This document shows positions 1 through 64,000 of a stretch of DNA of 64,000 bases, in pieces. The stretch comes from Vibrio palustris (GTDB taxonomy: Bacteria; Pseudomonadota; Gammaproteobacteria; Enterobacterales; Vibrionaceae): positions 310,001-374,000 of the forward strand of contig NZ_AP024888.1 of assembly GCF_024346995.1 (NCBI RefSeq), read 5' to 3'. The notes beneath the pieces are model-generated. The model made no database searches, was not told the DNA's origin, and saw only the letters and a list, made by a program, of their open reading frames with translations. The position numbers were made by a program, and so were the translations under genes. Every line of letters begins with the position of its first letter. The first letter of the stretch is position 1.

Positions 1-483
1 ATTGACGGCGAGTAACTTATTAAAAATTAAATAGACGCCCAATGAAAAAGCCAATGCGATGATGATATTTCTTTGCCAGTGACGGACACCACTGGTCACC
101 CATAAAATGGCAAACATAAAAAAGCAGGTGCTGATCACATAGCCTAAATGATCAAATGTGGCGGCGTAGCCCAAACTGATTAAACAGGTAACCGCAATTT
201 TTCGGCGATTGGTTTTTAACGTGGGACTTTCGTTACGCAAAGCGCGCCAAGCATATAATGAGGGACGAATACCGCCTTTTATTATCAGTAGAGCACCAAT
301 CAAAATAGCAATGGCAGCGATCGCTAACGGCATAAAAATCGCTTCGTAAGGATTGCCAAACATCGGCTGTGGGAGGGCAAGAGCATAGCCACCATAAGCG
401 CCGCCAAAAATAATACTGAAAAGGCCTGTCGCGCCGTCCCAATTCTCGGTTTTGGGCGCCGTACTGTGTTTAGGTTGAGACAT
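1..483 (-). CDS. tctB: TctB-family small membrane subunit of a tripartite tricarboxylate transporter (3' end outside window)
   Basis: Reading the minus strand from the ATG at 483 gives 161 open codons that run off the left edge, so the C-terminus is missing. The product starts MSQPKHSTAPKTENWDG and then shows hydrophobic segments at about residues 18-35, 45-65, 90-115 and 125-150. That size and hydrophobicity fit the four-helix TctB subunit. Family knowledge: TctB works with the large TctA permease and a periplasmic TctC receptor to import citrate or other carboxylates using the ion gradient. The gene lies 93 bp downstream of a TctC-type receptor on the same strand, the usual C-B-A order; TctA should lie beyond the left edge. 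An intercistronic hairpin separates it from the receptor gene. The substrate cannot be read from sequence. Confidence 0.8.
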   Translation of the reverse strand, partial: MSQPKHSTAPKTENWDGATGLFSIIFGGAYGGYALALPQPMFGNPYEAIFMPLAIAAIAILIGALLIIKGGIRPSLYAWRALRNESPTLKTNRRKIAVTCLISLGYAATFDHLGYVISTCFFMFAILWVTSGVRHWQRNIIIALAFSLGVYLIFNKLLAVN

Positions 484-520
484 AAAATTACCCGTAGAGA
501 TTACTCGAATGAAGAGAGCA

Positions 521-544
521 AAAAGCGGTATGGCGACCGCTTTT
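521..544 (-). promoter_or_regulatory. Intercistronic hairpin between receptor and membrane subunit genes
   Basis: A 9-bp perfect stem (AAAAGCGGT / ACCGCTTTT) with a 6-nt loop lies between the TctC-like and TctB genes. On the minus strand the stem ends in a T-rich arm, so it looks like a weak terminator or 3' stabiliser. It would let the receptor be made in excess over the membrane subunits. Confidence 0.6.
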
Positions 545-576
545 ATCCTAATTAAGAGGCATGGTGTAGTGTGTAA

Positions 577-1563
577 TTAGCGGCCAAACACTTCTTTGAT
601 AAGTGTCTTGTACTGCTGATTGGTTTTGCCTAAGAACGCCTTGAATTGCGTATCATTTTGATAAGCGTTGTCCCAGCCATTGCGTTTCACCGCGGCTTTC
701 CACTCATCAGTCTTGACCATCTTTTTAATCGCGTCACGCCAGTAGGTGACGGCGGCTTGTGGCATGTCTTTAGGGCCAAATAAACCGCGCCAGTTTTCAA
801 AAGTGACATCGATACCACTTTCTTTAACAGTCGGGATTTTGGCAATAGCGCCTTCGCCGACACGTTTGTCAGCGGTTTGCGCTAAGGCATGTAATTTGCC
901 ACTTTTCACTAACCCAGCGACATCTCCAAGGCCAGTCGAGATTAAATCCACATGGCCGCCAAGCGCTTGAGCGACAAGGCTGCCATCTTGAAAAGAGACA
1001 TAATCAATTTGACGCAGGTTTTTAACACCAGCGGCTTTAGCCACTAATAAAAACTGGATATGATCCATGGAGCCAGCCGCAGAAGTCCCGCCAATTTTGA
1101 CCGATTTAGGATCTTTTTTGAGGGCATCCATCACGTCTTTGATGGATTTATATCGGGAGTTTTCTGGTACCACAAATGCCGCATAGTCAGTAATCAATCG
1201 AGCAATTGGGGTGGTATCTTTATAGCTAAATTGGGTTAAGCCAGTGAGGTTTGTCAGTAAGATCGGTGGTGAATACACCGAGATTAAATTGCCTTTGCCT
1301 TTTTGAGTTTGCATATAGGCAAGATTGACGGCACCACCGCCACCAGGTCTATTGGTGACCGGAAGATTACTTTTCACTATGCCCGTATCTTTAAGCGTCT
1401 TCGCGACTGTACGGATCGTTAGATCCCATCCGCCACCGGCACCGCTTGGCGCGACCATATTAATGGTTTTAGGTGGGTAATTAGCTGCGTTTGCACTATT
1501 GAATGTCATCAATGCAGAGGTGGTAATCAAAGTGGCGATGACCAGTTTGCTCGCTTTCAACAT
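577..1563 (-). CDS. tctC: TctC/Bug-family periplasmic solute-binding protein
   Basis: 328 aa with a clear signal peptide (Lys-containing start, hydrophobic core, cleavage probably after SANA near residue 26). The mature protein starts NYPPKTINMVAPSGAGGGWD, which matches the conserved first strand and glycine-rich loop of the Bug/TctC receptors. The family binds carboxylates through two lobes and hands them to TctAB. Length is normal for the family (about 320). The start ATG at 1563 is followed directly by the signal peptide and preceded by an AAAGGAACG ribosome site. It is the first gene of a tct operon read leftward. Bug receptors are very diverse, so citrate is only the default guess; other di- or tricarboxylates are equally possible. 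Confidence 0.87.
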   Translation of the reverse strand: MLKASKLVIATLITTSALMTFNSANAANYPPKTINMVAPSGAGGGWDLTIRTVAKTLKDTGIVKSNLPVTNRPGGGGAVNLAYMQTQKGKGNLISVYSPPILLTNLTGLTQFSYKDTTPIARLITDYAAFVVPENSRYKSIKDVMDALKKDPKSVKIGGTSAAGSMDHIQFLLVAKAAGVKNLRQIDYVSFQDGSLVAQALGGHVDLISTGLGDVAGLVKSGKLHALAQTADKRVGEGAIAKIPTVKESGIDVTFENWRGLFGPKDMPQAAVTYWRDAIKKMVKTDEWKAAVKRNGWDNAYQNDTQFKAFLGKTNQQYKTLIKEVFGR

Positions 1564-2049
1564 AAATCGTTCCTTTTAATATTGTCCATTTCCATAGCGA
1601 GGCGGCCGATCATGTAGGGTGACAGTATCGCCTTCACTGGAACGGGCTTGGTTTAAATGCTCCTGCTTTAAACCTTGTTATGGTTGTTAAGAAACACCGT
1701 CAATTAATCAATGCATTGTGTGCAGTTAGATGATGTTTAGTTAACCGAATGTTTCTTGTCGGTTACCTTAAAGAAGTTGTGTTTTTCGAAATGCGAGCCA
1801 GAGCAATTTAGAACGACAAAATTATGGCGCTTATGGTTTTTATGGTTTTTAATTGGCGTTTTCTATTTATCTTTATGATTTATAAAGTAATTATTTAAAT
1901 TAATTCTTTGTTAAATCTGTCTGTATTGGTATTGAGGTAAGCATGATGAGCGGAGTCAATGGTCTATCCCCACGTACTTAACCTGGTTTATAGACAATGT
2001 CGCGAGTTGGGTAAGTTTGGTGACAAAGACGTTCTAGCAAGTCAATGAA
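1564..2049. other. Intergenic region with promoter of the tct operon; one inverted repeat
   Basis: 486 bp without a gene. It must hold the leftward promoter of tctC. The only structure I see is an imperfect inverted repeat at 1740-1767: arms GTTAACCGA and TCGGTTACC, 8 of 9 positions complementary, 10-nt spacer. It has no following T-run, so it is more likely an operator or leader hairpin than a terminator. No TctDE regulator is in the window. Confidence 0.4.
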
Positions 2050-2703
2050 TTAGTCTTCTTGAGTAATTTCACTGCTAAGTTGTTGTAAATAAAGATGCAT
2101 GAATTGGGTGCGTTGAGCGGCTTCTTGCTGGGCAGATTGGGTATGCATGGTATGTTGTAACTTGAGTAGTTTGGTATAAAAGTGATCAATAGCAAATTGG
2201 CGATCATCAGCAGAGCGTGACTGACAAAAAGGGTCGTTGCTGGAATAAAACTCATTCTCGAGCTGTGTATTGACTTGAATACACCGTGCCACGCCAATCG
2301 CCCCCAGAGCATCTAAACGATCAGCATCCTGTACGATTTGTGCTTCTCGAGTCCGTGGAGTGACGTGCGCACTATAGCTATGAGCAACAATTGCATGATG
2401 AATGTCATCATGATAAGCCTGAGGATAATCAATAGAAAGTAGAAACTCGACCGCTCGATCAGCGGCTATGGTTGAGCTTTTTGCTTTATCCGGATGATTT
2501 TTCGCGAAAGAAAAGCAATCATGCAAATACGCAGCGGGCAGCACAATCGCGAGTTGCCCCTGTTCTTGACGGCATAATGCTTTTGCCGTTTTCACTACTC
2601 GTAATACATGTTGGATATTATGGGCAATATCTTGCTGCATCACGGTTTGAATATACTCAAAAAGTGCAGGCTCGAACGTGCTAAGTTGCTGGTCAGTCAA
2701 CAT
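2050..2703 (-). CDS. HD-domain phosphohydrolase (YedJ-like)
   Basis: 217 aa, all soluble. The metal-binding HD signature is visible in order: His32 in AHNIQHV, His61-Asp62 in AYLHDC, and Asp126 in QDADRLDALGAIG, together with His103 and His108 of the intervening helix. This arrangement is that of the small YedJ-type HD proteins, predicted metal-dependent phosphohydrolases acting on nucleotides or other phosphate esters; the substrate is not known. The gene is on the same strand as the cysteine hydrolase upstream of it (130 bp gap) and could be cotranscribed with it. Confidence is high for the fold and low for any specific reaction. Confidence 0.8.
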   Translation of the reverse strand: MLTDQQLSTFEPALFEYIQTVMQQDIAHNIQHVLRVVKTAKALCRQEQGQLAIVLPAAYLHDCFSFAKNHPDKAKSSTIAADRAVEFLLSIDYPQAYHDDIHHAIVAHSYSAHVTPRTREAQIVQDADRLDALGAIGVARCIQVNTQLENEFYSSNDPFCQSRSADDRQFAIDHFYTKLLKLQHTMHTQSAQQEAAQRTQFMHLYLQQLSSEITQED

Positions 2704-2832
2704 AATGGCTCCTAGAGAGAAGAGCGGGCGGTATGGTAAACCGATGGCATGTGGCGAATCATCGCTATGATAGAAGGTAATCTATCGCTGTATTCGCCAC
2801 CAATACCACTAATGCCTATTTCAGCAACGTCA

Positions 2833-3378
2833 TCAGCGAACGTTATTACCAATAAGCTGCGCGGTTGGCACGGCTTTGATAGTGACGCCAAAGCTGCCGA
2901 TACTTGGCAAGGTCGCATTGTGATGTTGGCGAATCACTTCTCCACTGGCGTGTGTTTTATCATGAGTGGTATGCGCATCGGCGATAAGTGTTACAGGGTA
3001 ACCTAAGCCAGCGGCACGGCGTGTGGTGGTATCCACACAAAACTCGGTAGCGTAGCCACAAACAATAAGTTGTGACACCTCTAGTTGCTCAAGTAATGGG
3101 TGTAATGGCGTGCGTAAAAACGAATCTGGTGTTTGCTTATTAATACGGTGATCACGATCCGTGATATGAAGATCGGATTGTAGCTGCCATCCATTACTCT
3201 CTAACGAGATAACGGTACCAGGTTCGTCGTGTTGAATAAAAATGACCGGATAACCTTCGTTACGTGCCCATTGCGTCACCGCGTTAATACGCACGATAAC
3301 TGATTGTGCGTCAAAAGGTCGCGGTTGAGGGTCAAATAAAGCGGCTTGTACATCAATCACTAAAACAGCGGGTTTCAT
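2833..3378 (-). CDS. Isochorismatase-like cysteine hydrolase
   Basis: 181 aa, the usual length for this fold. The catalytic triad can be seen: Asp9 in VLVIDVQ, Lys81 in INKQTPDSF, and the nucleophile Cys114 in CGYATEFCVDTT. A Thr-rich TTTRRAAGLGYPV segment follows, as is typical. Members hydrolyse amide or vinyl-ether bonds (nicotinamidase, ureidoacrylate amidohydrolase, isochorismatase), and many are uncharacterised. The HNAT segment near residue 152 is common in the YcaC/YecD-type subgroup. It is the first gene of a possible two-gene unit with the HD protein. The long AT-rich region before it supplies the promoter. The substrate cannot be decided from context. Confidence 0.82.
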   Translation of the reverse strand: MKPAVLVIDVQAALFDPQPRPFDAQSVIVRINAVTQWARNEGYPVIFIQHDEPGTVISLESNGWQLQSDLHITDRDHRINKQTPDSFLRTPLHPLLEQLEVSQLIVCGYATEFCVDTTTRRAAGLGYPVTLIADAHTTHDKTHASGEVIRQHHNATLPSIGSFGVTIKAVPTAQLIGNNVR

Positions 3379-4016
3379 AATAATCCTTTATTGCATTCGG
3401 TTGGGCAAAGGGAGCACGCATGCCACGATTTATGATACGGCGAGTATACTGAAAAAGATCAAAAAAAGCAGCGCGTATTAACGCAGATAAACACTGTTTA
3501 TCGGCCTCAAAGCAAGGAAAATTGGTTGAAAAAGACGTGTAAATCATGGTGTGTAAGTACACCATAAACATCTCTCGAGAGCGATATTATTACCGACTCG
3601 TAATTGGCCTAATATTTTTTCTTTCACATGACAAATGCACATTTCATTATTTATTTCTAAAGGTTACAAGGTTTAAATAATACTTATTCTATAAAAAATG
3701 AATGGTAATAAATACTGTATATACCTGTTTATACAAATTATAGAAATTTCGTTATAGTTTGTTGGGATATAAAATATGACATGACTAATCTTATGAGTGG
3801 GCCTTTGTTTTTTTTACTATTAACCATTGATTTTATGTTGTTTTTATTTTTTTGGCGTATTTATTGTTATTTATCAATTAAACATAATTTTGACATTATT
3901 AAGGGCTCTGACTAGATTCTATAACAATCTTTATGCCGTTTTCAGTTAAGGTAATATAACAATTGATTAGATAAGATGAGTTATCTAAGCATTACTTGCG
4001 AATTTAGGAGCACAGC
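3379..4016. other. AT-rich intergenic region between divergent genes
   Basis: 638 bp with no convincing coding sequence: the only open frames are short, unconserved-looking and lack ribosome sites. It is strongly AT-rich from about 3600 to 3970, unlike the flanking genes, which fits a double promoter region and possible H-NS binding. It holds the rightward promoter candidate listed separately. Confidence 0.5.
3890..3918 (+). promoter_or_regulatory. Candidate sigma-70 promoter for the aldehyde dehydrogenase
   Basis: A perfect TTGACA at 3890-3895 is followed after 17 bp by TAGATT (4 of 6 matches to TATAAT). Predicted transcription starts near 3925, about 90 nt before the ATG at 4017. Seen by eye only. 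Confidence 0.4.
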
Positions 4017-5420
4017 ATGTCAGAATTACACTCTATGTTACGTACAATGAAAACAGCACATATTGATGCGGGGCCGGCGGACATCTCTACTCGTAAGCAG
4101 CGCTTAAAAAAATCTATCGCCCTTCTTAAAGACAATTATACCGCACTGTGCGGTGCAATGAGTGATGATTTCGGTCACCGTAGTCACTATCAATCTGTCC
4201 TTGCCGATATCATGAGCGCTATTGGAGCTCTTAAACATTCTCATGATCACCTTGACGAATGGATCAAACCTGAGCACGTTGATGATATCGATGGGGGAAT
4301 TCAAGCGTGGATACAACAACAACCTGTGGGGGTAGTTGGCGTGATTAGTCCTTGGAATTTCCCTCTCAATCTTGCGTTTGGACCATTGGCGAGCATATTT
4401 GCAGCGGGTAACCGCGCTATGCTTAAGCCATCTGAACTGACTCCAAGAACATCGGCTTTACTGAAAGAGTTGGTTGCACAATACTTTGACCCACAAGAAT
4501 TAACAGTAGTAACAGGTGGCGCTGATGTGGGTAAAGCATTCAGTGCTTTGCCCTTTGATCATCTTGTCTTTACTGGAAGCGGAGCAGTCGGCAAGCATAT
4601 TATGCGTGCTGCTGCGGAGAATTTAGTGCCAGTCACATTGGAGCTTGGTGGCAAATCGCCAGTGGTTGTTGATAGCGACTATGATATCACCATAGCGGCA
4701 GCCCGAACGCTCACAGTGAAAACCTTCAATACGGGTCAAATTTGTATGTCACCGGATTATATAATGATCCCTGAAGGCAGTGAGTCGGCATTTCAAGCCG
4801 CTTCAGCCGAGTTTATCGAGCAGAGCTTCCCATCTATGATAGATAATGAGGATTACACCACGATTATTACCGATCGCCACTTTGCACGTTTAGTTGCGAT
4901 GTTAGATGACGCGCGTGACAAGGGAGCCAATGTTGTGTCTTTAGCGCCGCAAGGCGAACCAGATTACGATACGAAGACTCGCAAGATGGCGATACACCTG
5001 ATCTTTGGCGTTACCGAAGAGATGGATGTCATGCAAGAGGAAATCTTCGGCCCATTATTTCCAGTCAAAACCTATACACAGCTTGATGATACGATTGAGT
5101 ATATCAATGCCCATGACCGACCGTTAGCGGCGTATCTCTTTAGCGATAACTCTGCGAATCAAGATAAGTTTGCTCAGCATACTACCTCTGGCGCTTTAGT
5201 GATTAATGATGTGATGACACATGCATCGCTCAATGATTTACCATTTGGTGGTGTTGGCGGTTCAGGTATCGGGGCATATCATGGTCTACATGGTTTCCGA
5301 GAGTTTACTCATGCTAAGCCAGTGGTGGTACAAACGCCGCAAGGTGAGTCTGGTTTAAGACTTCGTGCGCCATATTCACAAGAGACACTTGAAGCGATGA
5401 CCAGTTTTCTAGACGCTTAG
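4017..5420 (+). CDS. Coniferyl-aldehyde-dehydrogenase-type NAD(P) aldehyde dehydrogenase
   Basis: 467 aa, shorter than standard 490-500 aa aldehyde dehydrogenases and typical of the class-3-like CalB subgroup. Active-site residues are all present: Asn114 in SPWNFPL, Glu209 in LELGGKSP, and Cys243 in NTGQICMSPDY. The cofactor loop FTGSGAVGK is at about 185-193. The enzyme oxidises an aldehyde to the acid with NAD(P)+. CalB homologues act on coniferyl aldehyde, but in vibrios the physiological aldehyde (fatty or aromatic) is unknown. The start follows TTTAGGAGCACAGC, a good ribosome site. It is monocistronic: its own promoter candidate upstream and a terminator directly downstream. Confidence 0.85.
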   Translation: MSELHSMLRTMKTAHIDAGPADISTRKQRLKKSIALLKDNYTALCGAMSDDFGHRSHYQSVLADIMSAIGALKHSHDHLDEWIKPEHVDDIDGGIQAWIQQQPVGVVGVISPWNFPLNLAFGPLASIFAAGNRAMLKPSELTPRTSALLKELVAQYFDPQELTVVTGGADVGKAFSALPFDHLVFTGSGAVGKHIMRAAAENLVPVTLELGGKSPVVVDSDYDITIAAARTLTVKTFNTGQICMSPDYIMIPEGSESAFQAASAEFIEQSFPSMIDNEDYTTIITDRHFARLVAMLDDARDKGANVVSLAPQGEPDYDTKTRKMAIHLIFGVTEEMDVMQEEIFGPLFPVKTYTQLDDTIEYINAHDRPLAAYLFSDNSANQDKFAQHTTSGALVINDVMTHASLNDLPFGGVGGSGIGAYHGLHGFREFTHAKPVVVQTPQGESGLRLRAPYSQETLEAMTSFLDA

Positions 5421-5454
5421 AGGTTCCTGCTTCATCGAGTAGGTGTTGTGTTAG

Positions 5455-5481
5455 CCGCTCCAGTTATCTGGGGCGGTTTTT
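5455..5481 (+). terminator. Rho-independent terminator of the aldehyde dehydrogenase gene
   Basis: Stem CCGCTCC / GGGGCGG (one G-U pair), 8-nt loop, followed by TTTTT. It lies 35 bp after the stop codon. Confidence 0.75.
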
Positions 5482-5579
5482 ACGTTCATGCCAGTGTACA
5501 CAATTTTGATATTAGGAAGAGCGTGTGGAGTAGCACATATAAACTTGCTTGTTTGCCGATCCGGGCATAGAGTTAAAAT

Positions 5580-6665
5580 ATGAATTATGAAATCACACCA
5601 GTCTTAAATGCTTACCCTTACCTATCTACTTTTACGCTGATCGTCGTCGCGCTGGTGGCCGGCTTGGTGGTGCGTTTTGCGGTGCTATTGGCGTTAAAAT
5701 ACAATACTAAGCGAAGTAATCGCTTTGTCTTCAACTCGTTACAGCAGCATTTACGGCCTCGCTGGTTCTTATTTGTCCCCGCTATTTTATTGCACCTTGG
5801 TTCTGATAGGCTACCTCTTTCTACAGGGGAGGTGAAGGTATTAGAAGAGATCTTACAAATTATTATAGTGTTATCTTTCGCGATGATTGCCACCAGTTTG
5901 GTAAAAGTGGTCGAAGATGTGTTATTCAAACGTTACGACATCTCACACGCGGATAATCTCAAAGCGCGTAAAGCACGTACGCAAATCATCTACGTAAAAA
6001 AAGTGGCGTTAGTGATTATTACCATTTTAGCACTAGGAATGATTTTACTTAACTTTGATAGCGTTCGTCAGTACGGTACGACCATCCTTACTGGTGCAGG
6101 TGTAGCAGGTATTATCATTGGTTTTGCCTTGCAAAAAACATTGGCCAACTTGTTTTCTGGCATTCAAATCGCGTTTACTCAACCGATAAAAATCGATGAT
6201 GCTGTGGTGGTTGAGGGCGAGTGGGGGTGGATAGAAGAAATTAACCTAACGTATGTTGTGGTAAAAATTTGGGATTTACGTCGGTTGGTTCTACCGATCA
6301 CCTATTTTACAGAAAATGCATTTCAAAACTGGACGAGGAATACTGCCCAAATTCTAGGTTCGGTTAACTTGTATGTGGATTACTCTATGCCACTGGAACC
6401 ATTGAGAAATTATTTTGAAGAAGTGCTCGAAGGTACGGATATGTGGGATAAGACAGGTAAAGCCTTTCAAGTGATCGATTGTTCTGAGAAGACCATGACG
6501 ATTCGTTTACTCATGACGGCAAGAAACTCGCCAGTGGCCTGGGATTTACGGTGTCACGTTCGAGAAGCGATGATTGGCTATATTCAGCACAACTTCCCTG
6601 AAAGTTTTCCGCGAGTACGTGCTGAGATTAATGAGCAAGCCTTTCCACCCCCTAAAAACCAATAG
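5580..6665 (+). CDS. MscS-family mechanosensitive ion channel
   Basis: 361 aa with four predicted membrane helices (about residues 18-40, 60-80, 88-110 and 135-155) ahead of the conserved pore segment. The pore helix and start of the beta domain read GAGVAGIIIGFALQKTLANL, the hallmark of MscS; FSGIQIAFTQPIKIDD and the NWTR segment complete the MscS core. The C-terminal third is the mixed alpha/beta cytoplasmic vestibule. Such channels release osmolytes when membrane tension rises. It is longer than E. coli MscS (286 aa) and closer to the medium-sized YbdG/YnaI-like group. The gene stands alone. Confidence 0.87.
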   Translation: MNYEITPVLNAYPYLSTFTLIVVALVAGLVVRFAVLLALKYNTKRSNRFVFNSLQQHLRPRWFLFVPAILLHLGSDRLPLSTGEVKVLEEILQIIIVLSFAMIATSLVKVVEDVLFKRYDISHADNLKARKARTQIIYVKKVALVIITILALGMILLNFDSVRQYGTTILTGAGVAGIIIGFALQKTLANLFSGIQIAFTQPIKIDDAVVVEGEWGWIEEINLTYVVVKIWDLRRLVLPITYFTENAFQNWTRNTAQILGSVNLYVDYSMPLEPLRNYFEEVLEGTDMWDKTGKAFQVIDCSEKTMTIRLLMTARNSPVAWDLRCHVREAMIGYIQHNFPESFPRVRAEINEQAFPPPKNQ

Positions 6666-6922
6666 AAGAATCTATGATAGTTGATCAATCATTTAATCTA
6701 TATAACGAAAAGGGCTAGCAAACTTAGGCCGTAGAATACGTAAGCTTGATGGGTTATTTGGATGCTCAGTCGCTAGTTATGGCGGTTATTTCTTATAGAG
6801 CTAACTTAGAGTGAGGTTAAGTCAGTGAGATTATCGCTGAGTACGAATCAGCGTAGATGTTCTCAGCAGGGTAAGAGAAGGTCGTAGACAGACAAGTGGG
6901 GATGCAGATGAGTCAGTTTTAG

Positions 6923-6953
6923 AAAAAAAATGGTGCGGTCAAAGACCACACCA
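6923..6953 (-). terminator. Rho-independent terminator of the cold-shock gene
   Basis: On the minus strand TGGTGTGGTC pairs with GACCGCACCA around a 3-nt loop and is followed by eight T. It sits 33 bp past the csp stop codon. The rest of the 320-bp gap from 6666 holds nothing I recognise. Confidence 0.85.
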
Positions 6954-6985
6954 TCGAATTCTTTTAGGCTTAATAAGCTGAGAGC

Positions 6986-7195
6986 TTATTGACCAACAAC
7001 GTTAGCTGCTTGAGGGCCTTTTTTACCTTGTTCTAGGTCAAAGCTTACTTTTTGACCTTCAGCAAGAGTTTTAAAGCCGTCTGCTACGATAGAGTTGAAG
7101 TGAACAAACACGTCATCGCCGCCGTTGTCTTGAGTGATGAAACCGAAACCTTTAGTTTCGTTGAACCATTTTACTGAACCAGTCATTTTAGACAT
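6986..7195 (-). CDS. CspA-family cold-shock protein
   Basis: 69 aa single cold-shock domain. RNP-1 (KGFGFI, residues 15-20) and RNP-2 (VFVHF, 29-33) are intact, with the usual aromatic surface (Trp10, Phe11, Phe17, Phe19, Phe30, His32, Phe33). These proteins bind single-stranded RNA and DNA and melt mRNA structure. The open frame extends upstream, but the start at 7195 ([12 protein letters not shown]) is right: it gives family length and has a GAGGT ribosome site 8 nt ahead. A long leader lies upstream. Several paralogues usually coexist in vibrios, so I do not assign a letter. Confidence 0.93.
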
Positions 7196-7373
7196 AGAAA
7201 TACCTCGGTATATTTTAAATTGTATATGAATGCTGTGACAAACGCTATTATCTGGATCATGAAGGAGAAGCAATCGCCGGAGCATCGAAATATATCGAAG
7301 TAAAACTGGGATAACACTTGTACTTAATTTTCACTTTCTAATAGCTCATTTGTAAGAGCTGGTTGTCACTATA
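7196..7373 (-). promoter_or_regulatory. Candidate promoter and long 5' leader of the cold-shock gene
   Basis: A TATAGT -10-like hexamer lies on the minus strand at 7373-7368. It would start a leader of roughly 165 nt before the ATG. That length is in the range of the regulatory cspA leader of E. coli. The leader contains a short hairpin (AGCTC / GAGCT near 7336-7355). I cannot see a good -35 hexamer or a confident cold box. Confidence 0.35.
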
Positions 7374-7495
7374 CAGGCCTTGCTGAAAATTACTAGTGTT
7401 ATTTGCAATTTTTTTTACTTAATGTTTAAAAACTGATGGCTCTGCTAGTTTGTCATGATTTGTACCTCACCATGACCTCATCTTATCTGCGTAGA

Positions 7496-8791
7496 TTAAT
7501 CTTGACGTAAGCGATCAACGATCTCGACAAAGCGAGCTACACCCTGGCCGACATCTTGTAAGCCATGTTGTACCGTATGAATATCGCCTTCGCCTTGTAG
7601 CGCGACGTCGTTGACGGCCTTTAGGTACGCGCCCATGTTTTTGATAAGTTCGGTATTCTCTCCAACTACACTGGAAATTTCTTCTGTCGCCGAAGAGGTT
7701 CGCGACGCAAGCTTACGGACTTCATCGGCGACTACGGCAAAGCCGCGGCCTGTCTCGCCAGCGCGCGCCGCTTCAATAGCCGCGTTTAACGCCAGAAGGT
7801 TGGTTTGTCCTGCGATACCATTAATAGTTGTCACAATATCATTAATATTTTTTGACTGCTCCATGAGGTCTTCACCTAGGTCGCTGGCCCCTTTAACTTT
7901 TTCAGCGACGGTATGCGAGGTGGCCACGGCATCATTTAAAACTTGGATTGCAGAATCGGTAATGTGTGAGGTTTCTTCTGAAATTGCTGCGGCCATTTCT
8001 ACCGCTTGCGTAGATAATTCCACGCTTTTACTAATATCGGAAGCAAATTTAATCACTTTATAGGCTTTACCGTGGCGATCTAAGATAGGGTTATAAGTCG
8101 CTTCTAACCAAATGACTTTATCGTTCGCATCTTTACGTTTAAAACGCCCGGTAAAGTGCTCTCCGCGTTTTAAACGGCTCCAAAAGTCGGGATTTTCTTG
8201 GTAGAAGTCATCGAAACAAAAAATCTTATGATGTTGGTTAACCACGTCATGTAAGCTGTAGCCAACGGTATCAAGAAAGTTTTGATTAGCAGTGAGTATT
8301 GTACCGTCGGTAGTAAATTCAATCACCGCTAATGATTTGTCTAAGGCCTGGAGAATCGCATTTTTGGCACTGAGATCATTAGCAGACTCAGTCACGTCAC
8401 TACAAATTTTAATCACCTTAACCACTTTGTTTTGAAGGTTAGTAACAGGAAAGTAGTTGGCTTCTAGTGCGAGTGCTTCGCCGTTTTTTCGAAAACGCTT
8501 AAAGGTGCCATGATGCCCTTGGCCGCTGGCGAGCTTATCCCAAAATGCTCGATATTCTGAAGAGGCCACATACTGACTATCACAAAAAATTTTATGGTGT
8601 TTACCCACAATTTCAGACAGTGTATAACCAGAGGCATCAAGAAAATGTTGGTTGGCATCAATGATGGTGCCGTCGGGTTTAAATTCAATATAAGCGGTGT
8701 GTTCTTTGATCGCATCTAACTCATTACGTTGCTCATCGCATTCTACTTTTTTGTTTAGCGCGTCAGCCGATTTTTTTTTATTGAACCACAT
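7496..8791 (-). CDS. Soluble two-PAS methyl-accepting chemotaxis protein (BdlA-like)
   Basis: 431 aa with no signal peptide or membrane segment. Two tandem PAS domains (about 30-125 and 150-245) share the same core ([20 protein letters not shown] and [20 protein letters not shown]), each with a HHKIFC segment; a signalling domain follows. The receptor tip reads [20 protein letters not shown] and is highly conserved. The adaptation helices are short and no C-terminal CheR-docking pentapeptide is present. The architecture matches BdlA of Pseudomonas, a cytoplasmic sensor controlling biofilm dispersal, and also some Aer-like energy sensors. The conserved HKIFC motif suggests haem or flavin-linked redox sensing, which is inference. 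A 12-bp tandem repeat lies immediately before the start codon. Confidence 0.85.
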
Positions 8792-8793
8792 AA

Positions 8794-8825
8794 TTTACTT
8801 ATCCCTTTACTTATCCCTTTACTTA
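8794..8825. repeat. 12-bp tandem repeat (2.7 copies) covering the ribosome site of the BdlA-like gene
   Basis: TTTACTTATCCC occurs at 8794-8805 and 8806-8817, with a third partial copy (TTTACTTA) at 8818-8825. On the coding strand each unit reads GGGATAAGTAAA, so each supplies a possible weak ribosome site. The repeat ends 2 bp before the ATG. Confidence 0.85.
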
Positions 8826-9149
8826 AGCCTACGTGGCCTGATCATAAATAGCTCTGCAAATAAAATAGCGTGTCATGTATGAAAGAAATCTATCGAATAA
8901 TATATAGAAGTAATTCGAAAAAAAATAAATGTCTAAGTAGCGTATTTTGGTGAGTGGTTGGGTGTTTCGCGCATTTCTATGAAAAATGAGAGGTTAGGGC
9001 CTATGTTCTAGTGAGGATATTTTTTATAAAAGCGTTGTTGGCTTGTCGGTGTCATCATAAATACTGGGTAGCCAGAATGTGTCAATGCATTGCTTGTTTT
9101 CGGATGAATGCATCATAAATGCTCATTTTTTTTCATAACTTGATACAAA

Positions 9150-9163
9150 TTGATTTCCATCAA
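9150..9163. promoter_or_regulatory. FNR box upstream of ompW
   Basis: TTGATTTCCATCAA is a perfect match to the FNR consensus TTGAT-N4-ATCAA. If it acts as a class II site centred at -41.5, transcription would start near 9198 with a poor -10 (TAGCCT, 9185-9190), the usual pattern for an activator-dependent promoter. The rest of the 450-bp gap from 8792 shows only AT-rich sequence. Confidence 0.75.
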
Positions 9164-9241
9164 AATAGTGTGGTTTTTATGTGTTAGCCTCATTTCCTGT
9201 AAAGACAATTATCCTAGCTCTCCAAATAAGGAAAGGAAATC

Positions 9242-9886
9242 ATGAAAAAAACATTATGTGGATTAGCTGTCATCTCTGCTCTCTTTTCAGCTAATGTTCT
9301 CGCTCATCAACAAGGTGATATCTTCGTGCGAGCGGGTCTCGCAGCGGTTGTTCCATTGGATTCAAGTGATGATATTTTAGACTCTAACGATGGGCTAAAA
9401 GTAAATTCTGCTGCTCAGCTTGGTCTAACTATCGACTATATGCTGACAGATCACATCAGCCTTGAACTGCTTGGTGCCACTCCTTTTGAACATGATATTT
9501 CAACGGACTTTGGCGGTTTAGGTGAAGTAGCCACAACGAAACAATTGCCACCAACGTTAATGGTTAATTATTATTTTAATGAACCAGCAGCTAAATGGCA
9601 GCCATATGCAGGTGTTGGTGTCAATTTCACCAATTTTTACGACAACAGCTTCAATGATACAGGTAAAGATGCGGGCCTAAGCGATTTAGATCTTGATAAC
9701 TCTTGGGGTGCGGCATTAGATATCGGTGTCGATTACCAGGTAAATGAACACTGGTTAGTGAATGCTGCAGTATGGTATACCGACATCAGAACCACCGCTC
9801 ATTATAAAGTCGCCGGTGATGAACACAGCACGAATGTCGATATTAATCCTTTGGTGTTTATGGCGTCTGTGGGCTACAAATTTTAA
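9242..9886 (+). CDS. ompW: OmpW-family outer-membrane protein
   Basis: 214 aa. A signal peptide (KK, hydrophobic core, cleavage after NVLA at residue 21) is followed by HQQGDIFVRAG, the conserved first strand of OmpW. The chain ends in Phe (VGYKF), as needed for outer-membrane assembly. The protein forms an eight-stranded barrel with a hydrophobic channel; in Vibrio it has been linked to salt, iron and oxygen responses and to colonisation. The start has a strong AAGGAAAGGAA ribosome site. The FNR box 79 bp upstream indicates induction under oxygen limitation, in line with E. coli ompW. It is monocistronic with a strong terminator. Confidence 0.92.
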   Translation: MKKTLCGLAVISALFSANVLAHQQGDIFVRAGLAAVVPLDSSDDILDSNDGLKVNSAAQLGLTIDYMLTDHISLELLGATPFEHDISTDFGGLGEVATTKQLPPTLMVNYYFNEPAAKWQPYAGVGVNFTNFYDNSFNDTGKDAGLSDLDLDNSWGAALDIGVDYQVNEHWLVNAAVWYTDIRTTAHYKVAGDEHSTNVDINPLVFMASVGYKF

Positions 9887-9910
9887 GCAAACTTATTACC
9901 CATATTGTCA

Positions 9911-9949
9911 AAAAAAAAAGCATGCGTTTTCGCATGCTTTTTTGTTTTT
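9911..9949. terminator. Bidirectional terminator after ompW
   Basis: Perfect stem AAAAAAGCATGCG / CGCATGCTTTTTT with a TTTT loop, flanked by long A and T tracts on either side. Confidence 0.9.
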
Positions 9950-10067
9950 TAAAGAGATCGATAGGGAAACATGTGAGTGAGTGTGATAGTGAAAGCAATT
10001 TAATGCGATGACCATTGTACCGCTGAGTTTGGCCCTTTATGATGCAATGGAATAAAAGGAGTATTGA

Positions 10068-10979
10068 ATGGTAGAACAAGTGACAATGGCGCCAAATGGG
10101 CCCGAATTATCAGAATTAGTACAAGGGTACTGGCGTTACACTGATTGGAACATGAGCACTCAAGAACGGTTAGCTTTTCTACAACAGCATATGGAGTTAG
10201 GGATCACGACTGTCGATCATGCTGACGTATACGGGTTGTATGAAGCTGAGCAGATGTTTGGTGAAGTGCTGTCTATTAAGCCAGCCTTAAGAGAACAACT
10301 GCAGATTGTGACCAAATGTGATATTCAGCTATTAACAGACAAACAGCCACAGCGTAAGATCAAGCATTATGATACGAGCGCTACGCATATTCAGCAATCT
10401 GTTGAGAATTCTTTGCGTTTATTAGGCGTGGATAAATTGGATGTATTGTTAATCCATCGTCCTGATGTACTTATGGATGCGGATGAAGTTGCCGATGTTT
10501 TTCATCACCTACATCAGAGTGGCAAAGTCGGTGCGTTTGGTGTCTCCAACTTTGAGCCTTCGCAGTTTTCTTTGTTGCAGTCTCGCTTGGATCTTCCCTT
10601 GGTCACTAATCAAGTGGAGATAAATCCGCTAAACTTTGACGTTGCCCACGATGGGACACTTGATCAATTACAACAAGCACGGGTACGTCCAATGGCGTGG
10701 TCTTGCTTAGCCCAAGGCGAGTTATTTGCCAATAGTTATGATGCGCGGACTCGCCGAGTTGTCAATGCATTAACTTCTGTTGGTGAAGAGATAGGCGCAG
10801 ACAATATTTCACAAGTGATTTATGCGTGGATTCGTCGCTTGCCTTCTAAGCCGTTACCTGTTTTGGGATCAGGCAAAATTGAACGCGTAAAAAATGCGGT
10901 CGATTCCTTATCATTAGAAATGACACGCGAACAGTGGTATGAAATTTGGACCGCATCAATGGGACAAGAAGTACCTTAA
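10068..10979 (+). CDS. ydhF: Aldo-keto reductase, YdhF type
   Basis: 303 aa TIM-barrel oxidoreductase. The catalytic tetrad of the superfamily can be traced: Asp in VDHADVYG with Tyr at the following position, Lys in VTKCDI, and His in LLIHRPDVLMDADEVA. The N-terminus (GYWRYTDWNMS) and the blocks GVSNFEP, TNQVEINP and RPMAWSC match E. coli YdhF closely. Function is NADPH-dependent carbonyl reduction; the natural substrate is not established. The start has an AAAAGGAG ribosome site 7 nt ahead. Single-gene unit between two terminators. Confidence 0.88.
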   Translation: MVEQVTMAPNGPELSELVQGYWRYTDWNMSTQERLAFLQQHMELGITTVDHADVYGLYEAEQMFGEVLSIKPALREQLQIVTKCDIQLLTDKQPQRKIKHYDTSATHIQQSVENSLRLLGVDKLDVLLIHRPDVLMDADEVADVFHHLHQSGKVGAFGVSNFEPSQFSLLQSRLDLPLVTNQVEINPLNFDVAHDGTLDQLQQARVRPMAWSCLAQGELFANSYDARTRRVVNALTSVGEEIGADNISQVIYAWIRRLPSKPLPVLGSGKIERVKNAVDSLSLEMTREQWYEIWTASMGQEVP

Positions 10980-11010
10980 CGCAGCGTGAATGAACAAGCA
11001 CTGTCTATAC

Positions 11011-11036
11011 AAAGGCGAAGCATGGCTTCGCCTTTT
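11011..11036 (+). terminator. Terminator after ydhF
   Basis: Stem GGCGAAGC / GCTTCGCC, ATG loop, flanked by AAA and TTTT. It could also serve the convergent dcu gene. Confidence 0.8.
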
Positions 11037-11089
11037 GTGCATTTATAGGAGAATATTTGTAGTGGTGTATATTTTGGCGTGCATTGGTC

Positions 11090-12418
11090 TCATCCGATCA
11101 CGATTTGGCCTAAGAGGTATCCCATGCATGAACCACTTACCACTGCAATTAAACCAACAGCCATAAACGAATGATTAAAATACCATTTTCCTATTTTGGT
11201 TGTGCCTGTAGTATCAAAGTTCACCGTGGCAATATCGGATGGGTAATTAGGAATGAAAAAGTACCCATAAAGCGCAGGCATTAACCCGATCACTAAGGCG
11301 GGCGGTAATCCAAGTCCTAATCCTACGGGTAACATCATACGAGCTACGGCGGCCTGTGAGTTGACAACGACGGAGACAATGAACAGCGCCAATGCAAATG
11401 TCCACGGATAATCTGTCACCATATCAATAATGCCAGCTTTAAATTGTGGCATCGCATATTGGAAATAGGTATCTGACATCCAGGCAATGCCATAAATAGC
11501 GATGGCTGCTACCATTCCGGATTTAAATACCACGCCGTTCGGTACTTTTTTGGGATCCATTTTCGTGACCAATAAGATTATGCCGCCAAAACACAGCATC
11601 ATCATCTGAATGATGACCGTCATTTTTATGGGCGAAGAGCCATCAACAATGGTGCGCACTCCTGGCCACATCGCGATGAATACAATAGACAATAGTGCCA
11701 ATATAAATAGGAGTACGGCATTACGTGCAGAGGTAGGCAGCGTTTCATTGAGCGTTGTCGCAGTAGTGCTTTCTATCCGTGCTTTAAATTGCGGGTCTTG
11801 CAGTTTGGCTTGGTATTCGGGATCACATTCAAGATCTTTACCACGGCGCATGCTGTAGAGTGACATTAATAGTACCCCAAATAGAGTTGAAGGGATGGTG
11901 ACCATTAATATCGAAAGCAAAGTAATGTGATGATTAATATCCGACAGTTGAGCTAAGTAATATACCACCGCAGCTGAGATAGGCGAGGCCGTAATCCCAA
12001 CTTGTGAAGCGACAGAGGCGGCGGCCATTGGCCGTTCTGGACGAATATTATTTTTTAATGCCACATCTCCAATGATGGGCATAATCGAGTACACGGCATG
12101 GCCTGTACCGAGCATGAACGTCATAAAATAGGTCACGAAAGGCGCGATTAACGTTACCCGCTTTGGATTCTTCCTTAGCAAGCGTTCGGCAATTTGGAGC
12201 ATATATTTTAATCCGCCTGCCGCTTCCAAAATAGAGGCGCAGGTCACCACGGCAAGAATAATCAGCATTACCGTAATCGGTGGAGAGGTCGGGGGCATAT
12301 GGAAGACGAAGACTTCGATGACCAACCCAATTCCTGAGACAACGCCTAAGCCGATGCCCCCGTAACGTGAGCCAATATAAAGCATACAAAGCAGAAAAAA
12401 GAACTGCAGATATAACAT
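11090..12418 (-). CDS. dcuB: Anaerobic C4-dicarboxylate carrier, DcuA/DcuB family
   Basis: 442 aa with about 10-12 membrane helices. The segments LEAAGGLKYMLQIAERLLRKNP, GTGHAVYSIMPIIGDVALKN and RPERPMAAASVASQVGI follow the DcuA/DcuB family residue by residue, and the late block YPSDIATVNFDTTGTTKIG is also diagnostic (blocks longer than 20 residues are at about 62-83). The carrier exchanges fumarate, malate or aspartate for succinate across the inner membrane during fumarate respiration. My recall of E. coli DcuB favours DcuB over DcuA, but the two are hard to separate by eye. Start: GAGAG about 8 nt before the ATG at 12418. The upstream region has only half-site FNR-like sequences. Confidence 0.88.
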   Translation of the reverse strand: MLYLQFFFLLCMLYIGSRYGGIGLGVVSGIGLVIEVFVFHMPPTSPPITVMLIILAVVTCASILEAAGGLKYMLQIAERLLRKNPKRVTLIAPFVTYFMTFMLGTGHAVYSIMPIIGDVALKNNIRPERPMAAASVASQVGITASPISAAVVYYLAQLSDINHHITLLSILMVTIPSTLFGVLLMSLYSMRRGKDLECDPEYQAKLQDPQFKARIESTTATTLNETLPTSARNAVLLFILALLSIVFIAMWPGVRTIVDGSSPIKMTVIIQMMMLCFGGIILLVTKMDPKKVPNGVVFKSGMVAAIAIYGIAWMSDTYFQYAMPQFKAGIIDMVTDYPWTFALALFIVSVVVNSQAAVARMMLPVGLGLGLPPALVIGLMPALYGYFFIPNYPSDIATVNFDTTGTTKIGKWYFNHSFMAVGLIAVVSGSCMGYLLGQIVIG

Positions 12419-12619
12419 AAGTTTACTCTCTTAAAAAAGGCAGAATTCGAGAGTGATTGTCTAATGACTTAGGCAGAAAAGACGGTTGTAAAATCAAGTT
12501 TTATACAGATAAACAAAATGATCATCAAAAATTTGAGTTATTTCACACTCTATCCTGTTCATGCTGTGCGCAGTTGGATCAACACGTGGCTTTTCAATGG
12601 CGTGCCGCGCAGAGATATA

Positions 12620-12660
12620 AAAAGCCCATGGTGGAAAGTCTATCCGCCATGGGCTTTTTT
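12620..12660. terminator. Strong bidirectional terminator beyond nadE
   Basis: AAAAGCCCATGG pairs with CCATGGGCTTTT; the stem extends through TGG/CCG to a small loop. A and T tracts flank it. It ends the leftward nadE transcript and insulates the dcu promoter region. Confidence 0.9.
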
Positions 12661-12703
12661 AAACAAGTTACGTTACGCCACCGCAACCGTGACGATTCAC
12701 CGT

Positions 12704-13534
12704 TTAATCATAAATAGTTGGGATCGGTTGGCGCTTATGCTGAGTGGCGGTATAAATAGCGACAATTCGCTCAATGACTGCATCTGGTACGGGTTTACCT
12801 TCCAAAAAGTCATCAATTTGATCGTAAGTCAAGCTGAGTGCTTCTTCATCGGCTTTTTGTGGTGACAGCTCTTCTAAATCGGCTGTCGGCGTTTTATCCA
12901 CTAGCACTTGTGGCGCGCCAAGCGCTGCTCCTACTTGACGAACTTGGCGTTTATTCAAGCCAAACAGTGGGGCGATATCACAGGCACCGTCACCATATTT
13001 GGTGTAGAACCCTGTCACATTTTCTGCTGAGTGGTCAGTACCGATGACCAGCCCGCCGGTATAACCTGCGATTTCATATTGCGCGACCATACGTGCGCGG
13101 GCTTTGACGTTACCTTTAACAAAGTCGACTTTCGATTCGTCACTAGGAAGAAGATCGGTATCTGCCAATGCAGTGCGAGTTGACGCATGAATGCCATCCA
13201 CACCGGGTTTTACGTTAACCGCCACAGAATGGGTTGGCTTGATAAAAGAGAGCGCTAATTGTGCTTCTTCTTCATCTTTTTGTTCGCCATAAGGCAGACG
13301 TACGGCGATAAAACGATAATCTTGACTGTCGGTTTCTTGGTTTAATTGGTCAATGGCTAACTGAGCGAGACGACCACAAGTAGTGGAATCAACGCCGCCA
13401 CTGATACCGAGAACCAAAGTGCGACAGCCTGCTTCTCGCAATTTGCCTTTGATGAAGTTAACACGACGCTCAATTTCAAATTTAGGTTCGATGCTTGCCA
13501 GAACATGCATCTCTTCACGTATAATTTGTTCCAT
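12704..13534 (-). CDS. nadE: NH3-dependent NAD+ synthetase
   Basis: 276 aa from the chosen start, matching the ammonia-dependent short NadE (E. coli 275 aa). The N-type ATP pyrophosphatase loop SGGVDST is at 45-51. The deamido-NAD and ATP site blocks [20 protein letters not shown] and [13 protein letters not shown] follow, then [20 protein letters not shown]. It makes NAD+ from nicotinic acid adenine dinucleotide, ATP and ammonia. The open frame begins 11 codons earlier, but 13534 is preferred: an AGGAAGAG ribosome site precedes it and homologues start here. It is divergent from a NadD-like gene across 109 bp, so the last two steps of NAD synthesis share a promoter region. Confidence 0.94.
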
Positions 13535-13559
13535 TACTCTTCCTTTTTCTTCCTGCATG

Positions 13560-13580
13560 TAATACAAAAATATCGTATTA
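13560..13580. promoter_or_regulatory. Inverted repeat in the divergent nadE / nadD-like promoter
   Basis: Arms TAATAC and GTATTA are separated by 9 bp of A/T-rich sequence, centred between the two start codons. It is a candidate operator for a regulator of NAD synthesis; I cannot match it to a known NadR, NrtR or NiaR box from memory. Confidence 0.35.
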
Positions 13581-13643
13581 TCATACCTTAATCATTGAAT
13601 TAGAAAACAGAGAAAACTGCATTCTCATTGTTTAGAGGAAACT

Positions 13644-14156
13644 ATGCCAAAAATTGCTGTCTTCGGTAGTGCATTCAATCCACCGTCTTTGGGGCATAAA
13701 AGCGTGATTGAGCGATTAAGCCATTTTGATCGCGTTTTGCTGATTCCAAGTATTTCCCATGCGTGGGGAAAAAATATGCTGGATTATTCCAGTCGTTGCG
13801 AATTGATTAATGCCTTTATTGGCGATCTTGGACTCAGTCATGTTGCCTTGTCTCGCATTGAAGAAACGTTACTAGAGCCTGGGCAAAGTGTGACGACTTA
13901 TGCGTTACTCTCGGCATTACAGCAACAATATCCGAGCGATGAGTTTACGTTCATTATCGGGCCAGACAATTTGTTTAAATTTGGGCAATTTGCACACGCT
14001 GACGACATTTTGAATCAATGGAGTGTGATGGCTTGCCCACAAACACTGCCGATTCGCAGTACTGATATTCGTGAGCGATTGTCGCAAAGTTTGCCTATTG
14101 ATGAACTGACCACGCCGACAGTCGTTCATATGCTCCACCAGCAGCAATGGTATTAA
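13644..14156 (+). CDS. Nicotinate-nucleotide adenylyltransferase-like protein (NadD family)
   Basis: 170 aa, shorter than E. coli NadD (213). The nucleotidylyltransferase core is clear: FGSAFNPPSLGH near the N-terminus (the (T/H)xGH loop, with Ser at the first position), FIIGPDNLFKF in the middle, and IRSTDIRERL (the ISSTxxR motif) near residue 145. The reaction expected is nicotinate mononucleotide plus ATP to deamido-NAD, the substrate of the neighbouring NadE. The Ser in place of Thr/His keeps a hydroxyl, so activity is plausible. A main-chromosome NadD normally exists, so this may be a paralogue with a shifted role. AGAGGAAACT precedes the ATG. Confidence 0.8.
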   Translation: MPKIAVFGSAFNPPSLGHKSVIERLSHFDRVLLIPSISHAWGKNMLDYSSRCELINAFIGDLGLSHVALSRIEETLLEPGQSVTTYALLSALQQQYPSDEFTFIIGPDNLFKFGQFAHADDILNQWSVMACPQTLPIRSTDIRERLSQSLPIDELTTPTVVHMLHQQQWY

Positions 14157-14176
14157 GCCCGCGGTGATTAGCGAGA

Positions 14177-14207
14177 CAATAAAGAGCACATAAGTGCGCT
14201 TTATTGT
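14177..14207. terminator. Hairpin between convergent genes
   Basis: CAATAAAG-A-GCAC pairs with GTGC-G-CTTTATTG with one mismatch and a TAAG-type loop. No extra T-run beyond the stem, so it is a moderate terminator candidate for both converging genes. Confidence 0.5.
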
Positions 14208-14215
14208 CCCACAGT

Positions 14216-14848
14216 TTATTGTAGTAAAGTCGAATAAATTTGTAAGCCTTGGTCGGTCAGCGAGTAGACTCGGCCTTCTTCTTTGACGACCAAGCCGCTA
14301 TTGACGAGTTGTCGTAAGTGAAAGTTGAACTTGGTGTGATCTTCTATGCCGACGACACGACATAAATCCATAAACTTAAGTTTACGGTGGATCTTAAGTT
14401 GTTTTACGACTGAGCGACGAATCGGATTCGATAGGGCGCTAAAAATCGAATCATGGTCACTTTCATCAATGTTCGCTTTTGGAGCGTGCTCTGCATGTAC
14501 ACGTTTGAGCGTTACCGACAATGCCGCCAAATTAAATGGTTTGGTTAAAAACTCATCGGCGCCTTTTTTCATGGCATCGACAGCGAGATTGACGGTGGCA
14601 AAGGCCGTGGTCACTATCACACCAATATTTGGCTGTAGACGGCGGAGTTGTGTCAGCGCGTCAATTCCGGTCATTCCCCCCATCACTACATCGAACAGAG
14701 CAAGATCAAAGGATTGCTCAGCGGCTTTATCAAGCGCGTCCTCGGCATTGTTACAGGCAATCACCTCAAATCCTTCAATAGTAAGGGCTTCTTGTAATAC
14801 TTCACGTAGTTGAGGGTCATCCTCAGCGAGTAGAAGTTGTAACGTCAT
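14216..14848 (-). CDS. Response regulator with ArsR-like winged-helix output
   Basis: 210 aa. Receiver domain 1-120: acidic pair Glu9-Asp10-Asp11, phosphorylation site Asp53 (LFDVVMGG), Thr80/81 and Lys103 (LTKPF). After a short linker, residues 128-210 form a winged helix that reads as an ArsR/archaeal-type HTH (SALSNPIRRSVVKQL, then HLRQLVNSGLVVKEEGRVYSLT), not the OmpR, NarL or NtrC outputs usual in Proteobacteria. Its ATG overlaps the end of the upstream histidine kinase by 4 bp, so the two are translationally coupled. Target genes are unknown. From memory, a similar pair adjoins nadE on V. cholerae chromosome II. Confidence 0.85.
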   Translation of the reverse strand: MTLQLLLAEDDPQLREVLQEALTIEGFEVIACNNAEDALDKAAEQSFDLALFDVVMGGMTGIDALTQLRRLQPNIGVIVTTAFATVNLAVDAMKKGADEFLTKPFNLAALSVTLKRVHAEHAPKANIDESDHDSIFSALSNPIRRSVVKQLKIHRKLKFMDLCRVVGIEDHTKFNFHLRQLVNSGLVVKEEGRVYSLTDQGLQIYSTLLQ

Positions 14849-16224
14849 AATGTATTCCTCGGTAACCGCACTTCGACCACTAAGCCATGTGGATTATTGG
14901 ATAAGCGCAGTTCACCATTATGCTGTAAAATCGTTTGTTTACATAGCGCCAGGCCCATACCGGTACCATCGCCTTTTTCTTTGGTCGTAAAAAACGGTTG
15001 GGTGGCTTTTGCTAATAGTGTCTCTGGCATACCCCCTCCGTGGTCGGATAATTGTACGATCGCGGATAACTTATCTTGGTAGCCATACACATGCAGAATT
15101 TTATCATGCTGGCTGGCATCAACGGCATTACTAATAATATTGCTAAATACTTCTTCTAATAGCCCAGCGTCACCAGAAATTTCAAGCTTATCATCTAATG
15201 AAATATCCAGCGTAAAATCCTCTAAACGGAACTGGTTGAGCGAGATGGCGGACTCGATCACTTTGTGTAACGACAGAGGGATCCGTTTGATTTGTTTGTG
15301 GTGAGCATAATTAAGAACTTCTTGGCTGATTTCTGACGCGCGGGCTAGACCATAGCGAATCCGGTTGATCTGCCGAGAGTACTGCTCGTTATCACTGAGC
15401 TGCATTTCTAATAGGTCACAGCTCATTAATGCGCTACTTAAAGGGGTTTTTATTTCATGGGCAACGGCCGACGTTAGCTCACCAAGCTCAATGAGTTTGG
15501 CGTCTTGTTGAGAGGTTTGCACGGTGGTTTGCAGCTGCTTATCGCGCTCTTCATCAAATACACGTAACGCATACCACAGCGCAATGAGCATACCGTATGC
15601 ACAGATTAAGCGTAGGCTCTGAAACCAAATACTCATCGATTCACTGATAAAACCTACACTACATCCGTAGCAAATAAGAGCGATACCTAACCATTGAAAA
15701 GGAGGGGCACTGCCATAACCATCTTCCTCAATATGTTTTGCATAGGTATAGACAGTTGCACCAGCCAGTACGCTCGAGCCCATCCCAAAGATCCATCGAA
15801 TTTGGTTGAGAGTTTGTTCAATAAACAATGTGTAGTTGAGTTGGTGATAGCGATAAATCAACCCAATGGAAAAAATCACGAGTACGATTAACATCGTATT
15901 ACGTATGAAGGTCACACGTTGCCAATGGGTATAATCCATCATGCACCAAGCAAAGGAGCTCAAGGTGAGAAAAGATCCCCATATTTTTATCGCGCGAAAG
16001 GTTTCGATATTTTCAGTCGTATGATATTCATGTTGATATAACAAGAGGTAGAAATCAGACCAGACGTGAAAACCTTGCAGTAAGCCAAAAATAGCAAACA
16101 TGGGAAGGTAGCGGGCAATACGGATGCGACTATTTTTTAAGTTACGAAAAAATATCGCGAAAAAAATCGCAAAGAAGGCTAACCCAAAGACTAAGTAAAA
16201 CTTAAAAAGCAGTAACATATCCAT
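14845..16224 (-). CDS. Membrane sensor histidine kinase
   Basis: 459 aa. The N-terminal 220 residues contain about seven hydrophobic segments with short loops, so sensing is probably within or near the membrane; no periplasmic domain is obvious. The dimerisation box is SAVAHEIKTPLSSAL with His256. The ATPase part has the N box (EEVFSNIISNAVDAS, about 355-369), G1 (DHGGGMPE) and G2 (GDGTGMGLALCKQ). It phosphorylates the response regulator it overlaps. The start could be the ATG at 16224 or the one at 16218, the latter better spaced from AGG. The signal is unknown. Confidence 0.88.
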   Translation of the reverse strand: MDMLLLFKFYLVFGLAFFAIFFAIFFRNLKNSRIRIARYLPMFAIFGLLQGFHVWSDFYLLLYQHEYHTTENIETFRAIKIWGSFLTLSSFAWCMMDYTHWQRVTFIRNTMLIVLVIFSIGLIYRYHQLNYTLFIEQTLNQIRWIFGMGSSVLAGATVYTYAKHIEEDGYGSAPPFQWLGIALICYGCSVGFISESMSIWFQSLRLICAYGMLIALWYALRVFDEERDKQLQTTVQTSQQDAKLIELGELTSAVAHEIKTPLSSALMSCDLLEMQLSDNEQYSRQINRIRYGLARASEISQEVLNYAHHKQIKRIPLSLHKVIESAISLNQFRLEDFTLDISLDDKLEISGDAGLLEEVFSNIISNAVDASQHDKILHVYGYQDKLSAIVQLSDHGGGMPETLLAKATQPFFTTKEKGDGTGMGLALCKQTILQHNGELRLSNNPHGLVVEVRLPRNTL

Positions 16225-16307
16225 AGCCTGAGTCTACTGCAGGCCTGTAAGACAATCAAACCTTTTACCGAGATATCCTCCTGCCTATGTCAGGGATTAT
16301 CGGCGAG

Positions 16308-16670
16308 TCAGTTAATCGTCATCGACTCGGTTTCTATCATGCGCGCGATCACGCCATCAATAAAAAAACACAGGTTATCCCGTTGATACTCATAAAGCTC
16401 ATGGCTTACTGGTGTGAGTCGGAGACGTTGAAATACCGAGTTTTCATCACCGAAACCGATCACAATGGTGTCACTATCCTCATCACACCAAGAAGTGAGC
16501 GAGATACAAGACCCATTGGCAGGGATAATGTCGAGATCAAATAGTGCAGGGTATTGTGTGCTAGCAGAAAAATGAAAAGTTGCTTGATCAAAAAACTTAC
16601 AGGTATCTTCGCCAATTTTTTTTAAAATTGCATGATGGGTATCGGTTAATAAAGGTGTATCTAGAGTCAT
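16308..16670 (-). CDS. Hypothetical protein, 120 aa
   Basis: Not recognised. A soluble, acidic protein without signal peptide or membrane helices (for example CDEDSDTIVIGFGDENSVF), with alternating hydrophobic stretches suggesting an alpha/beta fold. Four Cys residues are scattered and do not form a metal motif. It lies 83 bp upstream of the histidine kinase on the same strand and may be the first gene of that unit. Codon use resembles its neighbours, which supports a real gene. Confidence 0.6.
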   Translation of the reverse strand: MTLDTPLLTDTHHAILKKIGEDTCKFFDQATFHFSASTQYPALFDLDIIPANGSCISLTSWCDEDSDTIVIGFGDENSVFQRLRLTPVSHELYEYQRDNLCFFIDGVIARMIETESMTIN

Positions 16671-16999
16671 AGCATTCCCTACTTTGTGCTCAGTGCATCC
16701 ACTCCCTAATGATAGAACGTCTTTTTAGATTTGGTTGTTTTTTGTGCAAATGTTTATTTGGCAGTCTAGGCTTGGCGGTGGTCAACGTAGTCAATAGCAG
16801 TGAATTCCATGTTTATGGAGAGTACAACCTCGCTTATTGATGATAAAACAGTCAATTTTTTAAAATCGATATAATATATAAGCATTGTGTATGGGGTGGC
16901 GCAGCTGTAAACCGACGGTTCATGGTTTATTTACATGAGATTTTCCGCTACCTTATAGTGCTTAACAGGAACTCTGTGTATAAATGGATTGAAAGAGAT
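16671..16999. other. Intergenic region between divergent genes
   Basis: 329 bp. AT-rich; must contain promoters for the leftward hypothetical gene and the rightward binding-protein gene. Part of an upstream-extended reading frame (16922-16999) enters it, but has no ribosome site. TGTAAA (16906) and TTTACA (16930) form loose arms of an inverted repeat. Nothing else seen. Confidence 0.3.
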
Positions 17000-17815
17000 A
17001 TGACAACGAATACATTACAACAATATTGTCGACATTTTCTCGTGAGCTCAGCGCTCGCAAGCGCGGCACTTTCGAGCTTTTCTGCTCAAGCCGATACGAT
17101 TGATCACATTCAAAAATCGGGTGAATTAAGACTGTGTTTTGAGGCGGGTTACATTCCTTTTGAAATGACGTCAAAAGATGGCCGCTATGTTGGGTTTGAT
17201 ATTGATTTAGGCAAACATTTAGCGCGCTCGTTGGGGGTCAAGTTTGTGCCAGTGAATACAGCATGGGATGGAATTGTCCCGGCACTCAAAACCGGTAAGT
17301 GTGATTTCATTGCGGGTATGACAGTGACCCAAAAACGTAATCTCAATGTCTTGTTTGCAGACTCGTATATTAAAATGGGTCAAACCGTTCTCATCTCCCC
17401 GAAACTGAAAGATAAAATTCATAGTTATCGTGATTTGAACAACTCGAAATATACAGTGACTACCCAAATGGGCACTACTGGTGCGCAGGGCGCGAAAAAG
17501 TACCTTTATAATGCGAAACTCGATTTGTTCGATACCTCTGCGGATGCTGTTTTGCAAGTGATGAATAATAAAGCGGATGCATTTGTTTACGATTTCCCTT
17601 ATAACGCGATGTATGCGGCTCAGCATAAAGGTAAAATTATTCACTTAGATAAGCCTTTTACTTATGAACCGGTAGGCTGGGCGATTCGACGTGGCGATCA
17701 AGACTTCTTAAATGTGTTGAATAACTACATCAAACAAATTAAAGGTGATGGCACGTATCAGCGTATCTATCACAAGTGGTTTGAGACGGATACGTGGGTA
17801 TCTCAAGTTCAATAA
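17000..17815 (+). CDS. Periplasmic amino-acid binding protein (ABC, family 3), orphan
   Basis: 271 aa from the ATG at 17000, chosen because a standard signal peptide starts there (cleavage after SAQA near residue 32) and GAAAGAG precedes it. The mature protein shows the family 3 signature: PFEM, then GFDIDLGKHLARSLGVKFV, WDGIVPALKTGKCDFIAGMTVT and the C-terminal GDGTYQRIYHKWF. These receptors bind polar amino acids or opines through the carboxylate and amino groups. No permease or ATPase gene is adjacent and the gene has its own terminator, so it must share a transporter elsewhere or act in sensing. Ligand not determinable. Confidence 0.87.
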   Translation: MTTNTLQQYCRHFLVSSALASAALSSFSAQADTIDHIQKSGELRLCFEAGYIPFEMTSKDGRYVGFDIDLGKHLARSLGVKFVPVNTAWDGIVPALKTGKCDFIAGMTVTQKRNLNVLFADSYIKMGQTVLISPKLKDKIHSYRDLNNSKYTVTTQMGTTGAQGAKKYLYNAKLDLFDTSADAVLQVMNNKADAFVYDFPYNAMYAAQHKGKIIHLDKPFTYEPVGWAIRRGDQDFLNVLNNYIKQIKGDGTYQRIYHKWFETDTWVSQVQ

Positions 17816-17833
17816 ATACGTAAAATCAAATTA

Positions 17834-17867
17834 ATAAAAAAACCAGCATACTGTGCTGGTTTTTTAT
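17834..17867. terminator. Terminator between binding protein and eamA
   Basis: AATAAAAAAACCAGCA / TGCTGGTTTTTTATT with a short TACTG loop; strong in both directions, serving two convergent genes. Confidence 0.9.
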
Positions 17868-17920
17868 TATCTATATTGTGGTTTTTACCGTGTGGCATGA
17901 GAGTGTGGAGCTTTTAAGGC

Positions 17921-18829
17921 TCATTGTTCCATGATGACCGTTTTTGTTTTTGGCAATAGTTTTGCGCCAAAAGTATTGTAGAGTAAGCCTAGAGCGACGA
18001 TAACGGCGCCAATCCATTGCTGCAGGCTGAGTGTTTCACCAAGTAGCAACCAGGCTGACATGAGCCCAAACACGGGAACAAGCAAAGATAGCGGCGCAAT
18101 TAACGAGGTTTGATAGCGGCTTAATAAGTAACTCCAGCCGCCGTACCCGACGATGGTTGCAATGAACGATAAATATAATAACGCGCCAATATTATGCCAT
18201 GCGATATTATGCAACGCAGGCAAGATCACGTTGATACCGTCTATGAAATAAGACGTGAAGAAAAAAGCTATCATTGGAAAAATAGCGCTCCATACAATTA
18301 ATGACATCGTAGGGACTGAGTAATTCGATAAAATAACTTTGTTGTTGATATTTCCTAGCGCCCAAGAACATGCTGCGCCAAGCACTAATGCCAGGGTAAA
18401 CCAAGTAATCGACGTATCACCGACCTCATGGGCGGTCGCGAGGAGTGTAATACCTATAATAGCGACTATCATCGCAATAATATTGTGTTTGCGAATGCGT
18501 TCTTTGAACAATATAGAGCTGAGTAAAATGGTAACAAATGCTTGTACTTGCAATAACAATGAAGCCAGTCCTGCGGAAAGCCCCGCACTTAATGCCCAAA
18601 ACAATAAGGCAAATTGTCCAAAACTTATCGTCATCCCGTAGAGGAAAAGCCATTTAACGGGTAATTGGGGACGAGGAATAAATAGTACCGCCGGAAAAGC
18701 AACGAGCAGAAAACGTAACCCCGCTAAAAGTAGAGGGGGCATGCCTTGCAAGCCAACTTTAATCACTACAAAGTTGACTCCCCAAGCGAGTATTATTGTT
18801 AGAGCGAGCAAACGATCGCGCAGAGACAT
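17921..18829 (-). CDS. eamA: O-acetylserine/cysteine exporter EamA (DMT superfamily)
   Basis: 302 aa with ten predicted membrane helices in two EamA repeats. The blocks LAWGVNFVVIKVGLQGMPPL, LAGLRFLLVAFPAVLF, PLSLLVPVFGLMSAWLLLGE and SLIVWSAI follow E. coli EamA (YdeD) closely. In E. coli the protein exports cysteine and O-acetylserine-pathway metabolites. Single gene on the minus strand. Start at 18829 is preceded by AAGGATATCG. Paralogous DMT exporters are many, so the ligand is by homology only. Confidence 0.82.
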   Translation of the reverse strand: MSLRDRLLALTIILAWGVNFVVIKVGLQGMPPLLLAGLRFLLVAFPAVLFIPRPQLPVKWLFLYGMTISFGQFALLFWALSAGLSAGLASLLLQVQAFVTILLSSILFKERIRKHNIIAMIVAIIGITLLATAHEVGDTSITWFTLALVLGAACSWALGNINNKVILSNYSVPTMSLIVWSAIFPMIAFFFTSYFIDGINVILPALHNIAWHNIGALLYLSFIATIVGYGGWSYLLSRYQTSLIAPLSLLVPVFGLMSAWLLLGETLSLQQWIGAVIVALGLLYNTFGAKLLPKTKTVIMEQ

Positions 18830-19006
18830 TCGATATCCTTATCATGAATAATTGAGAGCCATTTAGCATTGTGATGAAGCGTTTATCCGATCAGCTCCCA
18901 TTGACTCTGTGGCTTGTTGTTAAACAGATTGCATTAAAAATCATTGCCTGACAAGCTACTTATACAGGTGCTTGGAGACTTGGCTGTAGCGATGTTGCTA
19001 AAGCAC

Positions 19007-19765
19007 TTATGTCGTCATCGATAACGACAGTGGGTAGGCAATATTCCCAGCGGATTCAACCGTTTCATTTGATAATAATGCGATCGTATAGGTTTTTTTA
19101 TTCAACTGTGGCTTATAGTACGTTGGTGTGACGAGCTGTGAAAGATACTGTTTGATGTTGCTGAGAAACGCGACATATTCCTCTTCACTTAGCTGAGCAT
19201 AAACAAGCTTGATGGATGCTGAAATATTATCTGTTTGATGGCAAGACTGAATGAGTTTATTGAGCGTATGTTGGCGTTTTTTAACGATATACTGAGAAGG
19301 TTCAGGAAACATAGTATGCTTGGGGACTAGTACGGAAACATTAGTTAACGAATGAATGGCGATCAACCCTACAGACTCTAGTTGCATTAAGTAGTCATTC
19401 ACATTGGTCAGCGTGCAGTTAAGTGCATGTGCGAGTCTCTCGCGGCAATATTCATCATAGAGTAAGCAGAGCAGATCGTATAAGCAGAGAGTTTCAGCCA
19501 TTAGCATATCTTGCTCTTGTGTAAAGTAATGCACACGCGACATCTGTTTTTCCGCCACCGCGAGCAATTTCGATAGAGGTACGTTGATAATATTACTGAT
19601 CAAACTCAGTCGCTCAATACTTAACGATTGATGATTATTGAGTGAGCGAGCAATGGTCTTTTCAGAAACGCCCAGGCAGTCTCCAAGTTGTTTATAGCTG
19701 ATCGCTTGTTTTTTTAGGTGAAATTTTATTTCGTCAGCAATGAATGGATAGATATTCTTATTCAT
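19007..19765 (-). CDS. Transcriptional regulator with N-terminal HTH and second winged-helix
   Basis: 252 aa from ATG 19765 (the frame is open for 44 more codons upstream, but that stretch has no ribosome site and an unlikely composition). Residues about 8-65 form an XRE-like helix-turn-helix (YKQLGDCLGVSEKTIARSLN). Around 110-150 a second winged-helix-like part is seen (RLAHALNCTLTNVNDYLMQLESVGLI). The C-terminal half is mixed and unrecognised. A similar layout occurs in uncharacterised Vibrio regulators. It could control the divergent or neighbouring eamA, but nothing in the sequence proves this. Soluble, no membrane helix. Confidence 0.65.
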   Translation of the reverse strand: MNKNIYPFIADEIKFHLKKQAISYKQLGDCLGVSEKTIARSLNNHQSLSIERLSLISNIINVPLSKLLAVAEKQMSRVHYFTQEQDMLMAETLCLYDLLCLLYDEYCRERLAHALNCTLTNVNDYLMQLESVGLIAIHSLTNVSVLVPKHTMFPEPSQYIVKKRQHTLNKLIQSCHQTDNISASIKLVYAQLSEEEYVAFLSNIKQYLSQLVTPTYYKPQLNKKTYTIALLSNETVESAGNIAYPLSLSMTT

Positions 19766-20240
19766 GTCCAAAGAAGCACCTTGGTATGTGTGTGAAACAG
19801 AGATGTTGTATGTACTTGGGAGCTTTCGCCTAATACTAACGTTTGCCCTTAGAGTAGATGAATCCCGCATTTTAAGAGAAGTGATATAATAAATCACTGA
19901 TACGCCGAATCTTTTTTCTTTTTTGGACTCAGTACCCTAAAAATAACAGTGAGTGGTCAATAGTGAGTAGGTCCCGAGTCACGGGTGTGATGCACTGGCT
20001 AGCTTAAAAATATACCGATATCATGCTGATGTCGTATGAGAGACATAGGGTAAGATTCATATCGAAATAAACCGGTGGATGTACGTTTTAGCGGATTATT
20101 AACAGTATTCTCACATAACAATCAATCCATTTTGCTATGGTCTCAACGCTTTATAGCGTGCGCTCATCGATGTTCACTAAAAAGCAAAATGATGACTTAA
20201 AAGGGCAAACGTATGTTTGCCCTTTTTTTAAACCAAGTGA
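19766..20240. other. Intergenic region upstream of the HTH regulator
   Basis: 475 bp. It holds the leftward promoter of the regulator and, at its right end, the terminator of the next gene. No other coding or RNA signal was recognised. Confidence 0.3.
20199..20229 (-). terminator. Terminator of the 196-aa membrane protein gene
   Basis: Perfect stem AAAAGGGCAAAC / GTTTGCCCTTTT with a GTAT loop and T-tracts on both sides. Confidence 0.88.
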
Positions 20241-20831
20241 TTAACAGCGTAGCGACCATCCGTGACCACTTATTGCTAAATGTAGTTGTTGGCGTACGAT
20301 GTTACTACTTAACGCAACAGGTTCGTCTTGCTGATTAATTAGGTTAAATTTACTGTAAACACATCGTATTGGGTGAGTAAAACTACGGTTTAAAACATCG
20401 ATAGTCATCGCGTCTGACGTTCGAAAAAAACGATCATCACAATGAATCACCTTACGTTTATTATCTACCGTTAATTTCAATACATACACCTTGTGATGTT
20501 GACTTGGATCCGCTGTCTGATGAAGTGGCAAATTATTGGGGATCAACATTACGGTATTATCGCTACACAGGGCTTTGAATTGCACGCCTCTAACTTGTAC
20601 TTGGCGTAGTACGCGGTGTATTTCTTCTTGAGATGCGTGGTAATGCCGCGTATTCATATAGTAAGTATGTAGATAATCCAGCATACAGTAGCAGCCAATT
20701 CCTGCGCTCGGCAGAAATGCGAGTAGTGACAGGTGATCCGCATAACGGACAATGATGTCGGTACTCAGGGTGCTAGTCAGTAATAAGGATAGGGTTACAA
20801 ATCCTGTAAGGAAAAAGAATCTATTGGTCAT
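20241..20831 (-). CDS. Hypothetical membrane-anchored protein, 196 aa
   Basis: Not recognised. Two hydrophobic segments (about 5-23 and 32-52) form an N-terminal hairpin in the membrane. The remaining 140 residues are soluble, with many basic and His residues (HKVYVLKLTVDNKRKVIHCDDRF is at about 113-135). The chain ends GWSLRC. The orientation is probably tail-in-cytoplasm by the positive-inside rule (RHYHASQEEIHRVLRQ after helix 2). Own terminator downstream; upstream region shared with the divergent small membrane protein. Confidence 0.6.
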   Translation of the reverse strand: MTNRFFFLTGFVTLSLLLTSTLSTDIIVRYADHLSLLAFLPSAGIGCYCMLDYLHTYYMNTRHYHASQEEIHRVLRQVQVRGVQFKALCSDNTVMLIPNNLPLHQTADPSQHHKVYVLKLTVDNKRKVIHCDDRFFRTSDAMTIDVLNRSFTHPIRCVYSKFNLINQQDEPVALSSNIVRQQLHLAISGHGWSLRC

Positions 20832-21094
20832 ACTCTCTGCATTTAATCAATCAATAGTGTGCATATGAGTATCATAGCAGTTAATAATGATAGTTTTGTT
20901 GTTATGGCGTTAGAAAATTCGTATTCTTCCCATTATTAAGACGTTTATTGAGGTTAATCACATCGTTACCTTTATTTTACCCATCACGATGTGGCGCAAT
21001 AGCTGTCTATGAGTCTGCTAATTAAGCATAAGATCCGTTTCGAGTCTTCACGTGCTTATGGTAGAGTTCTCAAGAATCTACTTTAGGAGTGTTT

Positions 21095-21358
21095 ATGTCT
21101 CAATCTATGCAAACTCGCTTAGAAAAAATCGTTAATATGGGTAAATGGCGATATACCTTGATTGACGGAGGATTAAAATTTGGCTTATTTACTGCGATTA
21201 TTTTTATTGTGCTGACTAAATTTACCAATGAAATGTCTACCAAAGATATGATAATGCCGATTATTGTTTTCCCATTAGTGATGAGCGTTTCACATTTTAT
21301 CAAGTGGCATTTCTTCCGTAAGAAACTTATTGAGATACGCGCAAAAGACTCACAATAG
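21095..21358 (+). CDS. Small two-helix membrane protein, 87 aa
   Basis: Not recognised. Two hydrophobic helices (about 24-42 and 52-70) with a short acidic loop and a basic C-terminal tail (KWHFFRKKLIEIRAKDSQ). The ATG at 21095 is chosen over an in-frame GTG two codons earlier because TTAGGAG is then spaced 5 nt away. Such proteins often modulate membrane enzymes, but no function can be assigned. Has its own terminator. Confidence 0.65.
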   Translation: MSQSMQTRLEKIVNMGKWRYTLIDGGLKFGLFTAIIFIVLTKFTNEMSTKDMIMPIIVFPLVMSVSHFIKWHFFRKKLIEIRAKDSQ

Positions 21359-21368
21359 TGCTATTACT

Positions 21369-21404
21369 CAGCGTGTTATCTTAAAAATATGACACGCTGT
21401 TTTA
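21369..21404 (+). terminator. Terminator after the small membrane protein
   Basis: CAGCGTGTTAT pairs with ATGACACGCTG (one G-U) around a 9-nt A-rich loop, followed by TTTTAC. Confidence 0.65.
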
Positions 21405-21639
21405 CATTTATAACGCTACATTTTCGTACTCATCCCTTAAGCTTTCCCGCTACAGCTCATCTCACACGACACACCAATTTGTGAGCTCTCTTGTCTTTTA
21501 ATCATATGAATATAAAAAGTCTTTAATTCTTACATATTCTATTGGCGAAGATTTATTCTTCGCTCTACTATGTGTAATAACCATATATGTTTGGTGCGCC
21601 TGGCATTGAAAACCTTTAATGCCGACTTGGAGAGAAGTA

Positions 21640-23262
21640 ATGATTAGAAATATCAACATTGGAATCAGAACAGCGTTGTTGTTCGGAATTATAGGGATAA
21701 TTACGATTATCTTGGGAGTGTTTGCTTCTTCACAGTTATCAAAACTCAATGATACCACAGATGTACTCACTCAACATCGTATGCCCGCTATTATGACGGT
21801 TGCTGATATGGCAAGCGCGATACTCTTAATGCAAGTTCGTATTAATACGATTTCCGATGCCAAGGATACACAAACGGTGGAAAGCCTCATTAAGCAGGTA
21901 GACGATATCTCTAGTCGATACGATGTCAGTGAAAAGAGAATGGAAGCGTATTCCAATACGACTGAATCGAAAAAATTATACGATGAAGTGCGTCTTCTTA
22001 ATGACAAAATGATGGAAACCTTACCGACACTTTTTGCTCTTTCTCGTGATAACAAAATGGAAGAATCCATTAAATATCGTAATCAGACTGTGATGCCTGC
22101 TGCGATTGAATTGAGAAAAACGCTCGACAAGTATATGGCGTTTCAAAAAGAGCGTGCGGATGATGATAACAATAAAGCAACGGTCAGTTTTGAAGAATCA
22201 AAAATGGCCCTAACGATTGGTATTGTTATCACGCTGGCACTAATGGGCGTCATGGGGATTTTCTACACTAAAAGTTTAACTGTTCCTTTAAATCGCTCTG
22301 TAGAAATCGCCAAGACGATTGCTTCCGGTGATTTGACCGAAAAATTCAAAGATGACGGCAAAGATGAAGCGGCTCAAATGATTAAGGCGCTTGCGGATAT
22401 GCAAGCACAATTGAGAAATGCGTTATCCTTGATTTCTGATTCTTCTCAGCAGCTAGCAGCTACATCGGAAGAATTGAGTGCGGTAACTAGCCAGTCTTCG
22501 CAATACATTACTCAACAAAGTGACGAAGTGAATTACGCTGCCACCGCGGTGAGTGAATTGACTACGGCGATTGATGAAGTAGCCCGTAGTGCGAATTCGG
22601 CAAGAGATAATTCCGAAGTCGTTGATGAAAAATCTCAACAAGGGAAGATCAAAATAGCAGAAACCATAAAAACTGTTGATTTACTGAAAAATGAAATCGG
22701 TGATTCGGAACAGGGTGTGGTGTCATTAGCTAAAGAAATCCAAAATATCGGTAAAGTGTTGAGTGTTATTCGTGAAATTGCTGACCAAACGAACTTGTTA
22801 GCATTGAACGCGGCGATAGAGGCAGCACGAGCAGGTGAAAATGGACGTGGTTTTGCTGTTGTTGCTGATGAAGTGAGAGCATTGGCTCATCGTACACAAA
22901 CCTCAACGACCGATATCGAGGATATGATGAGTACGGTTAGCTCACAAACCGATAAAGCGGTACAGAGCATGTCGAAGAGTAACACGATGGCTGGCACGAC
23001 ACTTGGCAAAGCTCGAGAAGCCGGGGAATCGTTTGAAGAGATTTCAGTACTTGTTTCGGGTATTAATGATCAAAATGCCACGATTGCTAGTGCCGCAGAA
23101 GAGCAGGCTACCGTTGCGCAAAGTGTCGATAAAAACATTACCCACATCCGAGATCTGTCAGTACAAACCTCTGCTGGCTCAGATCAAACAACAGCATCGA
23201 GTAAAGAGTTGGCCAAATTGGCGGAGCACCTTCACCAATTAGTTAAACGCTTTAAATTGTAA
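21640..23262 (+). CDS. Methyl-accepting chemotaxis protein with four-helix-bundle sensor
   Basis: 540 aa from the ATG at 21640 (GAGAGAAGTA before it; the frame opens 7 codons earlier). Layout: transmembrane helix 1 (about 10-32), a periplasmic helical 4HB_MCP domain of about 150 residues, helix 2 (about 190-212), HAMP ([19 protein letters not shown]), adaptation helices and the signalling tip [39 protein letters not shown] (written with a break). It detects a small molecule outside and controls CheA through CheW. No C-terminal NWETF-type pentapeptide. A hairpin (GCGAAGA/TCTTCGC, 21545-21563) lies in the leader. Ligand unknown. Confidence 0.9.
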
Positions 23263-23284
23263 CGTTTACCGCGGATACAAGCAT

Positions 23285-23315
23285 AAGGGGAAGCGCACGC
23301 TTCCCCTTGTTTTTT
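23285..23315 (+). terminator. Terminator after the 4HB chemoreceptor
   Basis: AAGGGGAAGC / GCTTCCCCTT stem with a GCAC loop, then GTTTTTT. Confidence 0.88.
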
Positions 23316-23425
23316 GTAGTTAATGTTTTCTATCGATCGTTCTCCCTATTTTTATCTATCTCCATTTTAATGAATCTTTCATGAATTCTGACGTAATGTA
23401 TTGTGTTTATTGGCATAAAAATTAA

Positions 23426-23451
23426 ATATATGGATATTCGTATATATGGAT
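23426..23451. promoter_or_regulatory. Direct repeat overlapping the arsR promoter, candidate ArsR operator
   Basis: ATATATGGAT occurs at 23426-23435 and 23442-23451, 16 bp apart. TTGGCA (23410) and GATATT (23433) could be -35 and -10 with a 17-bp spacer, so the repeat covers the -10 and start region, as expected for autorepression. Confidence 0.4.
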
Positions 23452-23458
23452 GATAAAG

Positions 23459-23800
23459 ATGCTACTTCATCAGTTTTTCAAATTGCTCGCCGATGAAACC
23501 AGAGTGCGCTGCTTATTATTAATTGCGAGAGAAGAGAGGCTGTGTGTCGCTGAAATAACAGCAGCACTCAATGAAAGCCAACCGAAAGTTTCTCGCCATT
23601 TAGCACTATTACGCGCTAATGGTGTGATAGTCGATACAAGACAAGGGCAATGGGTGTTTTATCGTTTAGCAAATCAACTACCAGGGTGGATGAATCAGCA
23701 AATTCAAAGCTTACTGAATTCATCGTGTGTGAGCTTGGAATACCAACAGGATATGCAACGCTTGAATGCCATGAGAGAGCGCGACGAATGTTGCCGTTAA
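23459..23800 (+). CDS. arsR: ArsR-family metalloregulatory repressor
   Basis: 113 aa. Winged-helix ArsR fold: MLLHQFFKLLADETRVRCLL, then the recognition helix ESQPKVSRHLALLRANGVI and the wing with DTRQGQWVFYRL. Classical ArsR uses ELCVCDL; here the site reads LCVAEI with one Cys, but further Cys residues lie near the end (SSCVSL and a terminal ECCR), so arsenite would be bound with a different Cys set, as in other ArsR subtypes. An alternative start 3 codons upstream overlaps the direct repeat and lacks a ribosome site. It is followed after 12 bp by arsJ; the two form an operon. Confidence 0.82.
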   Translation: MLLHQFFKLLADETRVRCLLLIAREERLCVAEITAALNESQPKVSRHLALLRANGVIVDTRQGQWVFYRLANQLPGWMNQQIQSLLNSSCVSLEYQQDMQRLNAMRERDECCR

Positions 23801-23812
23801 CAGGAAGCGATT

Positions 23813-25057
23813 ATGTGGTATAAGTTAGATAATCAAGTGCGTCAATATATGCTGGTAACGTTTAATTATTGGAATTTTACGATAACAGATGGTGCATTGC
23901 GTATGTTGGTCGTGTTGTACTTTTACGATTTAGGGTACACCACATTTGCGATTGCTTCTTTATTCTTGTTCTATGAGTTTTTTGGTGTGGTCACGAATCT
24001 TATTGGCGGTTGGATAGGCGCACGATTAGGGCTTAATCGAACAATGAATGTGGGATTAGCGCTACAAATTGTCTCTCTCTTAATGCTGGCGGTGCCCGAG
24101 AGTAGCCTAGCGATCCCTTGGGTTATGGCGGCTCAAGCTTTATCTGGTATTGCAAAAGATCTCAATAAAATGAGTGCCAAAAGCTCGATTAAATCGTTAG
24201 TGCCCAAGAATGCGCAAGGGGCATTATATCGTTGGATAGCGCTTCTAACTGGTTCAAAAAATGCGTTAAAAGGGCTGGGTTTTTTTATTGGTGGAGCTTT
24301 GTTGTCTTTGATAGGGTTTCAGCATGCGGTTCTCGTCATGGCTCTGGTTTTAACCTTTGTATTTATGGGTAGCTTGGCCATGCTACACACTGATCTGGGT
24401 AAAGCGAAAAGCAAACCTAAGTTTTCTGATATTTTTTCTAAATCCCGACACCTAAATGTATTGTCTGCTGCACGTTTATTTCTATTTGGGGCTCGCGATG
24501 TGTGGTTTGTTATTGCTTTACCTATTTATCTCGGCTCGGTATTCGATTGGACCCATAGTGAAGTCGGTGGTTTTCTCGCGCTTTGGATCATCGGTTACGG
24601 GATAGTGCAAAGTCTTGCTCCACAGATTACTCGTTACACCATGGGGGGTAATACAGAACGCAACCCTGATGGACGCTCTGCACTCGAGTGGGCCGTTGGG
24701 CTATCTTTGGTAACTGCAATTATTGCTTTTAGCGTGCAACAGCAGTGGTATCCAGAGTGGATTATCGTCATTGGGTTATTAGTATTTGGTGGAGTATTTG
24801 CGATAAACTCTTCTTTGCATTCATATTTAATTGTTAGTTATGCCAAAGAGGACGGCGTTTCACTTGATGTGGGATTCTATTACATGGCCAATGCCATGGG
24901 ACGTTTAATTGGCACAATGCTTTCTGGGTGGGTATTTCAACAATGGGGCTTTAGCGCGTGTTTGTGGGTCTCGTTTGTATTTTTAGTCATTACATCGTTA
25001 TTATCTTGGTGGTTACCCCGAACAAGCGATCGCAATGTCACACACACTGTCGAATAG
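23813..25057 (+). CDS. arsJ: Organoarsenical efflux MFS permease ArsJ
   Basis: 414 aa with 11-12 membrane helices. The N-terminus (VRQYMLVTFNYWNFTITDGA) and the block SGIAKDLNKMSAKSSIK are characteristic of ArsJ. Family knowledge: ArsJ exports 1-arseno-3-phosphoglycerate, made when glyceraldehyde-3-phosphate dehydrogenase uses arsenate; the pair gives arsenate resistance. In most genomes a dedicated gapdh gene sits beside arsJ. None is present here: the next gene is a chemoreceptor. The ArsR gene immediately upstream supports arsenic control. Confidence 0.87.
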   Translation: MWYKLDNQVRQYMLVTFNYWNFTITDGALRMLVVLYFYDLGYTTFAIASLFLFYEFFGVVTNLIGGWIGARLGLNRTMNVGLALQIVSLLMLAVPESSLAIPWVMAAQALSGIAKDLNKMSAKSSIKSLVPKNAQGALYRWIALLTGSKNALKGLGFFIGGALLSLIGFQHAVLVMALVLTFVFMGSLAMLHTDLGKAKSKPKFSDIFSKSRHLNVLSAARLFLFGARDVWFVIALPIYLGSVFDWTHSEVGGFLALWIIGYGIVQSLAPQITRYTMGGNTERNPDGRSALEWAVGLSLVTAIIAFSVQQQWYPEWIIVIGLLVFGGVFAINSSLHSYLIVSYAKEDGVSLDVGFYYMANAMGRLIGTMLSGWVFQQWGFSACLWVSFVFLVITSLLSWWLPRTSDRNVTHTVE

Positions 25058-25255
25058 CTTATGATAAATAAGGGATAAAAGAGTTGGGAGATACATAATT
25101 CGCTGTAAAATCTTATCGTAATGATAATAATGCGCGAGGGTAACTTGCAGTAGAAGCGATCGTTTATCTATGGATCTTTTTTATATGAATATAATAACAA
25201 GGATGTTGGTCACCTCGTAAAAAAGGTGTTTTTTACATTATTTATTCTTTTTGAT

Positions 25256-25282
25256 TAAACTTATAATAGGTTAGGCCGATAA
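25256..25282 (+). promoter_or_regulatory. Sigma-28 (FliA) promoter of the next chemoreceptor
   Basis: TAAACTTA, 11 bp, then a perfect GCCGATAA. The FliA consensus is TAAAGTTT-N11-GCCGATAA. Transcription would start near 25290, about 40 nt before the ATG at 25329. Confidence 0.75.
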
Positions 25283-25328
25283 ATATAATACTCTCGCGGC
25301 TACATCTTTTATGACAACAGGACGTAAG

Positions 25329-27245
25329 ATGAAAAAACTAGGTCTTAAACCAATATTGATGATTTCGATATTATCGCTGGTCGGGATATCCGTCACTATT
25401 TCAAACTATCTGTCTTATAGTCAGCAAAAAAAAGAGCTTAAAGCTCAAATTATCAAATCAAACCAGCAACTGGTTGTGGATCAAGCATTATTGGTTGAAC
25501 AGTTCATTAGTGAAAAGGTGTCTGGCCTTAAAGGACTTGGAGAAAGATACCAGTCTTCTGATTTACCGGCTAAAACTCCACAAGACTTTGTCGATTTAAG
25601 TTCTATTTTTGCGATAACCTTAAATACTGGTAGCTCATTTATCGGCTTAGAAGATAGCGGTTATGCGTATTGGAACCTAGAAAATTCGAGCTGGCCTAAT
25701 CATAAGTTTGAAGGTGATATTCGCAAGCAAGGCTACTATCAAGATGGGCGTAATGCCCAAACGCCCGCGATGACAGAGCCTTATCCTGATGAAGGTGATG
25801 CCAATGTCTACTGGATTAGTATGGTGCAGCGTATTAAGCAAGGAATGATCGGTGCAGATATGAAACTCGGGTTCTTAAATAAATTGGTGCTCGACATCGC
25901 AAAAGAACAAGGCTCGATGGCTTTCATTTTTAATAAAGATACAACATTGCTTGCATCTTCAGATCCTAAGACGGTCAAGCCTGGAATGAAAGGTAATGAG
26001 GTTGCATGGTTAAAGCCACTTTCCGGATCACTCGTTAGCGAAAAGTCCACGACTCAAGAATTTACAAATGGCACGGAAAAAATTCTTTTTTCCCATCAAA
26101 TTAACGTAGCAAATAAACAATGGTACTTTGCGATTGTCGTCAATAAAGCCGATGTTTTTGCAAGTTTAGTCACCGCACGTAATTCTGCGATCATGACCAC
26201 TTTGATATTAGTATTACTTAGTGTGATCATCGCGTTCTTTGTTGTCCAAATTATATATCGTCCGATTCTTTCTTTAAAAGCGATGATAGAAGGATTATCG
26301 AGCGGAGAAGCTGATTTAACTAAGCGCTTAGATGTCACCACCGATGATGATTTAGGACAAATTGCGCAAAGCGTTAACCTGTTTGTTGATAAGCTACAAA
26401 CCATGATGATCGATATTCGTAGTGCGACTTTAACGCTACAAGATAATATCGGTGATATGGAGAAACTGTCGCAAGAAAACTCAGAAATTCTCAATAACCA
26501 TGTGATTGAAACTGAACAAGTCGTTACGGCGATTGATGAAATGAGCGCGACTACCGCGGCAATGGCCAGTGACATTTCTAATGCGGCTAATTTGGCACAG
26601 CGCACTAACGATGAAAGTAACGAATCGAGCAAGCTAGTCGCGAAATCACAAAATAATATTACCTCGCTGATAAGTGGTGTTGATAACTCGTCGCGACGAG
26701 TCAATACGATGAACGATGAGACTAAAAATATTAGTGAAATATTAGGCGTGATTGGGGATATTTCTGAGCAAACTAATTTGTTGGCGTTAAATGCGGCGAT
26801 AGAAGCGGCAAGGGCTGGTGAGCAGGGGCGAGGCTTTGCGGTGGTGGCTGATGAAGTTCGTAAACTAGCGAATCGTACGAAAGAAAGTACCGAACAGATT
26901 AGCGAAGTGCTGAAAAAACTGGTTAATGGTAGCCAAGAAGTGGTGATTGCGATGGAGCAAACCAAAGCTCAGTGCGAACAAACCGCAGAAGAATCGCAGA
27001 GTGTTCATGTTGGTTTAGAGAAAGTGATTCATTCTATCTCTGAAATCAATGATATTAGTACACAAATTGCGACGGCTGCAGAAGAGCAAACGAGCGTAAC
27101 CCAAGATGTCAGTCGCAATATGAATGCGCTCAATGACATTGTCTCTAACTTGGCAAGTAATGGTGATAAGGCCGTATCCGGCATGAAAACCGTCGCTGAG
27201 GTGAACCAACAGCTCACGCAAATTATTCAGAGATTCAAAGTGTAG
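25329..27245 (+). CDS. Methyl-accepting chemotaxis protein with dCache-type sensor
   Basis: 638 aa from the ATG at 25329, which has AGGA 6 nt ahead; an in-frame ATG six codons earlier has none. Helix 1 at about 8-28, a periplasmic Cache domain of about 240 residues (with [28 protein letters not shown]), helix 2 at about 283-305, HAMP (about 305-360) and the signalling domain with [20 protein letters not shown]. dCache receptors often bind amino acids, amines or carboxylates directly. The sigma-28 promoter shows coexpression with late flagellar and chemotaxis genes. Confidence 0.9.
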
Positions 27246-27277
27246 AACTTTGTAAATACATGTAGATTTGTGCTCTT

Positions 27278-27312
27278 AATCCGCTTTGTTTTGAACAAAG
27301 CGGATTTTTTAT
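27278..27312 (+). terminator. Terminator after the dCache chemoreceptor
   Basis: AATCCGCTTTGTT / AACAAAGCGGATT with a TTG loop and TTTTTT tail. Confidence 0.9.
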
Positions 27313-27772
27313 TTTGGCGTCGCGGTTATTTGCTTAAACAGTATCAACAGACCCCATTTTAGGTTGTCTCGTAGTTTTGTCATGTTTTTGCGTTTATCGC
27401 TTATCGCTTACACCTACACATCATGTTGTTTGAAAGAGAAACAGGGTGGTTCTCTCTCGCACGGTCCTAAACTTTACGCTCATTTAGGATTGCTCATCTA
27501 TCACTTATCGTTTATTCCTGTCTTAGAGTGATATATATCATATTTATGTGTAAATATATGAATAATCTGGTATTGTCTAGCCGCCTAAATATCTGGTTAA
27601 CGTAACCAAGGTAGAGAAAAAACAGCTGAAATTTGTGGCAGAACCTGACACGTATTTGTACACATATTATCACTGGGAATTATATTAAACATTACTAATG
27701 TGATTCTTGATGGGTGAGGACATCTTGCGCTGTCACTCATTGGGAATCTGGGTAATATCATAGGAAATGATT
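27313..27772. other. Intergenic region before the short chemoreceptor
   Basis: 460 bp with no gene. Contains a small repeat (CCTAAA at about 27466 with TTTAGG at about 27483) and a perfect 12-bp A/T palindrome TGATATATATCA near 27531. Neither matches a regulator I know. No sigma-28 promoter is visible. Confidence 0.3.
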
Positions 27773-28759
27773 ATGGACTCCACGTCTTCGTTGTCTCAAA
27801 AGCTCACCATGGCCAATATTGTACTAGTGGTTCTTATTCTAGTGGCAATGTTTATATTCGATTTGTCTTTCAATGTGTCCAGTTCTATAACGTTGGTTTG
27901 CACTTTTTTATTAGTGAATGTGGTTGCTTGCGCGCTGCAGTTCAAACAACGCATAGCATCGATTCATCAGCAGTTATCACAACTGATGCCGATCAAAACT
28001 TGGACAGCCCCTTCTATACACGAGCAAATTGAAGAGCAATTACAAGCTCTGCGAGATGTGCATTGGCAGCATGAGCATGAGAATACCATGTTGAAAAAGC
28101 AGCAGCAGGATGCTCTCGCTGAGGTTGAAGTATGTCATTCACGTTTAAATACGTTAGAAAGAGAACACCAAGCACTGCAAAACGAACATTCTTATCGTAG
28201 CAATGCTGTGAACTCATCAAACGATCAGCTATTAAATGTGATTGATGAGCTTAGTCAGCAATCCAGTGTGATCAGTACTAGTGTGACTGAACGTATGGCT
28301 AATATACGGTTTGCGGCAGAAGCAACAAAAGATGATGCGGCATTTATTCGTAGCTTTAAAAGTAAAGTGGACCAGCTTGGTAGCCAAATACAAGATATTC
28401 ATAACTTAGTTTCAGAAATAAATGCTATTTCTGAGCAGACTAATTTACTTGCGCTGAATGCCTCGATTGAAGCGGCACGAGCCGGAGAACAAGGCCGGGG
28501 TTTTGCCGTGGTGGCTGATGAAGTACGTAACTTATCGATGCGTTCGCGTGATTCGAGTTCAAAAATAGCAGACAGTATCACCGCGATTGTCAAAGATGCG
28601 GATGAGTGCGCGGTGTCTATGGAACGGATTAGTGCTCATGTTGATAGTGCTGAAAGAGCGAACTTCTCAGAAAAAGAATCCATTGAAAATCTCAATACCA
28701 GTGTCACGCACCTAGCGAATAATATTCGTTGCTTACCATCATTAGTGAATGGTTCGTAA
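27773..28759 (+). CDS. Short chemoreceptor-like protein without sensor domain
   Basis: 328 aa from the ATG at 27773 (AGGA 7 nt ahead; the ATG two codons earlier is too close). Two membrane helices in tandem (about 15-32 and 38-55) are joined by a few residues, so there is no periplasmic domain. Then a coiled coil (about 80-150; [17 protein letters not shown] style) and a short signalling segment with [20 protein letters not shown] at the tip. There is no HAMP and only short adaptation helices, giving an unusually small receptor. It could sense the membrane or cytoplasm, or act as an accessory receptor in arrays. Confidence 0.8.
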
Positions 28760-29074
28760 GTCAAAAAGAACCCAGAACACCCCCTGTTAACTGACTCAGT
28801 CGGCGGTGGGTGTCCTGGTAAATGTTAAGAAAATATTCTCCTCCCACGTTCCTTCATGTGTAACACGTCAACTCCCCACCGATCTCGTAGATTTTCTGTG
28901 AGTGCTTTCTAGTTTTAACATAAAAATAAAACGTCATTTCATATTTCAAGTGACGATCACAAAGTGAAAACAGTCTAGCTTGAAGATGTAAAAAACGTGA
29001 TCTATTGGGATATTTTTCACGACACATACTTGTATGGTAGTTGGCATGTTAAGCCGTTAATGAAGATATGAGTT
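28760..29074. other. Intergenic region with imperfect inverted repeat and rspA promoter
   Basis: 315 bp. CCAGAACACCC (28772-28782) pairs imperfectly with GGGTGTCCTGG (28808-28818); no T-run follows. The right part is AT-rich and must carry the rspA promoter and probably the operator for RspR, which I cannot delimit. Confidence 0.4.
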
Positions 29075-30289
29075 ATGAAAATCGTTAAAGCAGAGGTGTT
29101 TGTGACTTGCCCCGGTCGCAATTTTGTCACTTTAAGAATTACCACTGACGAGGGAATTACAGGTTTAGGCGATGCCACCCTTAATGGCCGTGAACTGCCT
29201 GTTGCTTCTTATTTAGAAGATCATTTATGCCCGCAGTTGATTGGTCGAGATGCGCACAACATTGAAGATATTTGGCAGTTTTTCTATAAAGGCGCTTATT
29301 GGCGTCGCGGCCCGGTAACCATGTCTGCCATCTCGGCGATTGATATGGCGTTATGGGATATCAAAGCGAAAGCGGCAGGAATGCCTTTATACCAACTACT
29401 TGGTGGCGCATCGCGCAGCGGCGTGATGGTTTATTGTCATGCCACCGGGCATACCATTAACGAAGCTCTCGAAGATTACGCGAAGCACAAAGAAATGGGA
29501 TTCAAAGCCATTCGTGCGCAGTGTGGAATTCCCGGAATGGAGACGTCATACGGGTTATCTAAAGGAAAGGGACTGGCCTATGAACCAGCCACAAAAGGTC
29601 ATTGGCCGGAAGAGCAAATGTGGTCGACAGAAAAGTACTTAGATTTTGCACCGAAACTGTTTGATGCCATTCGTAACGAGTTTGGGTTTGAAGAACACCT
29701 TCTTCATGACATGCATCATCGTTTAACACCGATAGAAGCCGCACGTTTTGGTCAAGCTGTAGAACCTTATCGTTTATTCTGGATGGAAGATCCTACTCCA
29801 GCGGAAAACCAAGAATGTTTTCGTTTGATTCGTCAGCACACCACGACGCCGATCGCGACTGGTGAAGTGTTTAATAGTATTTGGGATTGCAAGCAGTTAA
29901 TTGAAGAGCAGCTCATTGATTATATCCGCACAACCTTAACCCATGCTGGTGGCATCACGGGGATGCGACGTATCGCCGATTTTGCTGGTTTATATCAAGT
30001 CCGAACTGGCTCTCATGGCCCGTCAGATCTTTCTCCGGTTTGTATGGCCGCCGCATTACATTTCGATTTATGGGTGCCTAATTTCGGCGTGCAAGAGTAC
30101 ATGGGTTATAGCGAAGAAATGCTAGAAGTCTTCCCGCATACCTGGACCTTTGATAACGGCTATATGCATCCAGGTAATGAACCCGGTATTGGTATTGGGT
30201 TTGATGAAGAACTTGCGAAAAAATACCCGTACGACCCAGCGTATTTGCCAGTCGCTCGTTTGTCTGACGGCACATTATGGAACTGGTAG
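29075..30289 (+). CDS. rspA: RspA, enolase-superfamily D-mannonate dehydratase
   Basis: 404 aa, nearly collinear with E. coli RspA. It opens [20 protein letters not shown], keeps the ManD-subgroup active-site blocks ([43 protein letters not shown]) and ends in the invariant DGTLWNW. The reaction is dehydration of D-mannonate to 2-keto-3-deoxy-D-gluconate; several members are slow enzymes and some also take D-gluconate. First gene of a four-gene operon with rspB, an MFS carrier and a UxuB-like reductase, the same set as E. coli rspAB-ydfJI. RspR is encoded 6 kb downstream on the other strand. Confidence 0.93.
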
Positions 30290-30298
30290 GAGGAAATA

Positions 30299-31321
30299 AT
30301 GAAAAGTGTCACTATTGAAAAACCGAATGCATTGGTGTTGAACGAAATCCCCGAACTCAGCCCGATGGATGGAGAAGTTCGAATCAAAGTCAGTAAAGCC
30401 AGTATTTGTGGTTCCGATGTGGGAATTTGGCATGGCAAGAACCCATTCGCAAAATATCCGCGGGTCATTGGCCATGAGTTCTATGGGGTTATCGACAACG
30501 TCGGTGAAGGCGTTGACCCAGCAAGAATCGGCGAGAGAGTCGTTGTGGATCCGGTTGTTGCATGTGGGCAATGTTATCCATGCTCTGTGGGTAAACCTAA
30601 TGTATGTGAATCCTTGCAAGTGATAGGTGTGCATCGTGACGGTGGGTTTAGTGAGCATGCTTGCGTTCCGTCCGGTAATGCCTATCAGCTTCCAGAGTCT
30701 ATCGCCGATGAATACGCCTCCATGGTCGAACCGTTTACTATTGCAGCCAATATTTGTGCTTATCTAAAGCCAACAGAGCAAGATATTGCCTTGGTGTATG
30801 GTGCAGGACCAATGGGATTAACCGCCGTACAAGCGCTTAAGCATGTTTATAAGGTCAAAGAAGTGATCGTCGCGGAGCGTTTGCCCGAGAGGCTGCAAAG
30901 AGCCTTAGATAATGGCGCAGACCGAGTGATTGATAATAGTCAAGCATCAACGCAATCATTATTAGGTGAGACCAAACCAACGATCATTATTGATGGTGCG
31001 TGTCATCCTGCAATCTTTGCCGAAGCCGCGTCGCTTGCCTCACCTGCGGCACGTATCGGTTTGCTTGGCTTCTCTAACAGTGCCAGTGAAATTACCCAAC
31101 AAGCGCTGACGAGTAAAGAAATCTCGGTATTTACATCACGCCTAAACAGCCGACGTTTTCCAACCGTTTTAGACTGGTTTGATAAAGGGTTAGTCGCGCC
31201 AGAAAAAATCATTACTCATCATTTTGACTTAGCAGATATAGAGCAAGCCATGACCTTGTTTGAACACGATGCAAAAGCGTGCTGCAAAGTCATTATCGAT
31301 ATAAATAAAAATAATAGTTAA
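30299..31321 (+). CDS. rspB: RspB, zinc-dependent polyol/aldonate dehydrogenase
   Basis: 340 aa medium-chain dehydrogenase. Catalytic zinc ligands: Cys37 in SICGSD and His/Glu in VIGHEF. The structural zinc loop is CGQCYPCSVGKPNVC. The Rossmann motif VYGAGPMGL is at about 164-172. Collinear with E. coli RspB. Work on homologous clusters assigns this family L-gulonate 5-dehydrogenase activity, giving D-fructuronate with NAD. It starts 9 bp after rspA with an AGGAGG ribosome site that overlaps the rspA stop region, so coupled expression is certain. Confidence 0.9.
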   Translation: MKSVTIEKPNALVLNEIPELSPMDGEVRIKVSKASICGSDVGIWHGKNPFAKYPRVIGHEFYGVIDNVGEGVDPARIGERVVVDPVVACGQCYPCSVGKPNVCESLQVIGVHRDGGFSEHACVPSGNAYQLPESIADEYASMVEPFTIAANICAYLKPTEQDIALVYGAGPMGLTAVQALKHVYKVKEVIVAERLPERLQRALDNGADRVIDNSQASTQSLLGETKPTIIIDGACHPAIFAEAASLASPAARIGLLGFSNSASEITQQALTSKEISVFTSRLNSRRFPTVLDWFDKGLVAPEKIITHHFDLADIEQAMTLFEHDAKACCKVIIDINKNNS

Positions 31322-31350
31322 CAACACCAATAACGTGAAACCTTAACGCG

Positions 31351-31367
31351 TCCACTTAATTAGTGGA
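31351..31367 (+). promoter_or_regulatory. Intercistronic hairpin rspB / MFS
   Basis: TCCACT-TAATT-AGTGGA, perfect 6-bp stem in the 79-bp gap. Possible mRNA processing or stabilising element. Confidence 0.4.
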
Positions 31368-31400
31368 TCCCTACAACGAAACAATAATAACAGGAGCCCT

Positions 31401-32705
31401 ATGATGTTTAAAAAACTGAGATGGGTCATCGTACTACTGCTGTTTTTAGTCTATATGATTAACTACTTAGACCGGGTTGCACTCTCAATCACGGTTCCCA
31501 TGATCGAAAAAGATCTGACCATTAACCCAGAACAATTTGGCATTGTATTTGGCAGTTTCTTTTTTGGTTATGCGATTTTTAACTTTGTCGGCGGCTTAGC
31601 GGCAGATAAATATGGCGCCACTAAAGTTATGGGAGTGGCCGTTGGACTATGGTCATTCTTTTGTGGGTTGACATCGATTGCTACCGGTTTTTGGAGCTTA
31701 ATCGTTTTAAGAGTTTTATTTGGCATGGCAGAGGGGCCGATTTGCTCAGCCGCAAATAAAATGATCAATGGTTGGTTTCCGAAAACGCAAGCTGCCACGG
31801 CCATGGGGATATTGAGTGCTGGATCGCCACTTGGCGGCGCGATAGCGGGGCCTATTGTCGGTTATTTAGCTCTTGCTTTTGGCTGGCGTCCTGCCTTTGC
31901 GGTGATTGGGGCGATCGGTATTGTATGGATGGCAATCTGGTTTTTTGTGGTCGCGGATAACCCCTCGCAAAGTAAACGTGTGAGTGATGCAGAACGTGCA
32001 GAGATTCGTGAGCTGCAAGTGGTACAAAATGGGACTCACCTTGATGACGACGAAGAGGCGGAAGGATCATTGTGGAGTTACCTAAAACAGCCCATCGTAT
32101 TAGTCACGGCATTTGCTTTCTTCTGTTATAACTACATTTTATTCTTTTTCCTAAGTTGGTTCCCAAGCTATTTAGTTTCGGCTTATCATCTTGATATTAA
32201 AGAGATGAGTGTGACCACTACCATTCCGTGGATCATTGGGTTTGTCGGTTTAGCCTTAGGTGGTTGGATTTCTGATAAAGTCCTTAAAATTACTGGTAAG
32301 TTATTACTCTCGCGTAAAATTGTCTTGGCATTCTCACTCTTTGCAGCGGCAATCTGCGTGGCACTTGCTGGCACTGTGAGCAGTTTATATCCAGCCGTTG
32401 CGATGATGTCGATTTCAATCTTCTTCCTCTATCTTACTGGCGCGATTTACTGGGCGATCATTCAAGATGTGGTGCATAAAAAACACGTTGGTGGCGCGAG
32501 TGGCTTTATTCATCTAGTGGGAAGTTTATCTGGTATTTTAGGTCCAATTATTACTGGGTTTATTGTACAAAATACTGGGAAGTTTGATAGTGCATTTATT
32601 CTAGCCGGTGTCATTGCTGCGATTGGAGCGGTATTAGTATGGATCGTCATTAAGCCGACACCATCGAATACGGCAAAGACTTCTGAAGCTTATCCCGCGG
32701 CATAA
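31401..32705 (+). CDS. ydfJ: MFS transporter for hexuronate/aldonate (ACS family, YdfJ/ExuT-like)
   Basis: 434 aa with 12 membrane helices. The anion:cation symporter signature is present: YLDRVALSITVP in helix 1, GGLAADKYGATKVMG in loop 2-3, and WFPKTQAATAMGILSAGSPLG in helix 5 (positions about 128-148). Relatives carry galactonate, glucarate or hexuronates with H+. In E. coli the equivalent gene ydfJ is reported broken; here it is intact. Position in the rsp operon makes an L-gulonate or D-mannonate-type acid the likely substrate. Confidence 0.87.
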   Translation: MMFKKLRWVIVLLLFLVYMINYLDRVALSITVPMIEKDLTINPEQFGIVFGSFFFGYAIFNFVGGLAADKYGATKVMGVAVGLWSFFCGLTSIATGFWSLIVLRVLFGMAEGPICSAANKMINGWFPKTQAATAMGILSAGSPLGGAIAGPIVGYLALAFGWRPAFAVIGAIGIVWMAIWFFVVADNPSQSKRVSDAERAEIRELQVVQNGTHLDDDEEAEGSLWSYLKQPIVLVTAFAFFCYNYILFFFLSWFPSYLVSAYHLDIKEMSVTTTIPWIIGFVGLALGGWISDKVLKITGKLLLSRKIVLAFSLFAAAICVALAGTVSSLYPAVAMMSISIFFLYLTGAIYWAIIQDVVHKKHVGGASGFIHLVGSLSGILGPIITGFIVQNTGKFDSAFILAGVIAAIGAVLVWIVIKPTPSNTAKTSEAYPAA

Positions 32706-32719
32706 TGACAAAGCAAATA

Positions 32720-32740
32720 AGGCGCAGTGTAGCTGCGCCT
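32720..32740 (+). promoter_or_regulatory. Intercistronic hairpin MFS / ydfI-like gene
   Basis: AGGCGCAG / CTGCGCCT stem with a 5-nt TGTAG loop in a 50-bp gap, without T-run. Probably tunes expression of the last gene. Confidence 0.45.
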
Positions 32741-32755
32741 AAGGAATGAACCTCT

Positions 32756-34219
32756 ATGGAAAAACAATGTATCTTAAACGATGCTGACAAATACCCGCAA
32801 ACTTACCCTAAAGAGTGGTTAGAAACCCAATGGGTGCATATTGGGTTTGGTGCTTTTCATCGCGCTCACCAAGCATTACTTACTGATGAGTTAGCTAAGC
32901 AAGGCAAGACTAACTGGGGAATTTGTGAAGTTAATCTGCGAAGTCAGCAATCACTAATGCAAACGCTCAAAGCACAAGGGTATCGATATTCGGTCCTAGA
33001 AAAAGGCGCCCAAGGTAACGAGTTAAAAATAGTCAATATTATTAACCGAGCGCTGCATTATAAAATTGATGGTTGCCAAGCCATTGTCGAGCAACTCGCT
33101 GCGCCTGCCATCAAACTCGTCACTCTCACTATTACCGAAAAAGGTTATGGACTAGACCCCAACACGGGGGATCTTGATCATAATAACCCTGTTATAGCGC
33201 ATGATATTGCCTATCCTGATACGCCGCAGAGCGCGTTAGGGTTAATTGTTGAAGGTTTACGTTTGCGCATGGCAAGTGGATACCGCGCGTTTACGGTTTT
33301 GTCGTGCGATAATATCCAGGGTAATGGACACATGGTGCAAAAAGCGGTGTTAGCGCTGGCGCAGTTGCGCTCTTCAGAGCTGGCGCAGTGGATAACTGAG
33401 CATGTCACGTTTCCTTGCTCCATGGTCGATCGCATTGTGCCCGCGGCAACCGATGATACGTTAAAAGAAATAGCAACTGAGTTAGGTGGTGATGACCCGT
33501 GTGGTATTGCGTGTGAACCGTTTATACAGTGGGTCATTGAAGATGATTTTGTTGCCGGACGGCCAGATTGGGATCAAGTCGGCGCAGAGTTCGTTGCGGA
33601 CGTTATTCCTTACGAAGAAATGAAATTGCGCATGCTCAATGGCAGCCACTCATTTTTAGCCTATCTTGGTTATCTCGCCGGTTATGACACTATTGATGCG
33701 GCCGTCGCCGATAAAAATTTTGCGTTAGCTGCAAAGCAATTAATGCTAAACGAGCAGGCTCCAACATTAGCTATGCCCGCAGGTACTGACTTAGAAGGGT
33801 ATGCTGAATCGCTTTTAGAGCGTTACCGTAATCCAAATTTAAAGCATCGAACGTGGCAAATCGCAATGGATGGTAGTCAAAAATTACCGCAACGTTTTTT
33901 AAAATCGGCGAGTATCTTGCTACAAAAAAATACGCCTTTTCCTCATATTGCTTTAGGCGTGGCTGGTTGGATGCGATATATCAGTGCCGTTGATGAGCAG
34001 GGCAACGATATTGATGTGCGTGATCCGATGGCCAGCGAGCTAAAAAAAGTCAGTGACAGCGCAACGACGAGCAGTGACAAGGTACGAGCCTTATTAGATA
34101 TCACTTCAATTTTTGGTGATCTTGGTGAGAACGAACATTTCGCCCAAGCGGTACAAACAAGTTACGAGCGTTTAATTGCGGTTGGCGCGCAGCAAGCGGT
34201 AGCAGAATTAATTGTATAA
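32756..34219 (+). CDS. ydfI: Mannitol-dehydrogenase-family fructuronate reductase (YdfI/UxuB-like)
   Basis: 487 aa long-chain polyol dehydrogenase. The N-terminal nucleotide-binding strand reads HIGFGAFHRAHQA; the catalytic region has EDDFVAGRP, EEMKLRMLNGSHS (catalytic Lys and Asn) and YLGYLAGY; NIQGNG and MVDRIVPA are also family hallmarks. The reaction is reversible NADH-dependent conversion of D-fructuronate to D-mannonate, linking RspB to RspA. Last gene of the rsp operon, followed by a terminator. Mannitol or arabinitol dehydrogenases share the fold, so the substrate rests on context. Confidence 0.87.
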   Translation: MEKQCILNDADKYPQTYPKEWLETQWVHIGFGAFHRAHQALLTDELAKQGKTNWGICEVNLRSQQSLMQTLKAQGYRYSVLEKGAQGNELKIVNIINRALHYKIDGCQAIVEQLAAPAIKLVTLTITEKGYGLDPNTGDLDHNNPVIAHDIAYPDTPQSALGLIVEGLRLRMASGYRAFTVLSCDNIQGNGHMVQKAVLALAQLRSSELAQWITEHVTFPCSMVDRIVPAATDDTLKEIATELGGDDPCGIACEPFIQWVIEDDFVAGRPDWDQVGAEFVADVIPYEEMKLRMLNGSHSFLAYLGYLAGYDTIDAAVADKNFALAAKQLMLNEQAPTLAMPAGTDLEGYAESLLERYRNPNLKHRTWQIAMDGSQKLPQRFLKSASILLQKNTPFPHIALGVAGWMRYISAVDEQGNDIDVRDPMASELKKVSDSATTSSDKVRALLDITSIFGDLGENEHFAQAVQTSYERLIAVGAQQAVAELIV

Positions 34220-34250
34220 CCTTAAATAGATTTTCTTTATTAGGTTACAG

Positions 34251-34283
34251 AGCCTGTATGAATTATCATGCAGGCTTTTTTTA
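34251..34283 (+). terminator. Terminator of the rsp operon
   Basis: AGCCTGTATG / CATGCAGGCT stem (one G-U), loop AATTAT, then a run of seven T. Confidence 0.85.
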
Positions 34284-34630
34284 TTTCCGCTAACCTCTGA
34301 AAACCCCAAAGTGGCTATGATCTCAAGTTACTATGCCAGTCAAGTGAGTGGGAGATAGTGTCATCGAACACTCGCTACGATAGGGCGGACAATCGAATTA
34401 TTAATGATAACTATTCGGTGTACTTGATTGGCAAGCATAGCATTAAGTTGCTTTTTTTTAGCAAGATATGATAACTTGATGATTTATTGTGTTTTTCTGT
34501 GATTACCCATAGATAACATTATAGCCATTACCCAATCACTTCGTCACTCATGTGATGAACGAAAGCATGACGACGAGCGGTATGCTTCACCCCCATAATG
34601 GATAAATAGATAACGCCAAGGAGGCTTCCC
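34284..34630. other. Intergenic region after the rsp operon
   Basis: 347 bp, AT-rich in the middle. Nothing recognised apart from the ribosome site AAGGAGG (34618-34624) of the broken ACT-domain gene. Confidence 0.3.
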
Positions 34631-35137
34631 ATGTCACGAGCAACTGAACTGAACACTTTATTATCGTCGATGAGTCCAAACTTACAGGCATCTGAATAGG
34701 TATTTTGCACCGTATCGGGAGGGTTAGCCAATTATCTTGGGTTAAATCCTGTCGCCATCTTTGTTGAGCCGAAAGCTCTCACTATGGTGTTAAAAAAAGC
34801 GCAAGCAGAGCAGGGCGAACGGCCTTTTTTTGCGACGTTTAAACAAATTACGCGAACAGTCCATTCAAGTTTGGAAGCGGTTGGAATAACCGCCGCCGTC
34901 TCTTTTACGTTGGCTTGTGCAAACATCAGTGCCAATGTGATTGCGGCGTATTATCACGATCATATATTCGTGCCATCGGATCACACCGAGCAGGCAGTAA
35001 GGACATTACATGCACTCAGTCATTTATCGTGCTTGTTATGTCGATTCAAACACACAGCTGTGTGTCAGTTTTATCAGGATATATATGATTCAGAAATGGG
35101 TTTCTTCACTTTCTATTTATCGAGGTTTACCTCATAA
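34631..35137 (+). pseudogene. ACT-domain protein (DUF2241 type) broken by an in-frame TAG
   Basis: ATG 34631 has a near-perfect ribosome site (AAGGAGG, 6 nt). Twenty-two codons are read (ending LQASE) and then a TAG stands at 34697-34699. The same frame stays open afterwards: VFCTVSGGLANYLGLNP, then VLKKAQAEQGERPFF, TRTVHSSLEAVGITAAVSF and ISANVIAAYYHDHIFVP. These are the conserved blocks of the about 130-aa ACT-domain family that includes many Vibrio proteins, where the position of the stop is a Tyr as I recall (TAT or TAC to TAG by one base). The frame runs about 35 residues past the expected end and overlaps the next gene, so the native stop may also be lost. Role of intact members: probably amino-acid sensing. 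A sequencing error at one base is the alternative. Confidence 0.8.
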
Positions 35138-36329
35138 CATTTATTTTTTAGCGCTGGCGCGCGTCATTTTGGGCATGGGAAATTTCATCATTCCCTTCCT
35201 CGTCTTATTACTTACCGATAAATTGGGGTACTCAGCCACACTGGCTGGTTCGTTAGCAATGGGGGTGACGGCAACGTATTTTTTCGGTGGCTTTTTAGGC
35301 GGGAAATTGTCCGATCTGTACGGACATAAAAACATCATGGTGGCAGGGGAACTGCTGGGTTCTCTATTTATTTTTGCCTGTGGTTTTGTTGCCGATGCGC
35401 CGATTTTGGTGCCCGCTGGGTTATTGGTTGCGTACTTTTTGATGGGGGTGGCCGTACCGGCGAGTAATGCGCTGGTGGCGGATTTGTCTCATCGCCATAA
35501 CCGAGATGCGGTGATGTCTCTCAGCTACCTAGCGTATAACTTTGGTTCGGCGATAGGACCAATTATTGCGGGGTACTTATTTTGGTCACACACCCAATGG
35601 ATTTTCTTTGGTAATGGGCTAGCGGTCTTTGTCGGTATTGTGATTGTGGCGCGTTATATCAAACTGCCTAAAGAGCAAGAACATGAGCATACCAGTGAAC
35701 TTGAGCAGCCCGTTCAAGGTAATGTATGGAGCGTGCTTAAAGCGCGCCCTCGTTTGTTTGGTTTCACTGTATTGTGTGGTTTATTGTGGTATGCATTAAA
35801 CCAAATGACAATGGCGAGCCCTTTATATTTAAGCCACCTTTTGGGGGAGCAAGGTCCTATTGTGTTTGGTCAACTGATGACGTATGCCTGTGTGGTCGTG
35901 GTGATGATCACACCGTTGTTAATGGCGCTGACGTCTAATCAAGTGGCTACGGTGAGCCTGGCTTATGCGGGGCTACTTTTTATCCTCGGCTATGGTTTAG
36001 TGATGCTCTTGCCGACGATTCCGGTGCATTTTGTCGCGTGGTTATTTTTGTCTGCAGGCGAAGTTTTACTCTTAACTAAAGAGGGCGTGTATTTAGCCAA
36101 CAACTCGCCATCTAGCCACCGAGGACGCATTCAAGGCGTACTGGTCACCTTGCGAAGTGTTCTGGTGATGCCAAGCTTTGTGGTGATTGGCTTCTTGATT
36201 GACCACTTTGGCTATAGAATCACGTGGCTCAGCGTGATGGCGATTGCGCTTATCGCGGTCGTGGGGTTTTACTTTATGCCTTATAAAACCGCAGTCAAGA
36301 CGCGCCATCAAATATCGCCTGATCGTTAA
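35085..36329 (+). CDS. MFS drug-efflux-type transporter
   Basis: 414 aa from ATG 35085 (CAGGA 5 nt before; the frame opens 25 codons earlier inside the ACT remnant). Twelve membrane helices; loop 2-3 motif GGFLGGKLSDLYGHKN is the DHA-type motif A, and the first helix has FLALARVILGMGNFIIPF. Looks like the drug:H+ antiporter group (YdeE/MdtG-like); no substrate can be named. It sits between the rsp operon and rspR, but does not resemble sugar-acid carriers, so it is probably unrelated to that pathway. Confidence 0.8.
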   Translation: MIQKWVSSLSIYRGLPHNIYFLALARVILGMGNFIIPFLVLLLTDKLGYSATLAGSLAMGVTATYFFGGFLGGKLSDLYGHKNIMVAGELLGSLFIFACGFVADAPILVPAGLLVAYFLMGVAVPASNALVADLSHRHNRDAVMSLSYLAYNFGSAIGPIIAGYLFWSHTQWIFFGNGLAVFVGIVIVARYIKLPKEQEHEHTSELEQPVQGNVWSVLKARPRLFGFTVLCGLLWYALNQMTMASPLYLSHLLGEQGPIVFGQLMTYACVVVVMITPLLMALTSNQVATVSLAYAGLLFILGYGLVMLLPTIPVHFVAWLFLSAGEVLLLTKEGVYLANNSPSSHRGRIQGVLVTLRSVLVMPSFVVIGFLIDHFGYRITWLSVMAIALIAVVGFYFMPYKTAVKTRHQISPDR

Positions 36330-36340
36330 ATGATAAGTAT

Positions 36341-36372
36341 AAAAGGGGAGAGCGTATGCTTTCCCTCTTTTA
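36341..36372. terminator. Terminator between convergent MFS and rspR genes
   Basis: AAAAGGGGAGAGC pairs with GCTTTCCCTCTTT with one mismatch and two G-U pairs; GTAT loop; A and T flanks. Confidence 0.6.
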
Positions 36373-36406
36373 TATATTGGTGTAGAAAAACGAGACAATA
36401 TAATGA

Positions 36407-37102
36407 CTATTGCATAAACCAATCCGGTTTTTCAGTCATCAAGTCATTGATCAAATAAGGAAAGTTATCTAAATGTGCACCGAGTAATTCAGCCGCTTTA
36501 TCCGCTTTTTTATGACTGATCGCGAGTACAATTTCTTCATGTTCATCAATGTTATCTTGCATACTGGTTGATCTTTGTATGTCTAAATAACGTACACGAT
36601 CCATTGATGGCTTAATGCTTTCTATCGTATGCCACGCTAATTCACAATCGGCAAAAACAGCCATCATACGGTGAAATTCATCATCTAATTCTAGGAATGC
36701 GATTTCATTTTTTTGTGATGCAGCCTGTTTTTGCTGGGCAATTAATTGATTCAACACGTCCACTTCATTGCAACTGATACGTTCCGCTAATTTTTTGACT
36801 ACCGCGCATTCGATTGCCGATCTTACAAATTTACCATCTAATACCGATTTGATGTGAATACGTGTCACAAAGCTTCCCCGTTGGGGCAGCACATTAATCA
36901 ACCCACAATCTGAGAGTTTGATGAAGGCCTCGCGTACTGGCTGTCTAGACACATTTAATGAATCTGAAATGGCTTTTTCAGAGACCCTCGCGCCAGGTTC
37001 AATATCACAGGTAATGATAGACTTCTTTAAGTATTCATAGATTTGGCCACTCACCGAGCGCGGGTTTTTTAGCGTAAAAGATGGAAGATTCATAGTAGGC
37101 AT
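36407..37102 (-). CDS. rspR: GntR/FadR-family regulator RspR
   Basis: 231 aa. Winged helix at about 15-80 (SGQIYEYLKKSIITCDIEPG, VSRQPVREAFIKLSDCGLI, LPQRGSFV), followed by an all-helical FCD ligand domain with ELDDEFHRMM (Asp and His metal ligands) and ADCELAWHTIE, DRVRYLDI, DEHEEIV. Blocks match E. coli RspR/YdfH. It represses rspAB-type operons, and the ligand is probably a sugar acid intermediate. It is divergent in orientation and lies downstream of the operon, separated by the ACT remnant and an MFS gene. The start may also be the ATG three codons later. Confidence 0.87.
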   Translation of the reverse strand: MPTMNLPSFTLKNPRSVSGQIYEYLKKSIITCDIEPGARVSEKAISDSLNVSRQPVREAFIKLSDCGLINVLPQRGSFVTRIHIKSVLDGKFVRSAIECAVVKKLAERISCNEVDVLNQLIAQQKQAASQKNEIAFLELDDEFHRMMAVFADCELAWHTIESIKPSMDRVRYLDIQRSTSMQDNIDEHEEIVLAISHKKADKAAELLGAHLDNFPYLINDLMTEKPDWFMQ

Positions 37103-37291
37103 TTGCGAGTCATAAAGTGAAAAACAGCGTTATCAGTAAACATAACCGTGATACACCAATAATAACACGGTTTTTGAATAATCGATTGATCGCTGTAAAG
37201 AGAATTTAGACCTAAGTAAAGACAATGAAAGGCAATATGGGCTTGATGATTATCGCAGCGATGAGAGGGCTCGTGAAAACGATAGCAGTAG

Positions 37292-37600
37292 TTAGTAGGA
37301 TTGCTTAGTTAAGCATGAACGGCACAGGCATAACTCGCTATTGGCGCTGCAGGGATCGCGTTCCTCTACTGACATACACCAGCAGGATTGTTGCCCAGCG
37401 GTGATGCCGCAGAAAGCCGATTTATGGCAAGCGGGGCAGGGATGCGTGTATCTCTTTCCACTGAGTTCATCCATGATGACTTGTCGTTCGCCGGGTGTGT
37501 AATTGCGCCAATCGAGTATCTCATCCATGGTGCGATGGCACCCAGTACATAAACCACCTTCATTTTTACATGCAGCGCGGCAAGGGGTCAAGATTGCCAA
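37292..37600 (-). CDS. Cys-rich protein: DUF1289 domain fused to a CWC domain
   Basis: 102 aa. Residues 6-45 are a DUF1289 domain (TPCRAACKNEGGLCTGCHRT, DEILDWRNYTPGERQVIM); residues 53-98 are the cysteine-rich CWC domain (CPACHKSAFC, QQSCWC, NSELCLCRSCL). In total 14 Cys, enough for several zinc sites or Fe-S clusters. The only in-frame starts are TTG codons (37600 or 37591); GGTGG lies 8 nt before 37600. Function is unknown for both domains. A Fur-box candidate lies in the upstream region, 167 bp away, nearer the divergent gene. Confidence 0.75.
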   Translation of the reverse strand: MAILTPCRAACKNEGGLCTGCHRTMDEILDWRNYTPGERQVIMDELSGKRYTHPCPACHKSAFCGITAGQQSCWCMSVEERDPCSANSELCLCRSCLTKQSY

Positions 37601-37766
37601 GATAGACGTCCACCATTGGTTTAGAGCTTAATGAAACACGATTACGTGTGATAACGAAGCGCATAACGCTTTGAATAGCGCGTATTTTAGCGTTATATAC
37701 AGAATAGTCAAAACTCAACATAAAACCCCTTGCAATGTACGGTAAAGACACTTATTATCAAACGCA

Positions 37767-37785
37767 AATGAGAATGATTTGTATT
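37767..37785. promoter_or_regulatory. Fur-box candidate
   Basis: AATGAGAATGATTTGTATT fits the 19-bp Fur consensus AATGAKAATNATTNTCATT at all but two positions. It lies 37 bp before the start of the rightward small membrane protein gene. Confidence 0.6.
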
Positions 37786-37821
37786 AATACTTTTGTGTTA
37801 GTACGGTAAATAGGTGAAATT

Positions 37822-38118
37822 ATGATGGGAATATTAGTGATAACAACAGTATTTATTATGGCATTAGGCCAACGCTTGCGTCTGCCTTTTGTATGGGCGC
37901 TAGGCACGGCGACTACGGTATTTGCGTTGTTTGTATTAAACCCCACTCATTCAATCGCCGTATTATTGGGGCTGTTTATTATGGCTCCGTTTCTGAGTCG
38001 TTTGAATATCTTCACCTGTGATCAGCGTATGTTTCCAAGTGTTGTTCTAGGGTTATGTGTGTTAAGTCTGTGGTTACCACTACCCGCTGTCAGCGGATTT
38101 GGCTTATTGATAGGCTAA
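37822..38118 (+). CDS. Small membrane protein, 98 aa, probably iron-regulated
   Basis: Not recognised. About four hydrophobic segments (2-17, 24-39, 43-60, 72-96) linked by short loops with Arg residues; ends in a Gly-rich hydrophobic tail. The start has AGGTGA 5 nt ahead of ATG-ATG. The overlapping regulatory signal is a Fur box, so expression should rise when iron is scarce. Located just upstream of the vct iron-uptake operon (with one gene between), which strengthens the idea of a role in iron handling. Confidence 0.65.
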   Translation: MMGILVITTVFIMALGQRLRLPFVWALGTATTVFALFVLNPTHSIAVLLGLFIMAPFLSRLNIFTCDQRMFPSVVLGLCVLSLWLPLPAVSGFGLLIG

Positions 38119-38225
38119 TCTTTCGCAAATATAGCAAACCTCTGCAATACTAAAAGTTAGCGTAGTATGAGGTGTGTAGACATGCTCGACTATTTTCGGT
38201 AACGAAACGATGTGTGGGGTGTGCT

Positions 38226-39008
38226 ATGTGCCGCTGGCTAGCCTATCAAGGTCATCCGATTTATCTTGATCAATTGATTTATGAACCTGAGTTTTCCCTT
38301 GTTCACCAAAGTTTAGAAGCACGAAAAGCGCCAACCCGTGTGAATGCCGACGGGTTCGGACTAGGCTGGTATACCAGTGATAGGGAGACGCCTGGCCAAT
38401 TTCACGAAGTTCTGCCCGCATGGAGTGATGAAAACCTACGCTCCTTAGCACATCATATTACGTCCCATCGATTTATGGCCCATGTCCGCGCCTCAACTGG
38501 CACACAAGTGTCGCGCGCGAACTGTCATCCTTTTATTCATCATCGCTGGATGTTTTTACATAACGGACAGATTGGTGAGTACGAATGTCTGCGTTGGGGG
38601 TTAGATCGCCTGTTGCCTGAATACCTATACGTACAGCGTAACGGAACCACAGACAGCGAGCTAATTTTTTTGCTTATGTTGTCGTATGGATTAGAAGACA
38701 CGCCACTCATGGCCATCCAAGAAACCATTCATCATATTGAACATTTGCGTAAAGAAAAGGGAATAAACACGCCCTTTAAAGCATCGATGTGTTTATCGGA
38801 TGGAGACAGTTTATGGGTCGTGCGTTATAGCAGCGATGGCCAACCTCCGACCGTGTTTATTTCTTATCAAGAGCAGGGAATGGTGTTAGCTTCAGAGCCG
38901 CTTGACGGTGTACATTCATGGGTTTTATTGCCTGCACAGTCCATTCATCACCTAAAATCCGGTGAACAAACTTTAACACCTTTAAGCTGTTGCCCAACCA
39001 TGTGTTAG
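38226..39008 (+). CDS. Class II glutamine amidotransferase (YafJ-like)
   Basis: 260 aa from ATG 38226, fixed because the next residue must be the N-terminal nucleophile Cys (MCRWLAY) exposed after Met removal; the frame is open 18 codons further up but that would bury the Cys. Ntn-hydrolase landmarks follow: ADGFGLGWY, MAHVRASTG, NCHPF, FLHNGQIG and NGTTDSELIF. The family releases ammonia from glutamine or a related amide; there is no synthase domain, and YafJ-type stand-alone members have no settled substrate. Monocistronic and ahead of vctP. Confidence 0.88.
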   Translation: MCRWLAYQGHPIYLDQLIYEPEFSLVHQSLEARKAPTRVNADGFGLGWYTSDRETPGQFHEVLPAWSDENLRSLAHHITSHRFMAHVRASTGTQVSRANCHPFIHHRWMFLHNGQIGEYECLRWGLDRLLPEYLYVQRNGTTDSELIFLLMLSYGLEDTPLMAIQETIHHIEHLRKEKGINTPFKASMCLSDGDSLWVVRYSSDGQPPTVFISYQEQGMVLASEPLDGVHSWVLLPAQSIHHLKSGEQTLTPLSCCPTMC

Positions 39009-39129
39009 CTATTGATATAAAACGTAGCTTTTATTTTCGCAAACTGCTGGTTATATGAGCAATTAACGTTTTTTTCTGTCAACTGAGGCTTGCTCTAGTC
39101 AGTGCGCGCGAGTATATTGGCATTTCTTA

Positions 39130-39148
39130 AATGAGAATCAATATCAAA
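39130..39148. promoter_or_regulatory. Fur-box candidate of the vct operon
   Basis: AATGAGAATCAATATCAAA matches the Fur consensus at 16 of 19 positions and lies 29 bp before vctP, over the expected promoter. Confidence 0.6.
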
Positions 39149-39176
39149 ATCTATTGCGTTTGGTGAAGGGGAAGTT

Positions 39177-40082
39177 ATGAAAATATCAGCTGGCTGCGCT
39201 TTGTTAGGCTTAGTGGCAGCGTTCAGTGTACAGGCAAGTACCGTGACAGTACCTCATAAATGGGGGGAAACAACCGTCGAACAAGCGCCAAAACGTGTTG
39301 TTGTGATTGGCTTTGGGGCGTTAGATGCAGTGACGAGTTTTGGCATTGACCCGGTTGCCGTATCAAAAACCGAGTTTATGCCGAAGTATTTAACCAAATA
39401 CAGTAGTGATCAATACATTGATGCCGGTTCGTTATTTGAACCCGATTTCGAAAAGATTTATAGCGCAAAACCGGATCTAATTATTATCGGCCCGCGTGCA
39501 GAAAAGTCTTACGATGAGCTCAAAAAAATTGCGCCGACATTTGTGTTTGGTGCGCGTTACAACACCGATTACTGGCAACGTACTCAACAAGAGTGGCATA
39601 AGCTAGGTAAAATCTTCGATGTTGAGCCAAAAGTCGATGCGGAAATTGCCCATTTAGATAAACAGTTTAAATCCGTTCATGACTACAACCAATCTCACCC
39701 GACCAATGCACTTGTTGTGATGGCATCTGGCGGCAATATCAGTACCTTTGGCACTTACTCGCGTTTTGCGACGATATTCAATGAATTCGATTTTAAAACG
39801 GCTGCAAGTGTTGAGAAGACAGGTCCGCATGGTGATTTGATTTCTTACGAATACATTCGTGATAAAAATCCAGATAACTTGTTCATTATTGACCGCGATA
39901 AGCTGGTTAATCCAAATGATAGCCACACGCATAAAAACTTTGAGAATAAGTTAGTGCAAGCGACGAAAGCGTATAAAGATGGCCATATGTACTATCTTGA
40001 TATTAATGCTTGGTATCTGTCTATCTCCGGCGTACGCGCGACAGAGCAAATGATCAACGATGTACAACAAGCGATAGAATAA
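39177..40082 (+). CDS. vctP: VctP, periplasmic ferric-siderophore binding protein
   Basis: 301 aa with a signal peptide (cleavage after SVQA near residue 20, no lipobox). Family 8 (FatB/CeuE-like) binding protein: VTVPHKWGETTVEQAPKRVV, GFGALDAVTSFGIDPVAVSK, PDLIIIGPRAEKSYDELKKI. It binds ferric siderophores (catecholates such as enterobactin or vibriobactin fragments in V. cholerae VctP) and passes them to VctDGC. First gene of a four-gene operon in the V. cholerae order P-D-G-C. GAAGGGGAAG precedes the ATG. Confidence 0.88.
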   Translation: MKISAGCALLGLVAAFSVQASTVTVPHKWGETTVEQAPKRVVVIGFGALDAVTSFGIDPVAVSKTEFMPKYLTKYSSDQYIDAGSLFEPDFEKIYSAKPDLIIIGPRAEKSYDELKKIAPTFVFGARYNTDYWQRTQQEWHKLGKIFDVEPKVDAEIAHLDKQFKSVHDYNQSHPTNALVVMASGGNISTFGTYSRFATIFNEFDFKTAASVEKTGPHGDLISYEYIRDKNPDNLFIIDRDKLVNPNDSHTHKNFENKLVQATKAYKDGHMYYLDINAWYLSISGVRATEQMINDVQQAIE

Positions 40083-40099
40083 CACTAATGTAGTCAATG

Positions 40100-40124
40100 G
40101 CCGCCAGCATTCTTTGCTGGCGGC
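40100..40124 (+). promoter_or_regulatory. Intercistronic hairpin vctP / vctD
   Basis: GCCGCCAGCA / TGCTGGCGGC, perfect 10-bp GC-rich stem, 5-nt loop, then TTTGTT. A partial terminator or 3' stabiliser that would raise VctP above the membrane subunits. Confidence 0.7.
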
Positions 40125-40143
40125 TTTGTTAGTTGAGGTTTAT

Positions 40144-41082
40144 GTGAAAAAGTTATTGTTTTTGCTCGTTATACTAAGCTTAGGTTCAATTTTTATCGGC
40201 GTGGGCAATATGTCCGTCAGTCGCTTATTTCAAGGGGATTCTTTGGCATGGGAGCTGTTATGGACCAGCCGAATCCCGCGTTTGCTCGCGGTTTTACTCT
40301 CTGGTGCTGGGCTTAGTATTGCTGGTCTTATTATGCAGCAGGTTAGTCAAAACCGGTTTGCAGCACCGTCAACTTCCGGGACTATTGAGTGCGCGATGCT
40401 AGGTTATGTCGTGAGCTTAGTGGTGTTTGGTGATGGCGATAACCTATGGGTTATTTTTGCATTTGCGATGGCGGGTACCCTTCTTTTTGTTCATTTTATC
40501 CATCGTATCCAGTTTAAAAATGCCATCTTTGTCCCTTTAATCGGGATTATTTTTGGTAACGTTGTGTCGTCAGCGGCTACCTTTCTTGCCTATCAATTTG
40601 ATGCAGTACAAAACCTGATGGGATGGACGGTGGCAAACTTTGCCAACATTCTTGAAGGCGATTACGAGCTTCTTTATATCGCCTTACCCATTTCCATTGT
40701 CGGGTATGCGTTTTCTAAACGTATTTCTGCAGTAGGGATGGGTAAAGAGTTCGCGATGAACTTAGGACTTAACTATCAGCATATTTTGATTATCGGTGTC
40801 TGTTTGGTGTCGATCATGTCTGCCAGTGTTGTGATGATTGTCGGACAGTTGCCATTTTTAGGGTTAATTATTCCGAACTTAGTCAGTGCATTTTACGGTG
40901 ACAACATGCGCAGAAATATTCCAATTTCCGCGCTATGGGGCGCGTTAACGGTGTTAATGTGTGATGTGGTTGGTCGGTTGATTATCTTCCCACATGAAAT
41001 GCCGATATCTATGATTATCAGTATCTTAGGGGGTAGTGTATTTGTGGTTATGATTCTACGAGGTCAACATCGTGCAGGATAA
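40144..41082 (+). CDS. vctD: VctD, FecCD-family siderophore ABC permease
   Basis: 312 aa starting at GTG 40144, which has GAGG 5 nt ahead (the frame extends upstream through the hairpin and is not credible there). Nine to ten membrane helices. Family blocks: RIPRLLAVLLSGAGLSIAGL, QQVSQNRFAAPSTSG, and VGQLPFLGLIIPNLV, the coupling region to the ATPase. Forms the channel with VctG. Ends 11 bp inside vctG, so translation is coupled. Confidence 0.9.
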   Translation: MKKLLFLLVILSLGSIFIGVGNMSVSRLFQGDSLAWELLWTSRIPRLLAVLLSGAGLSIAGLIMQQVSQNRFAAPSTSGTIECAMLGYVVSLVVFGDGDNLWVIFAFAMAGTLLFVHFIHRIQFKNAIFVPLIGIIFGNVVSSAATFLAYQFDAVQNLMGWTVANFANILEGDYELLYIALPISIVGYAFSKRISAVGMGKEFAMNLGLNYQHILIIGVCLVSIMSASVVMIVGQLPFLGLIIPNLVSAFYGDNMRRNIPISALWGALTVLMCDVVGRLIIFPHEMPISMIISILGGSVFVVMILRGQHRAG

Positions 41083-42022
41083 AACGAAGCTATGTCTTTT
41101 GGTGATCATTTCACTGGTATTTATTGGCCTGTTTTTAGGGATTGGTTTAAATGCGGATAACTATCAATACTTTTTATCGCGTCGTATTCCTAAAGTCTTA
41201 GCGATGATTTTAGCTGGAATGTGTATTGCGCAGTCATCGATAGCGTTTCAGACCATCACGAATAACCGCATTTTAACCCCCAGTATTATGGGGTTTGATT
41301 CTTTATATCTGCTTATTCAAGTATTGGTCGTCATCTTATTTGGTGGGGCCAGCTATTTTACGATGAATGCCTACGCTAACTTCGCGTTAAGTACGATCAT
41401 CATGGTGGGATTTTCAATTCTCTTATTTGGTTTTTACTTCCGAGGTGAAAAGCCCAATTTAATCGTCTTATTGCTTGTCGGTGTGGTTATAGGCGCGGTA
41501 TTTAGCAATATCTCATCGTTTTTTACCATGTTAATGAGCCCGAATGATTTTGCGTCTTTGCAAGCGGTGATGTTTGCGAGCTTCAATAACGTCAAAACCT
41601 CTCTGGTTTACTGGAGTGCACCATTACTGCTCTTGGTATCTTGGCTATTGTACCGTCATCATCGTTCGTTAGACGTGTTTTGGCTTGATCAAGATAATGC
41701 GACCAGCTTAGGTGTGGATGTCCCACGTATCACGCGCAATGTTTTACTATTGAGTGCCGTTATGATTTCAATCTCCACAGCAATAGTGGGGCCAATATTA
41801 TTTTTTGGTTTGTTGATTAGTAACCTCACTCGCGAATGGTTTCGCACCTTTCAGCACCGTATTTTGCTGTTGGCAAGCTCGGCGATGGCAGTGTGCGCTT
41901 TACTCAGTGGTCAATGGGTTGTTGAAAAGGTGTTTGCCTTTAATACCACACTGAGTGTGATTATTAATTTTATTGGTGGCATCTATTTTCTTTCATTGCT
42001 GCTACGTAACAAAGTGATGTAA
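41072..42022 (+). CDS. vctG: VctG, second FecCD-family permease
   Basis: 316 aa from a GTG overlapping the end of vctD. Same fold as VctD: RRIPKVLAMILAGMCIAQSS, NRILTPSIMGFDSLYLL, SLGVDVPRITRN and VGPILFFGLLISNLTRE. Nine to ten helices. Heterodimerises with VctD in the inner membrane. Two bases separate its stop from vctC. Confidence 0.9.
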   Translation: MQDKTKLCLLVIISLVFIGLFLGIGLNADNYQYFLSRRIPKVLAMILAGMCIAQSSIAFQTITNNRILTPSIMGFDSLYLLIQVLVVILFGGASYFTMNAYANFALSTIIMVGFSILLFGFYFRGEKPNLIVLLLVGVVIGAVFSNISSFFTMLMSPNDFASLQAVMFASFNNVKTSLVYWSAPLLLLVSWLLYRHHRSLDVFWLDQDNATSLGVDVPRITRNVLLLSAVMISISTAIVGPILFFGLLISNLTREWFRTFQHRILLLASSAMAVCALLSGQWVVEKVFAFNTTLSVIINFIGGIYFLSLLLRNKVM

Positions 42023-42024
42023 TT

Positions 42025-42783
42025 ATGATTTTTCTAGATAAACTAACAAAACGCTTTGGTCAGCAAACGGTAGTAAAGCAGGCAAGCGCAGAGTTTGAAA
42101 AGGGCAAGGTCACATCGATCATCGGACCCAATGGTGCGGGTAAAAGTACGGTACTGTCTATGGCAAGCCGTTTAATGACTCGTGATGAAGGTAAAGTGTG
42201 GATTGATAGCCAAGAGCTGGTGGATTGGGATACCAAGGCACTGGCAAAAAGATTGGCGGTATTACGTCAATCCAACTCAATTACGATGCGTTTTACCATC
42301 CGAGAGTTGGTTGAGTTTGGTCGTTTTCCTCACTCTCAAGGCAAACTCAACGCAGAAGATCAGCGTGTGATAGATCGCTCCATTGAGTATTTAGATTTAA
42401 ATGACATTCAACATAAATACCTAGATGCGTTGAGCGGTGGTCAGCGACAAATGGCCTTTATTGCTATGGTCATGGCGCAAGATACCGATTATGTTTTTCT
42501 TGATGAGCCATTAAATAATTTAGATATTAAGCACTCAATCAAAATAATGGCGACGATTCGTCGTTTAGCTCAAGAGCTAAACAAAGCGGTCGTTATTGTC
42601 ATTCACGATATTAACTTTGCTTCGTGTTACTCTGATTACATTATCGCGCTTAAGCAGGGAGAAGTTGTCGCGAGTGGCACGGTAGAGCAAGTCATTCAAG
42701 AGCAAGTTCTTAGCGATATCTATGAAACGCCATTTAATATCATTGAACATGATGGAAAGCGCATGTGTTTATATTATTCATGA
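42025..42783 (+). CDS. vctC: VctC, siderophore ABC transporter ATPase
   Basis: 252 aa. Walker A GPNGAGKST (about 33-41), Q-loop LRQSN, signature LSGGQRQMAF, Walker B DYVFLDEP and the switch His in VIVIHD. FepC/FhuC-like importer ATPase. Last gene of the vct operon, with a terminator 50 bp downstream. Confidence 0.92.
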   Translation: MIFLDKLTKRFGQQTVVKQASAEFEKGKVTSIIGPNGAGKSTVLSMASRLMTRDEGKVWIDSQELVDWDTKALAKRLAVLRQSNSITMRFTIRELVEFGRFPHSQGKLNAEDQRVIDRSIEYLDLNDIQHKYLDALSGGQRQMAFIAMVMAQDTDYVFLDEPLNNLDIKHSIKIMATIRRLAQELNKAVVIVIHDINFASCYSDYIIALKQGEVVASGTVEQVIQEQVLSDIYETPFNIIEHDGKRMCLYYS

Positions 42784-42831
42784 TTTCATTTTAGAGAATT
42801 TATATTGCAAAAATAAATGTGTAAACACAAT

Positions 42832-42868
42832 AAAAACGCCATCTCTTGATTGATATGGCGTTTTTTTA
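42832..42868 (+). terminator. Terminator of the vct operon
   Basis: AAAAACGCCAT / ATGGCGTTTTT stem with a 12-nt loop, T-tract of seven. Confidence 0.85.
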
Positions 42869-43062
42869 TACAAAAATACCGTGTAATCATTTATTTTATG
42901 GAGTAAATAAAAGATTGGCTTGTTAAAGATCAACAAAATAAACAGTAAATTGAGAGAGAATACTAAAACAAAGTTGAAAGATTCAAAAATTATTGAATAA
43001 TGGGACAACTAAATGGAGAAGCGCAAGCTTCAACCCCGACTCAGAATATAGGATATAGCGCC

Positions 43063-44259
43063 ATGTCGAATTCTTACGTGCTGGTTATCAACTCTGGTAG
43101 CTCATCGTTAAAGTTTGCGGTCATCGACCCTGATACGGGCGATGCGGTTATCAGCGGTCTTGGTGAATGTTTTGGCCTGCCGGAAGCAGAAATCAGCTGG
43201 AAGTATCACGGGGAAAAAACAGAGGAAGCGATTCCTGCTGGCGGTGATCATCACCAATATGCCTTCACACGTATTGTTAAGCTGTTAGATTCGTTGGAAC
43301 TGAGTGATAAGTTCGTGGCGGTTGGTCATCGCGTTGTAGCGGGTGGAGAGTCGTTTAAAGGTACGGTGCGTGTAACCGAAGACGTTGTCACTGAAATTGA
43401 AAACTTGGCGGAATTGGCGCCATTGCATAACAAAGCGAATGCTGATGGTATTCGTGCTGCGATGGAAGTATTCCCATCACTGCCACAGTTTGCGATTTTT
43501 GATACGGCATTTCATCAAACGATGCCAGCGAAAGCATTTATGTATGCATTACCGAGCAAGGTGTATGACGAATACAAAGTTCGCCGTTATGGTGCCCATG
43601 GTACTAGCCATTATTTTGTGAGCCGCGAAGCGGCGAAAGTACTGGGTAAGCCAGCGTTTGAGTGTAATTTGATTACCGTGCATTTAGGTAACGGCGCGTC
43701 TATTACCGCGGTGAAAAATGGCGAGAGTGTTGATACTAGTATGGGACTCACGCCCTTAGCTGGATTAGCAATGGGGACCCGTTGTGGTGATTTAGACCCA
43801 AGTGTGATTGAATTTCTTATTCGTAAAGGGTGGGATAACGATACGATTTTTAACACGTTGAATAAACAATCTGGGCTATTAGGTTTATCTGATAAAACCA
43901 GCGATATGCGCGGCCTAATTGAAGCATTAGAGCAAGGTGACAAAGCAGCACAATTAGCGTTTGATGTGTTCACATACCGTGTGGCGAAATACATCGGTTC
44001 TTATTTAGTGTCTGTGGGAGAAGGCTTGAATGCGATTGTCTTCACGGGCGGTATTGGTGAAAACTCATTACCCGTACGTAAAGCCGTATTGGACTACTTA
44101 AAAGTGTTCGGCTTTGTTGAAGATGAGCAGGCGAACGAAGCCGCGCGATTTGGACGTTCAGGTCAAATCGCTCAATCTGAGCTTCTAGGTGCGGTCGCGC
44201 TGGTGATTCCAACTAATGAAGAGTTGGTCATAGCACAAGATTGCGTAAATTTACTGTAA
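43063..44259 (+). CDS. ackA: Acetate kinase (second-chromosome paralogue)
   Basis: 398 aa from ATG 43063, where AckA homologues begin (VLVINSGSSSLKFAVID); an earlier in-frame ATG at 43000 would add an atypical 21-residue tail. AGGATAT precedes the chosen start. ASKHA-kinase motifs: the NSGSSSLK phosphate loop, GHRVVAGG, DTAFHQTMP (catalytic Asp), HLGNGAS, TGGIGEN. Converts acetyl phosphate and ADP to acetate and ATP, or the reverse. No pta gene is next to it, unlike the main ackA-pta pair, so this is an extra copy, as V. cholerae has on chromosome II beside vct. Confidence 0.94.
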   Translation: MSNSYVLVINSGSSSLKFAVIDPDTGDAVISGLGECFGLPEAEISWKYHGEKTEEAIPAGGDHHQYAFTRIVKLLDSLELSDKFVAVGHRVVAGGESFKGTVRVTEDVVTEIENLAELAPLHNKANADGIRAAMEVFPSLPQFAIFDTAFHQTMPAKAFMYALPSKVYDEYKVRRYGAHGTSHYFVSREAAKVLGKPAFECNLITVHLGNGASITAVKNGESVDTSMGLTPLAGLAMGTRCGDLDPSVIEFLIRKGWDNDTIFNTLNKQSGLLGLSDKTSDMRGLIEALEQGDKAAQLAFDVFTYRVAKYIGSYLVSVGEGLNAIVFTGGIGENSLPVRKAVLDYLKVFGFVEDEQANEAARFGRSGQIAQSELLGAVALVIPTNEELVIAQDCVNLL

Positions 44260-44280
44260 TTGCTCCACAACGACAGTAAT

Positions 44281-44321
44281 AACGCCGCCTGTTGAATGCG
44301 TTCAACAGGCGGCGTTTTTTT
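44281..44321. terminator. Terminator after ackA
   Basis: Perfect 16-bp stem AACGCCGCCTGTTGAA / TTCAACAGGCGGCGTT with a TGCG loop and long T-tract. Confidence 0.93.
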
Positions 44322-44387
44322 ATCTAGGCGATTAATTCGCCAAGTGTCGCTCACAAAGTTTCACTGTCACGGTGGCTTATGCCGGTA

Positions 44388-45071
44388 TTAGCGCAGATCG
44401 CCGCTTGAGAATGCAATAATTTGACTTATTTCCGTGAAACTGCGTCCTGATTGTGCCTGCCATTCATTAAACGCATCATTGGCAGCGTAGAGTGCTCGCT
44501 TAGTTTCTCTGCCACTATCTACGATATTGGTGGCACGTAAATAGGCTTCGACATCTTTAGTCATCAAAAAAGTATCAACGCCCATTTGTCTTAATGCATA
44601 GGGGCCTGTATTTCCACCAAGGCGTTTCCCGTGTTTTTTAAGATGTAACCATAAATCCACAATGCGCTCTTGTGGCCATTGCGCGACCCACTCACCGAAA
44701 GAGCCATGATCTAAGCGAATATCCAGCATCATTTGCGCGTTCGCGGGAATGGTCATCACTTTGGGCAAATAACGAATAATGCTGGGATCCTTGGCTTTTT
44801 CTTCCCATGCCTCTTCCGGTTGCATGAGTAGAGGCTCCAGACGAAATTGAAAAAAGAGCGCCTCAAAATTCGGCCATTTATCACGGACGATTTTCCATTG
44901 AATACCGCATTGGAATACCTTCATGGTGAACGCGGCCAGCCAACGATCATCAGGAATGGAAGCGATATCATCTTTTGAAAGAGGAGAGTGTAGCAAGGAT
45001 TCGAGGGCTTGTTTGCCTCCTTGACGTTGACAAGCTCTGTGATAGATATCTGAAAAGCGTTCTATAACCAT
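44388..45071 (-). CDS. tag: DNA-3-methyladenine glycosylase I family protein
   Basis: 227 aa helical DNA-glycosylase fold related to Tag. Characteristic features: RWLAAFTMKVFQCGIQWKIV (the helix carrying the base pocket, with Trp and Lys), FEALFFQFRLEPLL, and GGNTGPYALRQMGVDTFLMT in the helix-hairpin-helix-like region. Tag proteins remove 3-methyladenine from DNA. It is longer than E. coli Tag (187 aa) and the N-terminal zinc Cys is not obvious, so it belongs to the less studied side of the superfamily. Single gene; a Fur-like site lies 74 bp upstream. Confidence 0.75.
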   Translation of the reverse strand: MVIERFSDIYHRACQRQGGKQALESLLHSPLSKDDIASIPDDRWLAAFTMKVFQCGIQWKIVRDKWPNFEALFFQFRLEPLLMQPEEAWEEKAKDPSIIRYLPKVMTIPANAQMMLDIRLDHGSFGEWVAQWPQERIVDLWLHLKKHGKRLGGNTGPYALRQMGVDTFLMTKDVEAYLRATNIVDSGRETKRALYAANDAFNEWQAQSGRSFTEISQIIAFSSGDLR

Positions 45072-45411
45072 ATACTTGACTTACCCCTACTAATAAAACC
45101 AACAGCTTATCATATGTCACGTCTCTCGTATTGTGCTCAGAGCCACTCCATATCATTATCATTTCGCATAAACAACATGCAATACTTTATGAGTAACCTC
45201 ATGAAACTACTATAAAGAGCTAGAGTTTTTATTCTACTTGTAGGCTATCTTAAAGAAAAATTAAGCAGTTTGTTGCAGTGCAAAGTTTGTACTACTCAAC
45301 ATTAGCGGCTATTAATTAAACAATATGAAAATGTAATAAACAGATTTAGCTGTTTAAGTCAGGTAATCATTGAAGTGATAGCCCAGTTTATTAACTCTTT
45401 AAGGTCAAAAT
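45072..45411. other. Divergent promoter region, tag / chemoreceptor, with Fur-like site
   Basis: 340 bp, AT-rich. At 45145-45163 the minus strand reads AATGATAATGATATGGAGT, matching the Fur consensus at 15 of 19 positions with a perfect left half. No sigma-28 promoter is visible for the chemoreceptor. Confidence 0.35.
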
Positions 45412-47118
45412 ATGCAATATCTTAAGAACCTATCGATAGCGCAAAAGTTAATTGGCGTTATCGTCGTAATGCTTGTGTGTTTGATAAGTGTCTCCACTTT
45501 TGCTATCTACAAAATGTCTTTAGTCGCAAGTGAGGTGGATATGATTGCACAAGAGAATCTTCCTCTATCTAAGTTGGCATCTGATGCTACGTTTAAGCAA
45601 CTACAAAGCGCTATTTTACTAGAGAAAGCGTTCCGTATTGCAGGAGTTGAAACCAAGGAAACGATGGAGTCGCTGAGTGAGTATGATGAGCGTATTAGAG
45701 GGTTGACTAAAGGCTTTGATAAGCAGATACAAAAAGCCACCACGTTATTGCAAGCATCCGTTGAGCATGCGAAAACACAAAAAGTAGAGCAGCGTCTAGA
45801 AAGCCTCAATCGTGATTTAAACACGATTTTCACTAACCATCAATCCTATGAAAAACTCATGTTTCAAGTGTTAGATAGTTTGAAATCTGGCCAAGTCTCA
45901 GAGCGTTTAGTGGATATGGTTGCTAATTTAGAAAAGCAGCAAGCCATTTTAGATGACCAATTAAAGCAGTTTGTGGTACACCTTGAGAGCGCGAATAAAA
46001 AGGCAGTGATGACAACCAAAACCGAAGAACATGATGCACTGAATAGTATGGTCATTATTTCGGTAGTATCTGTGGTGATTGGCTTGTTATTAGGCACCTT
46101 ACTCAGTCGTTATATTGTAAAAAATATTGCTGCCGCTTGCCAAATTACGATCGAAATGGCCAAGGGTAATTTTGACCAATCGGTCGCGGTGAATTCTAAA
46201 GACGAGATTGGTTTATTGCTCAGTAACATGAACAGTGTATGTCAGTCATTAAGTTCAATGGTCGGTAATGTCATTGAGCGAGCGGATAGTATTGCCGCAA
46301 CCGTAGTAGAGCTCTCCAGTGTGGCGGATACCAATCGAAAAGCGATGGATACGCAGCAAGATAACACCACACAGGTGGCATCTGCGATGACAGAAATGGC
46401 CGCAACCATCCATGAAGTCGCCAATAACGCGACGAGTTCATCGGATGCAACCGATCATGTGGATAAATCGGCCAAAAAAGGGACAACGGTGATTGCAGAA
46501 GCGCAAAGTTTATCCATACAACTGCAAGAGCAGGGCGAAGCATTCCGTTCGATTGTTGAAGTCATTCAAAATAGCACGGGTGAAATCCAAAACTTTATTC
46601 AAGTGGTTGATGGGATTTCTGAGCAAACAAATTTATTGGCATTGAATGCGTCGATAGAAGCGGCACGAGCCGGTGAGCAAGGGCGTGGTTTTGCTGTGGT
46701 GGCCGATGAAGTTCGCAATCTTGCATCACGCAGTCAGAAAGCGACGCAAGAAATAGAGTCCTTGATTAATCGGCTAGCTGACAATACTAAAGATGCTGCG
46801 AACGTCGTTGATAAGAGTGCTGAAACCATCGAAAGTACGACGATAAAGATCATGCAAGTTCAAGAGACCTTCGGTTATATTGCTGAGGCGATTACCGAGT
46901 TAGCGGAAGCCAATGTCCAAGTCGCCACAGCAAGTGAGGAGCAGTCAGTGGCTTCATTGCAAATCAGTAGTAATTTAGAAAGTATTCAGCATTCTGGTGA
47001 AGATGTCTTAGCAAGCACGCGTGAGACCGCTCAAGCGAGTGAAGATTTGTCTGTGCAAGCCAATGGTCTAAAAGAGTTGATGCATCAGTTTAAAATTACC
47101 AAAGTAACCACCGCTTAG
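45412..47118 (+). CDS. Methyl-accepting chemotaxis protein with helical periplasmic sensor
   Basis: 568 aa. Helix 1 (about 12-34), a helical periplasmic domain of about 165 residues (4HB-like, with EKAFRIAG and many heptads), helix 2 (about 205-228), HAMP, and a signalling domain with [20 protein letters not shown] at the tip. Substitution of Ala by Ser in LNAS is shared with the short receptor at 27.8 kb. AAGGTC precedes the ATG. Next to it lie siderophore and acetate genes, but no ligand can be inferred. Confidence 0.9.
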
Positions 47119-47141
47119 CAACGGAGTTATTAGCAAATAGT

Positions 47142-47176
47142 TAAAGCCAGTTTACAATGTAAATTGGCTTTTTTTC
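47142..47176 (+). terminator. Terminator after the chemoreceptor
   Basis: AAAGCCAGTTTAC / GTAAATTGGCTTT with one G-U pair, followed by a T-run. Confidence 0.8.
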
Positions 47177-47285
47177 ATTAACTTATAGAAATTATTTAAG
47201 ATTTATAATACCTCGATTAGGCGTTGAATTACAAAATGTTGTGATCTTAATATTATCCCCCACAATGGCGCTCAGTCTTTCTTAT

Positions 47286-48302
47286 CTAGTTTGTATGCAA
47301 TGTTGTTGCTCTGGTTATTAGTGTGACTGGAATACGCAAGCACTGCACCGCTCGTTGTGGGTTATGTTCTCGCTCCAGTAATAATGATAGGGCGTTATCT
47401 GCCAGTGCAGTGATATCTTGCCGAAACGTCGAGAGTTGATAAGCGTGTTGCGCAGTGACAAAGGTATCGTCAAAGCCAATCACATGTACATGCTGGTGCG
47501 CCGCTTTACGGCTTCGCAATCCGTCTAAAAATCCGCAGGCCAGCTGAGAGTTAGCCGCGTAGACCAGCTCGGTTTGATAGGTATTAGGTACAAAATGATG
47601 ACCAGAGCTAAAACCGGCTTCATATAATGCGGATTCGGTTTTTATCTCATTGAGAGCGATATCCAGTTTGAGTTGCTTTTGCTGTTCGTTAAGCGCTCTG
47701 CCACGATCCCACCCAGACCACGTCGATAGGTGACTATTGAGCCAGTGTAGGGTCGTAATACCATGTTGATGACAGTAACGAAGCACTTGGCGTGCAGCAT
47801 CATCATTATCTGAACAAACATTATCAATCGGCGCGCCCTCAATTAGCCTATTTACCGTCACTACAGGGACATTCATTTCAGTGCACTCTTTGGCAAGTTC
47901 TGCCGGTGGCTGACCAGACGTGATGATCACGCCCGAGACACGATATTGGATAAATTCACGCAGAGTATTTTGCAACTGATCCTGATGACGCACTTCCATC
48001 ACGAGTGCTTGATATCCTTTTTGCTGAATGGCCAATAATAAATGCTGTAGCATTTGAGCGCGAAATGGATCGTCTAGCCTTGTCACGACGACCCCCACTA
48101 AGCGGGTGCGTTTGCGATTGAGTCCTTGCGCTAAATAGTTAATTTGATAACCCAAGTCATGTGCAGATTTCAGTACTTTTTCTTTGGTTGCAGGCGCGAC
48201 AGATCCATTATCGGACAATGCGCGGGATACCACCGCACGCGACACACCGGCATGTGTAGCCACATCCTGTGCGGTAACCGATTTCTTGGTGACTTTAGCC
48301 AA
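47286..48302 (-). CDS. LacI/GalR-family transcriptional regulator
   Basis: 338 aa. N-terminal LacI helix-turn-helix (TAQDVATHAGVSRAVVSRAL, about 9-28), hinge helix NYLAQGLNRKRT, then a periplasmic-binding-protein-like ligand domain (GVVVTRLDDPFRAQMLQHLL, GVIITSGQPP, HVIGFDDTFV). Its start overlaps the end of the MBL-fold hydrolase gene by 8 bp, so both are one transcript. The 18-bp palindrome in the divergent promoter upstream is the natural operator. The ligand is probably the compound handled by the hydrolase and ABC importer. Confidence 0.9.
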   Translation of the reverse strand: MAKVTKKSVTAQDVATHAGVSRAVVSRALSDNGSVAPATKEKVLKSAHDLGYQINYLAQGLNRKRTRLVGVVVTRLDDPFRAQMLQHLLLAIQQKGYQALVMEVRHQDQLQNTLREFIQYRVSGVIITSGQPPAELAKECTEMNVPVVTVNRLIEGAPIDNVCSDNDDAARQVLRYCHQHGITTLHWLNSHLSTWSGWDRGRALNEQQKQLKLDIALNEIKTESALYEAGFSSGHHFVPNTYQTELVYAANSQLACGFLDGLRSRKAAHQHVHVIGFDDTFVTAQHAYQLSTFRQDITALADNALSLLLEREHNPQRAVQCLRIPVTLITRATTLHTN

Positions 48303-49065
48303 GCTGACGCTCCAATTGCGGCGTAATATCGCGTGTTAGATCTAACGTCAAACCGTCTTGGCTGACATGTAAACAAGGTTGCGCTGCACAGAAGTTTTTG
48401 ATGTCGTCAATGTACTCATCCCAACAATGGTACACACACAAGTGAGCCAGATTTAACGTGTTGCTAAGCTGTGCACATTGCGGTAAATCCCCGTGAGAGT
48501 CATCGTCGGGTAACGCCGCAAACGCGGCACATTCTTGAAAGGCAATATCGGCGTTCTCCATCAAAGCAATGGACTCAGCGGTTGGACGACCATCACCACT
48601 ATAAAACAGAGTACGATCGCCACTACTAATACGAATGGCCAGGTTTGACACTTCATGGCGAGTCGGTGCGGTCTGGATTGTCCAAGCGCCCCAATGCATG
48701 CTGGGTAGAGTGGGACACCAATGCAGCTCAAAGCACAATGCCATTTTTGGCCAAACGGCAAGGGTAACCAGCGATTCTAACATCTCTTGTTGTTCTGGCT
48801 GACAAATGATGGTTAACGGCTTGTCACGTCCAAAACTGTTCCACTGATTGAGTAGCGCCGCAAGGCCAGCACAATGATCAGGGTGAATATGCGTAAAGTA
48901 AATCACATCCACGGTATTGACAGGCAATGCACGTTGCCAGAGCGCTCGAGGAATAGTCGGACCGCAATCAATGAGCCAACATTGATCGTTCTCGGTCACC
49001 ATCATCGCGGAAGTGTTGGCTTGTGTTGCGAATGCACTGCCGCTGCCGATCACGTCGATTTGCAT
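48295..49065 (-). CDS. Metallo-beta-lactamase-fold hydrolase (RNase Z/PhnP-like)
   Basis: 256 aa. Metal ligands in order: His59, His61, Asp63, His64 (THIHPDHC), His137 (TRHEVSN), Asp158 (SGDGRP) and His213 (VYHCWDEY), so both metal sites are complete. Starts MQIDVIGSGSAF, typical of the tRNase Z/PhnP/arylsulfatase side of the superfamily, which cleaves phosphodiesters. No signal peptide, so it acts on an imported substrate. It is divergent from an ABC importer and cotranscribed with a LacI regulator. A phosphodiester or cyclic phosphate substrate is inference. Confidence 0.85.
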   Translation of the reverse strand: MQIDVIGSGSAFATQANTSAMMVTENDQCWLIDCGPTIPRALWQRALPVNTVDVIYFTHIHPDHCAGLAALLNQWNSFGRDKPLTIICQPEQQEMLESLVTLAVWPKMALCFELHWCPTLPSMHWGAWTIQTAPTRHEVSNLAIRISSGDRTLFYSGDGRPTAESIALMENADIAFQECAAFAALPDDDSHGDLPQCAQLSNTLNLAHLCVYHCWDEYIDDIKNFCAAQPCLHVSQDGLTLDLTRDITPQLERQLG

Positions 49066-49173
49066 ATTTTCTCCAAATAATTATTTAAGCGTCATTAATT
49101 TGTCATACCACTGCGAGACAGTATGCGTATTCGCTCATCATGATACATGGACTTGTCATTTTTTTTACATATT

Positions 49174-49191
49174 AATGAACACGTGTTCATT
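49174..49191. promoter_or_regulatory. 18-bp perfect palindrome, candidate LacI-family operator
   Basis: AATGAACACGTGTTCATT is a perfect inverted repeat with a central CG, the hallmark of LacI-family operators. It lies 109 bp before the hydrolase-lacI start and 47 bp before the ABC ATPase start, so one repressor could shut both units. Confidence 0.75.
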
Positions 49192-49237
49192 TTATAAAAA
49201 ATGCGCAGTCACACAAGGAAAAGAGACCATTAGGCGT

Positions 49238-50284
49238 ATGACGCACTTATCTATCAACCAGTTATCCGTTGCATATGGCAGCCAAACCGTCCTAAACAAC
49301 ATCAATTTAGACGTGCAGCAAGGTGAAATGATCGCATTGCTTGGTCCGTCTGGATGCGGAAAAACCACGCTACTGAATACGTTGTGCGGCTTTACGTCGG
49401 CAGACTCTGGCAAGATCATGGTGGCTAAGCGAGATATTACGCATTGCACACCAGAATCTCGCAATATCACCATGGTTTTTCAAAGTTACGCGCTATGGCC
49501 ACATATGACCGTGGAGCAGAATATTGGATTTGGACTGAAAATCCGCGGCTACTCAGCGGATATTATTCAGCAGCAGGTTCACCACATGCTGGAAGCGGTT
49601 AACTTACCCTCGATTGCCCACCGCTTAGTCACTGAACTTTCTGGTGGGCAGCGCCAGCGTGTCGCATTGGCTCGAGCGTTAGCGGTCAACCCCGATGTAT
49701 TACTGCTTGATGAGCCTTTATCTAACTTGGATGCCAAAGTGCGTTTATCGGTACGTGATGAAATTAAACATCTGCAAGAAAAACTCGGATTTACGTCGAT
49801 TATTGTTACTCACGACCAAGAAGAAGCGCAGGTGATGGCCGATCGTATTGCTGTACTAAACCAAGGGGTAATTGAGCAACTTGGAACTCCGCAAGAGATT
49901 TATCATACACCGAAAACTCGTTTTGTCGCCGATTTTATGGGCGCAGATAACACCATAGCACTGAAAGATTTAACTGCCTTGGGTGATACATATTTGCCAC
50001 AACAAGGTGATGGGAAAACGCTACTCGATACGTGGAAGCAGGAAGGGACTCAAGATGTGTACTTTCGTAGTGAACATACCCATATCCTTCCTCAGGGAAA
50101 TCCTATTGCCACCGCGGGGTTAGCATTGACTGGACATGTTGAGAGAAGTGTTTTCTTAGGCGGTGGTTATCAAACCATGGTTCGGGTTAATCAATGGGCG
50201 TGCCATGCGCGTAGTCAGTGCGAGCTGGCTATAGGCGCTCCCGTTACCGTGGTCATCGAGCCACATCATTTATTAACGTTTTAA
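49238..50284 (+). CDS. ABC importer ATPase (PotA/FbpC-like)
   Basis: 348 aa from ATG 49238; the frame is open 75 codons further up, through the operator and into the opposite gene, which cannot be coding. Walker A GPSGCGKTT, Q-loop FQSYALWPHMTV, signature LSGGQRQRVALARAL, Walker B VLLLDEPL, D-loop SNLDAKVR, switch His VTHDQEEA, and a C-terminal TOBE-like regulatory domain from about 240. Layout is that of ATPases serving family 1/2 binding proteins (spermidine, iron, sulfate, phosphonate). First gene of a four-gene importer operon. Weak ribosome site (TAGGCGT). Confidence 0.9.
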   Translation: MTHLSINQLSVAYGSQTVLNNINLDVQQGEMIALLGPSGCGKTTLLNTLCGFTSADSGKIMVAKRDITHCTPESRNITMVFQSYALWPHMTVEQNIGFGLKIRGYSADIIQQQVHHMLEAVNLPSIAHRLVTELSGGQRQRVALARALAVNPDVLLLDEPLSNLDAKVRLSVRDEIKHLQEKLGFTSIIVTHDQEEAQVMADRIAVLNQGVIEQLGTPQEIYHTPKTRFVADFMGADNTIALKDLTALGDTYLPQQGDGKTLLDTWKQEGTQDVYFRSEHTHILPQGNPIATAGLALTGHVERSVFLGGGYQTMVRVNQWACHARSQCELAIGAPVTVVIEPHHLLTF

Positions 50285-50318
50285 TCAGAATGAAGACAAA
50301 CCAATAGGGAAAAACTGT

Positions 50319-51470
50319 ATGTCTATGAAAAAACGATGTTTATGGGTATATGCGCTAGGAATGCTGTCATCTGCTCCTGTAATGGCGGCATCACCAACTG
50401 TGTTGAATGTTGCGACGGCGGGTAGCCAAAACATGGTTGACTACGTGAAAACCTATCTCGCGCCAAAATTTGAAGCTGCGCATCCGAATGTTGATGTGCA
50501 TGTGATTGGCACGGGACCGGGCGATGCGGGCTCAAATAAGATCAATGAAAAGCTGCAAGCACAGCAACAAGCTGGGCAAGAAAACTGGGACATTGACGTC
50601 GCTGTCGTTCACCAAAAAATTGGCGGGCAGATGGTGCACGAAGGTTTACTAAGCCAATACACTGCCGATATTGATACCGGAAAAATGGTGTCTCGTGATA
50701 GTGCTAAAAATGCGTTAGGAACGAACGTGACAGGTTATGTCATGCCCATGTTTCATAGCCAAACGGCGATTGCTTATAATAGCGATCTGATTAAAACGCC
50801 GCCGGCATCTTATGATGAGTTGGTCAAATGGAGTCAACAACATCCCAAAGCTTTCGGTTACAACGGTATTAAAAACGGCATGTCAGGTGTGGCGTTCGTT
50901 ACCGGGTGGATGTACGCCTATGGTGGTGGCGCTGATGCGTTAACCCATGGTGAATATAATAAATCGAAAGAGCAACAATGGCCGCAAGCGTTCAAAGCGC
51001 TCAAAGCATTCAACCAAAACGTCACGTTTACTCCAGGTAACGCGGGAACACTTGATATGTTGAATCGTGGGGAGATTTATATGGGCCCAGTGTGGGTTGA
51101 TATGTTCTATAGCTGGAAAGCACAAGGGAAATTATCGCCAGCGATGAAGCTCAAATTGATCTCACCAGGAATGCCCGGTCAACCAATGTATTATGTCGTT
51201 CCGCAAAAGGCTGCGCATCAAGCATTAGCGAAAGAATTCATTGCGCTTGCAACCAGCCCAACAATCCAAGCCAATGGTATTGTTAAGCGTTTTAATTGGT
51301 ACCCAGGAATTGATGCAGATTACGTCAAACCGCAACTAGACAACAAAACATGGAGCAAGTTGTTTGATGAGATCACGCCAAGCGATCTGAAAAACTACGG
51401 TAAGAGTTTCCCGCTCGCGGCATACTTTGATGATATTAAAGAAGGTTACGAGCGACAGGTGACAAACTAA
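50319..51470 (+). CDS. Extracellular solute-binding protein of the ABC importer
   Basis: 383 aa with a signal peptide (MKKRCLWVYALGML core, cleavage after VMAA near residue 24). Family 1 binding-protein features: VLNVATAGSQNMVDYVKTYL, KFEAAHPNVDVHVIGTGPGD, WDIDVAVV, YMGPVWVDMFYSWK and an extensive C-terminal lobe. The TGPGDAGSNKI loop is Gly/Ser-rich and could bind a phosphate or other anion. Not close enough to MalE, PotD or UgpB to name the ligand. AATAGGGAAAA precedes the ATG; an alternative start is the Met two codons later. Confidence 0.85.
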   Translation: MSMKKRCLWVYALGMLSSAPVMAASPTVLNVATAGSQNMVDYVKTYLAPKFEAAHPNVDVHVIGTGPGDAGSNKINEKLQAQQQAGQENWDIDVAVVHQKIGGQMVHEGLLSQYTADIDTGKMVSRDSAKNALGTNVTGYVMPMFHSQTAIAYNSDLIKTPPASYDELVKWSQQHPKAFGYNGIKNGMSGVAFVTGWMYAYGGGADALTHGEYNKSKEQQWPQAFKALKAFNQNVTFTPGNAGTLDMLNRGEIYMGPVWVDMFYSWKAQGKLSPAMKLKLISPGMPGQPMYYVVPQKAAHQALAKEFIALATSPTIQANGIVKRFNWYPGIDADYVKPQLDNKTWSKLFDEITPSDLKNYGKSFPLAAYFDDIKEGYERQVTN

Positions 51471-51486
51471 AGGAGCCGCGCCGCGT

Positions 51487-51521
51487 GTCATGGTTTGATC
51501 GTAATTTGATTAAGCCATGAC
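51487..51521 (+). promoter_or_regulatory. Intercistronic hairpin after the binding-protein gene
   Basis: GTCATGGTTTGATC pairs with GATTAAGCCATGAC (12 Watson-Crick and 2 wobble pairs) around a GTAATTT loop, in the 163-bp gap before the first permease gene. No T-run, so it is more a stabiliser than a terminator. Confidence 0.6.
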
Positions 51522-51633
51522 TCTACCCACGCTTTAAACTCGCTCAATGTGGATGCGATAACTTGCACTGACTCTGTGAACCATCACTAGGTTGGTTAAA
51601 TATTTCGTGTCCACGTATTTACTGATGAAGATT

Positions 51634-52467
51634 ATGGATAACCAATCAAGTACTTATTCTTGGCTATTGGTGTTACCTGCTAGCTTAGTGATTGTGTGTT
51701 GCTTTGTTTACCCGTTGGGGTTTTCACTGTACTCAGGCTTGACCAATGAAGCAGGGAGTCTAACACTGGCTCATTTGCACAAAGCCATTCTATTTTATGG
51801 CAAAGATATCATTTTTACTGCTGTGATCGTGGCATGTTCTATTGGGTGTATCGTTGTACTCTCTGTGAGTGTCAGTGCAATTGTGACGCTGTCACCTTAT
51901 AAGGGGCTTGTCAACGTGCTCGGCACACTATATCGCATTCCGTTATTCATTCCGTTTATTGTTACTGCGCAAATGATGCGTACTTTCTTAGCGAAAAATG
52001 GCTTGATGAATAATGCGCTGGTGGAAATGGGCGCGATGACGCCATTTGAAACGATTTCGTTTCTCGGTTGGAAAGGCATTATCATTACTTTTGTTTGGAA
52101 ACAATTTGCCTTTGCCACGTTATTAATTGCTGGCGCGATGGCGGCTGTCGAGCAAGAACAAATTCGTGCGGCACGTAACCTCGGTGCCAGTCGGATGACT
52201 ATTTTACGCAAAGTCATTATGCCACAAGTGACCACTACAATTGGGGTTGCGGTGGTGTTGTCGACGGTCTCGATCATGTCGGTGTTGTCTGTGCCGATGA
52301 TGATAGGTACTGGAACCCCCACCATGCTGACCGCCGATATGGCGTTTCGGATTAATTCTTATAGCGATTATCCGGTCGCCAATGCGTTAGGGATTATTTC
52401 GTATTTGATGACGGGGTTATTCAGTTGGTTCTATTTACGTAAACAAATGAAAGAGGTTCGCTCATGA
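51634..52467 (+). CDS. ABC importer permease, first subunit
   Basis: 277 aa from ATG 51634 (the frame opens 14 codons earlier without a ribosome site; an ATG at 51625 is the other option). Six membrane helices. The EAA loop for ATPase contact reads EQEQIRAARNLGASRMTILR with KVIMPQ after it. Its stop overlaps the start of the second permease by 4 bp. Resembles PotB/CysT-type permeases. Confidence 0.87.
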   Translation: MDNQSSTYSWLLVLPASLVIVCCFVYPLGFSLYSGLTNEAGSLTLAHLHKAILFYGKDIIFTAVIVACSIGCIVVLSVSVSAIVTLSPYKGLVNVLGTLYRIPLFIPFIVTAQMMRTFLAKNGLMNNALVEMGAMTPFETISFLGWKGIIITFVWKQFAFATLLIAGAMAAVEQEQIRAARNLGASRMTILRKVIMPQVTTTIGVAVVLSTVSIMSVLSVPMMIGTGTPTMLTADMAFRINSYSDYPVANALGIISYLMTGLFSWFYLRKQMKEVRS

Positions 52468-53348
52468 TAGGTAACAGCATCTTTGCGCGCACTGAGGCCG
52501 ATAAAATCTCACGCTTACCGGCATTATTGCGTCGTATTAGTACGACGATTCGCGCCAACTTTTGGCTGCAAACTCTGTTTATTGTCGTGCTAGCGATTGC
52601 CATATTTGGCCCCTTTATTAACCTCATGATGTGGAGTGTGACCGAGAGTTGGTACTTCCCGCATTCATTACCTAACGCATGGGGGCTTAGGTATTGGCAT
52701 GAAGTGTTTAGTCCATACAGTGATGTTTCTGGCTCACTGATGACCAGCGTGGGAATCGCGGTCGCAGCAACCATATTTGCGTTAATTATCTCAATTCCCG
52801 CAGGTTACGCGCTTTCGCATACCAGCATGCCGTATCGTTTACCGTTAATGCTGTTGTTTCTATTACCGCAAGCGTTTCCTAACCTCACCGTCTACATGAA
52901 CATCGCGAAAATGTTCTATCAAATTGGTCTTAACGGCACTGTTGTCGGCGTGGTTTTGGTGCATACCGTACATGGGCTGATGTATTCGATTTGGATTACC
53001 GTCGCGGCATTTTCCGCGCAAGATCCGCTGATGGCACGCGCCGCGCGCAACTTAGGAGCCGGGCCTATTCGTACATTCTTTATGATTACGTTGCCCATGG
53101 CCGCGCCAGGCATAATGGCAAGTGGTATTTTTGTATTCTTAGAATCGCTCGATGAGTTTACCGGGACATTCTTTGTGGGCGCACCGGAGGTGAATACTCT
53201 ACCTTTATTGCTGTATACGGCGAGTATGGAAGGGAATTACCAGATCTCATCGATCACTGCGCTGATACTCCTGGTGCCATCTATCGTCTTTATGATCATT
53301 ATCCAAAAATTCATGCGCCCCGATACACTTGCTAAATTAGGTAAGTAA
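52464..53348 (+). CDS. ABC importer permease, second subunit
   Basis: 294 aa, six membrane helices, PotC/CysW-like. EAA loop: DPLMARAARNLGAGPIRTFF followed by MITLPMAAPG. The N-terminal 40 residues are basic and cytoplasmic. The ATG overlaps the preceding stop (ATGA). Completes an ATPase, receptor, permease, permease operon. Confidence 0.88.
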   Translation: MIGNSIFARTEADKISRLPALLRRISTTIRANFWLQTLFIVVLAIAIFGPFINLMMWSVTESWYFPHSLPNAWGLRYWHEVFSPYSDVSGSLMTSVGIAVAATIFALIISIPAGYALSHTSMPYRLPLMLLFLLPQAFPNLTVYMNIAKMFYQIGLNGTVVGVVLVHTVHGLMYSIWITVAAFSAQDPLMARAARNLGAGPIRTFFMITLPMAAPGIMASGIFVFLESLDEFTGTFFVGAPEVNTLPLLLYTASMEGNYQISSITALILLVPSIVFMIIIQKFMRPDTLAKLGK

Positions 53349-53470
53349 GACGCGAACACCCATGTTTAGAGACGATGAAACAGTTGGCGAAAACGTGAAA
53401 AATAATTGAGAAAATCAAAAATTAATAGTTGCCACGTGCCAAACAAAGGCTCAGAATAGCGGACTTTTCG

Positions 53471-53497
53471 CGTGTCATCAATACACGGGTGTTTTTT
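53471..53497 (+). terminator. Probable terminator of the ABC importer operon
   Basis: CGTGT / ACACG short stem extended by a G-rich arm, then GTTTTTTATC, 120 bp after the last permease gene and just ahead of rhlE. Confidence 0.5.
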
Positions 53498-53519
53498 ATC
53501 ATTTTAGTTGAGAATATAT

Positions 53520-54941
53520 ATGGGTTTTACCTCGTTAGGTCTTTCTGCGCCAATACTTAAAGCAATAGAGGAAAAGGGTTACACAACACCTTCTCCTATC
53601 CAGGAACAAGCAATACCCGCCGTGCTAACGGGTAACGATATCATGGCAGCAGCACAGACAGGAACGGGGAAAACCGCCGGCTTTACATTGCCAATTTTAG
53701 AGCTGCTAGCCAAAGGACCAAGCGTTCGTAGCAACCAAGTACGCGCACTGATTTTAACGCCCACACGTGAATTAGCCGCTCAAATCCAAGAAAATGTCGA
53801 AACCTATAGCCGACATTTGAAACTCAGTAATACCGTTATTTTTGGCGGTGTAAAAGCGAATCCACAAATGCAACGTATGCGTAGAGGCGCTGACGTATTG
53901 GTTGCAACCCCTGGACGTTTGTTGGATTTGTTTAACCAAAATGCCATTAAATTCGATCAGTTAGAAGTGTTGGTGCTTGATGAAGCCGATCGTATGTTAG
54001 ATATGGGCTTTATTCATGATATTCGTAAAATTTTACGAGTATTACCGAAAAAACGTCAGAACTTACTTTTTTCTGCTACGTTCTCGGACAGTATTCGCGA
54101 GCTTGCGAAAAGCTTAGTGAATAATCCGGTTGAGATTTCTGTAGCGAAAGCGAATTCGACCGCCACTTTAGTTGATCAGCAAGTTTACACCGCCGATGTA
54201 AAAAAACGTGCGCCGATGCTGCTTAAGTTGATCAATGATGGTAATTGGCATCAAGTGCTGGTATTTACAAGCACCAAACGCGGCGCGAACCGCCTTTCAG
54301 AGTATTTAACTGAAAACGGTGTGATGGCAGCGGCAATCCACGGTAATAAGAGCCAAGGCGCGCGTACCAAAGCGCTTGCTAACTTTAAATCGAAAGAGAT
54401 ACGAGTATTGGTTGCGACCGATATTGCTGCGCGTGGTATCGATATTCCTCAGTTACCACAAGTTGTTAACTTTGATTTGCCAAATGTCGCAGAAGATTAC
54501 GTACACAGAATAGGTCGTACCGGCCGTGCTGGTGAAGTGGGCAAAGCTATCTCGTTTGTCACAGCGACCGACATTGCGGAGTTATCTGCAATTGAGCGTT
54601 TGATCAAAAAAGTATTGCCACGTTTTGAGCTAGAAGGTTATCCGGCAACCAATAAAGTGCCAGAAACCAAATTAGATACTCGTCCAATTAAGCCGAAAAA
54701 ACCGAAAAAGCCACGTGTACAATCTGGCTCTAGTGACGCAAAACCGGCTGCAGGTGGTGAAGCACGTCGTGGTGATGCCCCTGCTAAACGTCGCTCAAAC
54801 GGTAGCAATGGTTATAAAGGTAAGTCTGGATCGGCTGCTAAATCGACTGGTGGTGAAAGCCGTAGTAATAGCAATGCGAAACCAGCTGGCGGACAACGTC
54901 GTAGAAAGCCACAACCAAAGCCATCAACATCGAACTCATAA
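53520..54941 (+). CDS. rhlE: DEAD-box ATP-dependent RNA helicase RhlE
   Basis: 473 aa from ATG 53520 ([20 protein letters not shown]), where RhlE homologues begin; an in-frame TTG 4 codons up is not needed. Motifs in order: Q motif ([12 protein letters not shown]), I (AQTGTGKT), Ia (PTRELAAQ), Ib (TPGRLLDL), II (DEAD), III (SAT), IV ([10 protein letters not shown]), V ([10 protein letters not shown]), VI ([10 protein letters not shown]). The last 90 residues are a Lys/Arg/Gly/Ser-rich tail for RNA binding. Involved in ribosome assembly and RNA turnover, often more in the cold. Monocistronic. Confidence 0.93.
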
Positions 54942-54987
54942 ATGACGAAGTGATGTAATCCCTGATTTATATGAAAGCCATCGTCTA

Positions 54988-55022
54988 GCCCCTGTAAGTC
55001 TCTGCTTACAGGGGCGTTTTTA
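54988..55022 (+). terminator. Terminator after rhlE
   Basis: GCCCCTGTAAG / CTTACAGGGGC perfect 11-bp stem, TCTCTG loop, then GTTTTT. Confidence 0.92.
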
Positions 55023-55601
55023 TGTCTAAAAATAGGATGAGTTCTGGCGATAATTTATCTTAGTGTTATAAAAACATAGCAGAGTGAATCTGAGCTCAAG
55101 CCAAGATGTATCGCAACCCAAACATTGACTTTGCTCACGATTTGGTGTGCAATGCTAAATGCATCCTCCGTAAAATGAGAATTTATCAGTGCTTTTTGCT
55201 GATTAACTCTCTTTGAACGGTGATATACGCTTGTAATACCTTGTCTTGTATAAAGTATTACGTCCGCGTGAGAGCGATAAAATCATCTCCCTAATCGTAT
55301 TGTATGCCTAAATATTACCTTTCTTATCAACGACTCAGTTCGTCTATTGGCTAATGGTTTGGTACCGTTGTGCCTGTGTGATGATGAGCATTAGTTCGTT
55401 GCGAGAAACGTAACACCACAAAAGCGATCCGCTTGTTCGATTCGATTTGTCGATAAACACCGTTTATTTCGGTAATAAACAAAAAGTAGCCATCGGCAGC
55501 CTTAGAATTTTATTGATTTCAGGTTGTTGGCGGGTGACTTTGAAAAAAATCGAATTCAATAAGCGGTATCATCCGACATTTAGAGGAGTAACGTTACTTT
55601 T
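55023..55601. other. Long intergenic region before the DMT exporter
   Basis: 579 bp without a gene or a recognised RNA. Composition is ordinary, not strongly AT-rich, so a small RNA or a long leader is possible, but I see no terminator-like hairpin inside it. An AGGAG at about 55582 lies 15 nt before the ATG of the next gene, further than normal. Confidence 0.3.
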
Positions 55602-56504
55602 ATGAACAAGTCATTTGCTATTTTTATCCTTTTGGTTATTTCTGCGCTTTGGGGCGCTCAGTTTCCAGTCATTAAATATCTTATAAATCACGGCCTATCT
55701 GCGGAAGAGATTACGTTTTTCCGTATTTTTATCGGCTTTTTCGTCTTACTTGCTTGTATGCTGTGGAAAAAAGACCGCTTTTCTTTTGACATTAAATTCT
55801 GGGTATTAGCCGCCTTGCTGGGGGTGTCTGGTGATTTTCTAGCGCAGTATTTGATCGCCATTGGCCAACAAACGGTCACGGCGGGACTCTCTTCTATTTT
55901 GATTGCAAGCTCGCCATTTTTTACCTTCTTATTACCGTACCTTATACCAGGCCGAAAATTGAAGAAGCCGCAATTATTCCAGCTTGTCTCACTTGGATTC
56001 GGGTTGGCCGGTATAGTGGTGATGAGTTATCAAAGCCTGAAGCTTTCGGCGGATATTTTTGGCATTGCTTGCATCATTGGGGCCGCCTTCATGTTTGCAG
56101 TGGTCAATATTGTTGCAGAATATGCGCGTGATTATTCAGGGCTCTCAGTGAGTACTGCTGCATTGTTAATAATGCTCGTTCTTTTGTTCCCTTTCAATTA
56201 TCAGCATCTATCGTCACTCAGTGTAAGCGCTTTACCTGTGCTCTCGGGCATTGTGTTTTTGGCTGTGTTCTGTACGGCAATCGCATTTTTGCTAATGCTA
56301 TTATTAGCACAAGGCACAGATGCCGTGTACCTATCGTATAGCAATTTCTTAGTGCCAATTTTTGGTATTCTGTTTGCAGTTATTTTGTTAGGTGAGGAAG
56401 TGAGAATTGAAATGCTCATTTCTATTATGTTAATTTTAATTGGAATTACGTTATTGAATCTTCCTCGCAAAGAGGGAGCAAGCAAAGCCTGTGATGCCAA
56501 TTAA
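55602..56504 (+). CDS. DMT-superfamily (EamA) exporter
   Basis: 300 aa, ten membrane helices in two EamA repeats. ALWGAQFPVIKYLINHGLS at the start is a typical first helix, and the second repeat ends with LLGEEVRIEMLISIMLILIG. Different from the cysteine-type EamA at 17.9 kb. The family exports amino acids and other metabolites, no ligand is evident. Ends with a basic, Cys-containing tail (RKEGASKACDAN). Spacing of the ribosome site (15 nt) is unusually long, so a non-ATG start nearer AGGAG cannot be excluded. Confidence 0.83.
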   Translation: MNKSFAIFILLVISALWGAQFPVIKYLINHGLSAEEITFFRIFIGFFVLLACMLWKKDRFSFDIKFWVLAALLGVSGDFLAQYLIAIGQQTVTAGLSSILIASSPFFTFLLPYLIPGRKLKKPQLFQLVSLGFGLAGIVVMSYQSLKLSADIFGIACIIGAAFMFAVVNIVAEYARDYSGLSVSTAALLIMLVLLFPFNYQHLSSLSVSALPVLSGIVFLAVFCTAIAFLLMLLLAQGTDAVYLSYSNFLVPIFGILFAVILLGEEVRIEMLISIMLILIGITLLNLPRKEGASKACDAN

Positions 56505-56570
56505 CTGACGTTGCGGGTTTAAAAAACCGAGCTTTATGTATGGGAAATTGACATAGAGCCGGTATGACCC

Positions 56571-56657
56571 ACTGTGATACGACACAAATGGCTAAGAGGC
56601 AGTGTTGTATCACAGTAATGTAAGTTAAGACACTCGCGCTCTTTGCCTGAGCGCGAG
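56571..56657. repeat. Two adjacent stem-loops in a convergent intergenic region
   Basis: First: ACTGTGATACGACAC (56571-56585) with GTGTTGTATCACAGT (56602-56616), 14 of 15 Watson-Crick plus one wobble, 16-nt loop. Second: CTCGCGCTC (56633-56641) with GAGCGCGAG (56649-56657), perfect, 7-nt loop. Neither has a T-run. They lie between the ends of two convergent genes and may stop or protect both transcripts. Confidence 0.6.
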
Positions 56658-56741
56658 CGATTAAATAGGTATGCGCTGGTTGATATCTGGCTATATGGGG
56701 TTAGGTTTGATGTGATTTTTACTCATCACCAAGATATTGTA

Positions 56742-57449
56742 TCACCACGGTATTTCATCGCCGCTATAGCTATAGAATTTACCTGTCTCTGCTGGTGTGA
56801 TTTTCGTGAGCACATTGAGTAAGCATTGGGCGACATAATCTGGAGTGAACAGCTTGTCTGTCGGAACATTTTTTTGAAATGGTTTGGAGAGCTGTGTATC
56901 TGTCGTGCCCGGGTGAAACGCAATAATACAACACCTCGGTTGTTTTATTTTCCATTCTATACTGATGGTTTTAATCGCCATATTTAATGCGGCTTTAGAG
57001 CAGCGGTAACTTATCCACCCACCAATACGATTATCCTCGATGCTGCCAATTCGTGCAGAAAACGCAACAAAGTACGTTTGATGCTTCCCTTTGAGATGAT
57101 TGGCAAAGTGCTTACTGAGTAAAAGAGTCGGCAGAGCATTCGCGTTCAAGTTATTCTGAAAAAATACGGGATCAAATTCGTTGATGGATTTTTCTGGCCT
57201 TTTATCGGGTTGATGTAATGCACCTACCGTATTAATCAGCATGTTTAGATGAGGTACATGTTGTGCCAAGGCCATCACATCTTGCTCTGCTGAAACATCA
57301 GTTTTAAACCAGACGATATGCTCGTTTTGCACCGCTGGCGGTGTTGAATGATACGTAGCATAAATGGTTACATCATCATAAGCGCTTAGGCAGTGTTCTA
57401 TGAGTGCCTGCCCAATCCCTCCTGAACCACCAATAATTAAAATTTTCAT
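56742..57449 (-). CDS. Short-chain dehydrogenase/reductase
   Basis: 235 aa from ATG 57449, preceded by AAAGGG; an ATG 8 codons up has no site. Rossmann motif GGSGGIGQA at about 7-15, the NTVGALH segment (NNAG equivalent), Ser in SARIGS and the catalytic Tyr-x3-Lys in SYRCSKAALN. Resembles the CsgA-like/carbonyl reductase SDRs. NADP(H) or NAD(H) dependent, substrate unknown. The gene stands alone and faces the DMT exporter. Confidence 0.85.
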   Translation of the reverse strand: MKILIIGGSGGIGQALIEHCLSAYDDVTIYATYHSTPPAVQNEHIVWFKTDVSAEQDVMALAQHVPHLNMLINTVGALHQPDKRPEKSINEFDPVFFQNNLNANALPTLLLSKHFANHLKGKHQTYFVAFSARIGSIEDNRIGGWISYRCSKAALNMAIKTISIEWKIKQPRCCIIAFHPGTTDTQLSKPFQKNVPTDKLFTPDYVAQCLLNVLTKITPAETGKFYSYSGDEIPW

Positions 57450-57627
57450 AAGCTTATAACCCTTTTTTGTCATGAATACAGAATAGAATAGTAATAGAAA
57501 GGTTGCGAGATAAAAGGTTTGCTATGCTAAGGATTGGTGGCAAGATGAGCTATATATGTGAATATTATTAAGTCATATTGTTGGTCTGGTGTTTTTAGGT
57601 TGTGTGATTAAGTTGAGGTAGCATCCC

Positions 57628-58476
57628 ATGAGGTTATTATTAGCGGCAATGAGTGGCTTTTTCCTATCGGCTTGTACAACGATTGGTCTGCAAGTGGCTA
57701 ATATTCCGTCCAAATTTAGTGCCAATGATATTGTCACAAACATTGTGTTTGATCAGCAGACTTCTCAAAAGCTGGATATTTATATTCCACCGCATGAAAA
57801 AGGTGCCAAGTTACCCGTCATCGTGTTTTTTTATGGAGGGCGTTGGGAATCAGGTTCAAAAGATATGTATGCCTTTATGGGGAATAATTTGGCGAATAAA
57901 GGCTTTATTACGGTTATTGCCGATTATCGTAAGTATCCGCAGGTAACATTCCCGACGTTTGTAAAAGATGGTGCAAAAGCATTGGCGTGGGTTGATGATC
58001 ACATTCAAGAGTACAGTGGTAATCGCGATCGAATCTTCGTTGCCGGGCACTCTGCTGGGGCGCACATTGGAGCACTATTAACGGCCGATGAGCGTTATCT
58101 CCAAGAAGTGGGCAAGGATCCACGTATGATTAAAGGGTTTGCAGGATTGGCTGGCCCGTATGACTTTGTGCCTCAAGCAGAAGATTTGAAAGAGATTTTC
58201 GCGCCGCCTGAGGAGTATCCGCAGATGCAAGTCACGACTTTTATTGATGGTAGTGAACCACCGATGCTCTTGTTATGGGGGGCGGATGACAAAGAAGTCG
58301 GCCGAGTTAACCTTGATGCTCTAACGAAACAATGCGAGCAAAAAGGGGTTAAAGTGACGCAGAAAATCTACCCTGGAGTGGGTCACGTGGATATTTTAGC
58401 GAGTCAAATTTGGTTTTATCCAGGCAGTGTCACCACCCTTAGAGATATGGCTCAGTTTTTTAGACATATTCAATAG
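57628..58476 (+). CDS. Lipoprotein alpha/beta hydrolase (esterase, BD-FAE-like)
   Basis: 282 aa. Signal peptide with lipobox LSAC (Cys16), followed by Thr-Thr, suggesting an outer-membrane lipoprotein. Oxyanion-hole segment FFYGGRWESG (usual HGGxW with Tyr for His), nucleophile GHSAGAH (Ser about 142), acid Asp in WGADDKEVG and His in GVGHVDIL. Fits carboxylesterase/lipase family 4-type or feruloyl-esterase-like enzymes. Single gene. A perfect hairpin follows. Confidence 0.85.
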   Translation: MRLLLAAMSGFFLSACTTIGLQVANIPSKFSANDIVTNIVFDQQTSQKLDIYIPPHEKGAKLPVIVFFYGGRWESGSKDMYAFMGNNLANKGFITVIADYRKYPQVTFPTFVKDGAKALAWVDDHIQEYSGNRDRIFVAGHSAGAHIGALLTADERYLQEVGKDPRMIKGFAGLAGPYDFVPQAEDLKEIFAPPEEYPQMQVTTFIDGSEPPMLLLWGADDKEVGRVNLDALTKQCEQKGVKVTQKIYPGVGHVDILASQIWFYPGSVTTLRDMAQFFRHIQ

Positions 58477-58499
58477 TACTCTCGTAGTGAACTTAGCCA

Positions 58500-58522
58500 T
58501 AACAAGTAGTTAGTACTTGTTA
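58500..58522 (+). promoter_or_regulatory. Hairpin after the esterase gene
   Basis: TAACAAGTA-GTTAG-TACTTGTTA, perfect 9-bp stem 24 bp past the stop codon; no T-run. Weak terminator or stabiliser. Confidence 0.45.
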
Positions 58523-58575
58523 AGTGGTAAATAGATATCGTAACAATGGCGCAATTAGTCACACCTCCTGTGTGG

Positions 58576-58683
58576 CTATTGCCAAAGCGCCAGTAAAAAA
58601 ATAGCGATCGCTATTGCGAACGTAACTTTTAAATACAGTCCCAGTGGTGCACCGCCTTTAGGCGGTTTATTGCAGCATCCCAT
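58576..58683 (-). CDS. 35-residue Cys-Cys membrane mini-protein
   Basis: Reading from ATG 58683 gives MGCCNKPPKGGAPLGLYLKV, then a hydrophobic stretch TFAIAIAIFLLALWQ and a TAG at 58576. One membrane helix (about 16-34) behind an N-terminal head with Cys3-Cys4, Lys and Pro-Pro. The ribosome site (TGAGGATAAATA) is strong, which is the main evidence that it is translated. The decisive point is the promoter: a CueR/MerR-type promoter with TTGACC, 19-bp spacer and dyad lies 36 nt upstream of the start region on the same strand. So a metal- or redox-induced small membrane peptide is inferred; the CC pair may bind a soft metal. Homologues and function unknown to me. Confidence 0.75.
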   Translation of the reverse strand: MGCCNKPPKGGAPLGLYLKVTFAIAIAIFLLALWQ

Positions 58684-58725
58684 TATTTATCCTCATGACG
58701 TTTTATATCTGCTCTCTTTGTGTTT

Positions 58726-58756
58726 AGCTTAAACCTTACCCCAAGTGTAAGGTCAA
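58726..58756 (-). promoter_or_regulatory. MerR-family (CueR-type) promoter/operator
   Basis: On the minus strand: -35 TTGACC (58756-58751), a 19-bp spacer, -10 TAAGCT (58731-58726). Inside the spacer region lies a perfect dyad ACCTTAC-N7-GTAAGGT (58753-58733). A long 19-bp spacer with a dyad between the hexamers is the defining layout of MerR-family activated promoters, and the arms match CueR boxes (ACCTTCC-N7-GGAAGGT) except one position each. Transcription would start near 58719. No MerR-type gene is in the window. Confidence 0.8.
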
Positions 58757-58818
58757 TAGAGTCAATATACTTAGCATATTTTACATTTATTTTTCTCAGG
58801 AACAGGAGTAAGCAAGCG

Positions 58819-59247
58819 ATGACGATACCTTGGTATTCTCTTGGTGGTGGCATTTTATTAGGAATTTCTGCTGTATTATTACTGTTATTTAACGGCAAGG
58901 TTGCTGGCATTAGCGGGATCGTGACTCGCGCCATGTCGATAACGAAAGGGGATGGATTGTGGCGTTATCTCTTTTTGTTTGGTCTCATTGCTGGCGGTTG
59001 GCTTGGGACGCAAAGTGCTTGGGCTGAAATGCCTAAGGCCTTTACCGGCCATTCAGGTTGGTACTACGCCGTCGCTGGTCTGCTGGTGGGAGTGGGAACA
59101 CGGTTAGGTAATGGCTGTACCAGCGGGCATGGTATTTGTGGGATGGGACGTTTCTCATCACGCTCAATCGTCGCGACACTAATCTTTATGTTGATCGCTG
59201 CGGTAACCGTATTTTGCACGGTTCATCTATTAGGAGCGGGCCAATGA
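58819..59247 (+). CDS. YeeE/YedE-family transporter, N-terminal half protein
   Basis: 142 aa from ATG 58819 (AGGAG 10 nt ahead; the open frame extends back into the MerR-type promoter). Four hydrophobic helices. Family hallmark: [20 protein letters not shown] with the conserved Cys, then [11 protein letters not shown]. YeeE/YedE proteins move thiosulfate or related sulfur compounds; in many genomes the gene is split in two, as here. Its stop overlaps the next start (ATGA). Confidence 0.88.
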
Positions 59248-59675
59248 ATAAGATGGCATTTGCACTGGTAGCGTTGATATCAGGTTTATTGTTTGGTGTC
59301 GGTATGGCTATTTCTGGTATGGCAAACCCGCAAATCGTACTCGGTTTTTTAGATGTATTTGGTGACTGGGATCCGCGTTTAATTTTTGTGATGGGCGGGG
59401 CACTTGCGGTTTTCATCCCTGCTTATCGCTGGTTAATCCTGCCCAGAACCACTCCAATCAATAGTGACGAATTTTGTTTATCGACAAAGACGAACATTGA
59501 CCGACAACTTATTAGTGGCGCGGCGATATTCGGCGTTGGCTGGGGCTTAGCGGGTATTTGTCCTGGCCCTGCGATTGCAAGTTTAACGATGGGAAACCCA
59601 GATGTGTGGATATTTGTCATTTCCATGGTGATTGGTTTAACCTTGACGAATCGATTGCTCACCCGTAATCAATAA
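59244..59675 (+). CDS. YeeE/YedE-family transporter, C-terminal half protein
   Basis: 143 aa from ATG 59244, overlapping the previous stop by 4 bp. Helices at about 5-23, 45-65, 88-108, 118-138. The conserved pair is GMANPQIVLGFLDVFGDWDP early and GLAGICPGPAIASL with Cys later. Works with the preceding protein as one transporter with pseudo-twofold symmetry, the Cys residues relaying a sulfur species through the membrane (family knowledge). Confidence 0.88.
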   Translation: MNKMAFALVALISGLLFGVGMAISGMANPQIVLGFLDVFGDWDPRLIFVMGGALAVFIPAYRWLILPRTTPINSDEFCLSTKTNIDRQLISGAAIFGVGWGLAGICPGPAIASLTMGNPDVWIFVISMVIGLTLTNRLLTRNQ

Positions 59676-59702
59676 CGATAAACCAGATAGTAGGAGTGTA
59701 CT

Positions 59703-59891
59703 TTGCAGCAATTAACCGAAACAACCATCCATTGCCCATATTGTGGCGAGCCTATCGACGTATTATTGGATCCTGCCGATATTGATCAGCAATACATTGA
59801 AGACTGCCAAGTGTGTTGTAAACCGATTAACTTTTTTGTCTTTGAAGATATGGATGATGAATTATCGGTGACTGTCTCCAGTGATGACTAG
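59703..59891 (+). CDS. CPXCG-motif Cys-rich zinc-ribbon-like protein
   Basis: 62 aa from a TTG start at 59703, needed because no ATG is available and AGGAG lies 6 nt ahead. Metal site: CPYCGEP (about 12-18) paired with CQVCCKP (about 36-42), leaving an acidic C-terminal tail (EDMDDELSV). Matches the small family of CPXCG-containing proteins of unknown function found in many gammaproteobacteria. Lies 27 bp after the YeeE pair on the same strand and may be cotranscribed. Confidence 0.82.
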   Translation: MQQLTETTIHCPYCGEPIDVLLDPADIDQQYIEDCQVCCKPINFFVFEDMDDELSVTVSSDD

Positions 59892-60051
59892 CGATAACGC
59901 ACATAGATAAACGGTAATTCCTTGGGATACATGTGGTTTCTGCGTGCTATGTTAAACCCTCACATTATGGATAAATGAGCCAGACCTCTAGGATTTTATT
60001 AACAATGTTAATAGGTTAACGTGGAAATAGGTTGATAGGTGTTAGGCAGAA

Positions 60052-60267
60052 ATGGTCGGTGTTTATAATATTGAGACTCTGATAATTGAACTGGAAAAGT
60101 CGCTTCTTACTTACGAGGTAAGGCATTCTGAGGCTGAGCTAAGAAAAAGGATCGCGCCAAATTTTAGAGAAATTGGCGCAATAGATACTATAGGGCCTGT
60201 TAGTACTTTAAAGTTATTTTTCTCGGCTACTACTGTCGATTCGCTCACCCACGTTAGGAGATATTAA
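60052..60267 (+). CDS. Short hypothetical protein, possibly a remnant of a DUF4440/SnoaL-like protein
   Basis: 71 aa. The N-terminal half (ELEKSLLTYEVRHSEAELRK followed by RIAPNFREIGA) looks like the start of the DUF4440/NTF2-like family, whose members are about 120 aa. The second half does not follow that family and the gene stops early; the last residues THVRRY recall the family's T-x-RSS strand, so an internal deletion is possible. Stop and ribosome site of the next gene overlap (GGAGATATTAACG). Confidence 0.45.
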   Translation: MVGVYNIETLIIELEKSLLTYEVRHSEAELRKRIAPNFREIGAIDTIGPVSTLKLFFSATTVDSLTHVRRY

Positions 60268-60269
60268 CG

Positions 60270-60686
60270 ATGGTACGTAATGTGATTGGTATTGTGTTTT
60301 TGGTCCTGTCTGGCCTCTATATTGGTAACTTTTGTTTGTTCTCATTTATGTCTTATCCGGAAGATGAGCGTGTGAAGTGGATCATGCTCAGTACATTTGC
60401 CATTATAGTCTTGGTTTTTCATTCAATCGGTTTACTGCTTTATAAAGGCAAAAATTGGAAAGTATCAACTGGGATCGGGCTGCTTTGTGGCGCAGTTATT
60501 GGTGTTTTTGGCGTGGCGATAATCTTTGCTATACGACACTCTTCTCTCGTACAAATCTCCAGTGATGCCCAAATGCTCGATCGCTTTTTGAATGGTTATC
60601 AGTTTGGTTTATTGACAACCATTGTTCTATTGGGGGTAGGGAGTGGCTTGTTGTGGCAAGGCAGAAAAGTGCAAGGCGATGAATGA
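60270..60686 (+). CDS. Hypothetical four-helix membrane protein, 138 aa
   Basis: Not recognised. Hydrophobic helices at about 4-22, 37-58, 65-90 and 108-128, with positive loops between (KGKNWK). The ATG follows 3 bp after the preceding stop, with GGAGAT as ribosome site, so it is translationally coupled to the upstream short protein. No domain or catalytic motif. Confidence 0.65.
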   Translation: MVRNVIGIVFLVLSGLYIGNFCLFSFMSYPEDERVKWIMLSTFAIIVLVFHSIGLLLYKGKNWKVSTGIGLLCGAVIGVFGVAIIFAIRHSSLVQISSDAQMLDRFLNGYQFGLLTTIVLLGVGSGLLWQGRKVQGDE

Positions 60687-60997
60687 TCGTGTTTGCATTG
60701 TGATGCTGGATATTATTGGGATCTGACTAGCACTATGTTTGTAGGTGTATTGCTAGGGACTTTAACAAAACCCTATGTGTTTGTTATGGTGAAATAGGAT
60801 GATAGCGTAACAGTCAGCTTGATGTTTTTTTATAAACAAGTGTTGATATCCAGCTCTCTGTCACGATTTAAATGATGGTATTAACGCTAGAATGGCGTTG
60901 ATAAAAACTGGATTCATCTTCTTTTTAGTCACCAGTTATCTGCATAGGCGTCCTATGGTCTATGTTTAGGTTCAATAACATTGATAAGGAAGCGACC
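60687..60997. other. Intergenic region before acnA
   Basis: 311 bp, no gene. Contains the acnA promoter. I see no clear FNR, Fur, ArcA or CRP match. Confidence 0.3.
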
Positions 60998-63838
60998 ATG
61001 AGTGATATTTTTAAGGTAAAAGATACAATATCAATCGATGGCAAGGAGCATGCCTACTACAGTTTACCGAAACTGACCGACACCTATAAGAACATTAGTA
61101 GCTTGCCGTATTGCATGAAAATCGTCTTAGAAAACCTATTGCGTAACGAAGACGGTGGTCAATCTGTCGGTAAAAATCATATCGAAGCCGTGGCCAATTG
61201 GGATGCTGGCGCTGAGGCGTCGCAAGAGATCGCGTTTATGCCAGCGCGTGTTGTACTGCAAGATTTTACCGGTGTGCCATCAGTCGTTGATTTGGCCGCG
61301 ATGCGTGATGCGGTGGTTGAGCTTGGCGGTAAAGCTGAACAAATCAATCCATTTATCCCCAGTGAGCTGGTCGTCGATCACTCAGTACAAGTCGATGCCT
61401 ATGGCCGCGGTGATTCGCTGGACTTAAATGAAAAAATCGAATTCAAGCGTAATAACGAGCGTTATGAGTTTTTGCATTGGGGGCGTAATGCCTTTGAAAA
61501 CTTCGTTGTGGTTCCACCTGCGACAGGTATTGTGCATCAGGTCAACCTTGAATATCTCGCTCGCGTCGTGATGGCAACTGAGGTCGATGGTGAGCTAACC
61601 GCCTATCCTGATACGGTGTTTGGTACTGACAGTCACACTACAATGATCAATGGTATTGGGGTGCTTGGCTGGGGCGTCGGTGGTATCGAAGCAGAAGCGG
61701 CCATGTTGGGCCAGCCCTCTTCAATGCTTATCCCACAAGTGGTGGGGTTTGAGCTGACCGGTAAATTAACCGAAGGCGTGACCGCGACAGATTTAGTCTT
61801 GCGTGTGGTTGAAATGCTACGTGCCCATGGCGTAGTTGGAAAATTCGTTGAGTTCTACGGTGAAGGCTTGCACAGCATGCCGCTCGCCGATCGCGCCACT
61901 ATTGCCAATATGGCACCGGAATATGGTGCTACTTGTGGCATATTCCCAGTTGACCAAATGGCCATTGATTATTTGCGCCTGTCCGGTCGCGACGAAGCCC
62001 AAATTGAGCTGGTGGAACACTATGCCAAAGTGCAAGGGTTATGGCATGATGCCGATACCCCAGCAGCAACCTATTCAAGCAAGCTAGAGCTGAATCTATC
62101 GTCTGTACAACCTGCACTAGCGGGCCCTAATTTACCGCAGCAACGTATAAACCTTGCGGATATGCATGCCAAATTTGGTGAAACCGTCGCGAAAATGGCG
62201 AAAGATCGTAATGCTGAGAGTGAAGCAAAAGGGCGTTTTGATCAAGAAGGCGGCGAAAAAGGACAAGCCGATCAATTAGCCGCTGAGCCTAAAATAACCG
62301 TCGATACTCAAACCGAAAACAGCAAAGCCCATCAGCCAGTCAACGAGGTTTTCTCCAACGTCAGCATTGATAATAAACAGCATAAATTGCGTGATGGCTC
62401 AGTCGTTATTGCGGCGATCACCTCGTGTACCAATACGTCTAACCCAGCCGTAATGATCGGTGCCGGACTGGTTGCTAAAAAAGCGGCGGCCAAAGGCCTA
62501 AAAGCCAAACCTTGGGTTAAAACATCACTCGCGCCCGGTTCTAAGGTTGTCACTGATTACCTAGAAAAAACCCACTTGATGGATGAGTTGGAAAAAACAG
62601 GCTTTTATTTGGTCGGTTACGGTTGTACCACATGTATTGGTAACTCAGGGCCACTGCCAGACGCGATTGAAAAAGGGATTGAAGAAAACGACTTAGTGGC
62701 CGCGGCGGTCTTGTCCGGTAACCGTAACTTTGAAGGTCGTATTCACTCACATGTTAAAGCCAGTTATTTGGCGTCACCACCGCTTGTTGTCGCCTATGCG
62801 CTAGCAGGTACCGTGGATATTGATATGACGACTCATCCTATTGGCGAAGATCAAAACGGCAAGGATGTGTATCTCAAAGACATCTGGCCCACCTCGGATG
62901 AGATCAATGAGCTGATCGCCAACAACATCGATGCCGATATGTTCCGTAAGAACTACGGCGAAGTGTTCAAAGGGAGTCAAGCATGGAATGATATTAGCTC
63001 AGCGGACAGTCAACTATATCCGTGGAGCGAAGAGTCAACCTATATCAAAAACCCGCCGTTCTTCAATGGTATGACGATAGAGCCAGAAGGGATTCCGGAT
63101 ATCGAAAATGCGCGTATCTTAGGCTTGTTTGGGGACTCTATCACCACCGATCATATCTCGCCTGCGGGTAACATTGCTCCTGATTCACCGGCCGGTCAAT
63201 ATTTACAAGAACGGGGCGTGAATAAAGTAGACTTTAATAGTTATGGTTCACGCCGTGGTAATGATGCCGTCATGACCCGTGGCACCTTTGCCAACATCCG
63301 TATCAAAAATACCATGATGGGGGGTAAAGAGGGTGGCTATACCTATTACTTCAAAGGCGACAATGCCACCCTACAAGATGGCGAAGAGATGCCAATCTAC
63401 GATGCCGCAATGAAATACAAAGCAGACAAACGTCCTCTTGTCGTGCTTGGCGGTGCTGAGTACGGCTCAGGCTCTAGTCGTGACTGGGCAGCGAAAGGGA
63501 CGAACTTGCTGGGTGTAAAAGCGGTGTTGACCAGCTCGTTTGAGCGTATTCACCGCTCCAACCTTGTTGGTATGGGGGTATTGCCGTTGACCTTTAAAGA
63601 CGATGAAAATGCTGCGACTTACCAGCTTGACGGCTCAGAAGTGCTTAGCATTACAGGCCTTGATAATGGTGAGAGTCAAACCGCCACCGTCACTGCCACG
63701 CGTGCTGATGGTTCGTCTGAAGTCTTTGATGTCAATGTTATGTTACAGACGCCAAAAGAGCGCGAGTACGTGCGTCATGGTGGCGTATTGCATTATGTGC
63801 TTCGTCAACTGGCCAGTGAGAATCAAGGCGCGGCATAA
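60998..63838 (+). CDS. acnA: Aconitate hydratase A
   Basis: 946 aa from ATG 60998 (AAGGA 7 nt ahead; an earlier in-frame start at 60962 is not needed). [4Fe-4S] ligands Cys477 (SCTNTSN), Cys543 and Cys546 (GYGCTTCIG). Spacing 66 and 3 equals E. coli AcnA (435, 501, 504). The shift of about 42 comes from a Lys/Glu/Gln-rich extra stretch around 390-450 just before the first Cys. Other blocks: TDSHTTMINGIGVLGWGVGG early and GAEYGSGSSRDWAAKGTNLL in the swivel domain. Interconverts citrate and isocitrate; AcnA is the stress-stable type and vibrios use AcnB as main enzyme. Single gene. Confidence 0.93.
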   Translation: MSDIFKVKDTISIDGKEHAYYSLPKLTDTYKNISSLPYCMKIVLENLLRNEDGGQSVGKNHIEAVANWDAGAEASQEIAFMPARVVLQDFTGVPSVVDLAAMRDAVVELGGKAEQINPFIPSELVVDHSVQVDAYGRGDSLDLNEKIEFKRNNERYEFLHWGRNAFENFVVVPPATGIVHQVNLEYLARVVMATEVDGELTAYPDTVFGTDSHTTMINGIGVLGWGVGGIEAEAAMLGQPSSMLIPQVVGFELTGKLTEGVTATDLVLRVVEMLRAHGVVGKFVEFYGEGLHSMPLADRATIANMAPEYGATCGIFPVDQMAIDYLRLSGRDEAQIELVEHYAKVQGLWHDADTPAATYSSKLELNLSSVQPALAGPNLPQQRINLADMHAKFGETVAKMAKDRNAESEAKGRFDQEGGEKGQADQLAAEPKITVDTQTENSKAHQPVNEVFSNVSIDNKQHKLRDGSVVIAAITSCTNTSNPAVMIGAGLVAKKAAAKGLKAKPWVKTSLAPGSKVVTDYLEKTHLMDELEKTGFYLVGYGCTTCIGNSGPLPDAIEKGIEENDLVAAAVLSGNRNFEGRIHSHVKASYLASPPLVVAYALAGTVDIDMTTHPIGEDQNGKDVYLKDIWPTSDEINELIANNIDADMFRKNYGEVFKGSQAWNDISSADSQLYPWSEESTYIKNPPFFNGMTIEPEGIPDIENARILGLFGDSITTDHISPAGNIAPDSPAGQYLQERGVNKVDFNSYGSRRGNDAVMTRGTFANIRIKNTMMGGKEGGYTYYFKGDNATLQDGEEMPIYDAAMKYKADKRPLVVLGGAEYGSGSSRDWAAKGTNLLGVKAVLTSSFERIHRSNLVGMGVLPLTFKDDENAATYQLDGSEVLSITGLDNGESQTATVTATRADGSSEVFDVNVMLQTPKEREYVRHGGVLHYVLRQLASENQGAA

Positions 63839-63863
63839 TCGCTTAATTCGTCTTAATATTCGC

Positions 63864-63904
63864 AAAGCCCAATCCCGATTAAAGTCGGGGTTGGGCTTTT
63901 TTTA
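63864..63904 (+). terminator. Terminator after acnA
   Basis: AAGCCCAATCCCGA / TCGGGGTTGGGCTT stem (one wobble), TTAAAG loop, T-run of seven. Confidence 0.9.
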
Positions 63905-64000
63905 TGTGTTGATTATAGCCTTGTATCATGAATGGTACTGATAAAAATAAGCATAAATGGTGCACAACAAAGCGGAGTAATAATAGCGAGTACTATTATT

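Follow-up and report, generated by a model that had tools for sequence, protein, structure and literature searches.

The closest described system is the CueR regulon, which includes copA, cueO, and other genes and for which the E. coli copA promoter serves as a reference. Like members of this regulon, the locus described here has a promoter with a 19-bp spacer, an ACCTT...AAGGT dyad, and a motif common to the copA promoter of the same genome. The published CueR signal is ACCTTCCC-(5)-TGGAAGGT, and cytochrome and glutathione S-transferase genes were predicted in 2006 as Vibrio members of the regulon (PMC1526738); in the parts of that study considered here, a peptide target of the present kind is unmentioned. 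An assignment to the peptide open reading frame (ORF) of the CueR sites that this study places ahead of glutathione S-transferase genes (PMC1526738) was not supported, the downstream gene in Vibrio diabolicus (L121) being a lipid A acyltransferase. With the soluble Cu(I) chaperones CopZ and Atx1 (HMA fold), the peptide would share two cytosolic cysteines and copper-linked expression, but it is only 35 to 37 aa long and has a vicinal CC rather than CxxC and a membrane helix; an HMA fold with CxxC was not found in the peptide (no Pfam match, single helix). MerF and MerT import Hg(II) and have two or three helices. The peptide resembles them in its vicinal cysteine pair at the membrane face and falls outside that group, with one predicted helix and no Pfam match. 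In size and topology it is similar to KdpF, CydX, AcrZ, and MgtS, which are small single-helix pump partners, and we know of no conserved cysteine head in these four proteins. It is very likely that bacterial copper defense has an overlooked component in this peptide, and we rate the peptide and its homologues as a new family of small proteins in a regulon already known. A metal regulon that is among the best studied would thereby gain an overlooked and widely conserved small-protein family.

Within the 64-kb window (i.e., the whole stretch of Vibrio palustris DNA that was analyzed), the first-pass annotation had described a minus-strand MerR-type promoter containing a perfect dyad, followed by a small frame with a ribosome site. 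On rereading, the coordinates and description of the promoter were right, and the ribosome-binding site and the 35-codon ORF were confirmed directly (Table 1). The ORF is translated as MGCCNKPPKGGAPLGLYLKVTFAIAIAIFLLALWQ. The pattern TTGACCTT-N11-AAGGTNTAA had a single exact match in the window, which was the peptide promoter; allowing up to 3 mismatches, there were 2 matches versus 0.54 expected from shuffles, the second being a 3-mismatch match at position 25951. The peptide promoter was not listed in a generic promoter scan of the window because that scan takes only spacers of 16 to 18 bp.

TABLE 1 Features of the peptide locus, with positions given in the window
Feature	Position	Strand	Basis or remark
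-35 element TTGACC	58751..58756	-	Read directly; TTGACC or TTTACC kept in relatives
CueR-type dyad ACCTTAC-ACTTGGG-GTAAGGT, perfect, within the promoter spacer	58733..58753	-	Read directly; pattern searches
-10 element TAAGCT, 19-bp spacer from the -35 element	58726..58731	-	Read directly
Ribosome-binding site GAGG, seven bases ahead of ATG 58683	58691..58694	-	Read directly
35-aa membrane peptide gene; ATG at 58683, stop ends at 58576	58576..58683	-	ORF list and homologues
Head motif codons CCNKPPKGG (residues 3 to 11)	58651..58677	-	Motif kept in relatives
Predicted helix codons (residues 14 to 34)	58582..58644	-	AlphaFold2, mean pLDDT 81.8
Divergent Sulf_transp half-protein, judged outside the system	58819..59247	+	Pfam PF04143

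Judged by its conservation, the 35-aa ORF is a real gene. Homologues occurred in 74 Vibrionaceae genomes of the 150 searched (74 of the 146 that passed the completeness filter), at 78 places and in 5 of 13 genera. Conservation of the frame, a check set beforehand, held at all 78 places, where the ORF was open and without internal stops. The 24 Vibrio/Aliivibrio copies compared had a pS of 0.425, a pN of 0.062, and a dN/dS of 0.10; dN/dS was 0.09 for 12 Photobacterium copies. No match to the peptide was found in the other 76 of the 150 family genomes, and it is therefore dispensable. A search of named contigs, seeded with CCN words, yielded homologues from Vibrio, Photobacterium, Aliivibrio, and Salinivibrio (80 of 82 loci kept), as well as one contig each labeled Marinomonas, Psychromonas, and uncultured Shewanella. 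One homologue (P0008) carries the name of V. cholerae in the database, which puts that species among the host vibrios. Matches were present in 25 of 394 genomes of an order-level sample and, among the 369 genomes of a class-level sample, only in the window's own genome; across these samples, the family is centered on Vibrionaceae. Inspection by eye showed one order-level match (G173) to be spurious and another (G314, locus L106) to be a distant homologue, and the weaker matches G187, G384, and G484 lay outside the homologue assessment. Because this distant homologue exists, the CCN word search may underestimate the breadth of the family. In L106, the gene for the peptide MGCCSRPPSGSGDKKELAKGAKYIGIFVIAVFILGYVFG comes after a gene for DUF411 and a frame that resembles a cytochrome by eye.

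The consensus of the homologues is M-[G/S]-C-C-N-[K/Q]-x-P-x-G-G, followed by a variable linker, a near-constant lysine at position 19 or 20, and a terminal hydrophobic helix. The head is better conserved than the helix, the sequence of which varies. Within the head, CC is the most constant element, as P0056 has GE in place of GG and the head of L106 reads CCSRPPSG. The pair occupied residues 3 and 4 at all 78 places of the family search (lists compared by eye), and there its invariance was not by construction; among the 97 distinct peptides, it was partly by construction because the homologue scripts retained only frames with CC at residues 3 and 4 and the seeds were CCN words. With CC conserved and a single helix predicted by AlphaFold2 (the head being less certain), the earlier description of a Cys-Cys peptide with one membrane helix is supported. 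Residues 1 to 21 were net positive in 93 of the 97 distinct peptides. By the positive-inside rule, the positively charged end of a membrane protein stays cytosolic, so we infer an N-in topology with the head in the cytosol.

Pfam and NCBIfam scans of the peptide found no model that reached its cutoff, and a literature search found no paper describing the peptide or printing its motif strings. A precomputed PF28099.1 assignment on one homologue (P0020) was not reproduced by the Pfam/NCBIfam scan here. Other records label homologues as hypothetical, as membrane protein, or as "YjcZ family sporulation protein," the last label being attached to Vibrio and Photobacterium homologues (P0008, P0011, and P0031). 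The peptide is short and hydrophobic, as that label implies, but no curated Pfam or NCBIfam model scored above its cutoff. To our knowledge, a sporulation role is implausible in vibrios, and the label is probably a propagated misannotation. The frame had been called unannotated, which is true of the four plasmid copies described below (no feature over any of them in an incomplete gene table) but not of homologues elsewhere that carry these labels. As an annotation signature in place of the wrong sporulation label, one could use M-[G/S]-CCNxxPxGG combined with a single helix and, upstream, a CueR promoter with a 19-bp spacer.

The promoter sequence points to copper. In the 3.74-Mb genome, the slightly looser CueR pattern TTKACCTT-N4-T-N6-AAGGTNTAA matched 32 times with no more than 3 mismatches. 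The only exact match was the peptide promoter, and the only 1-mismatch match was the copA promoter, TTGACCTTAACGTAAGGGTAAGGTTTAT, directly 5' of a copper-translocating ATPase (TIGR01511, 619 bits; cutoff, 397); these were the two best matches genome-wide. A single 2-mismatch match lay within another frame, and 29 matches had 3 mismatches (25 for a reversed-pattern control). A search of the genome for MerR-type proteins gave six. One of them is CueR (TIGR02044, 177.6 bits; cutoff, 147.4), whose gene adjoins ligA, not copA; ZntR and SoxR have genes of their own. The 19-bp dyad promoter, the CueR gene, and the motif shared with the copA promoter make the peptide gene a probable member of the CueR regulon. 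The copper reading of this putative CueR promoter is strongly supported, and Cu(I) is favored over Zn, Cd, or redox signals as the inducer because the site matches the copA promoter, CueR is encoded, and ZntR and SoxR are separate. Control by Zn or Cd is unlikely, since the site has its motif in common with the copA promoter and ZntR is encoded separately; redox control is disfavored by the same shared motif and a separate SoxR gene. The original suggestion of soft-metal or redox induction is narrowed accordingly. CueR also responds to Ag(I) and Au(I), which are likewise favored over Zn, Cd, or redox signals.

Among relatives, the neighborhood changes and the promoter is kept. Using a pattern devised after viewing the window and the homologue frames, we found a CueR-type site with up to 3 mismatches upstream in 100 of 116 distinct homologue loci, which were deduplicated by peptide plus 70 upstream bases only, with close relatives counted several times. 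The numbers of loci with 0, 1, 2, and 3 mismatches were 28, 26, 27, and 19, respectively. Such sites occurred in 28 of 2,320 shuffled regions and in 8 of 440 regions upstream of neighboring genes; two of these eight belong to copper-locus genes, and the only two control sites with 0 mismatches lie upstream of the gene that follows the peptide in L116 and in L117. The site ends 20 to 60 bp ahead of the ATG in 99 of the 100 loci that have it, and when spacers of 15 to 22 bp were counted, the upstream hexamer pairs had a 19-bp spacer in 93 of 113 cases. Conservation of the upstream dyad in most relatives was confirmed, and regulation of the peptide by a CueR-type copper promoter is well supported at the level of sequence.

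Copper genes recur near the peptide in a minority of loci. They were named by clustering or tblastn, with Pfam/NCBIfam run on L159, L109, L157, L106, and L197. A copper gene lay within the examined flanks of 20 of the 80 named loci, compared with 2 of 32 control loci, for which less flanking DNA was available than for the 80 named ones; both positives (L197 and L198) were ATPase loci picked on purpose, and the count for the others was 0 of 30. Among the 116 distinct loci, 22 had a copper gene nearby, 9 with a site of up to 3 mismatches and 13 without; 91 had a CueR-type site and no copper gene in the flanks examined. These 13 were among the 16 loci without a site of up to 3 mismatches, and the other 3 (L068, L131, and L133) had 4-mismatch sites only and no copper gene in view.

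In 14 of the 80 named loci, the gene order was peptide, MerR, and copper ATPase (copA), as judged by clustering and checked by Pfam/NCBIfam for L159. In this class, the dyad reads ACCTATG...CATAGGT, as seen in L158, and the L159 MerR scored below the CueR cutoff; for these two reasons, a related regulator seems to act there. In L158, a MerR-type site lies ahead of the peptide, and the same pattern found none between peptide and merR; L111 has sites at both positions. L129 has a site between the peptide and merR-copA and only a looser TTGACC stretch ahead of the peptide. A looser TTGACC site also lies ahead of the peptide in L136, L142, L143, and L185, and no site was found by the CueR-type pattern in L062, L074, and L115, the last of which (V. 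halioticoli) has small ORFs and then cus genes after the peptide. In Psychromonas (L157), the peptide belongs to an island that also encodes CopD, CopC, and DUF411 and contains a frame for an RND pump matching a CusA query. In the Photobacterium cus loci L109, L116, L117, and L119, a CueR-type site (0 or 1 mismatch) follows the peptide and precedes the cus genes, and no such site was found ahead of the peptide. This position rules out the peptide as the CueR-driven first gene of a cus operon in these loci and makes it a neighbor of a CueR-controlled cus unit. A second small protein is encoded between the peptide and cusC in L109, L116, and L117, behind its own CueR-type site; it is rich in Met and Cys in L116 and L117, and the L109 copy had no Pfam match.

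The peptide is also found on plasmids. With P0008 as the query, four Vibrio plasmids were matched (no plasmid matched the window peptide), and all four carry the peptide ahead of a MerR gene and a heavy-metal ATPase; the whole peptide could be read in three. The 3.4-kb peptide-MerR-copA unit is 93.9 to 97.7% identical in DNA among the named Vibrio loci L158 to L161 and two plasmids (L223 and L225), and this identity suggests transfer of the unit between species. The L225 copy adjoins csy3, cas6f, and tniQ genes, as would be expected of cargo in a CRISPR-associated Tn7-like element. For phage carriage, five stretches matched a word pattern and none was confirmed.

On balance, we think that the peptide is a copper-induced inner-membrane micropeptide that serves as a Cu(I) carrier, tethered to the membrane on its cytosolic side, or as a pump helper (probability, about 0.53). 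Cu(I)-loaded CueR would untwist the over-long 19-bp promoter and turn on the peptide gene together with copA. One helix would anchor the product with its positively charged N terminus in the cytosol, the adjacent cysteines (M-[G/S]-CCN-x-x-P-x-GG) would coordinate Cu(I) at the membrane face, and the peptide would then either deliver it to CopA, the exporter, or keep it in place. Binding by the CC pair and the hand-over to CopA are inferred. A carrier is favored by conservation of the head rather than the helix, by two unrelated exporters as neighbors, and by the genome's lack of a stand-alone HMA chaperone gene; the metal shuttle proposed from the window is plausible. No such chaperone gene was found at an E value of 0.01, and the three HMA matches in the genome all lie within ATPase frames of 907 and 764 aa; a multicopper-oxidase frame is also present. 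In E. coli, CopZ arises from copA through frameshifting, so a missing chaperone gene is not proof of a missing chaperone. Weighing against the proposal are the 76 family genomes with no match, the Photobacterium cus loci in which the CueR-type site comes after the peptide, the second MerR-type site in L111 and L129, the lack of a site by this pattern in L062, L074, and L115, the three loci with 4-mismatch sites and no copper gene in view, and the below-cutoff MerR of the peptide-MerR-copA class. If the peptide is a copper carrier, it would help account for the supply of copper to CopA where a cell has no separate chaperone gene, and it would provide a very small membrane protein for studying Cu(I) hand-over. 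More tentatively, it may define a new class of copper protein, in which a CueR-induced, tethered CCNxxPxGG head replaces the HMA chaperone feeding CopA and peptide-merR-copA units are mobile.

A single-helix peptide of typical size, encoded in the order peptide-MerR-copA, could also be a small regulatory or stabilizing pump subunit, with a helix that binds and tunes the pump and a CC head that senses rather than carries copper. The helix sequence varies, however, and it is the head that is constant; moreover, the peptide also lies beside cus genes and often beside no pump, and we consider such a subunit rather unlikely. That most copies stand alone, as in the 91 loci above, would suit a copper-induced peptide with another target, i.e., one that protects or assembles a respiratory enzyme or acts as a partnerless thiol-based Cu(I) buffer, as would the position of L106 beside DUF411 and the cytochrome-like frame. 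The recurrent neighbors are copper export and resistance genes, however, and no oxidase gene recurs among the larger neighbor clusters listed, which makes this explanation improbable. The strong conservation of the head, a dN/dS of about 0.1, and the copper-specific contexts argue heavily against a leader or hydrophobic toxin-like peptide unrelated to copper, even though the ORF is short and hydrophobic and comes first in MerR-copA operons; in the window, it has no close following gene on the same strand. The chance of such a peptide appears slight.

Modulation of the neighboring sulfur transporter was another early suggestion. The two genes are divergent across a 135-bp gap, and the neighbor has a Sulf_transp domain, but no homologue of it was found by tblastn in any of 177 relative loci (flanks of 1.5 to 5 kb), and a joint function is hardly credible. 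A second half-size protein (DUF6691/Sulf_transp) is encoded at positions 59244 to 59675 (plus strand), overlapping the first frame by a few bases, and the halves look like a two-part YeeE/YedE-type transporter. Directly after them, at positions 59703 to 59891 (plus strand), lies a gene for a 62-aa CPXCG cysteine-rich protein of unknown function (PF14255).
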